A DNA stretch of 63,971 nucleotides from Discostella pseudostelligera. Lineage: Eukaryota; Bacillariophyta; Thalassiosirophyceae; Thalassiosirales; Thalassiosiraceae. Each line of letters starts with the position of its first letter. Position 1 is the stretch's first letter. A program made the translations under genes and the position numbers. The notes under the pieces were generated by a model. That model was not told the DNA's origin, made no database searches, and was given only the letters and a program-made list of their open reading frames with translations. Location: contig JALLBK010000095.1 in assembly GCA_036940085.1 (NCBI GenBank), forward strand, positions 1 to 63,971, written 5' to 3'. Shown here piece after piece: positions 1 through 63,971 of the stretch.

Positions 1-250
1 AGGCCAATCATTGTACTATCCTGATATGATGGTGCAAAAGATTCATCAGAGGCAATGGGCAAATTCAAATTCATTCTTTCTGCATACCAATGACCGTTGA
101 GCAAACACAACAATCAGCCAATGTTGAGTCTGGTCATCATCATGCAACAATCCATAAATATTAATACAATCCATCCAGGCTTTCCATACCCCATCACAGA
201 TCTTCACCAACAATCATGGCTATTAGTCAAATGGTCCAACATAAACCAGT
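1..250. other. Left edge, no gene seen
   Basis: AT-rich sequence with no convincing open frame, RNA gene or repeat. It may be the decayed 5' part of the transposase-like relic that follows. Confidence 0.3.
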
Positions 251-1950
251 GTGCTGAAGGTGAAAACTAGGACCGACAGTAAATTCCAGAGCACAAAAGA
301 TCTTTTCGTGATGACCGCGCATGTGGGAGATGTGGTCAACATCACAAATGATTATGACAAGATTGTGCGGTCATCATCTAGTAGTAGAAGCAAGATGCAG
401 AAGCAGTGGAGTAATGTTTGCCACTTAGTGGTCCCTTTTTTGTTGAACACATCAAAGGAAATATCAACGTCAGCATGCGTTCTGGCACCGATGCCGGAGA
501 TTCAGATTTTGCAGACTTGGGTGGACAGTGTCATTAAAAGAGAACTTGCCTGCAATCCCAAATCTGACCACTACACAACAACATCTGAGAAACTTTTATC
601 TCATCACTTGTGTGGGCAGCGTAGCAACAATGACAACAAAACGCACAATCCCTTAGCAAAGCATAGTCGGATTGAGGCTCCAATCATAACTAATACAATG
701 AAGAAGAAGTCACTTCTGCCTGACTCCAACAAGCCATTCAATAAGTTCAAAGTGGTCAAGATTGTTGCAGAGAGAACCAAATACAAAACTTCAGAGCATT
801 TGGAGACCATACACATGATAATAGAGCACCAAAAGAAGTTTGGAGTATTAATGAGTTATTGGGGAATGAGCCGGTGGCAGTGGGTTGAAATGTTTGAGAA
901 GACTGGAAAGCTACCTATTGGCGAATTTGGATGAGGGCGACTCCATATGCATATGTGTCTGATATTATAAGCATTGCAGAGCACTGTGGCAGCCAACCTG
1001 GCCGCACCTTCACCAGATCTGACATTAGTGATAAGATCCAAGGGAGACTCATTGCAGTAGGATTTCAACCACTTGTTCAAAAGGATATGGATACAAGAAC
1101 CATGGGAAGATACTTTGTTCAGGTTGCTGACCATTGTAACATTTCGATTGCAGAGAAAACAATTCCGAAAACAAACACTCGTGATGCAGCTGAGAATTCT
1201 CTCCGTGCAGCAGTTGTGACTCTCGGTATCATTGGATCTACAAATCTCTTCCCTTTTGAGACACTAGATGAAGATCTTTTAAAGGAGATGAATAATTTGC
1301 CCAAGGATACTATGATGATGGATATGATGTCTCGCGTGTTTGGATGTCTTGTCTATCCTGTGCGTCCTGAATACATTTTCTCCTCTGATGAGGCAACTGA
1401 ATACATTTACGAAGGTACAAAGACCAAAACAGATCAATCTGTTTTGACCTCAAAGATGTCCATTGCAAAGAGGGCAACCAGTTCTCTTTCAGGGTTCAAA
1501 ACGACAAGTCTATGAATGGAATGCGCGTCAAGTTGACGTTTACTGTCTCTGCAATAGGAACTTGCATGCCACTTGTCTGTACAGTTGCAGGGCTCACTGA
1601 GAGAGTGATGCCCAATGGCGATGAATTTATTCATGTCAAGATTCCTGGGCCGTGTGTTGGAGGTGGTGGCGTCAACATTAATAACAAAGAATTTGGAAAC
1701 CTTCTCCTGATGCAAGATACGGTAGGCGCAGCCGAGAAGAAATTCAAGTGGTACCACGACGAAATATTGATTCCAGGCATCAAGGCTCAAAGAAAGCATT
1801 TTGCAGGCTTTGATTCAACATCGGGCGAACCAGTTCCTGATAACCAAACTGCTGTGTCGTGGTGTGATGGTGACTTGCCCCAGGTGAAGGCAATTATTGA
1901 TTCTGCAGTGGCCATATTTTGTGCTCAGTGCTCAGTGGCCGTTCAAGTGT
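251..1950 (+). pseudogene. Frame-broken transposase-like relic
   Basis: Three consecutive open segments in different frames (about 251-934, 931-1515, 1512-1905) read as one protein broken by two single-base frame changes. Both breaks fall at an ATGA, which mimics a bacterial start/stop overlap. The first segment has no ATG near its beginning, so the 5' end is probably lost. The second ends in a region with SSDEATEYIYEG and the third contains SWCDGDLPQVKAI. These acidic positions, spaced through a mixed alpha/beta fold, resemble a DDE-type transposase core, but I cannot name the family. Similarity to a gene product fades after about 1905, suggesting 3' truncation. No terminal inverted repeats or target-site duplication were seen. 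The alternative is an unrelated diatom-specific gene with sequencing errors. Confidence 0.45.
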
Positions 1951-1958
1951 TCTGGTAG

Positions 1959-2374
1959 TTAAAACAAAAAAATCCGTTGGTCCTTCGTCCGTCCTTCCAG
2001 CTGCACTCCCGCCCGGCCCCGCCCAATCTTTCTCTCCTGCGCGAAGCAAGAAGCGAGAAGCGAGCCCGCCGCGCATCCATACCATCAACGAACGAGAAAC
2101 ACTGGCAACACACGAAAGTTGTATTGATTTAGCGCTGCAAGCAACACTACTTTAGTAGGAAACCTCGCTAAACATGCTTGAGTTTCATGTCTTGCAAGAC
2201 GTTCTCGCCTCTGGCAGTCATCAGCAGCTGTTGAAGGGGGAAAAAGATTTTGTTTGGAACGACGTGAGAAGCAAGCGATCGCAAATAATCGCAAGCAAGG
2301 CAAGCACAAGGATTTGAGTTTGAGCCGACGACGACAGCATCAATTCGAACTATTGATCATCCCCCCGCAAAACC
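1959..2374. promoter_or_regulatory. Upstream region of chromodomain gene 1
   Basis: A 416-bp spacer between the transposase-like relic and the first chromodomain gene. GC-rich stretches and short purine runs occur, but no recognisable TATA box or repeat was found. It presumably holds the promoter and 5' UTR of the gene starting at 2375. Confidence 0.3.
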
Positions 2375-4251
2375 ATGACGAAGAGGGAGAGAAGATCCCG
2401 CCCCGGCAGTGGCCATGGTCGTAAGAAGCCAACAAAGCCAGTGAAGCCGAGCCGGAGCACTTCGGGAGGAAAAAAGGGTGTCGCCAACAATAAAGCCAAC
2501 AATAACAAAAAGCAGCATGACGGCGACGAGCGTTTGTTCTCGGTGGAGAAAATTGTGGATTGCAAGTTGGACAAGAATGGGGAGCCGACATACAAAACTC
2601 GCTGGACGGGTTACAGTGCTAGCGAAGATACATGGGAGCCATACGAGAATGTAGTCTCGACGGGGCATGTGTAAGCCATCAACTTATTTCGTCGTCGACC
2701 ATCCATTATTTCTTCTCACACCACCTCTGATCATACTGCCTTTCAATGTTCAGTGATTGGTATGAACGGCAACAACGACAGCAGACGCTCAAGGAAACTT
2801 CTGTTGGCGTTGCGGTCATCGAATACGAGGATGGGGAGTGTGAGATGGTCGACTTGAGGACCGAAAAGTTTCGTAGTTATCGGTCTGATGATGAGGACGA
2901 GGATACTACTACTAGTAGTAGCAGTGACAGCAGCGAGGATGAGAATAATTTTGAACTTGTTGCTGAAGGGGAGATGATCGAAATTCTCTGGAAACATGCC
3001 AACATCTACTTTCCATGCAAAGTCATCTCTTGGACACCTCTCCGGGCTACTCGAAGGTCCACCACTCAGAACAGTCGATCCTCTTTGTGGCGCCCGCCCT
3101 CCGACGAGGTAAAAGTGGCGAAGAACTCCTCTACTAAAAGTAAATCATCTCAGGGCAACAAGCAAGAAGCCTTGGTGGCAACCACACAAAAGAGGAGCGG
3201 GACCGGGATGGCGAAGAACCGAGAGTCACTTCGAGATAAGAACCAACCACTAGTGAAAGTTGGTCAACAGGTTGCTGCGCCAGCCAAAAAACCTACCAAA
3301 CTAGAGCCAAATGCGACGGTACCAAGGACCCAACGCCAACGCGGACAGAATCAACTAGATGCTATAACTCCTAACAAAGAATCAAAACAGAGGCTGAAGT
3401 CGACAGATCCTGTCGAGGAAGCTGGTTTTGTGCCGAGGAAACACCTAAAGCGACAAGGCGAAAAAGGGGATACTGTGGGAGGGGCCAATAAAAAGTCGAA
3501 ACTAGAGGAGCCGCAGCCACCAAGAACGGAGTCGGCCCAGGAAAAGGTTGTTCGTACGAGGATACTACGCGAGCGCAACAAAGATAGGAGTCAAACAAGT
3601 TCTTCCGTTGATACTGCGCCCTCGAACAAGTCAATGACCACAGGCCTCGGCGGCACCATCGTGGCGGCAGAAGCAGGAGGAGGAGTCCAAAAAAAATCAC
3701 AACAACTTCATGACAAACTTCGAAGTGGAGGCGTGCAAAATCAACCAGTTTGTTCTGTTGTGCCAGCCTTGCTATCCGAAACGGCATCTACTAGTACTAG
3801 CATAGTAATTGACCATTTCAGGGGAATCCTGCTGGACGAGGATGAAGCTCAATATTCCCCCGCCCATGATTGTAGCTCCTGCGATAATGATTACGACGAG
3901 GGTTCATCTGCACTTTATGAAGACGAAGAAGGAGAATTGTCTTCGACGAGAAACGAGGGAATTCCATTGTATGACGAGCCTGAAGATGATTTTGATTCTT
4001 CAACTGACAGCGATGATGACGACGACGACGACGAGGAGGAGGAGGATGAAAGCGATTTTGATGAAGAACATCATCATAGTTATCAGCATTATGAAGAACA
4101 CGATGGAAGCGATGATGGGATAGACGACGAAGGGAAGGGCTATCATGTTGCATATCAAGCAGTGGTGGAGGGGCCAAAGCTTACTTTCGAGGAACAATGG
4201 ACGCTCAAGTTGAAGCGAACTCAGGAATTCTTTAGTACTAGTTTCAGGTAA
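2375..4251 (+). CDS. Chromodomain protein with Tudor-like segments
   Basis: Two exons, 2375-2670 and 2754-4251 (donor GTAAGC, acceptor TTCAG, phase 2), give 597 aa. Residues about 50-95 form a chromodomain: LFSVEKIVDCKLDKNG, TRWTGY and EDTWEPYENV supply the aromatic cage that in this family reads methyl-lysine on histone tails. After the intron comes a segment ending YEDGECEMVDLRTEKFR and then, past an acidic stretch, GEMIEILWKHANIYFPCKV. Both look like parts of Tudor-type barrels, but in unusual order. The middle is basic and disordered. The C-terminal third has long D/E runs and closes with the motif LTFEEQWTLKLKRTQEF. A nuclear chromatin-reader role is inferred. The gene is duplicated, in broken form, 2.3 kb downstream, where the same intron position, Tudor-like pieces and C-terminal motif recur. 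Confidence 0.8.
2671..2753 (+). other. Intron of chromodomain gene 1
   Basis: An 83-nt GT-AG intron. Joining GT from exon 1 to T from exon 2 makes a Val codon and keeps the frame (GHV-DWYERQ). The second copy has its intron at the same codon (6587-6672), so the intron predates the duplication. Confidence 0.8.
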
Positions 4252-5400
4252 GACGATTGGGTCAAGGAGCGAGAATCAAAAAGGAATACAAAATGCAACT
4301 TCTCCAGCTTGAAGACGTAGGTAGAACCCCGCCATAAGTACCCCTGCTTTAGAGTGGGAACTTTTAATAGTACATATTTTTGTTGGTCAACTCCTTCTTT
4401 AGCTCCGATGACGAGCCAGGTCGTCCTACTACTGGCTGAGAGTGGCGAGTGCTACTCTCATCCTTAACTGTAAGTCTGCTATAATTGCTGCTTGTGGCAG
4501 CTGGTAGTGGTGGTGGCGGCGCGTTGGATTTAGCTAGTAAGTGTAGAGATAGCAGTACCATGTTGAGGATATGATGTAATACTACTACTCAATACTACTA
4601 GGGGAGAAGCTACTACTACTAGGTAGTACTACTAGAACTTAACAGGAGCGCCTACTACCCGCCCCCGCTTCGTCCTTCATCTCTCTACTCGTCGTCGTCG
4701 TCGTCGTCGTCGTCTTCATTGTCGTCGAATTCAATTGAGGAGTGGCAAGAAGGAGGAAGGAGGGGGGCGAGTGGCGGACGATTATACTTAATTCTTCTTG
4801 TTCTTGTTGGCGCTGTAGGCGTCGGGCGGGGCGCGGTGCACTTTTCTTGCTTTTGATCATACTGTTGATGATGTCTTCATGATCGTCCACCATTCACTGA
4901 TTCTTGTTCTTTACTACCTACTACTAGATTTCCATCTTCTTCTCCTCCTCCTCCTCAGGTATGAGTTGCGGTGGTCGTGGAGTACACTAGTATTACCTAC
5001 TAGCAGCAGCAGCAGCAGCTACTAGTATTCTACTTGGTAGTGCCCTAGTTCCACTATTAGCAGCACTATTGCTATAGCGCCCCCGGCCGTCCTTCTCGTA
5101 GTCTGCATGGTGGTCGTCGTGGCAGTTGACACAGAAACAACTGTATTAAGCGGCAGTGCAGGAGAATATTATCGGTTGGGGATTGGGGATCATGATAGAT
5201 GATGGATGGTGATGCTTGGGACATAAATGTTTTGGGGGGTGTTTGTAGGTTTACTAGTTGTATCTAACAAAAAAATGGACCTCGGACGCTGAACGCTGAC
5301 ATTGTTGGCGTCACGCTGCGCGCTGTACGAAACCTGGGCACTGAAGGAAGTACGATATCTAATGGAACAAAAGTTCAATTAATTTTTTTAAAGGGGCCGA
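4252..5400. other. Gene-free spacer rich in simple repeats
   Basis: No credible gene. Scattered (CTA/TAG)n tracts such as those at about 4580-4635, a perfect GTC-repeat run near 4691-4714, CTC runs and AGC runs dominate. Open frames here are short and of biased composition. The region probably includes the 3' UTR of chromodomain gene 1. Confidence 0.5.
4691..4714. repeat. (GTC)8 microsatellite
   Basis: Eight tandem GTC units, perfect, in non-coding sequence downstream of chromodomain gene 1. Acidic-run coding repeats in both chromodomain genes (GAC/GAT/GAG) resemble this element, so replication slippage may have supplied material for the D/E tracts. Confidence 0.75.
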
Positions 5401-5404
5401 TTAT

Positions 5405-5823
5405 TTGTGCTTTTGGGGTCGATTTGTGCAGGGTCGGTTTGTGCCTTTTCCGAGAGAGCGACGGAAAGTCGAGGGTAGGGGTGTGTGAAGGAATGTTGCA
5501 TCGATGATTTTTTCATGTTGCCTCACGATGATTTTTTGCCTCGATGACTCATGGTTGCCTCGATGACTCATTTTTTATAAACGTAGGAACTCATATATTT
5601 GCCTCGATGACTCATGGTTGCCTCGATGACTCATGAATGCCTCGATGAACCATGTTTGCCTCGTTGACTCATGGGGCAAACAACTCATGTCATTACCAAA
5701 TTTCGCACAGCACTACATTGAATTTCCTTTGCTCTCCGACTTAAATGTAGGAATAAATACAGAATTCGCCGACTTGGGGTCTTTTTGTGCTTTTGGGGCC
5801 GATTTGTTTCGGGGTCAATTTGG
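5405..5823. repeat. Direct repeat pair around a minisatellite
   Basis: A segment starting TTTGTGCTTTTGGGG at 5405-5441 recurs with a few changes at 5784-5823. The two copies flank the TGACTCA-bearing minisatellite. No ends typical of a known transposon were found, so this is described only as a direct repeat. Confidence 0.55.
5505..5680. repeat. TTGCCTCGATGACTCATG minisatellite
   Basis: At least six imperfect copies of an approximately 18-bp unit (GCCTCGATGACTCATG core). Five carry an intact TGACTCA, at 5545, 5564, 5608, 5627 and 5665. TGACTCA is the classical GCN4/AP-1 bZIP binding palindrome. The array lies in the spacer between the two chromodomain copies. It could be a cluster of bZIP sites or simply slippage of a short sequence. 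Confidence 0.7.
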
Positions 5824-6206
5824 AATTTGGGGGTGCACAAAATACCGCATTTTGAGTATGGCTCGTCACAAGTCACAACAATTCCTTTGTTGCACTGTAT
5901 GATGTGTTCGAGCTTGTTCCTGAGAGAAAATCCTCTGTCCTTCAAGAAGTTCCTTGGATGTTTTCCATAACCTACATTGAATTCGTCGTCAACAAACGCG
6001 ATTTAAGAACCAGTCGGTAAATTACTTAACAAAACTTAATCTGATACCGGTAGATTTTGTAAATCGTATGGTAATCTCTATAATCGATGGTAATTCGGGC
6101 AACAAACATGGTTTAGCGCAATTCAGCGCATCCATTTCCTCACCACTCCGCTCAACCTCAACCTCAACACCCCAATAGACCCCAATGCGAGGCAAGCCCC
6201 ACCACC

Positions 6207-8336
6207 ATGACGACGAAGCAGGCGAGTAGTCGCCCCCCTAGTACTGGCCACCGCCACATCGACAAGCACCCCAATCCCAGGAGACCAGCACATCCAATCC
6301 GACCGAAGAGGAGGAGCCGCAATCGCCGGCGAGAACATGGCCAGCGTCTGCGTGACGATCATTATGTCGGCGGCCGCGGTGAACATCATCAAGATGAATC
6401 CACCAGCAAAAAGAATGCTTTTGATAAGAATGATGACGAATACGAGCGGTTATTCTTGGTGGAGAAAATTGTGGATTGCAAGATGGACAAGAATGGGATG
6501 CCGACATACAAAACACGCTGGATGGGTTACAGCGCAAGCGAGGACACATGGGAGCCATACGAAAATGTTGGCTCGACGGGGCATGTGTAAGTCGTCATCA
6601 ACTTATTTCGTCTTTGATCACAATGAATTGTTCCCTTCTCACACATCTAGCATTACGGCTGCTGTTGTTTAGAGATTGGTATGAACGACAACAACGGCAG
6701 CGGACGATCAAGGACACGTCGCTTGGCGTTGCGGTCATCGAATACGTGGACGGGGAGCGAGAGATGGTCGACTTGAGGGTCGAAAAGTTTCGCAATTATC
6801 GGCCGTTAACGAGAACGAGGACAAAAGCGACGAGTACTACGACGACGAGAATAATTTTGAACTTGTTGCTGAAGGGGAGATGATCGAAATTTTCTGGATA
6901 CATGCCAAGATGTACTTTCCATGCAAAGTCATCTCTTGGACACCTCTCCGGGCTACTCGAAGGTCCACCACTCTGAACAGTCGATCCTCTTTGTGGCGGC
7001 TGCCCACCATAGTATTGAACAAATCCCCTAGCAGTACTACTTCAGCAACAAAAATGTCAACACGAAGAAGGCAATTATCACAAGGTGAAGGCAATACGAA
7101 AGAAACCTTGGCGGCAATCCAAAGAAAGCACACGACAAAGAGGAGTAGGCCTGCTGCTGGGATGGCAAGTCGAAAATATGAGGCGGTCCAACCTACTACT
7201 AATGATACTACTACTCGGAGCATGGTTCTTGCACTCCGACTCGGCACTACTCCTACTATAAATCCTCAAGAGTCATCCTCACCATTCGCACCGTCTTCTG
7301 TTGGTGCGCCAGCACCAGCCAAAAGAGTTTTTACACAAGGAGATCAGGCATCTGGACATCAGAACCCAGTACCCTGCAACACCATAACGATTTATGTCAA
7401 GCTCGTAATCAACTGGTGGTAGCCCTGAATCCTGGTGCATCATCTACTTTTAAGAGAGAATCAATACTGAGGACGAAAGTCGATCCGAAGATAGAGAAAG
7501 CTGTTTTTGAGTCAGTGAACAGTAAGAAAGAAGAAGCCAAGAGACAAGAAGGAGGCAATGCAGGTTCGCATGAGGATGGTGCGGAGCCAGCTACTACGAA
7601 GAGGTCAAGACCACCGACGACATCAGCATTAGAAGCACCCTCAGAGCAGAAGGTGACGGTTGAGAAACTTCTTCCGAGTATAAGTCTTCAATCGGATTGT
7701 ACTATTGCTACTATCGGTGGGGCGCTGCCCAGAGCAGCATCCGAACAAGACGATGTCAAGAGTTGTCGTATCATTGCACGACCGCGAAGAGATTCTTCGC
7801 TGGCGGACGATAATATCGAATTTGATACCCGACCAGAAGATCTACAACAAGAACTAGTGCGACTAGCAGCACTCGTCGATCACGAGGAAGAAGGTCGCCG
7901 AAACTTTACACACAATTACACCCTCTCACGTGATGTTGTTCATTGCAACGACGAGTCACCTGCTGGAAAGGAAGGACTAGAGGAATCAAAATGTGACGAT
8001 CCTGACGAGGGCGATTTTGATTCGTCATCTGAGGACCACGACAGCGACGACGACGACGACGACTCTGGTGGTGGTGGTGACGATGATCACGACGACGAGG
8101 ACGAGGAGGAGGAGAAGGAGGACGAGGACGACGATGAAGATGATGACGTTGAACATGATTCTGATGACGACGATGATTGCAGCGACGAAAACTGGGGTGA
8201 TGAAGATACAGACGATGGGACGTTTTGTTTTGATCCATCATGTCATAAAGTCCTATTTGCGGGGACGAAGCTCACTTTTGAAGAACAATGGGAGCTCAAG
8301 AAGTTAAAGCGTACCCAGGAATTTAGCTTCAAATAA
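6207..8336 (+). pseudogene. Second chromodomain copy, frame broken
   Basis: A paralogue of the gene at 2375-4251. Exon 1 (6207-6586) encodes the chromodomain (RLFLVEKIVDCKMDKNG, EDTWEPYENV), and the intron (6587-6672, GTAAGT/TTTAG) sits at the same codon. Exon 2 opens in frame with DWYERQQRQRT. A single-base deletion near 6803-6808 then changes frame, and the GEMIEIFWIHAKMYFPCKV segment is read in another frame. A second change near 7340-7415 is needed to reach the acidic tail and the C-terminal LTFEEQWELKKLKRTQEF motif ending at 8336. The downstream frame stays open for about 900 nt and keeps the D/E runs, so the loss is recent, or the breaks are sequencing errors. The chromodomain half alone could still be translated. 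Confidence 0.7.
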
Positions 8337-9484
8337 ACTGCCATAGCCGCAAGAGAAAATCACATTTCCTTCCCATCATACTTTTACAAACTTATTCTAA
8401 TTCTTCTGTCATTCAGGGTGGTGGAATGTAGGAGTATATTACATATTGTATGAGGGCGGGTTTGCATACTAGGCTGTGTGGTGGGATTGTTTGTTTGCGC
8501 ATTTGTTGTCCTTTGCCCTTTTTTCGGATTTGTGGTGATTTGTGTTGGCGCGGAGGTGGTGCGATAGATACTACATTAGGTGGAAGGGGTTCGGTTGGGG
8601 GTTGCTCTTGAGTCTGAACGAGTCAGCAGGCAGATGTGCCTTTGTTGGGAAGATCAGGCAGATGCGATTTGTCGATGAACTATACGCCATCTAAAAAGAT
8701 CATGGAGAGGAGCTAACAAGAAGTTGTCCTTCTTCGACTTCGACCTTCGACACTAGGAGTTATTGTTGGGTTGTTGTTGGGTAGTGGGTATTGGGCTCTG
8801 GGCTCGGAGTAATAAGCTGTGGACGGTTCGACTTCGGGAGGGCATAAGATGTGTTATTCCGCGAGCCATTAAGCAACCCAGCGACGACTGTAGTACTCCC
8901 ATCTTGCTTCTTCTGCTTCTCCTTGTTGTTCTACTTCTTCTTCTTTCTGTGCTGCTGCTCGTCGAGTATCTGGGTCATGATGAGGATTGAGGATTTAGCT
9001 GGCGCGCTTTTTACTATTTATTTTCATGATAACGAGCAGGGAACGAATAGAACGACTAATGGTTTTCTGCGTCTTGGTGCGCTGCTGGCGGATGGCGGCG
9101 GATGAGCTGGATATCTGACTACGATCTAGAACCTCGAATACGAAGAAGGATGAAGCATGATGGACCTCGGACATGTCATGTGACATGGATTATGGCGCGG
9201 ACCAATCCTCTTTATTGCGCATGATGGACGAGGAGGTGTTCTGGTTGTTGCGTGAAGAACGAGCTGCGCGGAGTTAACAGTGGACGAAGAGTGAGACGAG
9301 GAAGGAGTTTTGCGGCGGTACTACATATTGAACAAGACTCAACGGCAATGATAACATCCGGCACACTGTTTACGAGGAACAACTACTCATAAGATTACGA
9401 TGATGATATGAACAGGAGGATGAAAGGGACGCTAAGAGAAGGATAGCAGAAGAGAGGGATTGTGAAACATCATCAGCATCCTCA
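8337..9484. other. Gene-free spacer, 1.1 kb
   Basis: No supported gene, RNA or mobile element. The sequence is G/T-rich around 8440-8620 and 8760-8830, with CTTCTT tracts near 8905-8945. Open frames are short and of low-complexity composition. It separates the chromodomain pair from the alternating-strand gene block that begins with SIR2. Confidence 0.5.
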
Positions 9485-11258
9485 TCACGACCCCAAACGG
9501 GTGGATAAGTGAAGCTCCATAAGTTCATTTTTCCAACCCAACAGCGTGCACAAGGACATTATGCTAGCATCACAGTCGCCCTTGTGAAAAATATCTCGTT
9601 GAACACTGGTGTCATAACTTTTCCTCCTCGTACTTGGACCATGATTCCGCTTCAGAAATGTCCCCGCTAGTTCTCTGTTCAACAGAACGCGCCGGCAGCT
9701 TCTGCTCACCATTTCAGGGATCATGTTCACAGGTCCGACCATGAGTGCTTTGTAGCAAAACAGATAACGACGACGAACGACGATGAGTTACAATTTGAGA
9801 TAAGGATTGTTTCCATTGCAATAATAGTGCCCATCTAACCGCCCCACCACTCGTCCCGAAATCATGAAACAGCGAAGAATACTAGTACTTACATGTTCCC
9901 ATCACAATAAGCATATCTGCTTTCTTCATATCATGTTTCACCACTCTATGATATTTCGACGGCAGTGCCTCCCCAAAGAACACAATGTCTGGCTTCACAT
10001 ATCCCCCACACGTCTTACAGATAGGAGCACGTTTCTCCTCGACGATGATATGCTTGCATTCCTTGCCATCAAACGGACGAGAGCACTTGGTGCATGCCGC
10101 GGTACGGAAATGTCCATGGCATTCGATCATTTTATCTTCGGATACTCCTGCTAAAACATCGAGCATATCAATGTTCTGTGCATTGATGATTGTCCGTGTG
10201 TTGTTCGGTTGGTATAATTGTTGTATGCACAGATGATGAAGAGTGTGAGAACGGAACAAACAAGTCAAGAGAAAGAAACCACGACATAGAAACCGGCACT
10301 GTTGACTGCTGCACAAGACGACGAACCTGCGTATAATTCCTCAATAGCATTCCCTTCCTTTCCAAAAGAGCAATAAACGAATGTGTCACTGTGGGACTAT
10401 GCTTCAATCCCGGCCACAATTCCGAGGCAAGCTGGACAAACGGACTTGGATTTGCCTTGTAAAATTCCAAATCAAATACAGCCGTAGGATGAGGGAGATT
10501 GTATTTTTGTAAATTGTCATATAGTCCAGAACCGGGAGTTCGAAAGTCTGGTATTCCAGCATTGCAACTGATACCGGCACCTGTGAGATAGTACAACGAT
10601 GAGATGTAAGGTTAACGAACTGGTTTGAATGTGTTCTGTTTTCGCAATATCTCCATCACAAACACATCCACTCACCGGTGAGTATGACAATATTGGTATA
10701 TTTATTTTTCGATGAAAGCATTGCTGCAAGATTTCTGATTGCTTCTGGAGCTTCATGAGTAGCAGCGATAGTGGGCATAGATGACAAAGTGACGCTTCCC
10801 AATCCATTGGTTAGTGCGGTAATCTCATCGTCATCGCTGCTGACGCTGCTACTGTGCTGGTGTTGTTGTTGTGTAACGACGATTGATGCATTTTTGGCAT
10901 TGGGTGAGTTAGTAGATGACGCATCATCGGTGGCTTTGTCTCCGGCCTTATTTATTTCGGTGGATGCGGTTTTGGCTGGAGAAGTTGTTGTTGACAATGG
11001 CGATGCCGACGCTGCGTCTGACTCTCGTAACGATTGGGAAGGTGTCGGCGCATTATTCGCAGTCGCAGTCGCAATGCTGTTCAACGACGATGACGTCGAT
11101 GATGACGAAGAAGGAAGAGCTCGGGTTGTCGGTATCGCTGTTGTTGCGATTCCGCCATTGCCATTGTCATTGTCGACGGCTCCTTCACTCCGGCTCGCGC
11201 TGGCGCCGCCGCTGCTGCCACTGCCACTCGAACTCACAGCCCCATTTGTGATTTCCAT
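9485..11258 (-). CDS. SIR2-family NAD-dependent deacetylase
   Basis: Four exons (11258-10676, 10580-10327, 10175-9893, 9747-9485) join in phase to 460 aa. The enzyme class removes acyl groups from lysine using NAD+. Motifs in order: N-terminal S/A-rich extension (about 190 aa), [22 protein letters not shown] (shown in part; the NAD-binding GAGxS and PDFR), NYTQNID, the catalytic His in ECHGHF (about residue 299), zinc ligands CTKC and [13 protein letters not shown], then RVLLN and [16 protein letters not shown]. The zinc spacing and FFGE motif place it near SIRT1/2/3-type class I enzymes. The second intron has an unusual GTTCGT donor, but the join restores the invariant NYTQNID. No organelle signal was recognised in the disordered N-terminus, so nucleus or cytosol is likely. 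It is divergent from the oxygenase-propeller gene. Confidence 0.88.
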
Positions 11259-11647
11259 TCTTTTGATGTTACTCTATTCACAGACAGTCGGCAAGGGAAG
11301 GGATGCAATAGGTTGTACTACCATACAATGTGGGTGTGGGTGTGGGTGTCCATGTCCGGTCCGTCGTCCATCGCTTGTCCATTCATCTGCAGTGATGATG
11401 TGCGTCGTGTGCGTGGTGCATGGAGCTTGGTGCACAGGATGGGGAGGGTCGATTCATTTCGTGCTAAGTATCTTTTTCAATTTCAAAAGTTAATTTCAAA
11501 TTTTGTTAAGTATCTTTTTCAATTTCAAATTTAAATAAAAAATTCGTTAAGTATCTTTCGAAAGCAACTTCATTCGCCTGTCTATCTCCTCCTCGCCACC
11601 ACCCCACCGCACAACATCATCATGATTCCAGCTCCAGCATCCAGACC
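11259..11647. promoter_or_regulatory. Divergent promoter, SIR2 / propeller-oxygenase
   Basis: A 389-bp shared upstream region. A near-identical AAGTATCTTTTTCAATTTC element occurs twice (about 11465 and 11509), and a third partial TTAAGTATCTTTC lies at 11546. A GGGTGTGGGTGT stretch is near 11331. These direct repeats are the clearest regulatory candidates. Their factor is unknown. Confidence 0.45.
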
Positions 11648-14600
11648 ATGAAATCCAAAATCCACCATCCACCACCGCCGAGTGCGACCATGACCATGAC
11701 GACATCAGTATCGACTTTTTCATCACTACCACCAAGTCGCATCTCCCATCGGGCGGACGGTGGACCCGATCTGAATTATCTCTACGCCACGAATTGTAAC
11801 GTCGACGACGATGGCAGCAATACCAATAAACATCGACAAGTACAAGTGCAACGCCGCGGACTTCGATCCGACACTCGAGCACTTCGCGGCACCTCCCTCT
11901 TCCTTGGTGGCGAAGAAGGGCCCAATCAAAAAATATACTGCATTCCTGGTCATGCCACACGAGTTCTCTGCATCAACACTATCACCGATGCAGTGCATCC
12001 CATTGGACCAATCTTTGATGCCAACAACATGATATTGAATGGCAAATTCAAATGGCTTCGTGGAATTGTTATTGGAGATATTATATTTGGATTGCCATGT
12101 CATGCCGATTGTGTATTGAGAATTGATACAAAGACGGATGAAGTTACGACTATTCCCATCCCCTATGAAGAGTATTTTGATGACAAGGTTCCATATGTAG
12201 TAGTGCCGCCATCGGATTCACCAACATCATCATCAACTACTACAGCTACAGCTACCACCACCACGCTTGCATATCAAGAACGGCATCAACCATGGAAATA
12301 TCACGGTGGTGCCATCTCACCTCAGGATGGGTGTATCTATGCCATTCCACAAACATCACGACGGGTATTGCGAATTGATCCCATAACTGAAAAGTGCAGT
12401 TTTGTGGGGCCGGAGTTGGAAGGTCGATGCAAATGGTATGGAGGCGTGGTGGGCAAGACGGATGGTGCCATTTATGGAAGTAAGTGACACTTTCACAAGC
12501 TCCATGCAATTTATTGGTTTGATTTCTGCAATATCTATTTTGCTCGTCATGAGTCCTCTCAATTGTTCGCTTGTCTCTCGTTGTTCACAGTTCCCCAAAA
12601 TGCAGGTGGAGTGCTGCGAATTGATGCTAGCGGAGTTGTCAACTGCAACAATGAATCATTATCGTCATCATCACCCGAAGCACGTGTCCTTGTTACCGTT
12701 CATGGATCTTACCCACCCGGAAAACACAATTGGCATGGTGCCGCTGCCTCATCGGATGGGACGATTGTTTGCGTACCCAACAATGTTGATACTGTCCTAT
12801 GCGTTGTACCGGCACTAAACGCAGCGTACTCACCTTCCCAACCGTATGATGATCGACAAAAACAACAATTAGTGTCACCTCCGGAGCCAGAGCTGTACAT
12901 TTTGGAAGGTCAATCATCCTCGGATATCGCCACCGGTCGACATCGAAATGATGGCAAGTACAAATATTTGGGTGCCATGGCCGGTACGGACGGGCATGTA
13001 TACTGCTTCCCATCAGGAAGTGAACGAGTATTGCAAGTGGATACATGTCGACGTATTGCCAGGAGTGTAGGGCCGAATTTAGTCGGATATGAACGATTAT
13101 CCCAGAATAAGTGGCAGAATGGCTTAACGTCGAAACTAGAAGGTTGTGTCTATGCCATCCCTTTGGCTGCGGAGACAGTACTTCGAATTCGTACAGGACC
13201 ATCGAGTAGTGGTGGCGAGCAGCAGCAAAGTCAGTTATTGAATGGAGATGAGCCCGAAGTAACAACTTGGAAATTACCCCAACCAAACAATGTCCTTGCC
13301 AAGTGGGAAGGGGGGGTGCTGGCAAAAAATGGAATCATTTACTGTATGCCCAATAATCACAAGGCGGTATTGCAAATTGTACCTCCCTGTGTTCCATCGA
13401 GGGAAGCGCTCCATCGGGCACAAGATGAAGAAGAGAAAGAACGTGAAAGGGCGAAGGCAGTTCAGAAGCAGTTAAGACAGCAGGAAGTAGAAAAGAAGAA
13501 GGCCGAGAAAGAGAAGAAGCGGCAACAGCGGATTGAGAGGAAGAATGATGACAAGAAGACGAAGAGTTTAGAAGCAAAGGGATTGGTAAAGATGGAAAAT
13601 GAATCTAAAACTGATTGCGGTGCTAGTTCTCAGGATGAAGCGCAACCTCATCATTCCATCCAAAACGATAAAGCCGATCACTTGACCCACAATGAGGAAT
13701 TCACTCCCGATGGCGTGCCGTTCAACTACAAAACTGGAATCCCAACACTCCGGTCCTCAGCACACCGTGTGAAATTTTCACTTGACCATCGTGAGCACAA
13801 TCCCAATCCCAAAAGCAAAACTGGAAATTCGACCAATACCACCTTCCTGCCGGAAAAGTTATGTAATGAGGATATCTTTTCATATTCTACCGACGAGTAC
13901 AATTTCCACGATGCAGTGATCGAAATGCTAAAGCGTTGTGACGAATCATTGGTTGGTACCTTCCGATCTTTGGCTGATGGGACATGTGTCATCCCAAGGT
14001 TGGACAACTTCGTTGTCCCGCCTGTGACATTGACAAGGACTTGTCAAAATGGGAAACTTGAAGCTGCTCAAGAGTATTTGTCCGACATCGTTGATTCTGA
14101 TTCCGAGTTTCTCGCTCTCTTTGACAGATTTGTGGTGGAAAGAGTATTGCCACATTTGAAGAAACAACTCTGCCTTTGTCTTTTGGAAGAGGACAACAAC
14201 ACTAGCAGTTTTGATGAACCCGTCACTTTTTACTACCAGAGACCACCAACAATAAGGATTCAGCCAGGACCTGCACGAGCGTTGGTTCGTCCGCATCACG
14301 ATGCAGAATATGGTCGTGAGTACTACTCTATTATGACTGTTCTGTTTGCTTGTATTTCGATGAAACTAGCTGACGCATTTTACTTCTTCCAGACCAAAAC
14401 GGCGAACTGAATTTTTGGCTTCCGCTGACTTGTCGACGTAAAACTGGGGTAGACTTATGGTGCGAATCCAAATCAGAAGCAGGTGACTTTCACCCAGTGA
14501 TAGTAGAGTATGGAGAGGTGGCGTCATTCCACGGGTCGTCGTGTCGTCACTATGTGAACCCCAATCATTCTCTCTGGACTAGAGTAAGCCTTGACTTCAG

Positions 14601-14685
14601 GGTGGGGGTTGAAGGCTATTTTGATCCAGACTGGCAGATGAATGGCACAACCAATGATCACAACCGAATGAAGGTAACTTTATGA
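11648..14685 (+). CDS. Beta-propeller fused to 2OG-Fe(II) oxygenase
   Basis: Three exons (11648-12479, 12591-14315, 14393-14685) give 949 aa. Residues about 90-590 hold eight repeats of the form G-x-I-Y-x-I-P-x5-VLRID (for example CIYAIPQTSRRVLRIDP, CVYAIPLAAETVLRI, HVYCFPSGSERVLQVD), as expected of a seven- or eight-bladed propeller. A charged K/E/R-rich linker follows. The C-terminal third carries PHHDAEYGHQNGELNFWLPLT (given here as the core; HxD metal ligands near 845) and then a distal RHYV and TRVSLDFR, where Arg would bind 2-oxoglutarate. This matches small-molecule 2OG-Fe(II) hydroxylases. The second intron splits the GHQ codons, and only its removal restores the active site. The substrate is unknown. 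No clear signal peptide was seen. Confidence 0.75.
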
Positions 14686-14786
14686 GAGTACATGGTTGTG
14701 AGTCCAATCAGAATTTCGAGTGGAGGGTTGAGGGTGAAAGGCTTGCGAAGAGTAAACTTAGTTGGAACTGTTTAAGGTGCAATTGG

Positions 14787-17700
14787 TCATATCAGCTCGC
14801 ACATTTTTGCTGCCAATGCCTCGTCTCCAGCAAGATCGTCTAGAATACTCTCCAATGCAGAAATTTGTGAAATGCCGCCTTGCGTTCTTGCAGTAAAAAT
14901 AGCTCGTTCAGCTAAACGAAGCGCCGTTTTGCATCCGACTTTACCCAGACGGCCAATTAATGCTGTCGAGAGTGCACGAACATCTTCGGCTTGACTGGGA
15001 AGGCAGTCGCGTAGCAACTTCTCTACTGATTCGACATCGCTTAGCAGTGGAACCACTATTGTTTCATCAAAAATCTCATTGAGGATAGCGCACGCAGCAT
15101 CAGACCTTGAAGTGGTGGCAATAATGTGAAGAGTTTTGCCAGTCAATGCAGCCTTTGATTGCCCCCCTGCTACTGCAACGTTTCCACTCGGCGGTGGGGT
15201 TCTAATCAAAGCTCTTAATGTCGACAGCATTACTGAGCTGTACCCGCCTGTACCAGTTCCAGCAACAATCTGGTCAATGTCATCCAACACTAGCAATGAA
15301 TTGGACATTTCCCTTGCTTCTGAAAATCTCTCTGCAAGTGCCGCCGCACGAGCTTCGTCGCCGCCACCACCTTCCGCCGTTAAAATATCCAATGCTGTTA
15401 TGAAGCGAACAAAATCGGCATGCCCACTCATCGATGATTCCGCAGCAGCATTGGAAGCAAGCGCTGCGAGAATGACTTTAATGTCAGTTTGTTTCTTAAA
15501 CGAACCGACGACGCGCAATTAAGAACTTACCAGTGACACCCGCTCCGCCTGAAGTAATCGTTCCACCAGTTCCAACAAGGAGTAATGAGTAAAGACGCGG
15601 CGTAGAAGACTTGATGGGTGATGTGAACCGAGCAAGGTCTCTAATTATTCTTTTCATAGACGATGAGCAATCGCTGATACCGAAAGGGTACCGCAGCTTA
15701 AGAACTTCATCTTGTGTCCCAAGTGCTGGTCGAACTTCTTTGAGCGCACGTTTCAAATCTGCAGCAACTAAAACACCACTTTCGCTTATGCTTTGCCCCG
15801 ATTCCACTGCACGAGCTAATGCAAAAGAGGCTGCACTCCTTATCAATCCTGCCAGCTCGGCGCCTGAGAAATGCTCGGTCCTAGCACCCATACCATCCTC
15901 TCCCAAATTGTCCAGCAGATCAATGGCATCTTTGCTCAGCGCATTTTCTTGTCTCATACTTCGTGTGTGAATAGCCAAAATGTCTCTTCTGCCCTTTCTG
16001 TCAGGAAGCTCCACTCTAAGCTGCACCTCAAGTCGGCCAGGCCTCAGCAATGCAGGATCTAGTAGTTCTGGTCGATTTGTCAACCCGACGATCAATATGT
16101 TTGGTAGGCTTTTCACGCCGTCAATCTTTGCCAGCAGCTGATTTACGACACTATCGCGCACACCAGTGGTGTCCGAGGTCATGCTACCGCGTTTCCTCGC
16201 AATCGCGTCAAATTCATCGAGAATAATCAAATGCAGTGCCGATGCGTCGCCGACTTCTGAATACTCGCGCTCTGCTGGTAAGAAGAGTTCGCGGACTCGT
16301 CTTTCAGCTTCGCCAATGAATTTGTCCAATATCTGTCATCGGTCAAGTTGTATGTCCAAGTAAGCGGCAGTTGCTCTCATTTCCTTCCAAAAGTAGTCTG
16401 AACAAGTAGTGCTCACCTCTGGACCGTTCACTATTTGAGGCTCCCTCGCGCCCAATATTCTCGACAATTCTCTTGCCAGAAGAGTCTGTTACGACCACCC
16501 ATTCGCACCATCCAGACCACATTGTGCGCACGATGAGTGATATCAATATATAAACTGCAACATGGTGGAATGTTCAACAATGATAACAAATATACCTCAC
16601 CTTGCCACACCCTGGGGGTCCAGATAGCAAGATTCCGCGCACATGAGACACGCCCAAGCGACGAGCCACCGCTGGGTTAGCTCGTGATGCCAACACACGA
16701 CGCTGGATCAGGAAAGCATAGGGAAGAATAAATGTGATCATGTTATCCAGAACTACAAAAAGAAGATTGGTAGCAAAATAAAAGCGATAACTCACTGCAA
16801 TATCATCCAATTGCGCATCCAATCCACCCACATTCTCAAACTCCATACCGAGCTTTTTGTTGAGGCCTCCTCCAGCGGAAGAAATCGACGAAGGAGAATT
16901 CCCTTCATCAGATGAGTTGTTCGTACCACTGGCTCTGACACTCTCCTCCTCCTCGATATCTTCCTTCGGCGACGATTGTATGATAAAAACCCTTGCAAAT
17001 ACAACCTCTACACTATCCCAAGGCAACTCCTCAATCACACCAGCAGCATCAACGTTCACCTCGATGGGAGGTCGTACTGTCACTTCCAATATCGCCGAGC
17101 GCATTGCTTTCCCAGAGTAGCTGCGCAATGGCCCACCCAAATACTTGACACAGCCTTCTCCTGCCGTGCTATAAGGTTTATTATTGGCACCATCATTACC
17201 ACTCGACGACACCACCTCCTCACGTTGACCCATTCCATCACCGCCACCACCACCACCTGAACCTAATGCACCACTCCCATCTCCACCACCTCGAATATCC
17301 CGTGGACGCATCTTGGTGTAATATCCATCCCGTCCGGGTCCACGAAGTTGTGCAATTTCCACCAGACCCGTGAGTGGCTGGATAATTGTCCAACTACCTT
17401 CAGGCCATTTATGTTGGAAACGCCTTGTTATCACGCGTAAAGGAAAGGAATGCATTTGAAGTGCAAGTGGGCATTGAGAGTATGAACTACACCTCAACAG
17501 AAATAAAAATTGAAGTTGATGAAACTCACGCTCCCCTTGGCAAATCATGCAATATAATATCCCAGTACTTGCCACCGGCAATACGTATTCTCTTTCCTTT
17601 TTCCTTGCCATCATCTGTAGATATTGAATCTCCCACTGCATCATCTTGCGCTGTCGTCATGGTTGTAGGTGTCGTCGATACTATTGTATCCAATCCACCA

Positions 17701-18308
17701 GATATCAATCTTATCTCTCCCAAGGCATCGGTAATCTCCAGTAACTTCTCGGACGATAGCCATGTTCCCCATTCATACCGGAATGATTCATGTGCATTCA
17801 CTTGCCCGCTACTACTAACATCATCGCCGCTACTACTACTACTACTACTGCCCGCTGCCATTGCTGAAGCTGAATTGCTCGAATTAGTGGTGTCACTTTC
17901 ACTGGACAAAGAAGTGGAAGATGTTGTGGAGGAAGTTCGTGCAAGAGCCTCCTCAAATGAACATGCCTCTGATGTGGCACGTAATAGAGAATGGAGTGGA
18001 TGGGTTGTTGGGAGGATGTAATTGTCAAGAATGAGAGTTTGTCCTAATAATTCTCCCTCAGCAAATGATTCATTGATAGTAGGACTGTTGCTGTTGCTGG
18101 CGGCTGTTGCTATTCTTGTTGTTGCTCTTGATATCGCTACTGATGACGACGACGATGATGATACTGTGGCTATTGACGAACGAGGTGATGATACTATTGT
18201 CGATAGAGAGAACGAAGTAACACCGCCATTCTTCCACAGCAGCAGCAACAACAATTGCAGCTGCACCACCGCAACCGTCACCGTCAGCATTGACCGAGAC
18301 GGCATCAT
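14787..18308 (-). CDS. NSF-like AAA+ ATPase with N-terminal targeting peptide
   Basis: Six exons (18308-17530, 17423-16796, 16702-16601, 16485-16417, 16332-15531, 15475-14787) give 1022 aa. D1 is clearly of the N-ethylmaleimide-sensitive factor type: MEFENVGGLDAQ, Walker A GPPGCGKT (K about 503), PQIVNGPEIL, Walker B LIILDEFDAI, DSVVNQLLAKIDGV and LLRPGRLEV. NSF unwinds SNARE bundles after membrane fusion. Unlike NSF, there is no recognisable N-domain. The first ATG (MMPSRS) starts a hydrophobic stretch with a poly-Leu core followed by VTSFSLS, which resembles a diatom signal peptide plus plastid-entry motif. A 450-aa S-rich region precedes D1. D2 has SLLVLDDIDQI, but the only frame-keeping splice of the last intron (15476-15530, 55 nt) gives GGAGVTVIL, without the P-loop Lys. 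A role in the secretory system or around the plastid is inferred. Confidence 0.75.
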
Positions 18309-18794
18309 GAAACGTCTACAGCTGCAGCGGTTGTTGCTCTTGCAAGGAATGAATGTTGATAGCAGAGGATGCCCGCGATTTACGTGCCCCCGATGACGTC
18401 TATTCCTTATTGGATTTGTCGGGTGAAAGGGAATCAATTCAATGATAATGGTGCATATTATCGGCAGCGTCCTATGTCATAAACAAGCATCGTCGGCCGG
18501 CGGCCGGCGGCGCCCGCCAAACGATGACGTCTTTCTTTCCCGCCATCGCCTCATTGCCGCCATACTTGTCTTCCCGCCATTTTCGCTTTCGGCACAAGGA
18601 ATAGTATCGTTCGCGCCAAATCTGTGCAGTTTCCCGCCAATATCTAAATCTTTTCACCGCCACCGCACAGCCGACGCCACGCACGTCAGTCGTCCAACAT
18701 GGAGGACCGTGCCGGCACTTCAAACACTCTGCTGAGGAAAATATCCATAGCCATACTCTAGCCAATAGCCATAGCAACGACAACAACAACAACA
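18309..18794. promoter_or_regulatory. Divergent promoter with E2F-like sites
   Basis: The 486-bp region between the NSF-like gene and the small plastid protein gene contains four E2F-type motifs: TTTCCCGCC at 18536, TTCCCGCCA at 18571, GCGCCAAA at 18613 and TTTCCCGCCAA at 18630. The consensus for E2F/DP factors is TTTSSCGC. The clustering within about 105 bp suggests cell-cycle control of one or both genes. Confidence 0.5.
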
Positions 18795-19475
18795 ATGAAG
18801 TCCACTACTGCCGCCGCCGCCCTCCTCATGGGTACCGCCATGGGATTTGCACCCGTCCACCAACAACCGACCAAAACCACCACATCTATATCACTTTTTG
18901 GAACCATCGGCGCCAAGAAACCAGCCAATAAATCCGTAAAGTCCTCACCCCGTGCCAACGAGGCCATTGACATCTACGCCTCCAAATTCCGCTCCTCTAC
19001 TAATGGCAAACGACAAAAATTCTTCTTTGAATCTTGGGGCATGCCCTCCTCATATCAAGCCAACGAAGACACTTCCGAAAATATCTTTGCTCGCAAGGAT
19101 ACAGAATTAGCATTGGCCTTCAATACCCTTGCCTCCATCTATGGTGATGATGTAGCCTTACAAATGGTAAACATCCAACCCAATGTATTGGCATTCAATA
19201 GTGCCAATTTTGAACCAAGTCTCAATGCCTTTGCTGAGAAATTTGGTATGGAGGAATCCAAGGCAATGGTGTTGCGAAATCCTGGACTGTTGAGTGTCAA
19301 GCCGGCGAATGCAGCCGAGGTCGATGGATTAACGATGCAATTGTCGTATGTGGTGGATGTTACTCGACCAATTGGTGCTTTGGGTCCGGTGATATTGTTT
19401 GGATTGTTGTCGATTCCAGTATTGGAGGGTGTTACGGGTGTGAGCCGTGGTGAATTGCTAAGTTCATTGTTGTGA
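18795..19475 (+). CDS. Small plastid-targeted protein, unknown function
   Basis: A single exon of 226 aa. The ATG has a favourable CAACA context. The N-terminus MKSTTAAAALLMGTAMGFAP is a signal peptide ending in GFAP, very like the diatom ASAFAP motif for entry into the complex plastid, and a Thr/Ser-rich transit region follows. The mature part contains DIYASKFRSSTNG, ESWGMPSSY and a helical section with LRNPGLL that faintly recalls mTERF-type repeats. It ends with one hydrophobic segment (GALGPVILFGLLSIPVL), a likely thylakoid or envelope anchor. I do not recognise the family. It is divergent from the NSF-like gene across a promoter rich in E2F-like sites. Confidence 0.75.
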   Translation: MKSTTAAAALLMGTAMGFAPVHQQPTKTTTSISLFGTIGAKKPANKSVKSSPRANEAIDIYASKFRSSTNGKRQKFFFESWGMPSSYQANEDTSENIFARKDTELALAFNTLASIYGDDVALQMVNIQPNVLAFNSANFEPSLNAFAEKFGMEESKAMVLRNPGLLSVKPANAAEVDGLTMQLSYVVDVTRPIGALGPVILFGLLSIPVLEGVTGVSRGELLSSLL

Positions 19476-19797
19476 TGTTGTTCACATTAGTTTGCACCCT
19501 GGGATCGAATATACACTTGGAATATTATCTTTGTCTCTTTTTAGTTATTGAAATATTGATTAATAGCTGTAAAAAGACTATCAGATCATTCTCATCATCA
19601 TAATGTATCGCTAGCAATATATGAAATCATGCACACACACCAGAAAATGCAATGCAATGTTCGCTTCTTTTTGTGGATGTAGCTTGGAATAATATTTTGT
19701 GTTTCATTTCAGTGTTGTTGTCGAGCGCACCCCCCCTGCTCCTCCTGTAGAGCCACGCACGCCCTCTCTCCCTTCCATCCGATTCCAACCCACTCGC
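19476..19797. other. Convergent 3' region
   Basis: A 322-bp spacer between two converging genes, A/T-rich in its first half (AATATTGATTAATAG), consistent with 3' UTRs. No other feature seen. Confidence 0.4.
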
Positions 19798-22700
19798 TCA
19801 CTCGTCTGACAATTTTTGTTTCTTCGACGAAGGCGATAGTCCAAAACTAAAGTCGTACAAATCATCTCCATCCTCGACGCCAGTCGTCGATGACGCACCT
19901 AAAAGGAAGGCGTTCCTTTTCAAATCGTTCCTATCGGCACTACTGCTGCCTACTCCTACATCATCATTAGTCGCTGGGTCCACAGCCAAATTATTCAAGA
20001 TTCTCGACTTGGACGATTTCCCTCTCGTCAATACATTCTCCTTCATACCGAGCCAATCCTTCACAAAGTTCTGACGAAATTCCTGGCGTTCGATTTGGGC
20101 AGAATAATTCACCATGTAGTTATGTCTCATGGCATCGTCAGCTGTCATACGCTTTTTCGGATCAAGATGCAATAGTCCATCGATGAGACTTATTAAACCT
20201 GCAAAATCAGCATGATCATCTCTGCTCTGGGTCTTGAGTAAGTGGCGTAGGGCCTTCTCCACTCCGCGAGAATACTTCTTCTTCTTCCCCTCCTCTCCGA
20301 TGACGAACATGTTGTTAGAATAGTACGGAAATTTCTTCGCCTTCTCATAGTTGTCGCTATCGGGAACGCCGACAATTTTGAAGACCTGTATCATCTTCGA
20401 AACCCGATCTTTCCCAGGGAACAATTGCTTACCCAGGAGGAGGTTGGCCAGTAGTGCTCCGAATGCCCACATGTCTGTTTCTTTTGTGTGCCGAGTTCCA
20501 CCCAGTAGGATCTCGGGTGCCGCAAACGGTTCGACATCCTCGGTATTATGATCCTTCCCTTTCTTGGAACGCACATACTTGAGAGGATCGAACTCTCTCG
20601 TGCGATCCTTGCCGTGTAAAACCATAACCTTCGACAGGCCACTTAACTTTGCAGTGCCGCTGTGGTCAAGATGTATTTGATCGGGCAAAAGACTCCGTAG
20701 AATGATGTGGTTGGAGTGGCAGAATGAGAGCGCAGACAATATATCATGGCACCAGCTGGCCAACACCGGTGACGGGATAATGGCGGCGGCATTGCTCTTT
20801 CGCTGACACCAGCTCATGACCTTTTGAAGATTTAGAGGAGTTGGCTCAAGGACCAGGTGTGAACCCGGCGCCAGCTGCCTTTTCCCCGCTGCTCGTTGAT
20901 TCCGTTCAATCATTGCCAAAATGTCGTTCGCGGCGTTACTCGATGTGATACTGCTAGAAGTTTCAGAGGCGGGTTCTTCCTTGGCATCCGAATCTAATGC
21001 AATCGCCAGCGGAAGCATGAAATTTGGATGACCTTGGGGCGATGGAATCAGGAAGTGGAGTTGATGCAAAAGCTGCATTTCCTGCAATGCTGCCGCCGAA
21101 TATCCCATTTGCATACTTTGCCCCGACGACGAGTTTTCTTTCATTTCGACCTTTTCAGGTGGCCAGCGCTGGAGAGAAATCGCCACAGATCGGTCATTCT
21201 TCTGTGCTTCTTCGCCTTCGGGGCCAGATAAGTGTGATGCAAGAGTGGGGTATTCGACCTGCATTCTAGAATACCCCCCAGCAAAAGATTGTGCCAGTAA
21301 TGCCAATGCTCGCATGTCGACTGAATTCTTATTGATCAGCTTCGGAGAAGTAAAGATTTCGCACAGTGATCCGCTGAGACTAGGGCCAAACTGATGTGGC
21401 ACCCACCATCGTAATCCAGCCGAATCAAGATGTTCATGCGGTGCATTGGCCGCGACGCACGTCTTCCATCCAGCATCGTGCATTTCCTCCATGTTGTCGA
21501 ATGCACCGTACCATCCTTGTTTGCCATCAATTTTCTGCATATCGAGCAGGCCGGGTTTATCCTTGACTTGTTTGATGACGATGCCATGGGCTTGCGATTT
21601 ACGGTTGGGCTGCTGAGCATGCACGCCAAATAAGGCAGATTGCAGCATTGCATTGGTAGCCGCCGATTGCTCAAATGGCACAGGTGGGGGCAGCGACGCC
21701 ACCTCGCAAAGCAGGTGCTCAGCAATAGACAGTGCTTTCCAGTTCCCCTCTAAAATCATATCATTGGTTCCATCCAACATGCCATCTGAAAATCGAATGG
21801 TACATTTGCTCTCGAAGCTAATTTTAGTCAGAACAGGCAAAACTTTCTCCTCGATACGATCGCTCCTCACACCGCGAAAGACACTACTCAACTTTGCACG
21901 CTCCGAGATTTCCTTATATGCTGGAGACGACACAAATTTGGTATCATCAATTGCTTGAGACCCGGGGTGTTTGCTGATGTATGTCGCACAGTCCATTTGG
22001 ATCTTTTGAATTTTGCTACCCATGTTTGATACATTACTCTCACTGAACAGTTCATGGGATGACATCAAGGCGACGCTTTTCTTTACACGCGATAAGCCTT
22101 GACATGAATGATAGATAAGTTCCGCTGCGTGCGACACCGTGAGAGGTTGCAAAGACAGCGCGGGAAAGAGCGGCTCCATATCAATAGAGAGGAAGCCTGC
22201 AATCGCCGCAAATGCATACTTCGGTCCGTACTTGAGCCAGAGGATAGGGCCAGCTGCTAGCACATGTCCCGATAGAGCCAACGCCATCGCGTTCTCAGCA
22301 AGTGGCCCGGCCATGGCCTTGGTACCCACAACCGCATTGATGACCCAATCGGCACCAGACCAGAAGACGTCATAATTCAACGCCGATAACACCATCTGCT
22401 CAGCCTTGATTACACGTCGTTCCCAATTCTTTGCCTCTTCACTCTGAGGATTGAACAACGACCCAGGATAAAACACACGGTAGGCATGCTCAAGAACTTC
22501 CTCCAATCTCTTCCACTTGAGGACCTTCTGAGACTTATTGGCAATGAAGAGAGATGCTAATTGTACGTCACGCAACTTGAAGCTGTTGCTTGCGGTAGTG
22601 TTGAGCAGGGTCGGATTGTTCGCCGAAACCGCGCGATCACCAGTATTAGACAATTTGAGATTGATGTAACGGTAGAAAATGATGCATGCGTGGGCGGCAA

Positions 22701-25700
22701 CCTTCTCAGACATGCCCGATCCAGTAATAATTTCCGAGATTTCGAGGCATGCCACTCCGACGGCACGGGGGTCGGAGAGTCGTAGTGAGTCGGCGGAGCT
22801 GATGGGCTTGGAAGGAGCAAACGTTGTTGCAGCCGCATCTTGAGCCAGAGTTGAAGCAGCTGCTTCGGGACCATTTGAACCTGCCAAGCTATTACCATTG
22901 ATGTGATCCGAATCCAACAACAGAGCCCAATCCCTACCGAAACCCCATCGCTGCTTTCGAATATGATGATCTCGGAACAACTCGATTTGAAGATAGATCA
23001 ATTCCTCGGCTAGGTCGATCCTTTCATCCACTTGCGCACTACCGACGTCTCCAACGCAAGCGGTGTCGTCTCCACCATCGAGACGGAGATGCGAACTGCC
23101 AGTGATTTCGTCCACCTTGACTTCCACGCCACTCGTTTTTTCGACAAAGTCAAAGAAATAATTCCACCCACCACCATTCTCTCGAGCAGTCAACTTGATG
23201 GGCTCACGAAGTGCAGGCAGGTATATTTTGTTTGGCCCCAAATGCATGAACCGCACCCCCCTCTTCAAATCCTTAACACGTAACTTTAATTGCTCCCACA
23301 ACTTATTTACCCGAGCGGGTGTCACGCCAAAATAAATCTTTCGTGGTTTGTTAGGATTGGCCTCATTGATCACACGATTGTTCGATACCCGCCCCATGTC
23401 CTCCTCCACTTGTACCCAAATAGAACAGCGATTCGTTTCCATGAACGAGGTGGCAAATGTCGAGCCACGTAAATCCTCACATGCATCATTGTTGGTCGTC
23501 GGTGATCGCTTCAAATCGGCAAACAACATGCGAAATTCATTGTGGGATAGTTCGCCGCCCAAAAATCCCAAGTCTTTGTAAACACCAATCGGTAGACGCG
23601 GCGCATTGGATTGTAAACACATTTGTGTTAACTCATTGTACAAATACTCCATCGCTCGGTTTAAATCACTTTCGACATCGGCGGATAATGTCATCTTCGC
23701 AAATTGCTTCGATTTTGAGTCGGAATGTGTGAATGTCACGTCGACATTGTAACAATATCCCTTCAGGGAGAAGAACCGCTTCTTAACCTCATCAACAATG
23801 ATTCGCGGTATGATAACCTCTGTTTGCGAAGTATTACCACTGGCTGTTGATGGAGATCCAGGCACTAGGGTGATAGAACTGCCAGTAACTCCGGCGCCAT
23901 TCCCCGCCGAAGGTTCAATGCCATGTAAGTCGTTGTGAATCTTTCCAGCCATCTTCTCAAGCCAATCCATCGCACTTTTTACTTCCATACCGGTGACCAC
24001 TAATTTCCAAATGTAGCCATCCTCTGACTCTTTGTATGCCTTGCTCAACAAGGTGCGTTCCTCATCATCGTCTCCTCCGTCAATACCTCCATCCACGGCC
24101 TCTTCGCCATGAGGGATGGTGATTTTGATAGTGTCAATGTGCACCCTTGAATACTGGGAACACTTGAACAACGTGTGACGCGTGATCATGGCATCTTTGA
24201 TGGGAGTTTGAATATACATGTAATTCCGTACCTTGGAGGGTGGTATTGGAGAAGTCGAGCGGTCGGATCGGGGTGTGCCAACATGTAAGCTAGATGTCGA
24301 GGTTGAAGCACCACCAATACCGGAGAGTGCTGACACATTGATGAGTAGAGACGGTTCGTTGCTATCCTCGGCCAAGTTCTTCCTCGCAATGGCATAGGAA
24401 CTCTGTTCCCCCGCCCCTCCTATTCCTCCTGTCATGGCGATATCCGCGCCATACTCCAACTGTGGCTCCTCCAACAACATCCACTTCTCCTTACTCAAAT
24501 CCGTCCAATTTTCCTCGGCAGTATCATCACGACGGTACATCAATAGATGCATCTCCGAGACGCTATCGTAATGAGCCACATCGGCAACATGAAACTCGTT
24601 CGTATCAACATCGTACACCTTCACAACACGGTTCATTAGTTCCTTCCCCGTTCGTCCCTCCTGCTCTAGCCAATTCCCCTCGGCCTCCTCTTTCAACTCC
24701 AATTCCCGTTCCTTGGCATCCTTGGGCATTTCAATAGTGCCGCGACACTTCTCCGCACCACAATAACACTTGGTTAATGCCCTCCCTCGTTTATATTCCC
24801 ACTGATAATCAAAACTTAATTCCTCCCCCTCCTTTATTTCACGTGTCGCAAAGATACAAGCGCGGGATATACCCCGCACTTTCCATCGATGTACCGCACA
24901 ATTCGGTTCACAACTGTGATTAATATATCGGGCAATACCCCCCCGATGCCGAGCGTCAATGTACACATCATTGTCCAATGCCATGATATATAACATTCGT
25001 TCATTCTTGTATCGTCGGAATAGGTCATCAAGAAATAGTCGTTTTACCGCCACACCGACATACTCAACAATAAAGTCACCCTGATTGCAATGTTCTTGGA
25101 CTGCCAATCCCCGTCCTTTGGTACCAGCATCAAAGACACATAATTCCTTCCACTCCTTGCGTTGGATACGTTTATTGCCACAGAGTGGTCCGGCGGGACA
25201 GCTAGTACCACATTCTTCTTGACAGGCAAATAGTGCGCACGTGGTGTCAATACAGCAGGTATTTTGGAGGGAGAGATCTGGCTCGCAGAAGCATGGTTCA
25301 GGACGCAATGCCTTGGGACGGGGTGCTTTTTCGAGGTTGGATGCGACGAGATGAGAATGATGATGATGACTGAGTGCTGCCGTGGCAGGAGTAGTCGTCG
25401 TAGTGGTTGAGAGGTGCATGGCGGCGGGACCTTCATCGGCCCATTCCACTTCGGTAATATGCTCCACATCGGTGGGAAGAGAGATGGGTCGTTTGGGTAA
25501 TGAGTGAGATGCGGGATTTTTCCAATGGAGGGAGGTTGTGTACGTGACATCATGCGCTGGTGTTGTTGATTGTTCATTGGCATTTGTTTGGTGGGGAGTG
25601 GATAGTGTAGACGTTGTTGGTGGTAGTGGGGGTGATAGTAACGAAGATGACGGTGACGATAATAATTGTTGCGTTGGAACAACATATACAGATTGTATTC

Positions 25701-26796
25701 CGGGTGGTGGTATTGGTTGTTCAGTGGCACCAGCGGAAACAGAAGTAGTAGTCGTCGTAGGATGGTTATCTTGGGGACAAGCCCGTGGTACAGTGGGTGG
25801 TGGAGCGTCTGCTACCCCTCCTCCCCCCGATGAAATGTTAGTAGTAGAAGACGACAATGAAAGATACACCTCTCCCTCTTCCCTCTCTTTGCCATTGTGA
25901 TGTTGTTGTCGCATGTCATTATAAGAGCTTGAATCAGTAGCATTATTTGTAGTAGGGGGGTAATGACCAACGGGACTATTCTCTTGGGAGGATGGCGACA
26001 CTGCCAAGCGTGGATTCATAGGTCCAGAAATAGTAGGTTCGGACGAAACATCATGGGGGGGACGGCCTCCTCGGCTCAGTGGAACGTAGTATTCATTGTT
26101 GACATTGTTGTTACTGCTGTTGTTATTTCTTGGAAGATCACTGCCATTGTTATTATTGGGAATGTTAACATTCATCCCCTCATTGTTATTATGTTGATGT
26201 TGTTGTTGTTGATGAAGGTGCTGCTGCGGCTGCCATGATGCATTTTGTGATGGAGGAGGAGGGGTGGAGGAAGGGGGCGGAGGCCGTGCGAAAGGTCGTT
26301 GAAAATCAGGATATGACGACGACTGTCGAGGTTGCTGCTGGTATTGATTATAATTTGGTGACAATCCCCCAGTACCAGCAATACCATTGTCCCCCTCCAT
26401 TGCCGGAGATTGAAACCGATGTCGGAACTTTGGGTGGCCGTTGCTGCTGCCATGGCCACCACCGTGATTATTATTATGCTGTGGCGATTGTGACAACATT
26501 TGCGTAGGGTGCTGCTGAGTATATTGGGTGTTGTTGTTGTTGTTGTTGTTGTTGTAATGATTGTTGTAGCTTGCACTGCCACCACCGTTGCGGTTGCCAT
26601 TGACATTGTTGCGCCATTCCCCCTCTGCTACTGAATTATTGTGCCACCTCTCCCCACCGCCACCGGTTGTCGTCGTTGCTGCTGCTTGTCGTTCATTGTC
26701 ATTGTCGCCATGGTGGCTGACACTCCATCGTAGGCGCGGGTCCATTGCCTGCTGTTGCTGTTGCGGCGGCTGCTGGTGGGGCACTGATGAGTCCAT
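19798..26796 (-). CDS. SET methyltransferase-Tudor-cyclin-pseudokinase fusion
   Basis: One uninterrupted 2332-aa frame with no intron and a clear ATG (MDSSVPHQQ). Domains: 1-490, Q/N/P/S-rich disorder; 495-690, a cysteine-rich AWS (CFCEPDLS, CQEECGTSCPAGPLCGN), SET core (GRGLAVQE, YINHSCEPNC, EELSFDYQW) and post-SET (CYCGAEKCRG), as in SETD2/ASH1-type histone H3K36 methyltransferases; 710-765, Tudor-like (VKVYDVDTNEFHVADV, LSKEKWML); then KH-like segments; about 1340-1560, a cyclin box pair (FKLRDVQLASLFIANKSQK, AEQMVLSALNYDVFW), closest in style to transcriptional cyclins; 1650-1710, another KH-like segment; 1900-2220, a CDK-like kinase fold. The kinase keeps AAPEILLGG and DMWAFGALLANLLLG, but HRDLKPxN reads LRSLLPDQ and DFG reads SGLS, so it should be inactive. 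Nuclear coupling of H3K36 methylation to RNA polymerase II phosphorylation is inferred. Divergent partner: TGS1. Confidence 0.85.
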   Translation of the reverse strand: MDSSVPHQQPPQQQQQAMDPRLRWSVSHHGDNDNERQAAATTTTGGGGERWHNNSVAEGEWRNNVNGNRNGGGSASYNNHYNNNNNNNNTQYTQQHPTQMLSQSPQHNNNHGGGHGSSNGHPKFRHRFQSPAMEGDNGIAGTGGLSPNYNQYQQQPRQSSSYPDFQRPFARPPPPSSTPPPPSQNASWQPQQHLHQQQQHQHNNNEGMNVNIPNNNNGSDLPRNNNSSNNNVNNEYYVPLSRGGRPPHDVSSEPTISGPMNPRLAVSPSSQENSPVGHYPPTTNNATDSSSYNDMRQQHHNGKEREEGEVYLSLSSSTTNISSGGGGVADAPPPTVPRACPQDNHPTTTTTSVSAGATEQPIPPPGIQSVYVVPTQQLLSSPSSSLLSPPLPPTTSTLSTPHQTNANEQSTTPAHDVTYTTSLHWKNPASHSLPKRPISLPTDVEHITEVEWADEGPAAMHLSTTTTTTPATAALSHHHHSHLVASNLEKAPRPKALRPEPCFCEPDLSLQNTCCIDTTCALFACQEECGTSCPAGPLCGNKRIQRKEWKELCVFDAGTKGRGLAVQEHCNQGDFIVEYVGVAVKRLFLDDLFRRYKNERMLYIMALDNDVYIDARHRGGIARYINHSCEPNCAVHRWKVRGISRACIFATREIKEGEELSFDYQWEYKRGRALTKCYCGAEKCRGTIEMPKDAKERELELKEEAEGNWLEQEGRTGKELMNRVVKVYDVDTNEFHVADVAHYDSVSEMHLLMYRRDDTAEENWTDLSKEKWMLLEEPQLEYGADIAMTGGIGGAGEQSSYAIARKNLAEDSNEPSLLINVSALSGIGGASTSTSSLHVGTPRSDRSTSPIPPSKVRNYMYIQTPIKDAMITRHTLFKCSQYSRVHIDTIKITIPHGEEAVDGGIDGGDDDEERTLLSKAYKESEDGYIWKLVVTGMEVKSAMDWLEKMAGKIHNDLHGIEPSAGNGAGVTGSSITLVPGSPSTASGNTSQTEVIIPRIIVDEVKKRFFSLKGYCYNVDVTFTHSDSKSKQFAKMTLSADVESDLNRAMEYLYNELTQMCLQSNAPRLPIGVYKDLGFLGGELSHNEFRMLFADLKRSPTTNNDACEDLRGSTFATSFMETNRCSIWVQVEEDMGRVSNNRVINEANPNKPRKIYFGVTPARVNKLWEQLKLRVKDLKRGVRFMHLGPNKIYLPALREPIKLTARENGGGWNYFFDFVEKTSGVEVKVDEITGSSHLRLDGGDDTACVGDVGSAQVDERIDLAEELIYLQIELFRDHHIRKQRWGFGRDWALLLDSDHINGNSLAGSNGPEAAASTLAQDAAATTFAPSKPISSADSLRLSDPRAVGVACLEISEIITGSGMSEKVAAHACIIFYRYINLKLSNTGDRAVSANNPTLLNTTASNSFKLRDVQLASLFIANKSQKVLKWKRLEEVLEHAYRVFYPGSLFNPQSEEAKNWERRVIKAEQMVLSALNYDVFWSGADWVINAVVGTKAMAGPLAENAMALALSGHVLAAGPILWLKYGPKYAFAAIAGFLSIDMEPLFPALSLQPLTVSHAAELIYHSCQGLSRVKKSVALMSSHELFSESNVSNMGSKIQKIQMDCATYISKHPGSQAIDDTKFVSSPAYKEISERAKLSSVFRGVRSDRIEEKVLPVLTKISFESKCTIRFSDGMLDGTNDMILEGNWKALSIAEHLLCEVASLPPPVPFEQSAATNAMLQSALFGVHAQQPNRKSQAHGIVIKQVKDKPGLLDMQKIDGKQGWYGAFDNMEEMHDAGWKTCVAANAPHEHLDSAGLRWWVPHQFGPSLSGSLCEIFTSPKLINKNSVDMRALALLAQSFAGGYSRMQVEYPTLASHLSGPEGEEAQKNDRSVAISLQRWPPEKVEMKENSSSGQSMQMGYSAAALQEMQLLHQLHFLIPSPQGHPNFMLPLAIALDSDAKEEPASETSSSITSSNAANDILAMIERNQRAAGKRQLAPGSHLVLEPTPLNLQKVMSWCQRKSNAAAIIPSPVLASWCHDILSALSFCHSNHIILRSLLPDQIHLDHSGTAKLSGLSKVMVLHGKDRTREFDPLKYVRSKKGKDHNTEDVEPFAAPEILLGGTRHTKETDMWAFGALLANLLLGKQLFPGKDRVSKMIQVFKIVGVPDSDNYEKAKKFPYYSNNMFVIGEEGKKKKYSRGVEKALRHLLKTQSRDDHADFAGLISLIDGLLHLDPKKRMTADDAMRHNYMVNYSAQIERQEFRQNFVKDWLGMKENVLTRGKSSKSRILNNLAVDPATNDDVGVGSSSADRNDLKRNAFLLGASSTTGVEDGDDLYDFSFGLSPSSKKQKLSDE

Positions 26797-27225
26797 GCTA
26801 GAATATTACTGGTCTGTGACCGTCAGGAAGAGAGCCTTGGCTTGGCGTTCATTATAATAACGAGTGGTATCGATGGTAGTATCTAGATAGGGCGCACGTC
26901 GAAGAGATGAAGATCGCTGGCAACTGGAACGATCTGCAACGATGCGATGTCATGAAAATGCAATGGATGGTGGAGCGAGGTGTGGGAGGTGGTGGGGCTG
27001 TTTGTTGTGTGTTGCTGTAGGCTGTTGCAAGCTGGCAACGTCTGTCTGGCGTGACCACCAAACAGCGCGCGAGCGAGCAGCATGCAGAATGCAGTGCAGC
27101 ACCACCATCCACCCAAACCCCATGATCACAACATGAACCATGAACTTTTAACTTCTTTTCCCTCTCCCCTCTCCCCTACGATACAAACCTATTATTGCCT
27201 CTCTAGAGAGACAGATTGCCGAGCG
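26797..27225. promoter_or_regulatory. Divergent promoter, SET fusion / TGS1
   Basis: About 430 bp between the two start codons (285 bp if the cap methyltransferase starts at 27082). GTGGGAGGTGGTGGGG near 26981 and CCCTCTCCCCTCTCCCC near 27162 are the only conspicuous runs. No repeat or E2F-like site was noticed. Confidence 0.35.
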
Positions 27226-29428
27226 ATGAATGACAATAGCAACAAACGGGCCCACTACCACCACCTACAACCTTCATCAAACAACCCACCACCGCCACCA
27301 CCGTCCAACAAGCGTCGTAAGAAGAACAATACAAATAATCACAACAAGCACAAGAATAAGAAGCAATCTTATTGGAGCGGTGCTCATAGCAATTGGATTG
27401 AGAATTGTTCCGATACTGCAAATCGAGTACTATCCAAAGATTTTACAGCACCGTTGTTGTGTCTCATTACCCGGGCAGAGATTGGTTTTGATGATGAGAA
27501 TGATGAGAAGGTGGTGGTGAATGAGGTAAAAAAGCCGATGCCGCAGCTACCGTCGTCAGAGAACGGACGAGGAGAGTTGGTCGATCATAATGTTGATGCT
27601 GGCGTGGGGAGAAGGAGTTCTAATGCCGGAGACGATAATTATGATCATGGTGGAGGACCAACGGTTGCATCTCCAGCCAATTGCTGTATTACTGCCGCCA
27701 AAACCGCCACGAAAGCGGATTGTTCGTCTGCTATACATGATGCGGAACAAGTTGATGTTGGCGACGTAGAATATGTTGCTCCAACAGCAACAGCAGTAGA
27801 GGTACAATCTTGTTCAGCATATATAGCATCAATGACTGCATCAATATCAACATCAGTAACATCAAAATCAATTGATCATACAATATCCAACATTGCATGG
27901 CCATCAACATCATTTTTATTACAATACGCAAGAGAGAGAGTACCATTCGAGGTACTATCAACAATTCGAGGAGATGGTGATGCACAAGAGAAAAGAATTT
28001 TTATACCAGTGAAACGGCATGCAAGTGCTATTGGTCCAACCAAGGTGAGATTTTATGCATGAATACGATGCAAATGTCCGAAATCCAGTTCTACTACATT
28101 GCTTTCTGACATTGTATGCACCACTTCGCGACCCGATTCCTTGGTATCTAATCGCTTGACAAAAATGCACCCCAAACATCATGTACCAATAGTGGGTACA
28201 AGTCCAAACGTCCAAAGCTGCCAAAATGCGCAATCAAATATATCATCATCTCCCTAATGGCGATAATGGAGATGGCATATGCAATCCATATCCGACAGTT
28301 CCTAACAAATTTTGGGCACAGCGAAAACTATTGTTCAGTCGGTACGATGAGGGGATACGGATTGGAGGTGAGGATGGAGGAAGGGACGTTCATGACGTCG
28401 AGCAAAATGATGAGCAAGTAGGACTCGAAATGTGGTACAGTGTAACACCAGAAGCAATTGCAAATCACATTGCGGATAGGATGGTGAAGATGATATTGAC
28501 AGCTTGGAACAAGAATGAGAATGCAAAGGTTACGACGAGCAAATCCCTGTCGGCTGAGGAAAGCAATGATGGATATAGTCATCAGAGAAGAGACATCATC
28601 ATTCTTGACGCGTTTTGTGGATGTGGAGGAAACTCTCTTGCATTTGCACGATGGAACGAACGACATACATCATTAAATGAGGCTGATGGTGGACATCAGC
28701 AGCATGAATACCGTACTGACAACGATAGAGATGCTGACATTGACCGCTCTCCTCGTGTGAAGGTGATTGCAGTGGAGAATAATCTATCGAGATTGAAAAT
28801 GGCGGCGCATAATGCCTCCGTATACAATGTTCCTCGAGAGAACATTGTATTTATTCATGCAGATGCTGTTGAGGTATTGAATCATTATAGTCATGGTAGT
28901 ACTCGAAGCACAGCAAGAAATGACGATTGCGGTAGTAGTGGCAGTGGCAATTGCAAACAGCATCATGGTTCGGAAGCATCCTATGCAGGATTTGCTGTCG
29001 GAGGAATGGATCTCCTCCCAAACAATATAGATAGTATATTCCTCTCCCCTCCTTGGGGTGGGATGGATTATAATCAAGCTGGAAAGGCTGGATTTGATCC
29101 TGTCACATCCATTACTGTTCAATCTTGTGCTTCTTCTGTACACGAGCCGGATGGGAAAGTGGAGGGTACTGCATCATATACACCAACCACCGTGACTACC
29201 AATGGTGGAGAGCTATTACACATTGCTACCAAGGCAGTGTACGATGATGCCAATCATGAGGGTGTCGTTGCGTACTTCCTCCCACGGAATGTCGATGGTA
29301 TTGCACTTGGGAAAATCGCCGTGGCATGCGACATCAAGGGATGTTATGAGATGGAGCAAAATGTTGTCAACGGCAAAGTCAAAACTGTTACTGCTTACTT
29401 TGGCCAGGATTTCGGAAATGGTTATTAG
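27226..29428 (+). CDS. TGS1: Trimethylguanosine synthase (RNA cap methyltransferase)
   Basis: Two exons (27226-28044 and 28193-29428) give 684 aa. The class I methyltransferase adds two methyls to N2 of the m7G cap on snRNA and snoRNA. Motifs: NKFWAQRKLLFSRYDEGIR, WYSVTPEAIANHIA, SAM-binding DAFCGCGGNSLAFA, FIHADAVEVL, catalytic SPPWGGMDY, VVAYFLPRNVD and the C-terminal KVKTVTAYFGQDF, all in the family order. Residues 10-50 are basic (KRRKKNN), a likely nuclear localisation signal. The region between the N-terminus and the catalytic core is a long disordered extension. The acceptor at 28192 (CCAATAG) is the one that keeps phase. An upstream in-frame ATG at 27082 would add 48 residues; 27226 is preferred only weakly. 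Confidence 0.85.
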
Positions 29429-29731
29429 GTAGATTAGTCAGGTCTAATGGAACACTGAGTTGCATTCTCAATATCCGATTGATCTTCTAGCCATTCTCTC
29501 GAGCGTAAAGTCGTGATAACTTCACCTAAAATGATTATGAATATTCATTGTTAAACTTCTAACAATACAATCTCTTCGCGAACACACCACTGCCAGACCG
29601 TACAACGAGAGTGCATCAATGTGTTCGCATCCCCAGTTTGCTACACTACCCCCCGAAACCCCTCTCGCGCCATCCCAACAAAGCTGTTCGATCGCATACC
29701 TCCCCCGACTAATACCCATCGCTACATCAAT
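29429..29731. other. Convergent 3' region, TGS1 / CDK
   Basis: A 303-bp intergenic stretch between converging genes. No gene or repeat seen. Confidence 0.4.
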
Positions 29732-30875
29732 CTAGATATTCTCCTTATCCAAATCATCAAAGTAGGGATGATTCAACGAATCCTTGGCGGTAATCCTATC
29801 CTTGGGACTGTATGCCAGAAATCGTTCCAACAAATCCAACCCAGCACCATTGGGATCGACATTGTCCAAAAATGTCTTACAGAAGGGAGATCGATACCAA
29901 ATGGGGAAAGCTGTATTCCAATCTGGCAATGAGGTACAGCCAGGCCATACCGTCTCATCGGGAGTGCCCAGCTGACGGAAGATTTTGTATATTTCATCAA
30001 TTTCGGAATCCCCGGGGAATAATGGCCGCTTCGTGACCATCTCAACGAAGATGGTCCCGAGTGCCCATACGTCCATAGGTGGGGCGTAGGTTTGTGATCC
30101 CAGTAGAATTTCGGGTGGACGGTACCACAATGTCACCACTTCATGTGTCAATGGTCGAATGGGGGGACAGAAGGCCCGGGCCAATCCAAAGTCGGCAAGC
30201 TTCAATACTCCATCTCGCGACACTAGTAGATTCTGTGGCTTAAGATCACGATGCATTACACCGCGAGCATGACAAAAGGCAAGACCACGACACATCTGGA
30301 ATAGGTACGACTTTACCAACATGGGGTCCAGTAGGCCATTGTAGGATTCCAGTGCCTTCTTCAAATCCCGATCGAGGAATTCAAATACCAGATATAGTTT
30401 GCCGTCCTGTTGAACGCAGTCTTTGAGGTCGACAATGTTCTCATGACTGAGTTCACGTAGAAGTGAGATTTCACGCAAGGCCGTAGAAGGGATGCCTTCA
30501 TCTTCCACCTCAAGACGGATGCGTTTCAAGGCCACAATTTCGTCAGTCTCGCGATCGCGAGCCTTGTAGACGACGCCGTAGGTTCCCTCGCCGAGGTTGG
30601 AGCCTGGCTTTTCAATCTTTTGATAGCTGTTAGAGTATTCATTTGAGCGCAATTGAGATGAAAAAAGAACGAACCGGTGAGAAATGATGGCATTGAGGTG
30701 ATGAAATCAATGAAGAGTCGACATCATCAATGGATGCAGCAGCATTGCCCGGAGAGATTTCACAATGATGCATAGCCATAGTAGCCGTAGAATGCAATGC
30801 CGATAGATTCTCATGATAGTCGTCACCGTATTCTGTCATCGACACCGTCGTTGGGAAAGAGCCACCCAATGCCAT
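29732..30875 (-). CDS. Cyclin-dependent kinase with PSTALRE helix
   Basis: Exon 2 encodes a complete [13 protein letters not shown] with the inhibitory Thr/Tyr pair, [41 protein letters not shown], the activating Thr in [27 protein letters not shown] and [21 protein letters not shown] is intermediate between CDKA (PSTAIRE) and plant CDKB helices; diatoms are known to have such a CDKA2-type kinase. A frame-consistent model uses exon 1 30875-30675 (ATG, 67 codons) and exon 2 30616-29732, 361 aa in all, with a 58-nt intron and an unusual GTTCGT donor. The alternative acceptor at 30627 would keep the conserved YQKIEK but breaks phase, so the N-terminus is uncertain. It shares its promoter with a mitotic-type kinesin. 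Confidence 0.85.
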
Positions 30876-31678
30876 TGGCTACCCAAAAGCAAGAGCAATG
30901 ACAATCCCGCCGGCTTTAATGTCGTATTCATCATGGTTAGACTTACCGATCCATGATAAAATATCTGCTGACTATTACCGCAGTAAGGGGTCAATGACGA
31001 TCAATAATAGGCTATGGTATTATCGTAGGGCAGGGTCGTCGTCGATCGTCGGCGCGAGGCTCGATGCATCCATTGCTTGCCGCACAGCGATGATGCCGTC
31101 GTCGTGAAGCGTCGTGGAGATGGAGTGGTAGATGGGTGGAGTTTGTTGCTTTTGCTTGATTTCTCCTGCTTTTTGTGCATCCCACCGTTGGTGTCTTGTC
31201 TGTCGGTCATTGGAGATAGGAATGCAAATTCAACCCATACTGATTCCTACGAGAAATGCAGTGGGACATTTGAATTTGAGAAATCCGATTCATAAACTAA
31301 ATTAGACATATGCCGTCTGCCCCGCCAAAACCAACGGTCTCATCGCTCAAGCGATCGACGAAAGAGGTGCCGCGCCAAATTTGCTTCATCGCCATCGCCA
31401 TCGCATGCAGTCCTATGCAGTCGCAACCTTCATTCATCATCGCGACTGCCCATGATCGGCGTCGGCGTCGGCGGCATCGCATCGGCATCGTATCGTCGTC
31501 GGCAGTAGAAGTGCTCTCTCGATATCTGGAGGTCCATTTTGCATTTGAAGGAAAGATCCTGCGTCGTCTGCTGGAGAGTGAAAGTCGAGATAAGCCAAGC
31601 GTCATCGTCTGCGTCGAGCCATCGATCTCTACCTACTCTTCACTATTTACCACTCACCACCTTCTTTTTTGAAACTAC
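30876..31678. promoter_or_regulatory. Divergent promoter, CDK / kinesin-14
   Basis: An 803-bp region. E2F-like motifs CCCGCCAAAA (31321) and GCGCCAAAT (31372, reverse complement ATTTGGCGC) lie on the kinesin side, with CCAACGGT (31331), an AACGG-type MYB core, between them. This combination is what a G1/S or G2/M promoter would carry in plants and animals; whether diatoms use it the same way is inference. Confidence 0.45.
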
Positions 31679-34600
31679 ATGACCATGAGCTCCTCCCGTC
31701 ACCGTCACAGTCGCATGTCTCTTGGGCCAGGCAGTTCCCCCCTCAGCGATGCCACTGGTCGTATCAATCGTCGCACGAGCTTGGGTGGTGGTGGTGGTGG
31801 TGGCAGTAAACATGATGATGCCGTGGATTCAAATTATGGCGGCGGCGAGGGTGGTGGTACAGATCTTCGTGCCACGGTGGTCGAATGGCGTCGCAATCTC
31901 AATGGCGGTGGTAGTAGTCAGCAACCGCTTCTTCCTCCCTCTTCGGCACCTACGCCATCGAATAGAGTTCATCGTCAAGAGGAATCTTACAGCAGTAATG
32001 ACTACAGCAATCGAAGTTTTGAGCAAGCGGAAGAGCGCACTTCAATGACACGCGGGCACAACCTCAAGCCAGCACCACCGGCACCCGCAGTACAGCAGGA
32101 GCTGAATTGCCTCAGTGGTGGTGGTGGTGATGAAGATAATACTTCTTCTGGATCGACTGCGCTGCAAAGATATAAGCTACGAAAAATGGGTCAGACTACC
32201 TCAACCTCAACTCCTACACCATCGACTACTAGTAGTTTTGGCAGTTCCGACTATCGCAGCAATAACAACGTGAACATGAGCGACAACTACAACTTGAAGC
32301 CTGCACCTTATCCATCCTCACACTCATCGTCGAGCCCGGTCGATGAAGAGGAACATGCCGTTGTTGGTTGCAACAGCAGCAGCAGTTCTTTCGGAACGCC
32401 CAGTCGCAAGCAGTCGAGGATGAGCACATTCGGCTCAAGCTTGGGTGGAGCGCAACGCCGTGTACGGAGGAGGACGAGCTTGGCACCATCGGACATGCAG
32501 TCAAGCAGCAGTAGCGTCCTGCAATCAGCTTCCGAGCAGCAGCAGCAGCAGCTTCCTCGCAGACCAAAGTTGCCACCTTCGTATCCAAGCTACACGGACA
32601 GAGATCCTGAGACATCAACTTCAACGCAAATGGAGCAACTGAGGCAGTACCCTACATCATTTTCAGAAGCAAATGCACCCGCCTCTGCATCTGCGTCCAC
32701 TATAGGGGCTCCATACCACTCCAACAACGATGGTAATGAATCCGTCGATGTTGCCGCTCTCCAATCTCGTCTCAATGCCATCGAACGTCGGAACGAAATT
32801 CTCGAACGTGACAAGATGGAACTTAGCATGTCCAAGGCACCACTGGAGGCACGCATTCGTCAAATGGAAAGCACGTGGGCCAAAGAACGCGAACGATTCG
32901 AATCCATAATTGAACAGCTACAATCGACCAACATGGAGAACGATGAACGTTTTCGGGAAGTGACCATGCTGAATGAAGAACTCACCGAGACGGTACGACG
33001 ATTGAAGCTCGAGGCGAAGACGGCAACGAATACATTTGGTGATGAGAAAGATTCATGGTCGGAACGGCTGAAAACCAACAAGGAGATGACCGAACTTCGT
33101 AAAATCATCAAGGATAAGGATGAAGAGATCAAATCATTACGTATACACAATGTTTCGTTGGAGAGTGAGGTGTTTGGCTGTAAAACGGAAATACAGACAT
33201 TGGAACAGAATTATGATGCGTTGGAAAAGGATTATCAAGAGTTGGAGTTGTCCAAGTCTCAGAATTCCGAGGCGGAGATCCAACTTCAGGATTTGATGCT
33301 GGCGCACACGGCCATGACGGCGCAGTTGAATGCCACGTGCGCAGATATGGAGGAGGAGAAAACCCGTGCCAAGGCAGATGTGAAGGCGAAGGAAGAGAAT
33401 TGGAAGAACTTAGAGTCGAAGCTATTGTTTGAAATTAGTGTCTTAAAGACCCGTGTTGGTCAATATGCCAAGGATGACGGGGATGAAGACGGATCAGCCG
33501 AAGAGGATCCTGCCATTCTCAAGGCGCGTATCGAAGAGAGGGATCGTCGAATTGCCGACCTCGAGGAGAAGTTACTCAGTGGGGAACAGCAGCGGCGGGC
33601 ATTGCACAATCGTATTCAAGAGCTCCGCGGCAACATTCGCGTGTACGTGCGTACCCGACCATTTTTACCCAACGATGGCGCCGCGGCACGTCAATCCTCC
33701 ATTGACATTCTGCCTGATGGAGAGAGTTTGACAATTCAGGGCAAGCATGTTGGAGAGGCACATTCCTTCAAATTTGATAAAGTCTTTGCACCCTCGACTG
33801 GTCAAGATACAATATTTGATGAAGTGTCCGAGTTTGTCCAAAGTGCTCTCGATGGATATCATGTTTGCTTGTTTTCGTATGGACAGACTGGGTCGGGCAA
33901 AACACATACCATGCAGGGAAGTGGTTACGGTGCCATGCGTGGAATCATTCCTCGAGCTGTGGAGCAAATTCTATCCCAGGCGGCCATGATGCAATCTCAA
34001 CGATGGACATTTACCATGAAGGCGAGCTTCCTTGAGATTTACAACGAGGAATTGCGTGACCTACTCGTCATGGTGAACTCCGATGGATCGACGAGGCAAC
34101 GTGACACCCGATCAGTACCAAAGTTGGCCATCAAACGTAATCTCGAGGGCAAGAGCTACGTCGACGGTATCAACATGGTCGACATTGATGTACAAAATAA
34201 GTCCAGCGGCATAGCCCAACTCGAGGCAGTCATGGCCGCGGCATCACGAGCACGATCTGTCGCCACCACGAAGATGAACGCACAAAGTTCACGAAGTCAT
34301 TCGGTGTTCATGCTCCATCTCTGTGGAAGCAATGAAGAGAGTGGTACTACTGTCCAGGGAGCACTCAACCTATGCGATCTTGCCGGCTCGGAGCGTCTCG
34401 ATAGGAGTGGAGCCGCATCGGACGCCCAACGTCTCAAGGAGACACAAGCGATCAACAAGAGTCTAAGTTGTTTGGGAGATGTCTTCACACATTTGGCGAA
34501 TGGATCGAAGCACATCCCGTTCCGTAACTCGAAGCTTACGTATCTCCTCCAAGATTGTCTGAGTGGAGATGGCAAAGCGTTGATGTTCGTCAACTTGAGT

Positions 34601-34735
34601 CCAACACTCGAGAGTAGTAATGAAAGTTTATGTTCACTTCGATTTGCACAAAGGGTGAATCAAGTCGAGCTGGGAAAGGCTACCAAGCATGTTCAATACG
34701 GTGGGAAGGGAAATTCCTCCAGGACGGGAAACTAA
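31679..34735 (+). CDS. Kinesin-14, C-terminal motor
   Basis: A single exon of 1018 aa. Residues 1-360 are S/G/Q-rich and disordered; about 365-645 form a long coiled coil; the motor occupies about 650-1000 at the C-terminus, the arrangement that defines minus-end-directed kinesin-14 (KIFC1/Ncd type). Motor motifs: NIRVYVRTRPF after a short neck, P-loop GQTGSGKTHTM (about 737), switch I NAQSSRSHSVF, switch II DLAGSERL, and HIPFRNSKLTYLLQDCLSG. The neck sequence HNRIQELRGNIRVY is typical. Expected role: spindle assembly, crosslinking and sliding microtubules. The two ATGs at the start (MTMSSS) are equivalent. It is divergent from the CDK gene and ends 68 bp from the converging Elongator-like gene. 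Confidence 0.92.
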   Translation: MTMSSSRHRHSRMSLGPGSSPLSDATGRINRRTSLGGGGGGGSKHDDAVDSNYGGGEGGGTDLRATVVEWRRNLNGGGSSQQPLLPPSSAPTPSNRVHRQEESYSSNDYSNRSFEQAEERTSMTRGHNLKPAPPAPAVQQELNCLSGGGGDEDNTSSGSTALQRYKLRKMGQTTSTSTPTPSTTSSFGSSDYRSNNNVNMSDNYNLKPAPYPSSHSSSSPVDEEEHAVVGCNSSSSSFGTPSRKQSRMSTFGSSLGGAQRRVRRRTSLAPSDMQSSSSSVLQSASEQQQQQLPRRPKLPPSYPSYTDRDPETSTSTQMEQLRQYPTSFSEANAPASASASTIGAPYHSNNDGNESVDVAALQSRLNAIERRNEILERDKMELSMSKAPLEARIRQMESTWAKERERFESIIEQLQSTNMENDERFREVTMLNEELTETVRRLKLEAKTATNTFGDEKDSWSERLKTNKEMTELRKIIKDKDEEIKSLRIHNVSLESEVFGCKTEIQTLEQNYDALEKDYQELELSKSQNSEAEIQLQDLMLAHTAMTAQLNATCADMEEEKTRAKADVKAKEENWKNLESKLLFEISVLKTRVGQYAKDDGDEDGSAEEDPAILKARIEERDRRIADLEEKLLSGEQQRRALHNRIQELRGNIRVYVRTRPFLPNDGAAARQSSIDILPDGESLTIQGKHVGEAHSFKFDKVFAPSTGQDTIFDEVSEFVQSALDGYHVCLFSYGQTGSGKTHTMQGSGYGAMRGIIPRAVEQILSQAAMMQSQRWTFTMKASFLEIYNEELRDLLVMVNSDGSTRQRDTRSVPKLAIKRNLEGKSYVDGINMVDIDVQNKSSGIAQLEAVMAAASRARSVATTKMNAQSSRSHSVFMLHLCGSNEESGTTVQGALNLCDLAGSERLDRSGAASDAQRLKETQAINKSLSCLGDVFTHLANGSKHIPFRNSKLTYLLQDCLSGDGKALMFVNLSPTLESSNESLCSLRFAQRVNQVELGKATKHVQYGGKGNSSRTGN

Positions 34736-34803
34736 ATAGAGAGTTTATTTCATTGCGCTTATTTATTCAATCGATAATAAATGTTAACGTCATTGTGTTT
34801 ACA

Positions 34804-36363
34804 TCATCCAAAACAATAATCATCATCTTGCAGATAAATCCGTGGGCGTGATGAAGTAATATGACTAGTGTTTGTCAACGAATTGGGTTCTGCGTTGGCG
34901 GATGGTTTGGTTTGCACTGTGTCCTCCTTGGCGACTGCTACATCGGTCCCATGGCTTCCATCATGGTCTAAAATCTCCCAATGCCAATTCTCTTTCAATC
35001 GATTATTGAGGTTCGTTGACTCCATCGACGATCGCAGTATTCGTACAGGAACACAATGCCGCATTAATTTCCCCCCACTTCCTCCTCCACCACCGCCACC
35101 ACGTCGAACTAAATCAATATTTCCTGGAATGACTAATGTTGTACTGGATTGTGGTGTCGTCGTCGACGGGGATGCATGATCTTTTGACTTATCCATGAAC
35201 TTGAGATGGATCAAAGCATCGGCTACGTCCTCAAGACTTCGATGTTCTGATGGACGCATTGATTCGTAGAGGACTGGTGCAACAATGGGAGATAGGATGG
35301 GAGATAGGATGGATGGATAGGATGATGATGATGTTCCTCTATCGGTGTGTGTTGTTGGCGGAGTAGAAACCGCTACTCTTCTCAAACATTTTAGCATCAA
35401 AATGATATTCTCCACACCGTGATACTGCAGTAATGGAGATAATGAATCAAACACTATTGGGATGGGTTGTTGTTGTGTTTGTTGTTGTTTCACCGTGGTG
35501 GTGGTGGTGGTAGCAGCATTATGTAGCCGATGACGACGACGATGTTCAATCGAAGCCACAGCCTTCTGAATAGTCCTAACAATGGATGGTAACTGATGTA
35601 TCATTGATCGATGCACAAATGAATCTTCCCCGTCATCGATTGATAACTTATTGTCAGTGTCTTCATCATCCCAACCAAATGGATTCGAGGAGAGGTCGAC
35701 GTAGGCACCAGATTTCCGAAATTTTCGTAGCACTGGGGTCCTCCTGTTTTGTTTGCTTGACAAGTGTAGATTATTCATTCTTTGGCACATTTCGTCATCG
35801 TCATCATCATCATGTTGGTCGCCATCATCTTCATCGTCAGTGATACCATAGCCATCACTTTCATCCAACTCCTCCGTATCCAAAACACATCCCCCATCTC
35901 CCAGCAGTGAAACAAATACCACTGCACCATTGCATCGAGAACACAACTCCTCAAATGCCTGTCGTACTACCATTGGTCCAGACATACTATCCTTCCATGG
36001 CGATACCACTGACGCCATCGCTGCACGCCCTGCTGCTGCTGTCACAGCACTGGCACCGGCACCTACACAGGAGGATACTGCCCATTGTCGTTGGGAGGAA
36101 CATGTCATGGAATGTTGAATGAGGATTGTATACCCCCCTCCTGCACCTGCACCTGCACCCGCTGCTGCGGCGAGAGATGATGATGACAGCGTAGTAGCTG
36201 TGGCTGTGTTCTCGTCATCATTATTGTTGTCGGTAGCAATGGCAACTGGTAGTGCTGGTACTGGTACCGTCCGGGGACGAGTCACCGACGCAAAGAGCGC
36301 GTCCCATGGATTCAATGATGATGGCGAGGGACGATGATTACGCCGAGGCTGAGGCTTACTCAT
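34804..36363 (-). CDS. Possible Elongator subunit ELP5/ELP6-like protein
   Basis: A single exon of 519 aa starting MSKPQPRRNHR. The layout recalls the RecA-like fold of Elongator subunits 4-6: an N-terminal section with ILIQHSMTCSSQRQWA, VVFVSLLG, a central acidic low-complexity insert (DEDDGDQHDDDDDD), then IPIVFDSLSPLLQYHG, a Walker-B-like strand, SPIVAPVLYESMRPSEHR, LEDVADALIHL and a C-terminal strand with GGKLMRHCVPVRIL. No Walker A lysine motif was found, as expected for these inactive ATPase folds. Elongator modifies wobble uridine in tRNA. The assignment rests on the order of weak motifs and is tentative; an unrelated diatom protein is possible. Confidence 0.4.
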   Translation of the reverse strand: MSKPQPRRNHRPSPSSLNPWDALFASVTRPRTVPVPALPVAIATDNNNDDENTATATTLSSSSLAAAAGAGAGAGGGYTILIQHSMTCSSQRQWAVSSCVGAGASAVTAAAGRAAMASVVSPWKDSMSGPMVVRQAFEELCSRCNGAVVFVSLLGDGGCVLDTEELDESDGYGITDDEDDGDQHDDDDDDEMCQRMNNLHLSSKQNRRTPVLRKFRKSGAYVDLSSNPFGWDDEDTDNKLSIDDGEDSFVHRSMIHQLPSIVRTIQKAVASIEHRRRHRLHNAATTTTTTVKQQQTQQQPIPIVFDSLSPLLQYHGVENIILMLKCLRRVAVSTPPTTHTDRGTSSSSYPSILSPILSPIVAPVLYESMRPSEHRSLEDVADALIHLKFMDKSKDHASPSTTTPQSSTTLVIPGNIDLVRRGGGGGGGSGGKLMRHCVPVRILRSSMESTNLNNRLKENWHWEILDHDGSHGTDVAVAKEDTVQTKPSANAEPNSLTNTSHITSSRPRIYLQDDDYCFG

Positions 36364-37015
36364 GTTCTATTGATATTGGGCGTGGTAATGATTGGTGTGT
36401 GTCATCTCTAGAGGCTAGAGAGGCTACGAGAGTGGCTTGATAGCGGAAGAGATATTGTGGGAGGCCGCCATGGTCTTGATGTTTTTGTGTGCGGTCGGTG
36501 CAATGCATGGCATGCGTGGGCGGTGTACGGTGGACCGTCGACGGACAGGCTGGAAAGGACAGACAGACATCCGCCCCATCTGAAAGATACTTAAAAGATT
36601 TAGAAAAATTTGAAATTGATAGATACTCCTACTTGCCGAAATTAGAATTTGGCATCGTCTGTCTGTCACTTCGACTCTTATTTGGCGGGAAAGCGCGATC
36701 GTTCTCCGCTCTCGCTTCAAAAACTCAAAAAGCACCACCGCACCGGTCGTCAAAGCTCAAGCGATGACGATGACGATGAGCACCGTCGAGTCAGACTGAG
36801 AGTGAGAGAGCGCCGCCACCTGCCGCCACCATGAACCCACTACCACTACTAAGTACCCCATTATTCCTATTTCGCCCAATTCTTCAATTCTCCTCTAGGA
36901 GTAAATAATAGGCATCGTCGAGTTTCGTGGCAGTGGCAAGTGAAAGTAAGAGGCTGTTACTGTTAGTTTGGCGCAGAACGGCGACCGCCTCCAAAGATAC
37001 AACTCAATTACGATT
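36364..37015. promoter_or_regulatory. Divergent promoter with palindromic E2F site
   Basis: A 652-bp region. TTTGGCGGGAAA at 36682-36693 is a full two-sided E2F-type site, followed at once by GCGCGATCG. TTAAAAGATTTAGAAAAATTTGAAATT near 36590 is an AT-rich block that might hold a core promoter. Confidence 0.45.
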
Positions 37016-40000
37016 ATGAGAACGCTCCGCGCCGCGGCGGCAATAGCAACAGCCGCCATCTACTTCGGCAGTATCGCACCAGTGTTGGCATTCCTACCTC
37101 CATCGTCATCATCTTTGCCAAAACCCACCCAAAAGAGTCTTCACAAAGCCGTTGGTGCATTGCCGGCGTCGTCGGCATCTCTTACGGATCAGCTAGCCTC
37201 GCTCAGCTATGACATTCTTGGGAAATCGGCCTCCAAGATATCCAGTGTTACTTCGGTATCGTCTTCATCTACATCGGCACCGATAGTAGCCACGACTACC
37301 AATCTTCCACCGTCGTCATCTTCATCGCAATGGAGTGACTTTGTAAATTCCCTCCCATCATTCTCGTCCATCTCTCCCAAGCCATCTCCCTCCGATTTAT
37401 CTTCAACTTCAATTACTAAATCCTTCCCAACCTCCATCGACGAACTATCTAACGCCATTCTCTCCACAGTCCAATCCTACGAATCTCAAATCGACACTCA
37501 ATTATCCAATTCACTCTCATTAAAAGAAACATGGACCGTAATCAAACAACAATTCGGTCCTGTATTCGAATCATTAATCCATCCAAACTTACCCATTTCG
37601 GTTACCTTCCTCCTGGTTTCCTACATTGTGTATTCAGTGATTTCAACGATACGTAGTTTTGGCGAGGAACCACCCCCCAATAGTCCGTACCCTATGAACA
37701 AGTATGATCCCAATACTGCCAAAAAGTATTTCAATGGTAAATTTGGAGTTGTAGTATTGCGTGCTATTGAGGTGGCAATTTACAGTGGTGCCTTCCTCCT
37801 AGGGTTAGCTTTGGACTATGTAACTGGAAAAATCCAAACCAATTCGGATGTACGTGCTATGGAACTAAGTGGTCTACTCACCAAACTAGGACCAAGCTTC
37901 ATCAAGGTAGGACAAAGTCTCTCCATCCGTACCGACTTACTCAGTCCAGCGTATGTTCGAGGACTCAAAAGTTTGCAAGATCAATGTCCCCCGTTCCCTA
38001 CCGAGGAGGCACGGACTATTATTGAAAATGAATTGGGATCAAGGATTGAGGAGATATTTGTAGAGTTTCCGAAGGAGCCGATTGCTGCAGCCTCGTTGGG
38101 GCAGGTGTACAAGGCGACTATTCGGAGTAGTCGTGGTACTGGGGGCGATGCTAATGATGGTGGAAGTGGTGGTGCTGTGGAGCGAGAAGTGGCCGTAAAG
38201 GTCCAACGTCCCAACATTATGAATCAAATTGCCCTAGATATGCATCTCATTCGCGAGGTGGCACCCATCATCAAACGCACCTTCAATCTAAACACGGACT
38301 TTGTCGGGATAGTCGACACCTGGGGTGTGGGGTTTGTCGATGAGCTCGATTACATTGAAGAGGCAATTAATGGCAAATCATTTACGGAGTCAATACAGCA
38401 AACCCCCATGTCGGGTGTGGTATTTGCACCGCCCGTGGTGGATGAATTAACGACGCGTAGGGTATTAACGACGGAATGGGTGGTGGGTGAACGATTGGAT
38501 AAGAGTGCCAAGGAGGATATTAGCATATTATGCAGTATTGCTATGAATAGTTATTTGACAATGATGTTGGAAACAGGGCTATTGGTAAGAAGGCTCATTT
38601 ATTTTTAGCTTTGCTTCCTGGTGCAATTACTATTCATCTCACAACACTTTTCACGAATCGACATCGATATTTACTCATCGATATTTCACGACAACCCAAA
38701 ATCTTGTAGCATTGGTAAGAAGGCACATTCATTTCCAGCTTTGCTGCTGATACATTTTACTCATCCCCCGATGAATCTCACAACAATTCACTTGTCCAAA
38801 TCAATTTTTACTCATCCGATTGTCACGACACCCTAAATCTAGTGACCCACATCCTGGCAATCTCCTTCGCACTACCGATGGAAAGTTATGCATCTTGGAC
38901 TGGGGCATGGTCACGAGATTGGAACCTGACTTGCAGATAACCTTGATTGAGCACATGGCACACTTGACAAGTGCTGATTATGAAGAAATTCCGAAAGATC
39001 TTCTTCTGCTTGGCTTTATTCCCGAGAGTAAGGCTGACTTGATACAGGATAGTGGTGTCGTCGAGACGCTTGCCGAGATTTATGGTGCATGGTCAGGTGG
39101 AGGAGGAGCCGCTGCGATTAATGTGAACAAGTGAGTGTATGGAGGAGATAATATGGCAATGCATGCATGCATTACATGCAATGAATTTGTCGTTGCCTTT
39201 GAAAGTGCTGACAATGTTCTCCTCTCGTTTGATTCATTGAAGAGTCGTTGCCGATCTCCAGGATTTGACTGCAGAGAAAGGAAATCTTTTCCAAATTCCA
39301 CCCGTAAGTATTTACATTACTGATCATGCAAACAAATTGGCAACATCATCGCTCACCTAACCTTTCCTTTGTTGATCATTGTCACAGTACTTTGCTTACA
39401 TTGCCAAGTCCTTTTCAGTATTGGAAGGCATTGGTCTCAGCAACGATCCAAAGTACTCCATCATCAATGAGTGTCTTCCATACGTTTCGAAGCGTCTACT
39501 AACGGATAAGTCCGAAAGGACAGGAGGAGCCCTGTCGACATTCATATTTGGACCAGACAAATCTAACGATGACCGCATTATTGATTATGATCGTGTTGAG
39601 CAGCTAGTATCAGGCTTTGGCGAGTATTCCACCTCAGCCTCGGGCGAACTCTTGGGGAAGAACTCAACCAGGACGGAAATCATTGAAGGCGTCGCGACAC
39701 AAGTCCTCGATCTACTCGTTACCGAGGAGGAGACGCCGCTGCAGAAAATATTCATTGAACAACTCGCAAAGATTATCACATCGACGACGCGATCGGCTTG
39801 GTCTCGACTGCTGAAGAGGAGTGGCTTCTTGCCATCGGGTCGTACGGTGTTGGGTACCATCGTAGATCCTCTGGGTATATTCCGAAGTAGTCCCATCGTA
39901 CGCGTCAGTGAGCTGGACGAACGCACTGTTGAGACGACGAGGAATCTGATTCAGCTCTTAACCACTACTACCACCGCTAAATCTGGGTCCACCGTGAACA

Positions 40001-40293
40001 TTATATCCAGCTTGACCAACACTGAAATCATCGAGATTACGTCCATTATTGCTCAGAAACTCTTTACGAGGCGAAGTGGTGTATTAAAGACCAGCAACCG
40101 ACTTGCCACGCAGCTGCTGCAACTCACTGCAGATAGATTAGAGAAGGGTGAAGGCCGAGATATCATCATCGTACCATCGAGCGATCCACTTAACAAAGTC
40201 AGCGATGGGAAGATACACGAGGAGATACCGACGAAGTCGACGAGCGAGCGTTTAGCCAGTGCTCGACGAATTCTTGCAACAATTGAGAACTAA
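37016..40293 (+). CDS. Plastid ABC1/UbiB-type atypical kinase
   Basis: Five exons (37016-38584, microexon 38710-38714, 38843-39130, 39243-39303, 39388-40293) give 942 aa. The N-terminus MRTLRAAAAIATAAIYFG...VLAFLPP is a signal peptide with an ASAFAP-like cleavage site, so plastid import is likely. A hydrophobic segment precedes the kinase. Family motifs: KVGQSLSIRTDLL (KxGQ), the Ala-rich AAASLGQVYKA, VAVKVQRPN with the ATP Lys, ELDYIEEAIN, HCDPHPGNLLRT and CILDWGMV (the DFG equivalent). Plant chloroplast ABC1K proteins with the same HCDPHPGN act in plastid lipid and prenylquinone homeostasis. The 5-nt microexon CATTG supplies His and most of Cys in HCDPHPGN; without it the frame is lost. The C-terminal 300 residues are a family-typical helical extension. 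Confidence 0.85.
38585..38842 (+). other. Duplicated intron flanking a 5-nt microexon
   Basis: Intron A (38585-38709, 125 nt) and intron B (38715-38842, 128 nt) are similar along their length. Both begin GTAAGAAGGC(T/A)CATT and continue with AGCTTTGCT; CACGACA(A)CCC(A/T)AAATCT precedes each 3' AG. Between them lie only C-A-T-T-G at 38710-38714. Exon 1 ends CTATTG, so the microexon resembles the exon end next to intron A. Confidence 0.8.
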
Positions 40294-40648
40294 GATTTAA
40301 GATCTAAGATCCAAACATTGAAACAACATGATGTGATATCATTAGATTAAGTTCGCTACTGTCTTGAACATGGTACTAGTACCCAACAATAAGAAATGTG
40401 GACTTGTATATATCATGTCACTGGACAATCGTGAATGATCAGCACTCACCGTCTACATCTCTGTCATCTGTCGTTCAACATTCGGATGATTATGAGATGA
40501 CAATACATCATATCTATATGCAAAATACTGGTGATGCATCTGTGGACTTGCAGGACAAAGGTGATGCACAGAAAGTAAAATAGAAACTATCATTGACTCT
40601 CGTATGTTTGGATGAACATCATCTTCTAGAGAGGATGAAGGATGATGG
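40294..40648. other. Convergent 3' region
   Basis: A 355-bp AT-rich spacer between converging genes. One 61-codon frame is present but has no support. Nothing else seen. Confidence 0.4.
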
Positions 40649-40864
40649 TCATATTCCTTTCATCTCCTTAATCTCAAGAGGCAACTGAGCAATTCTCGCC
40701 TCATACGAGACAATCTTCTCATTCTGCAAGCGGAGTTGTTCTTGGAGCGTGCCGAGCACTGACTCCCATTCAATAAGACGATCGATAGCGTGATGATACT
40801 CTTGTCGGAGATCAAACAATTCCACGCGATGGAATTTGCCGGTGGTGCCAACGGTGGAAGTCAT
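40649..40864 (-). CDS. 71-aa coiled-coil protein, unknown
   Basis: A single exon, ATG to stop, 71 aa: MTSTVGTTGKFHRVELFDL, then a continuous amphipathic helix (DRLIEWESVLGTLQEQ, LRLQNEKIVSYEARIAQL) with heptad-like spacing of Leu/Ile. It has no signal peptide or membrane segment. The size and composition suggest a subunit of a larger coiled-coil assembly (tether, kinetochore or cytoskeletal adaptor), but I recognise no family. Support for a real gene comes from complex amino-acid composition, its position in the alternating-strand block, and a (TGAT)n tract just upstream at 40868-40890 that marks non-coding sequence. Confidence 0.5.
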   Translation of the reverse strand: MTSTVGTTGKFHRVELFDLRQEYHHAIDRLIEWESVLGTLQEQLRLQNEKIVSYEARIAQLPLEIKEMKGI

Positions 40865-40867
40865 GAT

Positions 40868-40890
40868 GATTGATTGATTGATTGATGTGA
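40868..40890. repeat. (TGAT)n tract
   Basis: Tandem TGAT units directly upstream of the 71-aa coiled-coil start codon, in the shared promoter with the protease gene. Confidence 0.6.
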
Positions 40891-41738
40891 TCTTGATTGA
40901 TTATTGTTGCCTCGTTTATGATTTATGAGCATTGAGAAAGATCGAGAAGCAGCTGCAGTTCTTTTATTGAGGAGTTGATGTGGGATGGATGATCTGTCTA
41001 CACTACACACCCCGCAGCCAGGGTTCCTCGCTAAGTAAATGCAATATCGATCGTGATGAATGGCACCGCTTTCGACACTTCACAAAAGATGTGGTTGCGA
41101 ACCGATCTTTAACTCCTTCAACATTGAAGTCCATTGGGTTAACAAAAGTGCCGCGCGCAGCGTGACACGTAGCCGATGTGACTAGCGTCGAGAAGGATTG
41201 ATATTAATTATTTGTAATTTGTGCTTGATGAGTTCGCTTCAAGTCATAAAGATTGATACCCGAACTGCTTAGCCCTTCAATATTGAAGTTGTAATGTTTG
41301 AATCGCATTCGAGACACCAGTCGGCTAGTTTGATGCGACAGGAGTTGTCTGCGATGATGACTCCTTCAAGAATTGGGCAAGGATTCAAGAAAGGAGGGCT
41401 CTATTTTAGTGGCGACAGTTAGTCGACAGTCAGAAATGAGAAATGAGATGGGGGGAGGCTGGTCGGTGACGGATGGACAGTGGAGGCATGCAGTGGCTCT
41501 CTATGAAAAAGAGAATATTTCCGAACTACGTAGAATAGTAACACACGCCTACGAGTTCCTAATTCCAACAGGGACATGGTGTGGTCGGAGGTCGGAGCGA
41601 GCGAGGTCGGAGGCAGATTGGCCGCGCCACAGGGGTATTCAACTCACCATAGGAGGCCATAGCCATAGGGCAGCTCTATCTCATTAGCACTAGCCACTCT
41701 CTCACACCCTCTGTTGTGGCTCACCATTGACCATCGCC
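40891..41738. promoter_or_regulatory. Divergent promoter, coiled coil / protease
   Basis: About 850 bp with no gene. The phrases AACATTGAAGTCC (41120) and CAATATTGAAGTT (41278) are short similar elements. GGTCGGAGGTCGGAGCGAGCGAGGTCGGAGG near 41585 is a GGTCGGAG direct repeat just upstream of the protease start. Confidence 0.35.
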
Positions 41739-44273
41739 ATGGCCCCGGCCCTCTATCTGCGCCACCGTCGTCGTAGTCGACTAGTACTGGCGGGTCTCGT
41801 CGTCTCATTTTATCGAATAGCGGCCGCTGCCGTCGGCGCCGATAATAATAATAACAATGGGGCATTCTCCGCGCCGCAACCGATGGTGAAGGCGGATGAT
41901 GCTCGTGATGAAAATGAAAGTAGAGCTAAGGCAGCCCATGACGCCAAAATGAAAAGGTCTATGGAACTGGTGGCATCTGCTCTGCGTCATCATCATTATT
42001 CATCGAATAGTAGACTGCTGGAACGACAACAACAGCAGCAACTATTGGAAAATTCGATTAGTATTGGGGAGCAGCCACCGAGCCAACAAAATCAACAACA
42101 TGATGATACGTCTTCTTCGACCAATGAAATTGATCGGACAAGACGAAAAACAAGCCGTGATCGACAGCAACGACGACGTCAACAACAACAGCTAAAACAA
42201 ACCCAACACAACCAGCAAACCAATACTGATGTCAACCCTTCTTCTTCACCTTCATCACGACGAAATCTCATTGTCGGTGGCTCCGAGGCAGAATTCGGAC
42301 GATTTCCCTACGCAGTATCACTGCAGCTCGAAAAAATCCTAACTGATACAGAGTCAGATGCCAGTGGGGGTGTCGACATAGCCGATTTACCCACTTGTGG
42401 TGGAACATTGATTGCCATGGATGTAGTATTGACTGCGGCACATTGTGGATATGAGGAATTTTTGATGCCCACTACTACTACTACTACTACTGATGACACC
42501 TATAAAGAAGATGGTAGCAGCAGTAGCAGCACCGCCACCATCGATATTGGGTCAACTCCCCAACAAGTTTTTGTCGGCGCTGATGTCGGTGCCTACAACA
42601 TTGCCACTAGTGACTTTTTCGTCGAGAACATGTTGTTTGAAAAACTTGTTTTGCATCCCGACTTCTCTGGATTTCAAGGAGGGGCCGTATCCTTACAACA
42701 TGATGTCATGCTTGTAAAGCTCTACGGTGCATCCGATCAACCAGTGGTACGATTGCATAATCCTCGTTTAGCCAACGAAGAGTATGGACATCGCGATCCA
42801 GAAATAGATGAAGATCTTGTCGTGATTGGATGGGGAGATATTGATCCCCAATATGGGGAGAATCATACCACACTTGCTTCGGTAATGCAGGCGGCAACAT
42901 TGAGTTATGTTCCCAATGATGTATGTGAAGCGAGCAAGGGGTATTCGGTAACACAAACGTATTCTTCGTCGTCGGAAGTGACGGCGACGGGATATTTTGA
43001 GTATGAGGGAACAATTACCGATGATATGATGTGTGCATTGGGTGATAATTTGCAGGATGCGTGTCAGGGGGATAGTGGTGGTGGGTTGTTACGATTAGGG
43101 GCTGATTTTACTACAGGTGAGTGAATTGAGGACCCGATTATAATGTTTCGGTCCACAATCACCGTTTTGTTTGTGTACCTAGTTCTCTAATGCATATTAT
43201 TGCACCCTTGTCCTCGAATCATTTGTTTTATAGATGTACAAATGGGAATCGTAAGTTGGGGATTGCAATGTGGGGATCAAGATTTCCCGGGAGTGTACTC
43301 AAGGGTTGGCGCGCATTATGATTGGATAGAAGCGACGGTTTGTGAATTATCCGATAGTCCACCGAGTTACTTTAATTGCGTTCCAAAGCCATACCCCCCT
43401 GGTAATCCATATGATCCAATTGTACAGCTGACGATATCAATTCGATTTGATAGCTACATGATGGAGACGGGATGGGTACTCGAATCCATTCCCGATTTTC
43501 GCAACATTGCATTCCGTCCCTTTGGAACATATTATGAAGGATTGGCAAGCATTGATGAAAATAACACCATGAGGGAAGAAGTTCAGGTCCTGGCTGGGAG
43601 GTTTTACATGCTATCCATATTGGATGAGTTTGCCGATGGCTTTTGTTGTAAGCAGGGCCATGGATACTTTCGCGTGGATTCTTCCTTGGACGCAAGTCCA
43701 GTTGTGGATAGTACTCCAGGCATTTTGTGGACGGCGTATTCACTACGCCGAGCGTTCTATGTTAGCAGGCCTGACAATACTGATCCACCTGATTTTATTA
43801 CCGTGGTTGTTACACTTGGCATGGGAGCCGATCCGTCGCAGTTACTCCTCGTGGTTGTTGAAAATGTGAAGTTTGAGGCGGTACTATTGTATTCTATTCA
43901 GCCGTTCAATACAATCACCGATTCGCGTACGGAAACAGCAGCATCTGACTCTCTTGCGTTCAAAGTGCCAGTGTTTGGTGCGGAATTTTATCGGCAGAGG
44001 TACAATGTGATCGTCTACGATGGTAATTATGACGGCGCGTATAAAGCGAGTTTCGAAGTGTATCTTGGGTCTCCGGTCGACAAAAACTTGATCCTTGCCC
44101 AATCGGGAGATTATGGCTATGATTCTTACGTTTCACGGAGCTTCGTATTGTTTGACGAGCAAGGCGATGGCCCAGGAGATCTACCGAAGAGTTCTGGTAT
44201 GGCGAGTGTTACTACATGGAAGCAGAATTTCGGTATCATGTGTTCAATTATGTTGTGCTTAGTGACATCATGA
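41739..44273 (+). CDS. Secreted trypsin-like serine protease, extended C-terminus
   Basis: Two exons (41739-43116 and 43234-44273, phase 1, TATAG acceptor) give 805 aa. The ATG leads a signal peptide (LVLAGLVVSFYRIAAAA). A Q/R/S-rich propeptide follows, ending RRNLIVGG, the zymogen cleavage site with the new IVGG N-terminus. The catalytic triad is present: TAAHC (about 233), HDVMLVKL (about 320), CQGDSGGGL (about 443), and the peptidase S1 domain closes with GIVSWGLQCGDQDFPGVYSRV. The intron falls between the Ser motif and GIVSWG. The C-terminal 330 residues are not protease: a module with SYMMETGWVLES and DEFADGFCCKQGHGYFRV, then a second, more divergent copy (ADPSQLLLVVVEN, NVIVYDGNYDG). 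I have seen this style of module in diatom secreted proteins but cannot name it. The last residues are hydrophobic. Confidence 0.85.
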
Positions 44274-44392
44274 GACATGTTGTTTTCATAGATTGGGCGA
44301 ATATTGAAGACAAAATGTATAGATACGAACAAATAAATCACGTTGGCATCGCCGTCGAGAGTGATGGCTTGGGGTCCGATACTCTTTGTTCT

Positions 44393-45420
44393 TTAGTCGT
44401 TGTAAAATAGTTCCATATGAACTTGAGACGTTTCACATGCTCCTTCCGAAGATGTATTCACAGGCTCTTCACCATCGTAGACCATGCTGCTTTCACCTGT
44501 TTCTTCTTCGAATGCATTGCCATCGTATTGTTGTTCCCATTTGGCTTCGAGGTCGTCAATTTCCATTTGACCAAGGTTCTATAGATCGAGATGAAAATGT
44601 GTGAGCAGCTGAGTTGATGGAGAATATTCGAATATTGGATAATTGGAACACTCACATTCTGCTCTGACAGAAACTTTGCACGAAGTTGTCCAAGACACTT
44701 CTCCAGCTCGTTGCCTTCCTTCAACAATGCGTTCCTCGAATCTTCGACCTCGATCAATCCTGCCACTTCCTCCTTGATCCTCGCGGCCATGTCACTCCAT
44801 GATTCTTTCTCCTCCGAATTTAACAGCTGCATCTCATTCTCACCAGATAGTTTGTTCTTGACAAAGTCATCGAGTTTCGTCTCCACAAGCCAAGTAGCGC
44901 TTTCAACATCCAGGAGGAGCGATGCTTTTTTGTTCTCGCGAAAGGTTAGAATAAGATCGTTCTCGTTGTTGAGGACTTCCATCTCTTTGACAAACTGGAT
45001 TTTCTGCTCCTTCTCGTCCGCCTAACACGCCATTACAAAGCAAGGTTGTGAATGTAAGTATTGATGAGGCTGGAATCGAGAATATTTGAACACCCAACAA
45101 CTTGAAAAATCGAAGATCGTCGTTCTTACCTCAATGCCTTTCAATTCACTAGTAATTGTAAAAATAAACTGACGATCCGTCTCCGTAGCCTGCTTGCAAC
45201 GATTCCTCTCCATAATAAGATTTTTCTGCTTCCGCGCTTCCTCTCCAAGTTCACCGTGGGCAATGCGGAGTTCTTCTTCATACTGCCGATTTTGTTCCGC
45301 GGCGCGAGTCATCATGTCGACCTCACGCCGACGGAGGTGGTCGGCCATCTTGGCGTCATTGTTGTAAGTGGCGGTCGCCTTCTGGAGAGCGGCGAATTGC
45401 TGTGCCTGAGAATTGTTCAT
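44393..45420 (-). CDS. Coiled-coil protein, unknown
   Basis: Three exons (45420-45130, 45021-44656, 44578-44393), all joined in phase 0, give 280 aa. Nearly the whole protein is charged helix: MADHLRRREVDMMTRAAEQ, YEEELRIAHGELGEE, then after the first intron ADEKEQKIQFVKEMEVL, ESATWLVETKLDDFVKN and GNELEKCLGQLRAKFLSEQN. The short acidic tail reads MEIDDLEAKWEQQYDG with an E/S-rich end. It has no targeting signal and no catalytic motif. It may be a structural partner of the cytoskeleton, kinetochore or tethering complexes. It shares a 301-bp promoter region with the ankyrin-RING gene. The exon model is well supported by three clean GT-AG junctions. Confidence 0.7.
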
Positions 45421-45721
45421 GGTAGCGATTTGTAGGGGAGAGGGTGAGGGTGGGAGGGCTGGGTGGGGTAGTAGAGGAGGTGCGGTGGCAATGTTCAAAA
45501 TGATGCGGCGGCGGCGTCGATGGCCGATCGGATGGCCGATGGCGGATGGCGGATGGCGCGCGCGCGGTGGCGGAATGAAAATGGGACGAAATGGCGGGAA
45601 GAAGATTTGGCGAATGACCTGCAACCTGCAATGACGATGACGACGGCACTAGATACTGCTACTGCTTCCGCACCCCTTCGTATTCGTAGCACAGTTTGAA
45701 TACAACAAGGCGGCAGCAGCC
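45421..45721. promoter_or_regulatory. Divergent promoter, coiled coil / ankyrin-RING
   Basis: A short (301 bp), G/C-rich region: GGGGAGAGGGTGAGGGTGGGAGGG near 45437, an imperfect GATGGCCGAT/GGCGGATGG repeat at 45526-45558, and ATGGCGGGAAGAA (E2F-like GGCGGGAA) at 45592. Confidence 0.4.
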
Positions 45722-47469
45722 ATGAGCAGCCCTTGCATTGATCTCGATATGAATTTGCTGAGTAGCCCCGATCCACCGGCGTTGGGGGCGAGCGGGAGGG
45801 GGGGCGACACCGGCACCGGCGACGACCACGACGGCACCATGGACGACTTTCGATTCGATTCTTCGATGACATCGTCGTCACCCGATCAATATCACAGCAC
45901 TTTCGACTCGATAAATGAGTCCGAACATAATATGGAGGATGATCATCATCATAATTCTGGTACTATGGAGCGTGTTGGACATTCCAATTGTGACGAGCAC
46001 CTCAGTGACAATCCCAGTACTACGACTACCCAACAACAACACTATGCGGCAATGTCTCAACAGGTGGAATCATGGCGAGAGGAGCTGTACATGATGAATG
46101 TGGAAAATTCCATTCTGTTGGATGATCTGGTGACTTTGGGTGCTGATGTGTAATCGGCAGTGTAGTTACTGTGGTGACTTGTTGGGTACCCCCGTTTCCC
46201 GAAACTGGATGTCGGGTCATGAGAGTGAATATTGATATTGCATTGCACCTGAGATATCATTCCGGAATTTTTACATTTGAATTTGCCGCGAGATTATTTA
46301 TATTGAAAGGTTTTCATGAAATGAATAATAGAATCAACAATCACACTATAATGAGCGATCACGAAATAAATCACCACATTGATCGTTTTAAGGAATCATT
46401 CTTATGTGCCGCAGCTCGGGGAGGGCGCATAGAGGAATGTGCTAGTTTGATCTCTTTTGGAGCCAATGTTGATTGGCGAGAAAATGGCAATGAGGACAAT
46501 CCATTGTTGGTCGCCGTTCGGAACAGTATGCAAGACGTGGCGGCTTTGCTATTGGCACATGGTGCCAATCCAACAGTACGCGATCGTGATGGTAATACTG
46601 TCATGCATCTTGCTGCTGCCAATGGTGATGAATGTATGGCAAGTCTCTTTTCTCCGAATGCATCCGACTTGTCTTTGAGTACGAATAAGGATGGGATGAC
46701 AGGTAACTAATTGCATCGAGTTGTACTACTCGGGATCTTTTCCATTATTCTCCTCACTATTCCATTTTCTCTCGACCATGATGCAGCTATCGACATTGCA
46801 GTCCAGAGAGGATATAACTCATTTGCGGAACATCTAAATAATCTAATATTTGAAGTCGACGCAGAAAGAAATGGATCAGACGAAGAAAAGAATGATCGAT
46901 CGTCTTCAATTCTATCTAGCGATTACGATCATCCACCGATACATCGCGACAGTGAAGTCGACGACGATGCATGTGATTCAGAAAACTCCTTGGCTGATAG
47001 CAATGAATTATCATCATCTACTCGGACGAGAGATAGTGAGAATCGACACTCAATAGATGAAGAAACAGTGCCCGACGACGTTGTCAACGACATGCGTGGA
47101 GAACTTTATCAGGCAAAGTTTGCACTCAATGAGCTAGTGAAAGAGAACGAGATGTTGAAAGGCAAACTCGCAGTATATTGCGAGGATAATATTGAGTCAT
47201 TCCTTGTCAAAAAGTCGTTGGTGGAATTGAATTCAATCGAAGAACAAGTAAGACGTTCACTGGATAGAATTGTCAAGGCCAAAGAGGTGGCATCGAGCAA
47301 CCTCGAAGACGCGAGAGTGTGTGTCATTTGTAAAGAGAATCCCAAGAGTGTCTTGTTCTTGAATTGTCGACATCTCTGTGTTTGTAATGAGTGTGGTCAT
47401 CTTGACATCCTTGTTCATTGTCCCCTGTGTCGAATGGAAATACGAGAGAAGATTAATGTCTACGCTTGA
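45722..47469 (+). CDS. Ankyrin-repeat RING finger E3 ligase
   Basis: Three exons (45722-46149, 46332-46702, 46787-47469) give 493 aa. Residues 1-140 are acidic and S/D/H-rich. About 155-275 hold three ankyrin repeats (FLCAAARGGRIEECASLIS, NPLLVAVRNSMQDVAALLLAHG, GNTVMHLAAANGDE), with the last repeat completed after the third-exon join (TAIDIAVQRGYNS). A charged linker and a coiled coil (ELYQAKFALNELVKENEML) follow. The C-terminus is a C3HC4 RING: CVICKENPKSVLF, CRHLCVCNEC, CPLCRMEIREKINVY, similar in form to the RINGs of MUL1/LRSAM1/XIAP-type ligases. Predicted role: ubiquitin ligase, with ankyrin repeats choosing substrates. The first intron has a GTAATC donor, less common than GTRAGT, but phase and sequence agree. 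Confidence 0.82.
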
Positions 47470-47756
47470 CTCTAGAGAAATACCCATAGTAACGTGCGAT
47501 TTTCAACGAACAATATTCTCCATTTTAGAAATCATTGAAAGCGAATGGAGATCTTCTTCTCCTCAAATAATGAATTGCTTCACGGCGATTTGAATTGTAA
47601 CATGATTATTGTCTTCTGTACAGTCCACTCAGTGCTACTCACTTTCTCTCGAGGAGAGGTAACGACCAACTTCTGCTGACTGTAAAATTGAGGCGCACGT
47701 CTACCATATAAAAATCAATCTCACGTAACTCCCCTCCTGGTTCATCCCAATTCCAA
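47470..47756. other. Convergent 3' region
   Basis: A 287-bp spacer, A/T-rich. No feature recognised. Confidence 0.4.
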
Positions 47757-48398
47757 TTATACCAGTTCCACGTCCTTTGACGATTTCGACTTCGACTTCG
47801 ACTTATTAGGAGATTTTGATTTCTTCTTCACCTTCTTCTCGTCCTGTCGAACGTAGTCGGCACCCTCCGCCAAGTTCTCGTCGGCACTAACCTTCGCGTC
47901 CCCTCCACCACCCAATCCACAGCAGCCACAGAACAGCTTCTTCAATCCCATTAGTACAAGCTCCGGATAACAAACACAGCAAAAGAGCAATGTCATGAAT
48001 ACCAACAAGCCCAAGCTGACGTAGGTAATAATCTGCTCGGGCGTTAAGCTGTCCGGATTCACATTATCGATCCACATTCCAGTATTTTGATTGTTAGTAC
48101 TGCTACTGCTGCCAGTCCCATCATCATCATTGCAATTGCCACCATTGCATCCGTAATTGGAGCTACCGCCGTTGGCATACCACTGTCCATTCCATTCTCC
48201 GGTAAATTCTTGCTCTAGACTTCGGTGGTTGTGCTGGTTCTGGTGGTAATGTCGCAGTTGGTGTTGGTGTTTGTGTCGTCGCTGAGGTTGTGAAATAAGT
48301 TGATCTGCTGCCTCTGTCAACGATGGGGTGGAGAAGAAGGATAGGCATGCGAGTACGAGGAGCGAGGTCCAGTGATGTCGATGATTCAACATTCTCAT
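47757..48398 (-). CDS. Single-pass membrane protein, unknown
   Basis: A single exon. Starting at MRMLNHRHHW it is 213 aa: a signal peptide (TSLLVLACLSFFSTPSLTEA), a His/Gln-rich stretch (HKHQHQLRHYHQNQHNH), a Gly/Asn/Ser-rich lumenal part with a few Cys (YGCNGGNCNDDDG), one transmembrane helix (IITYVSLGLLVFMTLLFCCVC), a Cys/Gly cluster (LFCGCCGLGGGG) that could be palmitoylated, and a basic K/S tail (KSKSPNKSKSKSKSS). The frame is open upstream, with in-frame ATGs at about 48440 and 48638, so the protein may be longer at the N-terminus; 48398 was chosen because it puts the signal peptide at the start. The His-rich lumenal segment may bind metal (inference). No family recognised. Confidence 0.6.
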   Translation of the reverse strand: MRMLNHRHHWTSLLVLACLSFFSTPSLTEAADQLISQPQRRHKHQHQLRHYHQNQHNHRSLEQEFTGEWNGQWYANGGSSNYGCNGGNCNDDDGTGSSSSTNNQNTGMWIDNVNPDSLTPEQIITYVSLGLLVFMTLLFCCVCYPELVLMGLKKLFCGCCGLGGGGDAKVSADENLAEGADYVRQDEKKVKKKSKSPNKSKSKSKSSKDVELV

Positions 48399-48650
48399 TC
48401 TCCGCGTAGATGTTCCGTCAATACCGTTGAGGCTGCTTCTCATCGCCGCCGTCGCCGTCGTGGAATCTTGCCGCCGAGAGGATAGATTGCGGATAGAGTC
48501 CAAATATGTAATGAAACTGGGCATTATTTGTCGTGATATAAGAGATGGTAACGAGGCAGTAAGGAGTGGAGACGTCGGCGTCGTACGATGGGCAGCGGCA
48601 GCGGAGTTCAATGAGTTCTGAGTTCTGAATGAGTTCATGAGCTTGAGCAC

Positions 48651-49162
48651 GAGCGAGATGACGATAGGATGACGAGAGCTCGTTTTCGTGGTCCTTGTCT
48701 TGCCAGTGGATTTACTGGATCCGAAATAGCGAGCCCAACGGAAGGATCCTACGATGGAGTTCGTTAAATCTTCGTAGGATAAGAAAAATCGGCATTTTGT
48801 CGGAAAGGAGTCTTATTTAAAAATGGTGCCTTGCAGCGAAAGATACTGTTTCCCGCCAAAGAGTGAGTTGCGAGATTTCCCGCCAAAACTGAGTGGCGCA
48901 AGTTTTGGCGGGACCTTGCTGACGTCGACCAATGACACATGATGTTGTATCTAGTCGAGGCGGCAACCGGAAAACCTGCAGCTGCAGCAACGGTCAAAAA
49001 GCAATCAACACGAGCAACGAGCAAGCGAGCGCAAGCAGCAACAAGCAAATGACAATGAATCATCGCCATCGCTAATCATTGACATTGATCATCCGTATCG
49101 ATATCGATATCTCTCCTACAATTACGGCATTATATCTCGGCATCATATCAAAGTTATTGACG
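48651..49162. promoter_or_regulatory. Divergent promoter with three E2F sites
   Basis: Two perfect TTTCCCGCCAAA sites (48849-48860, 48876-48887) and an inverted TTTTGGCGGGA (48903-48913) lie within 65 bp, followed by CTGACGTCGAC (48918), a TGACGTC bZIP/CRE core. This is the densest E2F-like cluster in the window. It separates a membrane-protein gene from a putative tiny membrane-protein gene. Confidence 0.55.
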
Positions 49163-49832
49163 ATGGCGGAAAATACACTGAAAGGACGGGAGTTGATTCT
49201 GGCATGTAAGATTTGTGCTTGTCATGACATGTGCTCATCGGGAATCGGGACGCTTGGGTTGGTGCATATGCATTATTTGAGGCAGCGTTCACTCCTATTT
49301 GGCCTTTCGTCGCGTGCACACTATCAACGCATAGAATCGACGCAAGATAAATTGGAGAAGCATGATGCTTCTGCCGCTCGCCAAATTCATCGAGTCGGCG
49401 CGTCGGGAGCCGATCGAGTTTGGTGGTGAACAATGACAATATACATATGAACTGTGCTATGAATCATCAATCATCACCTTCATTGTGAATTTTTTACTGC
49501 CATCCCTCGTCCATTTCATCTAACTTCCTTGAATTCTCCTCCTTTCCTATTGATTATGTAATTGTGCCAACACGACCGTCTGGTGTGTAAAAGGGATCAA
49601 AGAAATAACGCTTGGCATTCACTTCACCTCCATCCTTGTACTCTTCGTACTATTTTTTGCCAAACTCGACTATCAAATCCACTGTGTTGTTACCATCGGG
49701 CTATCCTTTATCATTACCGTATCCATACCACCCTTTGGTGTGCATACCGTTCCTTTCTTTGGGGCAAGGCCAGGTGAGGAACTACCGGTGCCAGATGTGG
49801 AATTGATTAGGAACAAATTCAAAGTAGGATAA
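49163..49832 (+). CDS. Possible spliced two-TM small protein
   Basis: Tentative two-exon model: 49163-49205 (MAENTLKGRELILA, donor GTAAGA, phase 1) joined to 49594-49832 (acceptor GTAAAAG), giving 93 aa. The second exon encodes two hydrophobic helices (HFTSILVLFVLFFAKL and VVTIGLSFIITVSIPP) and a soluble tail, GARPGEELPVPDVELIRNKF. The join makes WIKEITLG and is in frame, and no other acceptor tested gave a long product. The 388-nt intron is longer than its neighbours' and may hide a further exon. I do not recognise the family. A segment similar to the tail-coding end recurs at about 49975 (CGGTGCCGAATGTGGAACTG), possibly a broken duplicate of the last exon. Confidence 0.35.
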
Positions 49833-50474
49833 AGGCTGGCAGGGATGGGAGTTTGACAGAACCGGTTTAAGAATGATTGAGCGGACGCGTTTAATACGTC
49901 GTGCTATGAAATATGTCCATATGATATGAGGATGGGTAACTATAACGACTTTCTGTTATCATTTATAATGATTGAACCGACGGTGCCGAATGTGGAACTG
50001 ATTGTCGAGAACACAACACTCAAAACATTATCGGAACGGATACGACTGTCGTCACAATTCTGTGTTAGAATTAGTTGGCCTGATACAATAATACTTGATT
50101 AATGTTCAATTACGAATACCTTCCATCGAAATCAATTTCTATGCTATCGAATTAGTCACCAGATCTGGTTGATTCGGAATTGAGGCACAATGAGCATTGA
50201 GGTACTAACGGTGCTCGATATTGTTGCGTGGACTAATTTGGATCGGATCATGTCGCCAGTAAGATTGATTCGGCAGAACTCTTGATAGGGCTCGATGAGG
50301 TGCAGTGTGCTCGACGTGCGTGGACTATGGAACTCGAGTGTTACAATACGATCTCCGATCTCATGTATATTCGATCTGAAACGCTAGTTTACGAATCTAC
50401 ACATAAACCCCTACAGCTTCGGTGATGATTGACCACATCGCCATCAACTCTTTACTATGAAATACTCCTAAAAA
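49833..50474. other. Convergent 3' region, 640 bp
   Basis: AT-rich, with no supported gene. Around 49975-50000 it repeats, imperfectly, the end of the small membrane-protein exon. The rest shows no structure I can name. Confidence 0.4.
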
Positions 50475-53400
50475 TTACTTAGCCAATTCATTTTGAAGTG
50501 CTTCAATCTGCGCCTTGATTGAAGCTATCTTCATCTCGTTGATCTTCGAGGTAATCGCGGCGTCATTCGCTGTGTAGTATGCAAGCACAGCTTCGTTGTC
50601 CTCCCAGTCGGCAGTGCACATTCCCTCGAGAATGTTGAGCGCACTGACAGAGTTCAATGAGGAGTCAGCAGCCTTGAGATGCGCGACGTAGTTGTCTTGG
50701 GCGATGCGGCGCTTGGCAAGGTAGAAGAAGTATTTACGAGATTGAGCCCAGGGCACGGCGTCCTTGATAACACCCTTAGCCTTCATCCTTCCAGTCTTAT
50801 CGTGAAGGTCGGCAAACTCAGTTGCAGCCTGGAGGTAAACAGGCTTCAACAATTCCTCCCTCGCGGCGATCTGCTCTTTGATACTTGCCTGAGCCGTCTT
50901 ATCAGTGTCATCCGTTGATTCGAGTTCAGCATCAAGCATCTGGAGTTGAGGGTCAATACGGTGCATGGCCTTGAGTTGATCGGCGACACGGAACTTGATC
51001 TCCACAATACCAGCTGGTTCAAGAATACCACCACGAGCTTCCGGATCAGAGAACATCGTCATCTTTTCTTCGTTGATGGTAGGGTCAACAACCACCCATG
51101 ATCCTCCACGGAGTTCACCAAAGGGAGGGAAGTATACATAGATGGGGTGCTTGTAATCACGGAGTGCATCGACAATCATGGATCCAAATTTAAGAATTTC
51201 ACCAGACATATCACGACTTCCACCACTGAATCCACGCCAGTTCGCAAAGATCATCACCGGTAGGCCCTCGTTGTTGAAGTCACGAAGAGCCTGTGCTGTC
51301 TTGTAGGAAGAGTCGGGGAAGAGAACCTGACCAGCCTGAGGCATGATGGCCTCTCGCGAGTTGGGATCAGCGGGGTCGGCAGGGATAATTCTCTCCACGA
51401 GACGTGTCTCCACTGCAATTGCACCCATGGGAATACCACCAAGACGGCCGCGGCCAATAACAACACTCTTACCCCATCCTGCAAGATATTCCTTCCAGCT
51501 TCCCTTATCAAAGAATCCAGCAGCGTCATCAGTTCCAGAGAGCATAAGGCGAGGATCGTAGGGTGTGGGGGTAGGCTTCCACTGAACATCACGATTGACA
51601 GGGTCGGCGGATTGACGGACAGGAGAGATTGCATCGGTAGTCTTAGGGACGAAGCTGAGCCACTGTATGATGGATCGCACACCTTCTTGATCGTCGTCAA
51701 CGACTTCATGGGTGCAGCCGTTCGGGAACATAACCTGTGGGCCACCAAGCTGATCGTTAGAGGTGTACACTTCACGTCCAAGAAGTTTGTTCAAAGCACC
51801 ATAACCAGTGAGGAGCATAGGTCCTTGCTTCATTTGAATGACACGCTGTCCAAGACGGACAAGGTAGGCTCCAATACCGACGCTCCGTCCAGTAACATAA
51901 CTCAAAGTGAAGATCTCATTGTAAGCACGGGATGTTTCTCCTGCAATCTTTCCACTTCCTTGCAAGTTCTCAACGCCAATACCTTCACTGGTACCGATGA
52001 TATCCTTAATTGCCCAGCCTTCGGGGACCTTCTCGACATTCACCGAGCCCTCTGGCAAAGATTTGTACACATCGTCTGTGAGGTAGAGGTATTCAAAGCC
52101 CTTGGACGGATTGGCAGAATCGACGAATTTGATGTTGAACTTGGGCTTGAGGTCTTCGACGAGACCAATTCTTGCTCCAGAGTTACACGATAGGTAGACA
52201 CGAGGAATCTTGTGCTCACGAGCATACTTCGATGCCTTGTAAAAGAGTTCATCCTCAGGAACGCCGAAAGAGCCACTCTGAACAGTTACATCGTTCGAAA
52301 TAAAGACAACCTCGCGACCTTCGGGGTATTCAGGAGTCTTCATCGTGACAACCCATGCAACCATGCCCACTTTGTTGGTACCAATTTCGCGCTTGCCAGG
52401 GTAAAGCTCGCCATCATCACCTTCAACAAGCTCCTGGGCCTCGAAGACGTTAGACGGGGTGCTGGGGACATCAGAGCCGGACATACCACTCAAGTATTCA
52501 TCCCACTCTTGGAGCAAGCCAACCTCAATAAGACCAAGGAAATCATATGCATATGTTGATCCAACTCGACGGGCGATGGCACGTTTAGTCTGAATGATGT
52601 TTGCTCCATCGTAGGGATCAAGCACGCAAACTGAGTCCTTGCCCTCTCCAATAACACAGAATTCACGGGTGACACCAGTGACAGGATCAGGACGTTCAAT
52701 GAAAGCAGAAGTTTTGAGCCACTCTCCTTCCATCGAGGACGCAACAAGGCGAACAGGTACGACCATGGAGTTGCCTTGCTCGTCGACGGACTTCACGCGA
52801 ACCTTGGCTTCAATTTCATCCACGCGAAGCTTCAACAGACGCTGAGCCAACTTGCTCTTCAGTTTGTCGACGACCACGTTGAACTCTTTCGCAATCTCTT
52901 CAGGACTGGCACCCTCGACTTCAGGGAGAGCATGGAGGTAGATGCGCGAAGACGATTGAAGTGAGACCTTGGAGTTGGATTGCACACGCTCCAATTCATC
53001 AAGTCCTTGGAGGAGCATACGACGCGCACCAGACATGGTGGTAAGTCCAGGGGTGTGCGTAATTCCGCGTACAAACACAACCTGGTTAGCATTGCGTCGG
53101 GCGGCCTTCTCTGAACCAACGTAGATCTGAACATTGCGTCCAACGGCAGGGATGCGCTCAAGGGCGAAGTTATCACTGAGACGGCTGAGCTCAAGGAGCT
53201 GGTGGAAGGTGGGTCGCATTCCACGTCTGAGCGGGTCCTCCTTGAATCCATCACAATGAGGGAAGGTGTAGTAGCTCGGGTCCTTCTTGCCTTGGGTGAC
53301 AAGGACAGTGACGGTGCGAATTCCAAGCATGTTGAGTTTGTCCTTGTTCGCGTCAATGGCAGCCTGGAGGTCTTCGATACTAGCATTGCCAGACAAAGCA

Positions 53401-56400
53401 CCAATCTGAAGCACGTTGATGGGGCCTCCAGCGGAACCAGATCCTGAGATCTTGGATCCCATAGCATTCAAAATTGCAGGAAGCTCTTTTGAGAGATCGC
53501 CAGCATTCTTCATCGTTGAGAAGAATCCTTGACGGGTGACGCGGTCGGCACTTGGCACATCAATAAACTGGAATTCAAAGCTGCATGAAAGGCGACCATC
53601 AATGTCTTCGACCGTCAAGCTTGGGATGTTGTAGGTGCGGTAGACTCGTCGGTTGTAAACTTCCAAAGCTGTCTCACGAACTTTCTTATCTTCGTCATCG
53701 AAAAGGTTGGTAAGAAGGTCAACACCGGCAGAAAGGGTAGAGCTCTTGCTAAGCTCAACGAGGTCAGTCTCTGAATCGACCAACTTCGAACGCAAGTCAG
53801 CACGACGGACATCAAAAGAAGGGACCTTTGCCTCACGAACTTTCTCCTCAGCAGCAAGGATGATTTCACCGTAATCCTTTCCTTTCAATTTGGAGAGCAT
53901 ATCCAAAGCATCGATAACTGAATCAGGAACGGCAACTCCAAATCTTCCCTCGAAGTTGTCCAATTGACGGATCATAGCAAGAAGCAATTGGGAACGAAGC
54001 TTCAGCTGTTGGTGTGCCAAGTTTTCGGAGATAACAACATCAAGTGATTCAGCATTGGCTTTAGTGAGTGCTCGAACAACATCATCGGTAATTTGTCCAT
54101 CGAAGGTTGACTCCACCCGGTAGAATTCCTTAATTGCGTTCACAATGAGTTCGGCGGCGGAGGCACTGTCTGAAACACTATCAAGGGCGCGTTGAGCCAC
54201 TGCCTCGGCGTCAAGCTTGTAACCAGCTAGGACGTTGGAAACAGCCTTTTGAGCATCCATTTCAACGACAGATTCAGCAATATCAAGTTTGCCACTGAAA
54301 GTTCCAATCTTCTTCACCTTGGATGGATCCTTGAGCTCAAGCGAGGCAAGCAAGTCACCGGCAGAAATGACGGATCCAGGGCTGAGGTTGTGAATGATCT
54401 TTCCAGACTCAGATGCCTTGATGGGAATGATCATCTTCATGGCCTCGACTTCAACATATGGCTGCCCAGATTCAACGTTGGCGCCGTTGTCCTGGAGGTA
54501 GCGGACTACCTTTCCAGTGACGTCGGTGCGGAGTTCAGATGGGTCGAAAATGGTGGGCCTGATTAGAGAGCAAACATAATGGTCAGACGGGTATGCAGCC
54601 GAAGGATAAACAAGGCAATGAAGATGAGTAGAACTTACATCAAAATAGTATTGCCATCAAGTGATAGACGCAGACCAAGTGGTTCATCCATGCCAAAAAT
54701 ACGATGCTTCTCTCCTCCAAAGGTTGCCAACAATGCACCCTCTGGTGTCTGGGTGACCTCCGCATCGATGACATTACCATCCAATGTGAACCTGAAGACA
54801 TCTGGCGAAACGCGTTCCACTTGGAAGGGGTACTTGGTATCCATGTAAGCCACCTCGATGTTGAACGAGTTAATTCCAGGAATATCACCGGTAGACAACT
54901 GTCCTTTGCGGAATGATTCCTTCACAGCCTCAGTAGATGTCTTAACGTGTTCAAATGCCTTGAAGATGGCGGCAGAAACAACAACAAGATGGGATGGCAT
55001 TTCAACAGCCACAGCCTTCTCCTTGATAATACCATCAAGCCACGAGGTATCAATAGTGTTTGCCTTGAAGGCTTCCGTCTCCAACAGCTTCACAAGGTAC
55101 TCAACGGAGTTACGAATGTCACCACGGACTTCCATCTCCTTCAAAGCCAATACCAATGCCTTGCGTGCAGCCTCGCGGTTAGGTCCCTTGGCAAACAAAT
55201 GTCCGAATTGGGAGTCAGCAAACTCGTGAATTCCACCATTGGCACCGACGGAGAAGTATCCCCAAACGTTAGGAGTGGATTGGAACTTGATGCGTTCGAT
55301 GGATCCAGAGGTGGGCTTGAATCCTTCGTCGGGATTCTCGGCTGTGATACGGGCGGCAATAACGTGAGAGTCAATGTCTTGGTAACGCTCCTCAAGGAAA
55401 TCAATCGGATCAGTGCCAAACACATCGGGACGGCCGTAGAGCTTGCGAATCTCAGGAATGTTAAACAGAGGAATGCCCATAGCAACTTGAAGCTGTGTTG
55501 CAGGCAAGTTCACACCGGTAATACCCTCAGTGACAGGATGCTCCACCTGAAGACGGGGGTTCAATTCAAGGAAGAAATACTGGTTCGAGTCGGCATTGTA
55601 TAGGTACTCCACGGTACCGGCACCCTGATATCCAATGTTCTGCGTGAGACGCTGTGCTGCCAATTCCATCTCACGGAACGTCTCCCTGGGAACGATGGCG
55701 GGTGGACCTTCCTCAAAAATCTTTTGGAAACGACGCTGGGTAGAGCAATCACGACCATTGAGTGCGACGGCATTTCCGTGCTGATCACCGACAATTTGGA
55801 CTTCAATGTGACGCGCGTTCTTGCAAAGCTGCATGATGAAAATGGGTGATCCCACGACCTCATTCGAGACCTGAATGTAGGCATTGCGCAAATCGACCTC
55901 GTTGTCAACGAAACGAATACCCTTTCCTCCTCCACCCTCCGATGCCTTGATCATGATTCCATTCTCGTATCCGATTCGCTTCGCGGCCTCGACGGCCTCC
56001 TCCACAGTGCGGGTAGTACCCTTCTCGAAGATTTCAGTAGGAATCGTTCCCTCCGCATTCAAATTCGCCTGAAGTGGACCATCGTCGGGTCCACCAAAGG
56101 ATCCACTCCATGGGATGGAGGGGACCTTGGCCGTCTGGGCCAAGATATTTGCAGCAATCTTGTCTCCCAACACGGACATGACGGGACCTGTAGGACCAAT
56201 GAACTTGATACCCATGGTGTTCAAGGTATCGGGCAACTTTGGATTCTCACTAGCATGTCCCCAACCAGGCCACACAGCATCCACTCCCTGCTCCTGAGCG
56301 ATTTTGGTAATAACACCAACATTGGCGTAGTTGTTCAAGTTCTTTCCACCGGGAACCTCAACGAACGAATCGGCCAAACGGATGAATTCGGCATTGGCCT

Positions 56401-57180
56401 TGAGATCCTCGGGTGTGGCCATGGCAACGAATTGAATAGCACGTTCATCACCAAAGGTCATGTAGGCCCATTGACGCATGGAGAGGATGGATTTAGTGGC
56501 AGCCATACCGTTGTTCGCGATGAGGACCTTGCGAATGGGACGGTCACCCCCACGAGATTTGACATACTCCTCGACGGTTTCTGCATCAGAAGAAGCCGAA
56601 GAGGACGATGCAGATGCCTTATCGAGTGTGGCAGCCCAAAGGGAGGTGTCGATCTTGGCAATGTTCGATGGACTCACGGAGACTTCATTGTTTTGGAAGA
56701 AGGCACTTTTGATGGAGCCGAATACGCTTTTGGCAGGTGTGATTGTCTTGGGCGTAAATGCAGACTGTTGGGGAGCTGTTATCACCAATAATTGAAACAA
56801 ACCAAACCATTGAATTAGGTGAGATGTTGCAGTAAAACAGAATCATTGTGAAAAATGACAATCTACGAGACACTCCTCTCATATTCCTCGACATGGCATG
56901 TATGACATGGTTGGTATCATAGCGATAGATTTCGAAATGCACATGATATGATTGCACTCTTCCGCGCTCACGTAATTCGAGTTGCGACTACACTTCACTA
57001 TTGCACATGATGTACACCCGACCAAGCCATCTCCACCACCGCCAAATTCACAAAAAGATCCAGCCAACAACATTGTCATATCCAAATAGGAGTGTAGATG
57101 GACTCACCAAACGAGCTGACCCCCGACAGTGCAAGTAACGCAGTCGCAGCGGCGGCGTAGCCGCAGCGTCTTGACATCAT
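50475..57180 (-). CDS. ACC1: Plastid homomeric acetyl-CoA carboxylase
   Basis: Three exons (57180-57108, 56775-54639, 54558-50475) give 2097 aa. The enzyme makes malonyl-CoA, the committed step of fatty acid synthesis. Exon 1 encodes a signal peptide (MMSRRCGYAAAATALLALSG) ending VSSFG-APQQ, an ASAFAP-like plastid-entry site formed exactly across the splice. Biotin carboxylase: RPIRKVLIANNG (about 99), ATP-grasp EGGGGKGIRF (about 308), EHPVTEGITGVNLPATQLQVAMG. The biotin carrier site VEAMKM has its Lys at about 778. A long central domain follows, then carboxyltransferase: SNDVTVQSGSFGVPEDELF (about 1493), SCNSGARIG and FANWRGFSGGSRDM (about 1841). All catalytic motifs are intact and the length is normal for eukaryotic multidomain ACCase. 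It is divergent from the MGDG synthase gene. Confidence 0.95.
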
Positions 57181-58023
57181 GGTTAATTCTCTTTTTGTGT
57201 TTTTTATGATAGATTATGTGGAGTTGATTGATTTGTCGACACCACAACAGGGCGGGGAGTTGGAGTTGGAGAGAATTGGAACTAACGATGACGACGACAA
57301 TCGACAATCCACCACACTGCTGCAGCGGTTCGGGGTCGATGGTGCTCTCGATTGATCCTTTGCGGATTTCATGTGTCTTCTTCGTGCGTATGCTCGGCGG
57401 CTGGATTTTAGGCCACCGTGATGTGCCATTTGCCTTCTCCGTGGAACACGTACTTGCCAAAGATATCACATCCTAAGCTTGGATAACACGATTCTGAAAA
57501 GACGACATCATGATGCCTACGTAGACTTTAACTCACAAAGGCAAAGATATTCCCTGTTCTCACGAAGCTTGTGGCTTGGAAGAATGCGATGTCACCTCCT
57601 TCGTTGATGTCATCAATTCGGCCGACGACGGAAAGACTGTGGATGATGACGCAGTTATGACGTTGAATGTAGACGTCACGCTTCTTGTCGAAAGTCGGAA
57701 GGGGAAGCAAGAACGGAGAAAGGGGAGATGGACAGACAGATGCTGACGTATGTGAGTCGTCTGGTTACACGTGGAATTGTCTCCTCCTTGTATGTCTGCG
57801 TCTGTCTGCGGTGCGGCCTCTGACGTCACGAAAGATCTCGCGATCTTTTGTTGTGGCGGGAAGGACAAACATCAACAACATCCAAATCAAATCCAACGCA
57901 ACGCGACGCAAAGCCCAACATCACCATCAACACACATCGAAGCGAAGACCCACCCAACCTATTGATGTGGGGGAGAGGATTATCACCCATCCCCATCGAT
58001 ATCATCAGAGGCGAATCATAATC
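57181..58023. promoter_or_regulatory. Divergent promoter, ACCase / MGDG synthase
   Basis: An 843-bp region serving two plastid lipid genes. Notable words: TGACGTCA-like CTGACGTCACG at 57821 and GACGTCAC at 57670 (bZIP/CRE type), CTGACGTA at 57742, and TGTGGCGGGAAGG (E2F-like) at 57852. No other gene is supported inside; open frames are short and of poor composition. Confidence 0.45.
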
Positions 58024-59664
58024 ATGCGCATCAAACAATCTTCAGCTGCTTTTGGGCTCCTTGCCCTAACATCAGCGTTTGCCTTCCAGCCATCCTCCCC
58101 CCTGGCGGTGGTTCGGCGTCATGATGTCGGAGGCCTTCGCGTCGGCACTTCATACAGGCCGATACGATACACCTCATTCTCATCGCTGTCGGCCACTACT
58201 CAAAGCGACAGTTCAGAGAAGGATATGGCAACAATCCAAATCTTAATGTCGGATACCGGTGGTGGACATCGAGCATCTGCGAACGCCCTCCGCGATGCAT
58301 TTAACGTATTACATGAAACGGAACCATCGCGCTACCCCCTCCCGATCCATTGTGATATTGTCGATATTTACACTGACTATGGCGTCTTTCCCTACAATCA
58401 GTATGTAGCCGCTTACAAATTCATGGCCGAGTATACATTTTTATGGAAGTGGGTGTATGAATCAGGTGCTACTCCCCTTGGTCTGTGGATGTATGATTTC
58501 GTCTTGGAATTACTTTGCTTTGGGACGTTTAAGGAGTGTTTGTCGAGGAATCCATTGAATATTAATAAGAATGACAAACGGGCGGATTTGGTAGTATCGG
58601 TGCATCCCCTGTGTCAAGATCTTCCATTGAAGATTCTAACATCTCTCGATACGAATGGCATATCACGAAAGGAAGGTCGTACTACACCATTTGTGACGGT
58701 GGTGACGGATCTTGGTGGGGCACACCCGTCATGGTTTCATGAACGTGTCGATAAATGCTATGTCCCCTCTGATGTGTTACGGAATGCAGCCTTGGATAGA
58801 AATGTCAATGAGTCGAAGATTGTGCAGTATGGTCTTCCAATTCGCCGAGGCTTTTGGAGATTTGGTGCCGACTACTCCTCTGATGCACCAGAGAAGCAAG
58901 ACGAGGCGGCCGAGATGGCGGGGGTGCATCATAAACCCACAATTCGACAACAATTGGGACTTGTGGATCTGCCTACCGTCTTGATTGTTGGGGGAGGTGA
59001 TGGTATGGGAGGGATTGTATCACAGGCGAAGGCAGTGGGAGAGAGGCTTCAGAAGCTAGCAGGGTCGTCATCGTCCTCGTATCAGATGGTTGTCGTTTGT
59101 GGAAATAACAAATCAGCTCAGGCAACACTTTCACCTCCTCAAATGCAATGGGGTGACAATATCAAAGTTCGTGTGGAAGGATTCGTCAACAATATGGATG
59201 AATTCATGCGCGCATCAGGTATGAGATTGAATTTCATTATTGACTCAATGACTTACCCTGCCCTATTCCTCACTTCTGCAATACCTGCTTCTTCAGACAT
59301 TCTTGTTACCAAAGCTGGTCCAGGAACAATCGCAGAGGCATCAATCTGTGGTTTACCTTGCATCCTCTCCAGTTTCCTTCCCGGACAGGAAGAAGGAAAT
59401 GTCCCCTACGTTGTCGACAATGGATTTGGTTGTTATATGGGCAGTCCTGAGGGCATTGCTGATACCGTCGAGGAATGGTTTGCATCCACGGCAACTACAA
59501 CTGAGGGAAGTATGTTGGAACGAATGCGAGATTGTGCATTGACAGCGGCACGACCAGATGCCACCTTGGATATTGCAAGAGACTTGGCCGAGATGTTGTA
59601 TGCTCGGAGAGCAGAGCGTGAGAAGGGAACGAAGGAACGAGCAGCGGTGGCTGCAGCCGCATAA
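58024..59664 (+). CDS. MGD1: MGDG synthase (plastid galactosyltransferase)
   Basis: A single exon of 546 aa. It transfers galactose from UDP-Gal to diacylglycerol, making the main thylakoid lipid. The frame is open upstream, but the ATG at 58024 starts a textbook diatom plastid presequence: MRIKQSSAAFGLLALTSAFAF, where SAFAF is the ASAFAP-type cleavage site. GT28-family motifs: ILMSDTGGGHRASANALRDAF (shown in part; acceptor loop), VTDLGGAHPSWFH, YGLPIRRGFW, VLIVGGGDGMGGI, and the UDP-sugar site TKAGPGTIAEASICGLP followed by LPGQEEGNV. The protein has a usual family length once the presequence is included, and an Ala-rich tail. The gene follows the ACCase promoter, so fatty-acid supply and galactolipid assembly are arranged as a head-to-head pair. 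Confidence 0.93.
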   Translation: MRIKQSSAAFGLLALTSAFAFQPSSPLAVVRRHDVGGLRVGTSYRPIRYTSFSSLSATTQSDSSEKDMATIQILMSDTGGGHRASANALRDAFNVLHETEPSRYPLPIHCDIVDIYTDYGVFPYNQYVAAYKFMAEYTFLWKWVYESGATPLGLWMYDFVLELLCFGTFKECLSRNPLNINKNDKRADLVVSVHPLCQDLPLKILTSLDTNGISRKEGRTTPFVTVVTDLGGAHPSWFHERVDKCYVPSDVLRNAALDRNVNESKIVQYGLPIRRGFWRFGADYSSDAPEKQDEAAEMAGVHHKPTIRQQLGLVDLPTVLIVGGGDGMGGIVSQAKAVGERLQKLAGSSSSSYQMVVVCGNNKSAQATLSPPQMQWGDNIKVRVEGFVNNMDEFMRASGMRLNFIIDSMTYPALFLTSAIPASSDILVTKAGPGTIAEASICGLPCILSSFLPGQEEGNVPYVVDNGFGCYMGSPEGIADTVEEWFASTATTTEGSMLERMRDCALTAARPDATLDIARDLAEMLYARRAEREKGTKERAAVAAAA

Positions 59665-60175
59665 CAACGCGAGGAAAGGGAGTGAGATAAAGTTTATTAC
59701 AATGAATAAATAATTTTTATTCGTCGTTAAAGCTTCTGATGAGAGAGTATCTGTAGAATTATTGATGCACAGGGCTGCGCAGGGCCTCGATGGCCGATGG
59801 CCGTCGGGATTTTTGGACAATTCCACGTTGAGGTCTAAATTGATACAAAGAGTTCCACGTGGACAATTGGATCTTTGGTCTGTCTGGCGTCAGCGTCAAG
59901 TGACGATTGCGTATCTTTCGTCTACCACCATAAGTAGCTAGCGCCGGCCGGGCGGGGTCATCAACTTTTGGCGCGTTCGCCTTCTTCGGCTGTCAAGCAA
60001 ACGAACATCAACATCAGCATCAGCATGAAGCTCATTTTTTATCGATGATGACGACGACGATAGAGTAATCAATATTTCATCGACAAGCGGAACGAAATGT
60101 ATTAAACAACCCTATCTTTACTTCGCCGGGAGCCTTCGGCTTGATTTTGTCTCATTGGAGTATCCCATTACAAAA
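59665..60175. promoter_or_regulatory. Intergenic region upstream of FG-rich gene
   Basis: 511 bp. It first carries the MGDG synthase 3' end (AATAAATAATTTTTATTCG near 59705 looks like a polyadenylation region), then GGCCGGGCGGGG (59947) and TTTTGGCGCG (E2F-like TTTGGCGC at 59967). This is the only tandem rather than alternating gene junction in the 9.5-64 kb block. Confidence 0.4.
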
Positions 60176-63100
60176 ATGACGGGCGGCGGTGGCGGTGTCG
60201 GCGCTACGCGATGCACCTTATGTGGTGACGATGGTGAATCATCAACTTACTCTCTACACAATGCCCGACGAGACATGACGCCATGGCTATTATCATCGCA
60301 TCATCGAGTATCAATGATGCTACTTGTTTCATACTTGCTCCTATCGTCTCCCTCGAATATTATCGTATCAAGTTATGCACCCCCTCTACGCGGTAGTCGC
60401 CAAACAACAACTTCAATATCAATGCAATTTGGAGGTGGGGGAATGTTGAAGAAGGGAAGTGATAATAATAATCCAGGATCAGGTTCCACTAAGTCAAACT
60501 TTTTGGGATCTGGGACTAGTAAAGGTTCAGCAGGCTTTGGTGGTGGCAGTGGCTTGGGTGGAGGTTTAGGAGCAGCAGGTGCCAAAACATCATTTGGTGG
60601 ATTGGGAGGAGGTTTAGGACTAGGATCGTCCGGCAAAGGAGCCTTGGGCGCTTCATCATCTTTTGGCAGTGGCAATGGTTTAAAAGGTGGCCTATTAGGG
60701 GGAGGCAAAAGTTCTGGAGGCTTTTCTCTAGGTGGTGGTGGTATGCTCAAGGGGAATAATGCGTCGGGATCTACATCTTTTGGATCCAACGCATCTTCAG
60801 GCGCCTCAAAGTCTACTGGTGGGGGGTTCTCATTTGGTGGGCTTGGGGGGTCAAGCTTAGGGCTAGGCTCCAATGCAAGCAAAGGGAAAACAGGAAGCTC
60901 GAGCTTTGGGTTTGGTGGAGCTCTAGGAGCAACCAGTAAAGGGGGCTTGGGTGCTGCGTCGAAAGGATTTGGCAGTGGTGGTGGTTTGACAGGAGGTTTA
61001 GGAGGTGGACTAGGAGCTAAGAAAAGCTCCGGAGGAGGCTTCTCTCTTGGTGGCGGAGCAGGAGGCGGTGGAATGCTAAAGGGAAAGACGTCAGGATCAT
61101 CATTTGGATCATCAGCCAGTTTTTCGTTCGGCGGAGGAGCTGGCGGGGGTATCGGTGGTACTAGCAAAGGTGTTTTGGGATCTTCTACTTCGATCTTCGG
61201 CACTGGCAGTGGATTAGGGGGTGGTGGAATGCTCAAAGGGAAGTCTTCGGGCTTGAAGTCCAGTACTAGCACAGGCTTTGGCTCTAGTACATCTGGTGGA
61301 TTTGCTGGAGGAGGAATGATGAAAGGGCAATCAAGCTTTGGATCTAAATCTTCTTTCGGCAGTGACAGCCTCGATTCATCAAAAAATTCTGGACGAGGAT
61401 TGTTTGGCGGGATTATGTCAAGTCTAGGCATCGGTGGGGACAAAGACAATAGCAGTAGTTCCGGGTCTTCCATCGCTGGTCCTTTCTCTGGCAGTAGCTC
61501 CTCATTAACGGGTCTCGGCCGCAGTGGAGTTGAAGGTGGCAACACGAGCCTTGGCAAGGGGACAGGTAAATCGACCTTCGGGGGTGGAAATTCCTCCTTT
61601 GGCAGTGGCAATATGCCTGTTGGAGGGGGTATGCTTAAGGGTCAGCAGTCAACATTTGGTGGATCAACGATGGGGTTTGGAGGAGGACTTGGTTCGGGGA
61701 AAGTAGGAGGTGGAAATACCGGCCCAGGAATGAACAAGTCATCGTTTGATGGAGTTCAAGGGGTAGGTGGGGCTTCATTTGGAGGAGCTAGCAAGGACAG
61801 TCTGGGTGGCAATCGAAACAACTTCTTGGGATCGTCATCTTCTCAAAATTTCGGTGGAGGGCCAGGCACATCGTCGACCGGATTCAGAGAGGAATTGTCA
61901 TATGTAGAATCATCTGGAAACCCAATCGCGAACTTCTTTAGTGGCATATTTGGCAATCCCAAAGAGGGAAATGATAGAAGAAAGGAATTCTCTTCTCCCT
62001 TTGATGGTGATTCCCAGCAAGGCTCTGGGTCGGGTTTCTTTTCAGGCTTGAAACGTGGAATACTAATGGACACGGAGCCTAATATTTTGATTAGGACTGA
62101 TACCAACCAAGAGCAACAGTCGGCGGCGAATCTTAATGCGGCTTTCCGATCTGGAGGGGCCCAGCAAGTGTTTGACCGGCAACAGAGTATGGCAGGCACT
62201 CCACAAGGGCGTGGCCAGAGACCTAATAGCATGGGCCAAGATACTAGCGGATTGAGGGGTTCTCAACGTGGCATGAGTGCTGTTGGCTCGCAACAATTCG
62301 ACCAGCAATCAAGCGTTGGCCAAAATACAGGTATGATGAGAAATCCACAGAGTGGCTTCGAACCACAAGCAAAATTGGGGAGGGCTGATCCCAGTCCTGG
62401 AAATCCTACAGGATGGAATTCTCAACAGGAATCGAGTCAGTACTTGGGACGGCAACAGATTTCGTATGGTCCACCCAATCTGTCAACCGCTCCGCTATCG
62501 TCAAATGTAATGATGGCGAAGAAAGGTGGTCCTCCTCGTCCAATGATCACAACAGAAGCAAGGACGTCTATTGCAAACGACAAATCATATTTGAACGAAC
62601 TACTTCCAGCTAAAATCACCAACCCTCAACTGAAACAGAGTGTTGGGCTAGGTTCAGATGCTTCACGTTATTCTTTCTCTAACAGAGCACAGAAGAGAAT
62701 TGACGAGGTTCAAAACACGCAACAGCAGTCATCATTCTTATCGGAGATATTACCCGACAATTTTCGTTCGCCGGCTTCGGCCACAAGATACAGTATACCA
62801 ACAGTGCTCGGTTCCGACGCATCCCTTGCTCCGCTGCTCAGAAGAGAAAATACCAGTCTAGATCCACAACCATTCGTAAATGTGCAACAGTCATCATTAT
62901 TATCAGAATTGCTGCCTGAAACTCGACGACCAGTTACGGATTCATTGAGCGGTAGGGCAGCATTCAGTCCTAGCGTACAACAACAGTCATCGGTTTTATC
63001 AGAAATACTACCGGACAATTTCCGACCATCCGCTTGGGAGACAAGGTACAGCGCACCAACTGTGCTCGGTTCCGACGCATCCCTCGCTCCACTGGCACAG

Positions 63101-63971
63101 AGACGAGACATAACTAGCGGAGATCCACAACCTTTTGGAACTGGAATTCGGTCGTCGGTTCTATCAGTAATGCTGCCTGAAAATCAACGACTGTCCGCTG
63201 CAGCCACAAAATATGTTGAACAGCCTGTGCTTGGCTCGGACGCCTCTTTGTCACCCTCGACGCCAAAATCAAGTGGAAATTTGAGTGAAAATTTCTTCGA
63301 TACAATTGGCACTAAAGCGTCACCAATGCTAGATTGGTTTTCTCCGTCAAAAAGTAGCCCTGCGATTGCATTTTCAAACGATGGGTATTTCAATGGGAAT
63401 AGCCTTTCTGCATTAGCGAGATCTCAAGCCGGTCCAACGTCACGAACAAACGATGGCTTCACTAGTTTTGGCGGGGGTCTTGGTGGAGGCAATGTGAAAG
63501 GGGGGATTACGAAAAGAAGCAATGGACGGAATATAGGAATAGGAGCTAAAACCGCGACTGCATTGGCAATGGAAAGCAGTGGCGTGGGAGAAACAGGATG
63601 GTACGTTTCTTTACTCCTATCACATAGTTCTTGACTACCTTATTTATCTCAGCTTTCTCAATATTTATCTAGGTCATCATTTGGTGGGGCAAACAGTGGA
63701 ACGAGTGGTGGAGGAATGGGTGGTGGCATGGGAGCAAACAGAGGGATGGGTGGTGGTATGGGTGGTGGCATGGGCGGAGGACTTGGCAAAGGTGGAATGG
63801 GTGGTGGCATGAAAAAGTCGTCAATCGGCGGAGCAAGCAAAGGGATGGGAGGTGGCATGGGTGGAGGAATGGGCGGAGGCATGGGAGCAAGCAAAGGGAT
63901 GGGACGTGGTATGGGTGGTGGCATGGGAGCGAGCAAAGGGATGGGAGGTGGCATGGGTGGCGGTGGATTTG
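60176..63971 (+). CDS. Glycine/FG-rich protein with signal peptide, partial
   Basis: Exon 1 60176-63600, intron 63601-63672 (GTACGT/TCTAG), exon 2 from 63673 running off the window; more than 1240 aa are visible. After a 30-aa leader, MTPWLLSSHH and MMLLVSYLLLSS give a hydrophobic signal followed by SSYAPPLRGS, an ASAFAP-like motif, suggesting secretory or plastid entry. Residues about 85-600 are G/S-rich with many FG/LG dipeptides (SFGGLGGGLGLGSS, GLFGGIMSSLGIGG) and recurrent GGGMLKG(K/Q/N). About 800-1030 alternate two motifs: SSxLSE(I/L)LPxNxR (five times) and VLGSDASLAP (four times). The tail in exon 2 is (MGGG)n and GASKGMGGGMG repeats. The protein is intrinsically disordered and was not recognised. 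Candidates are a cell-wall/silica-associated protein, a plastid scaffold or an FG-type phase-separating protein. A TTG 21 bp upstream of the ATG is not needed as a start. Confidence 0.75.
63601..63672 (+). other. Intron of FG-rich gene
   Basis: A 72-nt GT-AG intron, phase 2. Joining TG to G makes Trp and continues SSFGGANSG in frame into the (MGGG)n tail. The tail-coding DNA itself is a minisatellite of GGTGGCATGGG-type units to the window edge. Confidence 0.75.

Follow-up and report, generated by a model that had tools for sequence, protein, structure and literature searches.

The window examined here, a 63,971-nucleotide stretch of DNA from the diatom Discostella pseudostelligera, encodes a single protein in which a SET methyltransferase region is followed by a cyclin fold and by a CDK-like kinase fold that has lost its catalytic residues. 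By its sequence the protein is a lysine methyltransferase of the H3K36 clade with putative H3K36 activity, and in diatoms this histone writer appears to share its chain with a dead version of a kinase–cyclin pair. The anatomy is firm, that is, the domains, their order, their recurrence and the catalytic loss. As to mechanism, we infer with a probability of roughly 0.45 that the methyltransferase would use a transcription-type cyclin–dead CDK pair in cis as a scaffold for docking on RNA polymerase II (Pol II).

One reading frame and its relatives among diatoms

The coding frame runs uninterrupted through 2332 codons. Its features are given below, with the evidence on which each was placed in brackets.

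19798..26796, minus strand: whole coding frame, 2332 aa, with ATG at 26796 and stop at 19798-19800 (translation, full-length relatives)
25477..26796, minus strand: N-terminus, residues 1-440, low-complexity, rich in N/Q/S/P/H and poorly conserved (translation, conservation profile)
25117..25302, minus strand: AWS and pre-SET part, residues 499-560 (PDB alignment range 499-688; invariant Cys columns, 25 rows)
24802..25116, minus strand: SET domain, residues 561-665 (N626, H627 and Y664 kept)
24727..24801, minus strand: post-SET Cys cluster, residues 666-690 (translation, PDB alignment, Cys columns)
24463..24654, minus strand: Tudor-like stretch, residues 715-778 (7de9 profile match, E 2.4e-6; strands in AF2 model)
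22954..24222, minus strand: four KH-like units, approximately beta-alpha-alpha-beta-beta-alpha, a candidate fold, residues 859-1281 (AF2 secondary structure)
22087..22779, minus strand: cyclin fold, T/L-like, residues 1340-1570 (Pfam in relatives, AF2, alignment with cyclin T1)
21697..21891, minus strand: fifth KH-like unit, between cyclin and kinase, residues 1636-1700 (AF2 secondary structure)
20026..21564, minus strand: CDK-like pseudokinase with two lobes and a long N-lobe insert, residues 1745-2257 (profile and model comparisons)
21175..21177, minus strand: Ser1874 at the VAIK lysine position (Ser in 139 and Thr in 1 of 140 rows)
20692..20700, minus strand: Leu-Arg-Ser replacing His-Arg-Asp, residues 2033-2035 (Asp in none of 140 rows)
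20635..20643, minus strand: Ser-Gly-Leu replacing Asp-Phe-Gly, residues 2052-2054 (Asp in none of 139 rows)

Blocks that are for the most part well conserved extend across residues 500-2250 in the conservation profile, and the closest relative among the matches listed, from Discostella pseudostelligera (a thalassiosiralean diatom), is 95% identical over residues 480-2300. In the first homologue search the best 120 of 193 matches were listed. A query with the chimera gave 86 matches at E<=1e-5 (from 7995 candidates). The family was defined as P0001-P0149, comprising matches of at least 443 bits in the chimera search plus matches from two other searches; entries from P0150 onward stand outside the family counts, including P0151 despite its tree position among diatoms. 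SET, cyclin and kinase occur in that order in 131 of the 149 members and 18 are partial. Because 121 of these rows also supplied the profiles, the figure measures order and completeness and not independent discovery. A preliminary description of this DNA had read one 2332-codon frame with SET, cyclin and CDK-like parts and had proposed a survey for the same architecture. The frame was borne out, and the architecture was found to recur, complete, in many diatoms.

Among the matches listed, the named members are all diatoms (Discostella, Cyclostephanos, Cyclotella, Stephanocyclus, Thalassiosira, Skeletonema, Thalassionema, Seminavis, Nitzschia, Cylindrotheca, Fistulifera and Bacillariaceae) bar one scaffold labelled Alexandrium tamarense. 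Positioned among thalassiosiralean sequences at 62% identity, this entry is probably a diatom contaminant. No P. tricornutum protein was present among the matches listed. A profile search with the cyclin-kinase half, in which the 7995 top word-sharing candidates were scored, gave 16 matches of 488-1629 aa with no named non-diatom, and the chimera matches carrying both Pfam SET and Pkinase were all family members, again with no named non-diatom. The 95 pattern places in viral contigs yielded no relative.

An artefact in which two adjacent genes were fused accidentally or by faulty gene prediction would fit the partial members, among which are MMETSP ORFs marked complete that are without SET (P0123, 1217 aa, and P0128, 699 aa); P0151 (618 aa), likewise an MMETSP ORF marked complete, has SET alone. 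Such an artefact is extremely improbable given the uninterrupted frame, the presence of all three parts in four MMETSP ORFs and in P0120, and the overlap of partial entries, P0060 spanning SET into the cyclin and P0123 spanning KH3 to the kinase. A chance or artefactual frame was rejected on the order shared by the 131 members together with the transcripts.

The methyltransferase region and the parts that follow it

The AWS, SET and post-SET segments are those of the H3K36 clade, of the SETD2/ASH1L/NSD kind, the three not being distinguished from each other. N626, H627 and Y664 are retained in all rows with a letter at these columns (138, 138 and 139, respectively). AWS was matched by Pfam in just 3 of 25 relatives, and a scan with NCBIfam returned nothing but matches far under the cut-off. 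When the assembly that holds the window (23.0 Mb in 963 contigs, from which genes may be missing) was searched with the SET part, seven places were found: the window gene at 486 bits and six weaker ones at 20-77 bits, two of which (C318 and C76) we take from their motifs to be trithorax/SET1-like. A tree of SET domains, from which 12 of 47 rows were excluded by choice and for which no ASH1L or NSD row was picked as a reference, grouped the MMETSP row P0151 with 15 diatom rows in one clade (support 100/99). The same tree leaves Triparma, P0152 and others unplaced, with 13 of 32 inner branches open. As a separate observation, P0153 (933 aa) joins a ubiquitin carboxyl-terminal hydrolase domain to a SET domain for which AWS was weakly matched (Pfam).

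The stretch C-terminal to post-SET matches 7de9, an entry titled 'Transcriptional regulator' that we take to be a Tudor domain; in P0143, PF21743 was matched by Pfam below the cut-off. For the KH-like units, KH_1 was matched by Pfam in 2 of 25 relatives, profile matches between the units are weak, and comparison with PDB profiles gave no match. For the SET-KH half the global confidence of the AF2 model is low (pTM 0.43). The domain list of the preliminary description stands for AWS-SET-post-SET, the cyclin and the CDK-like fold, with its Tudor-like stretch a putative Tudor domain and its KH-like units candidate KH folds.

In yeast and animals H3K36 methylation is tied to transcription through separate proteins, in that Set2 recognises a phospho-mark deposited by a CTD kinase. 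Pfam gave no match for SRI in the window protein at E<=1, nor was SRI among the Pfam families hit by 25 members at E<=0.1, where a diverged SRI is possible. SRI was also without a match in a genome search in which the controls were silent too; an AWS search of the genome missed even the window gene. Compared with Set2/SETD2, ASH1L and NSD, the diatom protein is without a detected SRI and adds the Tudor-like, KH-like, cyclin and pseudoCDK parts. A CTD target exists in the genome, because in its Rpb1 the Rpb1_7 domain is followed downstream by at least 21 YSPTSP motifs; a two-heptad pattern search for the CTD gave no match, the pattern having excluded Ala, which occupies the seventh place. At the CTD locus (L048, G000:C118:14000-17700) the 21 motifs are mainly YSPTSPA or YSPTSPV, and they are spread across three frames with intervening stops, as if small sets of heptads each had a mini-exon.

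The cyclin fold, the pseudokinase and their possible roles

The closest match of the cyclin fold profile was cyclin T1. Pfam detected no cyclin in the window protein itself; in its relatives Cyclin_N was matched in 19 of 25 members at E<=0.1, being above the cut-off in P0034, P0038 and P0064, below it in P0120 and absent from P0052. K1421 and E1466 align with a Lys and a Glu of cyclin T1 that we take to be CDK-contact residues. The Lys is conserved in 141 of 142 rows, the remaining row having Arg, and the Glu is conserved in all 141. The SET-KH half and the cyclin-kinase half were modelled separately with AF2, and the model of cyclin and kinase as a single body is confident (pTM 0.84).

The kinase part has a CMGC fold with both lobes, and the top rows for its model were CDK12, level with other CDKs. 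Residue counts take in solely rows that hold the domain with a letter at the column in question. Across the family the VAIK Lys (0 of 140), the HRD Asp (0 of 140) and the DFG Asp (0 of 139) are missing, and an active kinase was rejected on that basis; the catalytic-loop Lys occurs in 2 of 140 rows. No kinase activity is expected from such a sequence. The preliminary description had likewise called the CDK-like part inactive, and the cyclin and kinase folds that it had placed in residues 1340-2220 were both found by profiles, AF2 and alignment. The alphaC Glu (140/140) and the APE Glu (139/139) are kept, the HRD Arg is retained in 136 of 140 rows and replaced by Lys in the other 4, and the alphaC site reads S-x-A-A-L-Q-E-like, with Ser in 141 of 141 at the PSTAIRE position. 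The nearly constant replacement of the VAIK Lys by Ser suggests a specialised or maintained pocket or surface and not drift. The N-lobe insert (residues 1793-1869; 21190-21420, minus strand) is itself conserved and contains a Gly-Leu-Arg-Trp-Trp motif that is invariant in six rows and invariant or near-invariant in 46 rows.

A canonical CDK whose frame lies in the window some 3 kb from the pseudokinase gene (29732-30652, minus strand; Pfam Pkinase E 2.1e-70) served as a control; its PSTALRE, VALK, HRD and DFG motifs are intact and all three catalytic residues are present. A genome search with the kinase part picked up the window gene and ten further kinase matches, all weaker, with the best at 54 bits. 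Such ordinary CDK-like kinases, including this neighbour, the retained cyclin residues aligned with CDK contacts and the CTD motifs would suit a cyclin that acts in trans, bringing another, active CDK (CDK9/CDK12-like) to the methyltransferase, with the pseudokinase as a secondary platform. H3K36 methylation would then be coupled to fresh CTD phosphorylation. We think this unlikely, as the nearest partner is the conserved pseudo-CDK in the same chain, with which the cyclin is confidently modelled as one body; in addition, searching the genome for a PITA-x-RE codon pattern gave no match, a result that an interrupting intron, a gap or a changed motif could also produce.

Pseudokinase domains gate catalytic domains in other enzymes, and the cyclin–pseudoCDK pair might similarly act allosterically, bending back onto the SET domain to gate it. 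The conservation of most blocks between residues 500 and 2250 and the Ser in place of the VAIK Lys are in keeping with such a gate. Contact with SET is without support from the models, since each half was modelled on its own and confidence for the SET-KH half is low, and we give gating the same low odds as action in trans.

Docking is the simplest reading of a Set2-kind enzyme in which SRI is not detectable and to which a transcription-type cyclin and a conserved dead CDK have been added. The cyclin would pack on the pseudokinase inside the same chain, as the global confidence of the AF2 model suggests, and the pair would dock or position the enzyme on the elongating Pol II machinery, taking the job that SRI does in Set2/SETD2. 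The Tudor-like part could read a nearby mark. The preliminary description had already suggested a cyclin holding an inactive kinase as a scaffold beside the methyltransferase; this is supported as regards the single chain and its recurrence, and the likeness to a transcriptional cyclin, the AF2 confidence and the retained residues aligned with cyclin–CDK contacts are consistent with it. The module resembles P-TEFb (CDK9–cyclin T) and CDK12/13–cyclin K in its cyclin profile, near cyclin T1, and in the CDK12 rows that, level with other CDKs, head the matches of its kinase model, and it differs from them in being fused in one chain and without catalytic residues. Should it dock on Pol II, a cyclin–CDK pair would be reusable purely as a targeting device, and a clean genetic test would be possible in a laboratory diatom with existing H3K36me3 maps.

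Known fusions and evolutionary depth

In Phytophthora, PITG_14137 has been reported to combine a histone-lysine methyltransferase at the N-terminus with a CDK-like kinase that is inactive (Judelson and Ah-Fong 2010, PMC3019232); in the available portion of that source, its orthologs are given for P. ramorum and P. sojae and for no other species. The two architectures, likened by description only, have the N-terminal methyltransferase and the inactive kinase in common, whereas no cyclin is named in that portion for PITG_14137 (PMC3019232). The same source portion places single-chain CDK–cyclin fusions in oomycetes, two ciliates and Theileria and notes their absence from T. pseudonana and P. tricornutum (PMC3019232). 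These are alike in being one chain with the catalytic Asp replaced (by Asn there), and they differ in that their cyclin is C-terminal to the kinase and no SET is mentioned (PMC3019232). For diatoms, Wu et al. 2023 (PMC10421102) name PtSETD2 and describe motifs IV-VII as conserved in polar centric and some raphid pennate diatoms. The extra motifs of diatom SETD2 are left unassigned, and the words kinase and cyclin are absent, in the accessible text of PMC10421102; the cyclin/pseudokinase module may explain motifs IV-VII.

A literature search largely confined to papers outside subscription found none describing a SET-cyclin-pseudoCDK fusion in diatoms. The preliminary description had held that the architecture was not described. 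This has to be given up for the fusion of SET with an inactive CDK, known in Phytophthora in the part of PMC3019232 available, and it holds for the cyclin and the diatom distribution, which are new here together with the total absence of the catalytic residues and the SET, Tudor-like and cyclin signals in a relative from Triparma.

This relative, a 1042-aa protein of Triparma laevis (Bolidophyceae), matches the family profiles for SET (246 bits), Tudor (26), KH3-like (14) and cyclin (32) in the same order as the diatom family and stops before the kinase position. Pfam found no cyclin in it at E<=1, just SET and a weak unrelated family. P0152 matched SET at 206 bits and cyclin weakly at 8 bits, and in the other 13 SET proteins scanned alongside the cyclin profile had no match at the printed cut. 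The SET-cyclin pairing may be older than diatoms, because the Triparma protein, and weakly P0152, match both profiles.

It is possible, and on balance doubtful, that early in stramenopile or ochrophyte evolution an H3K36 writer captured a transcription cyclin–CDK pair, that catalysis was lost and that the docking module replaced SRI, leaving a fossil P-TEFb/CTDK as a targeting domain within the methyltransferase. The protein could instead be an old stramenopile one, homologous to the Phytophthora fusion and with a role apart from Pol II (for example mitotic, or RNA-linked via the KH-like units), as the same pairing in PITG_14137 (PMC3019232, in the portion available) and the Triparma matches, which suggest that part of the fusion predates diatoms, would allow. 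We rate this as distinctly improbable, given that the orthologs of PITG_14137, compared by description, are limited to three Phytophthora species in that portion (PMC3019232) and that Pfam finds no cyclin in the Triparma protein.

Elsewhere in the window, an RNA cap guanine-N2 methyltransferase domain (PF09445, E 5.1e-22) lies at 28226-29428 on the plus strand, and the biotin carboxylase, central region and carboxyltransferase domains of an acetyl-CoA carboxylase occupy two neighbouring frames at 50475-56800 on the minus strand.
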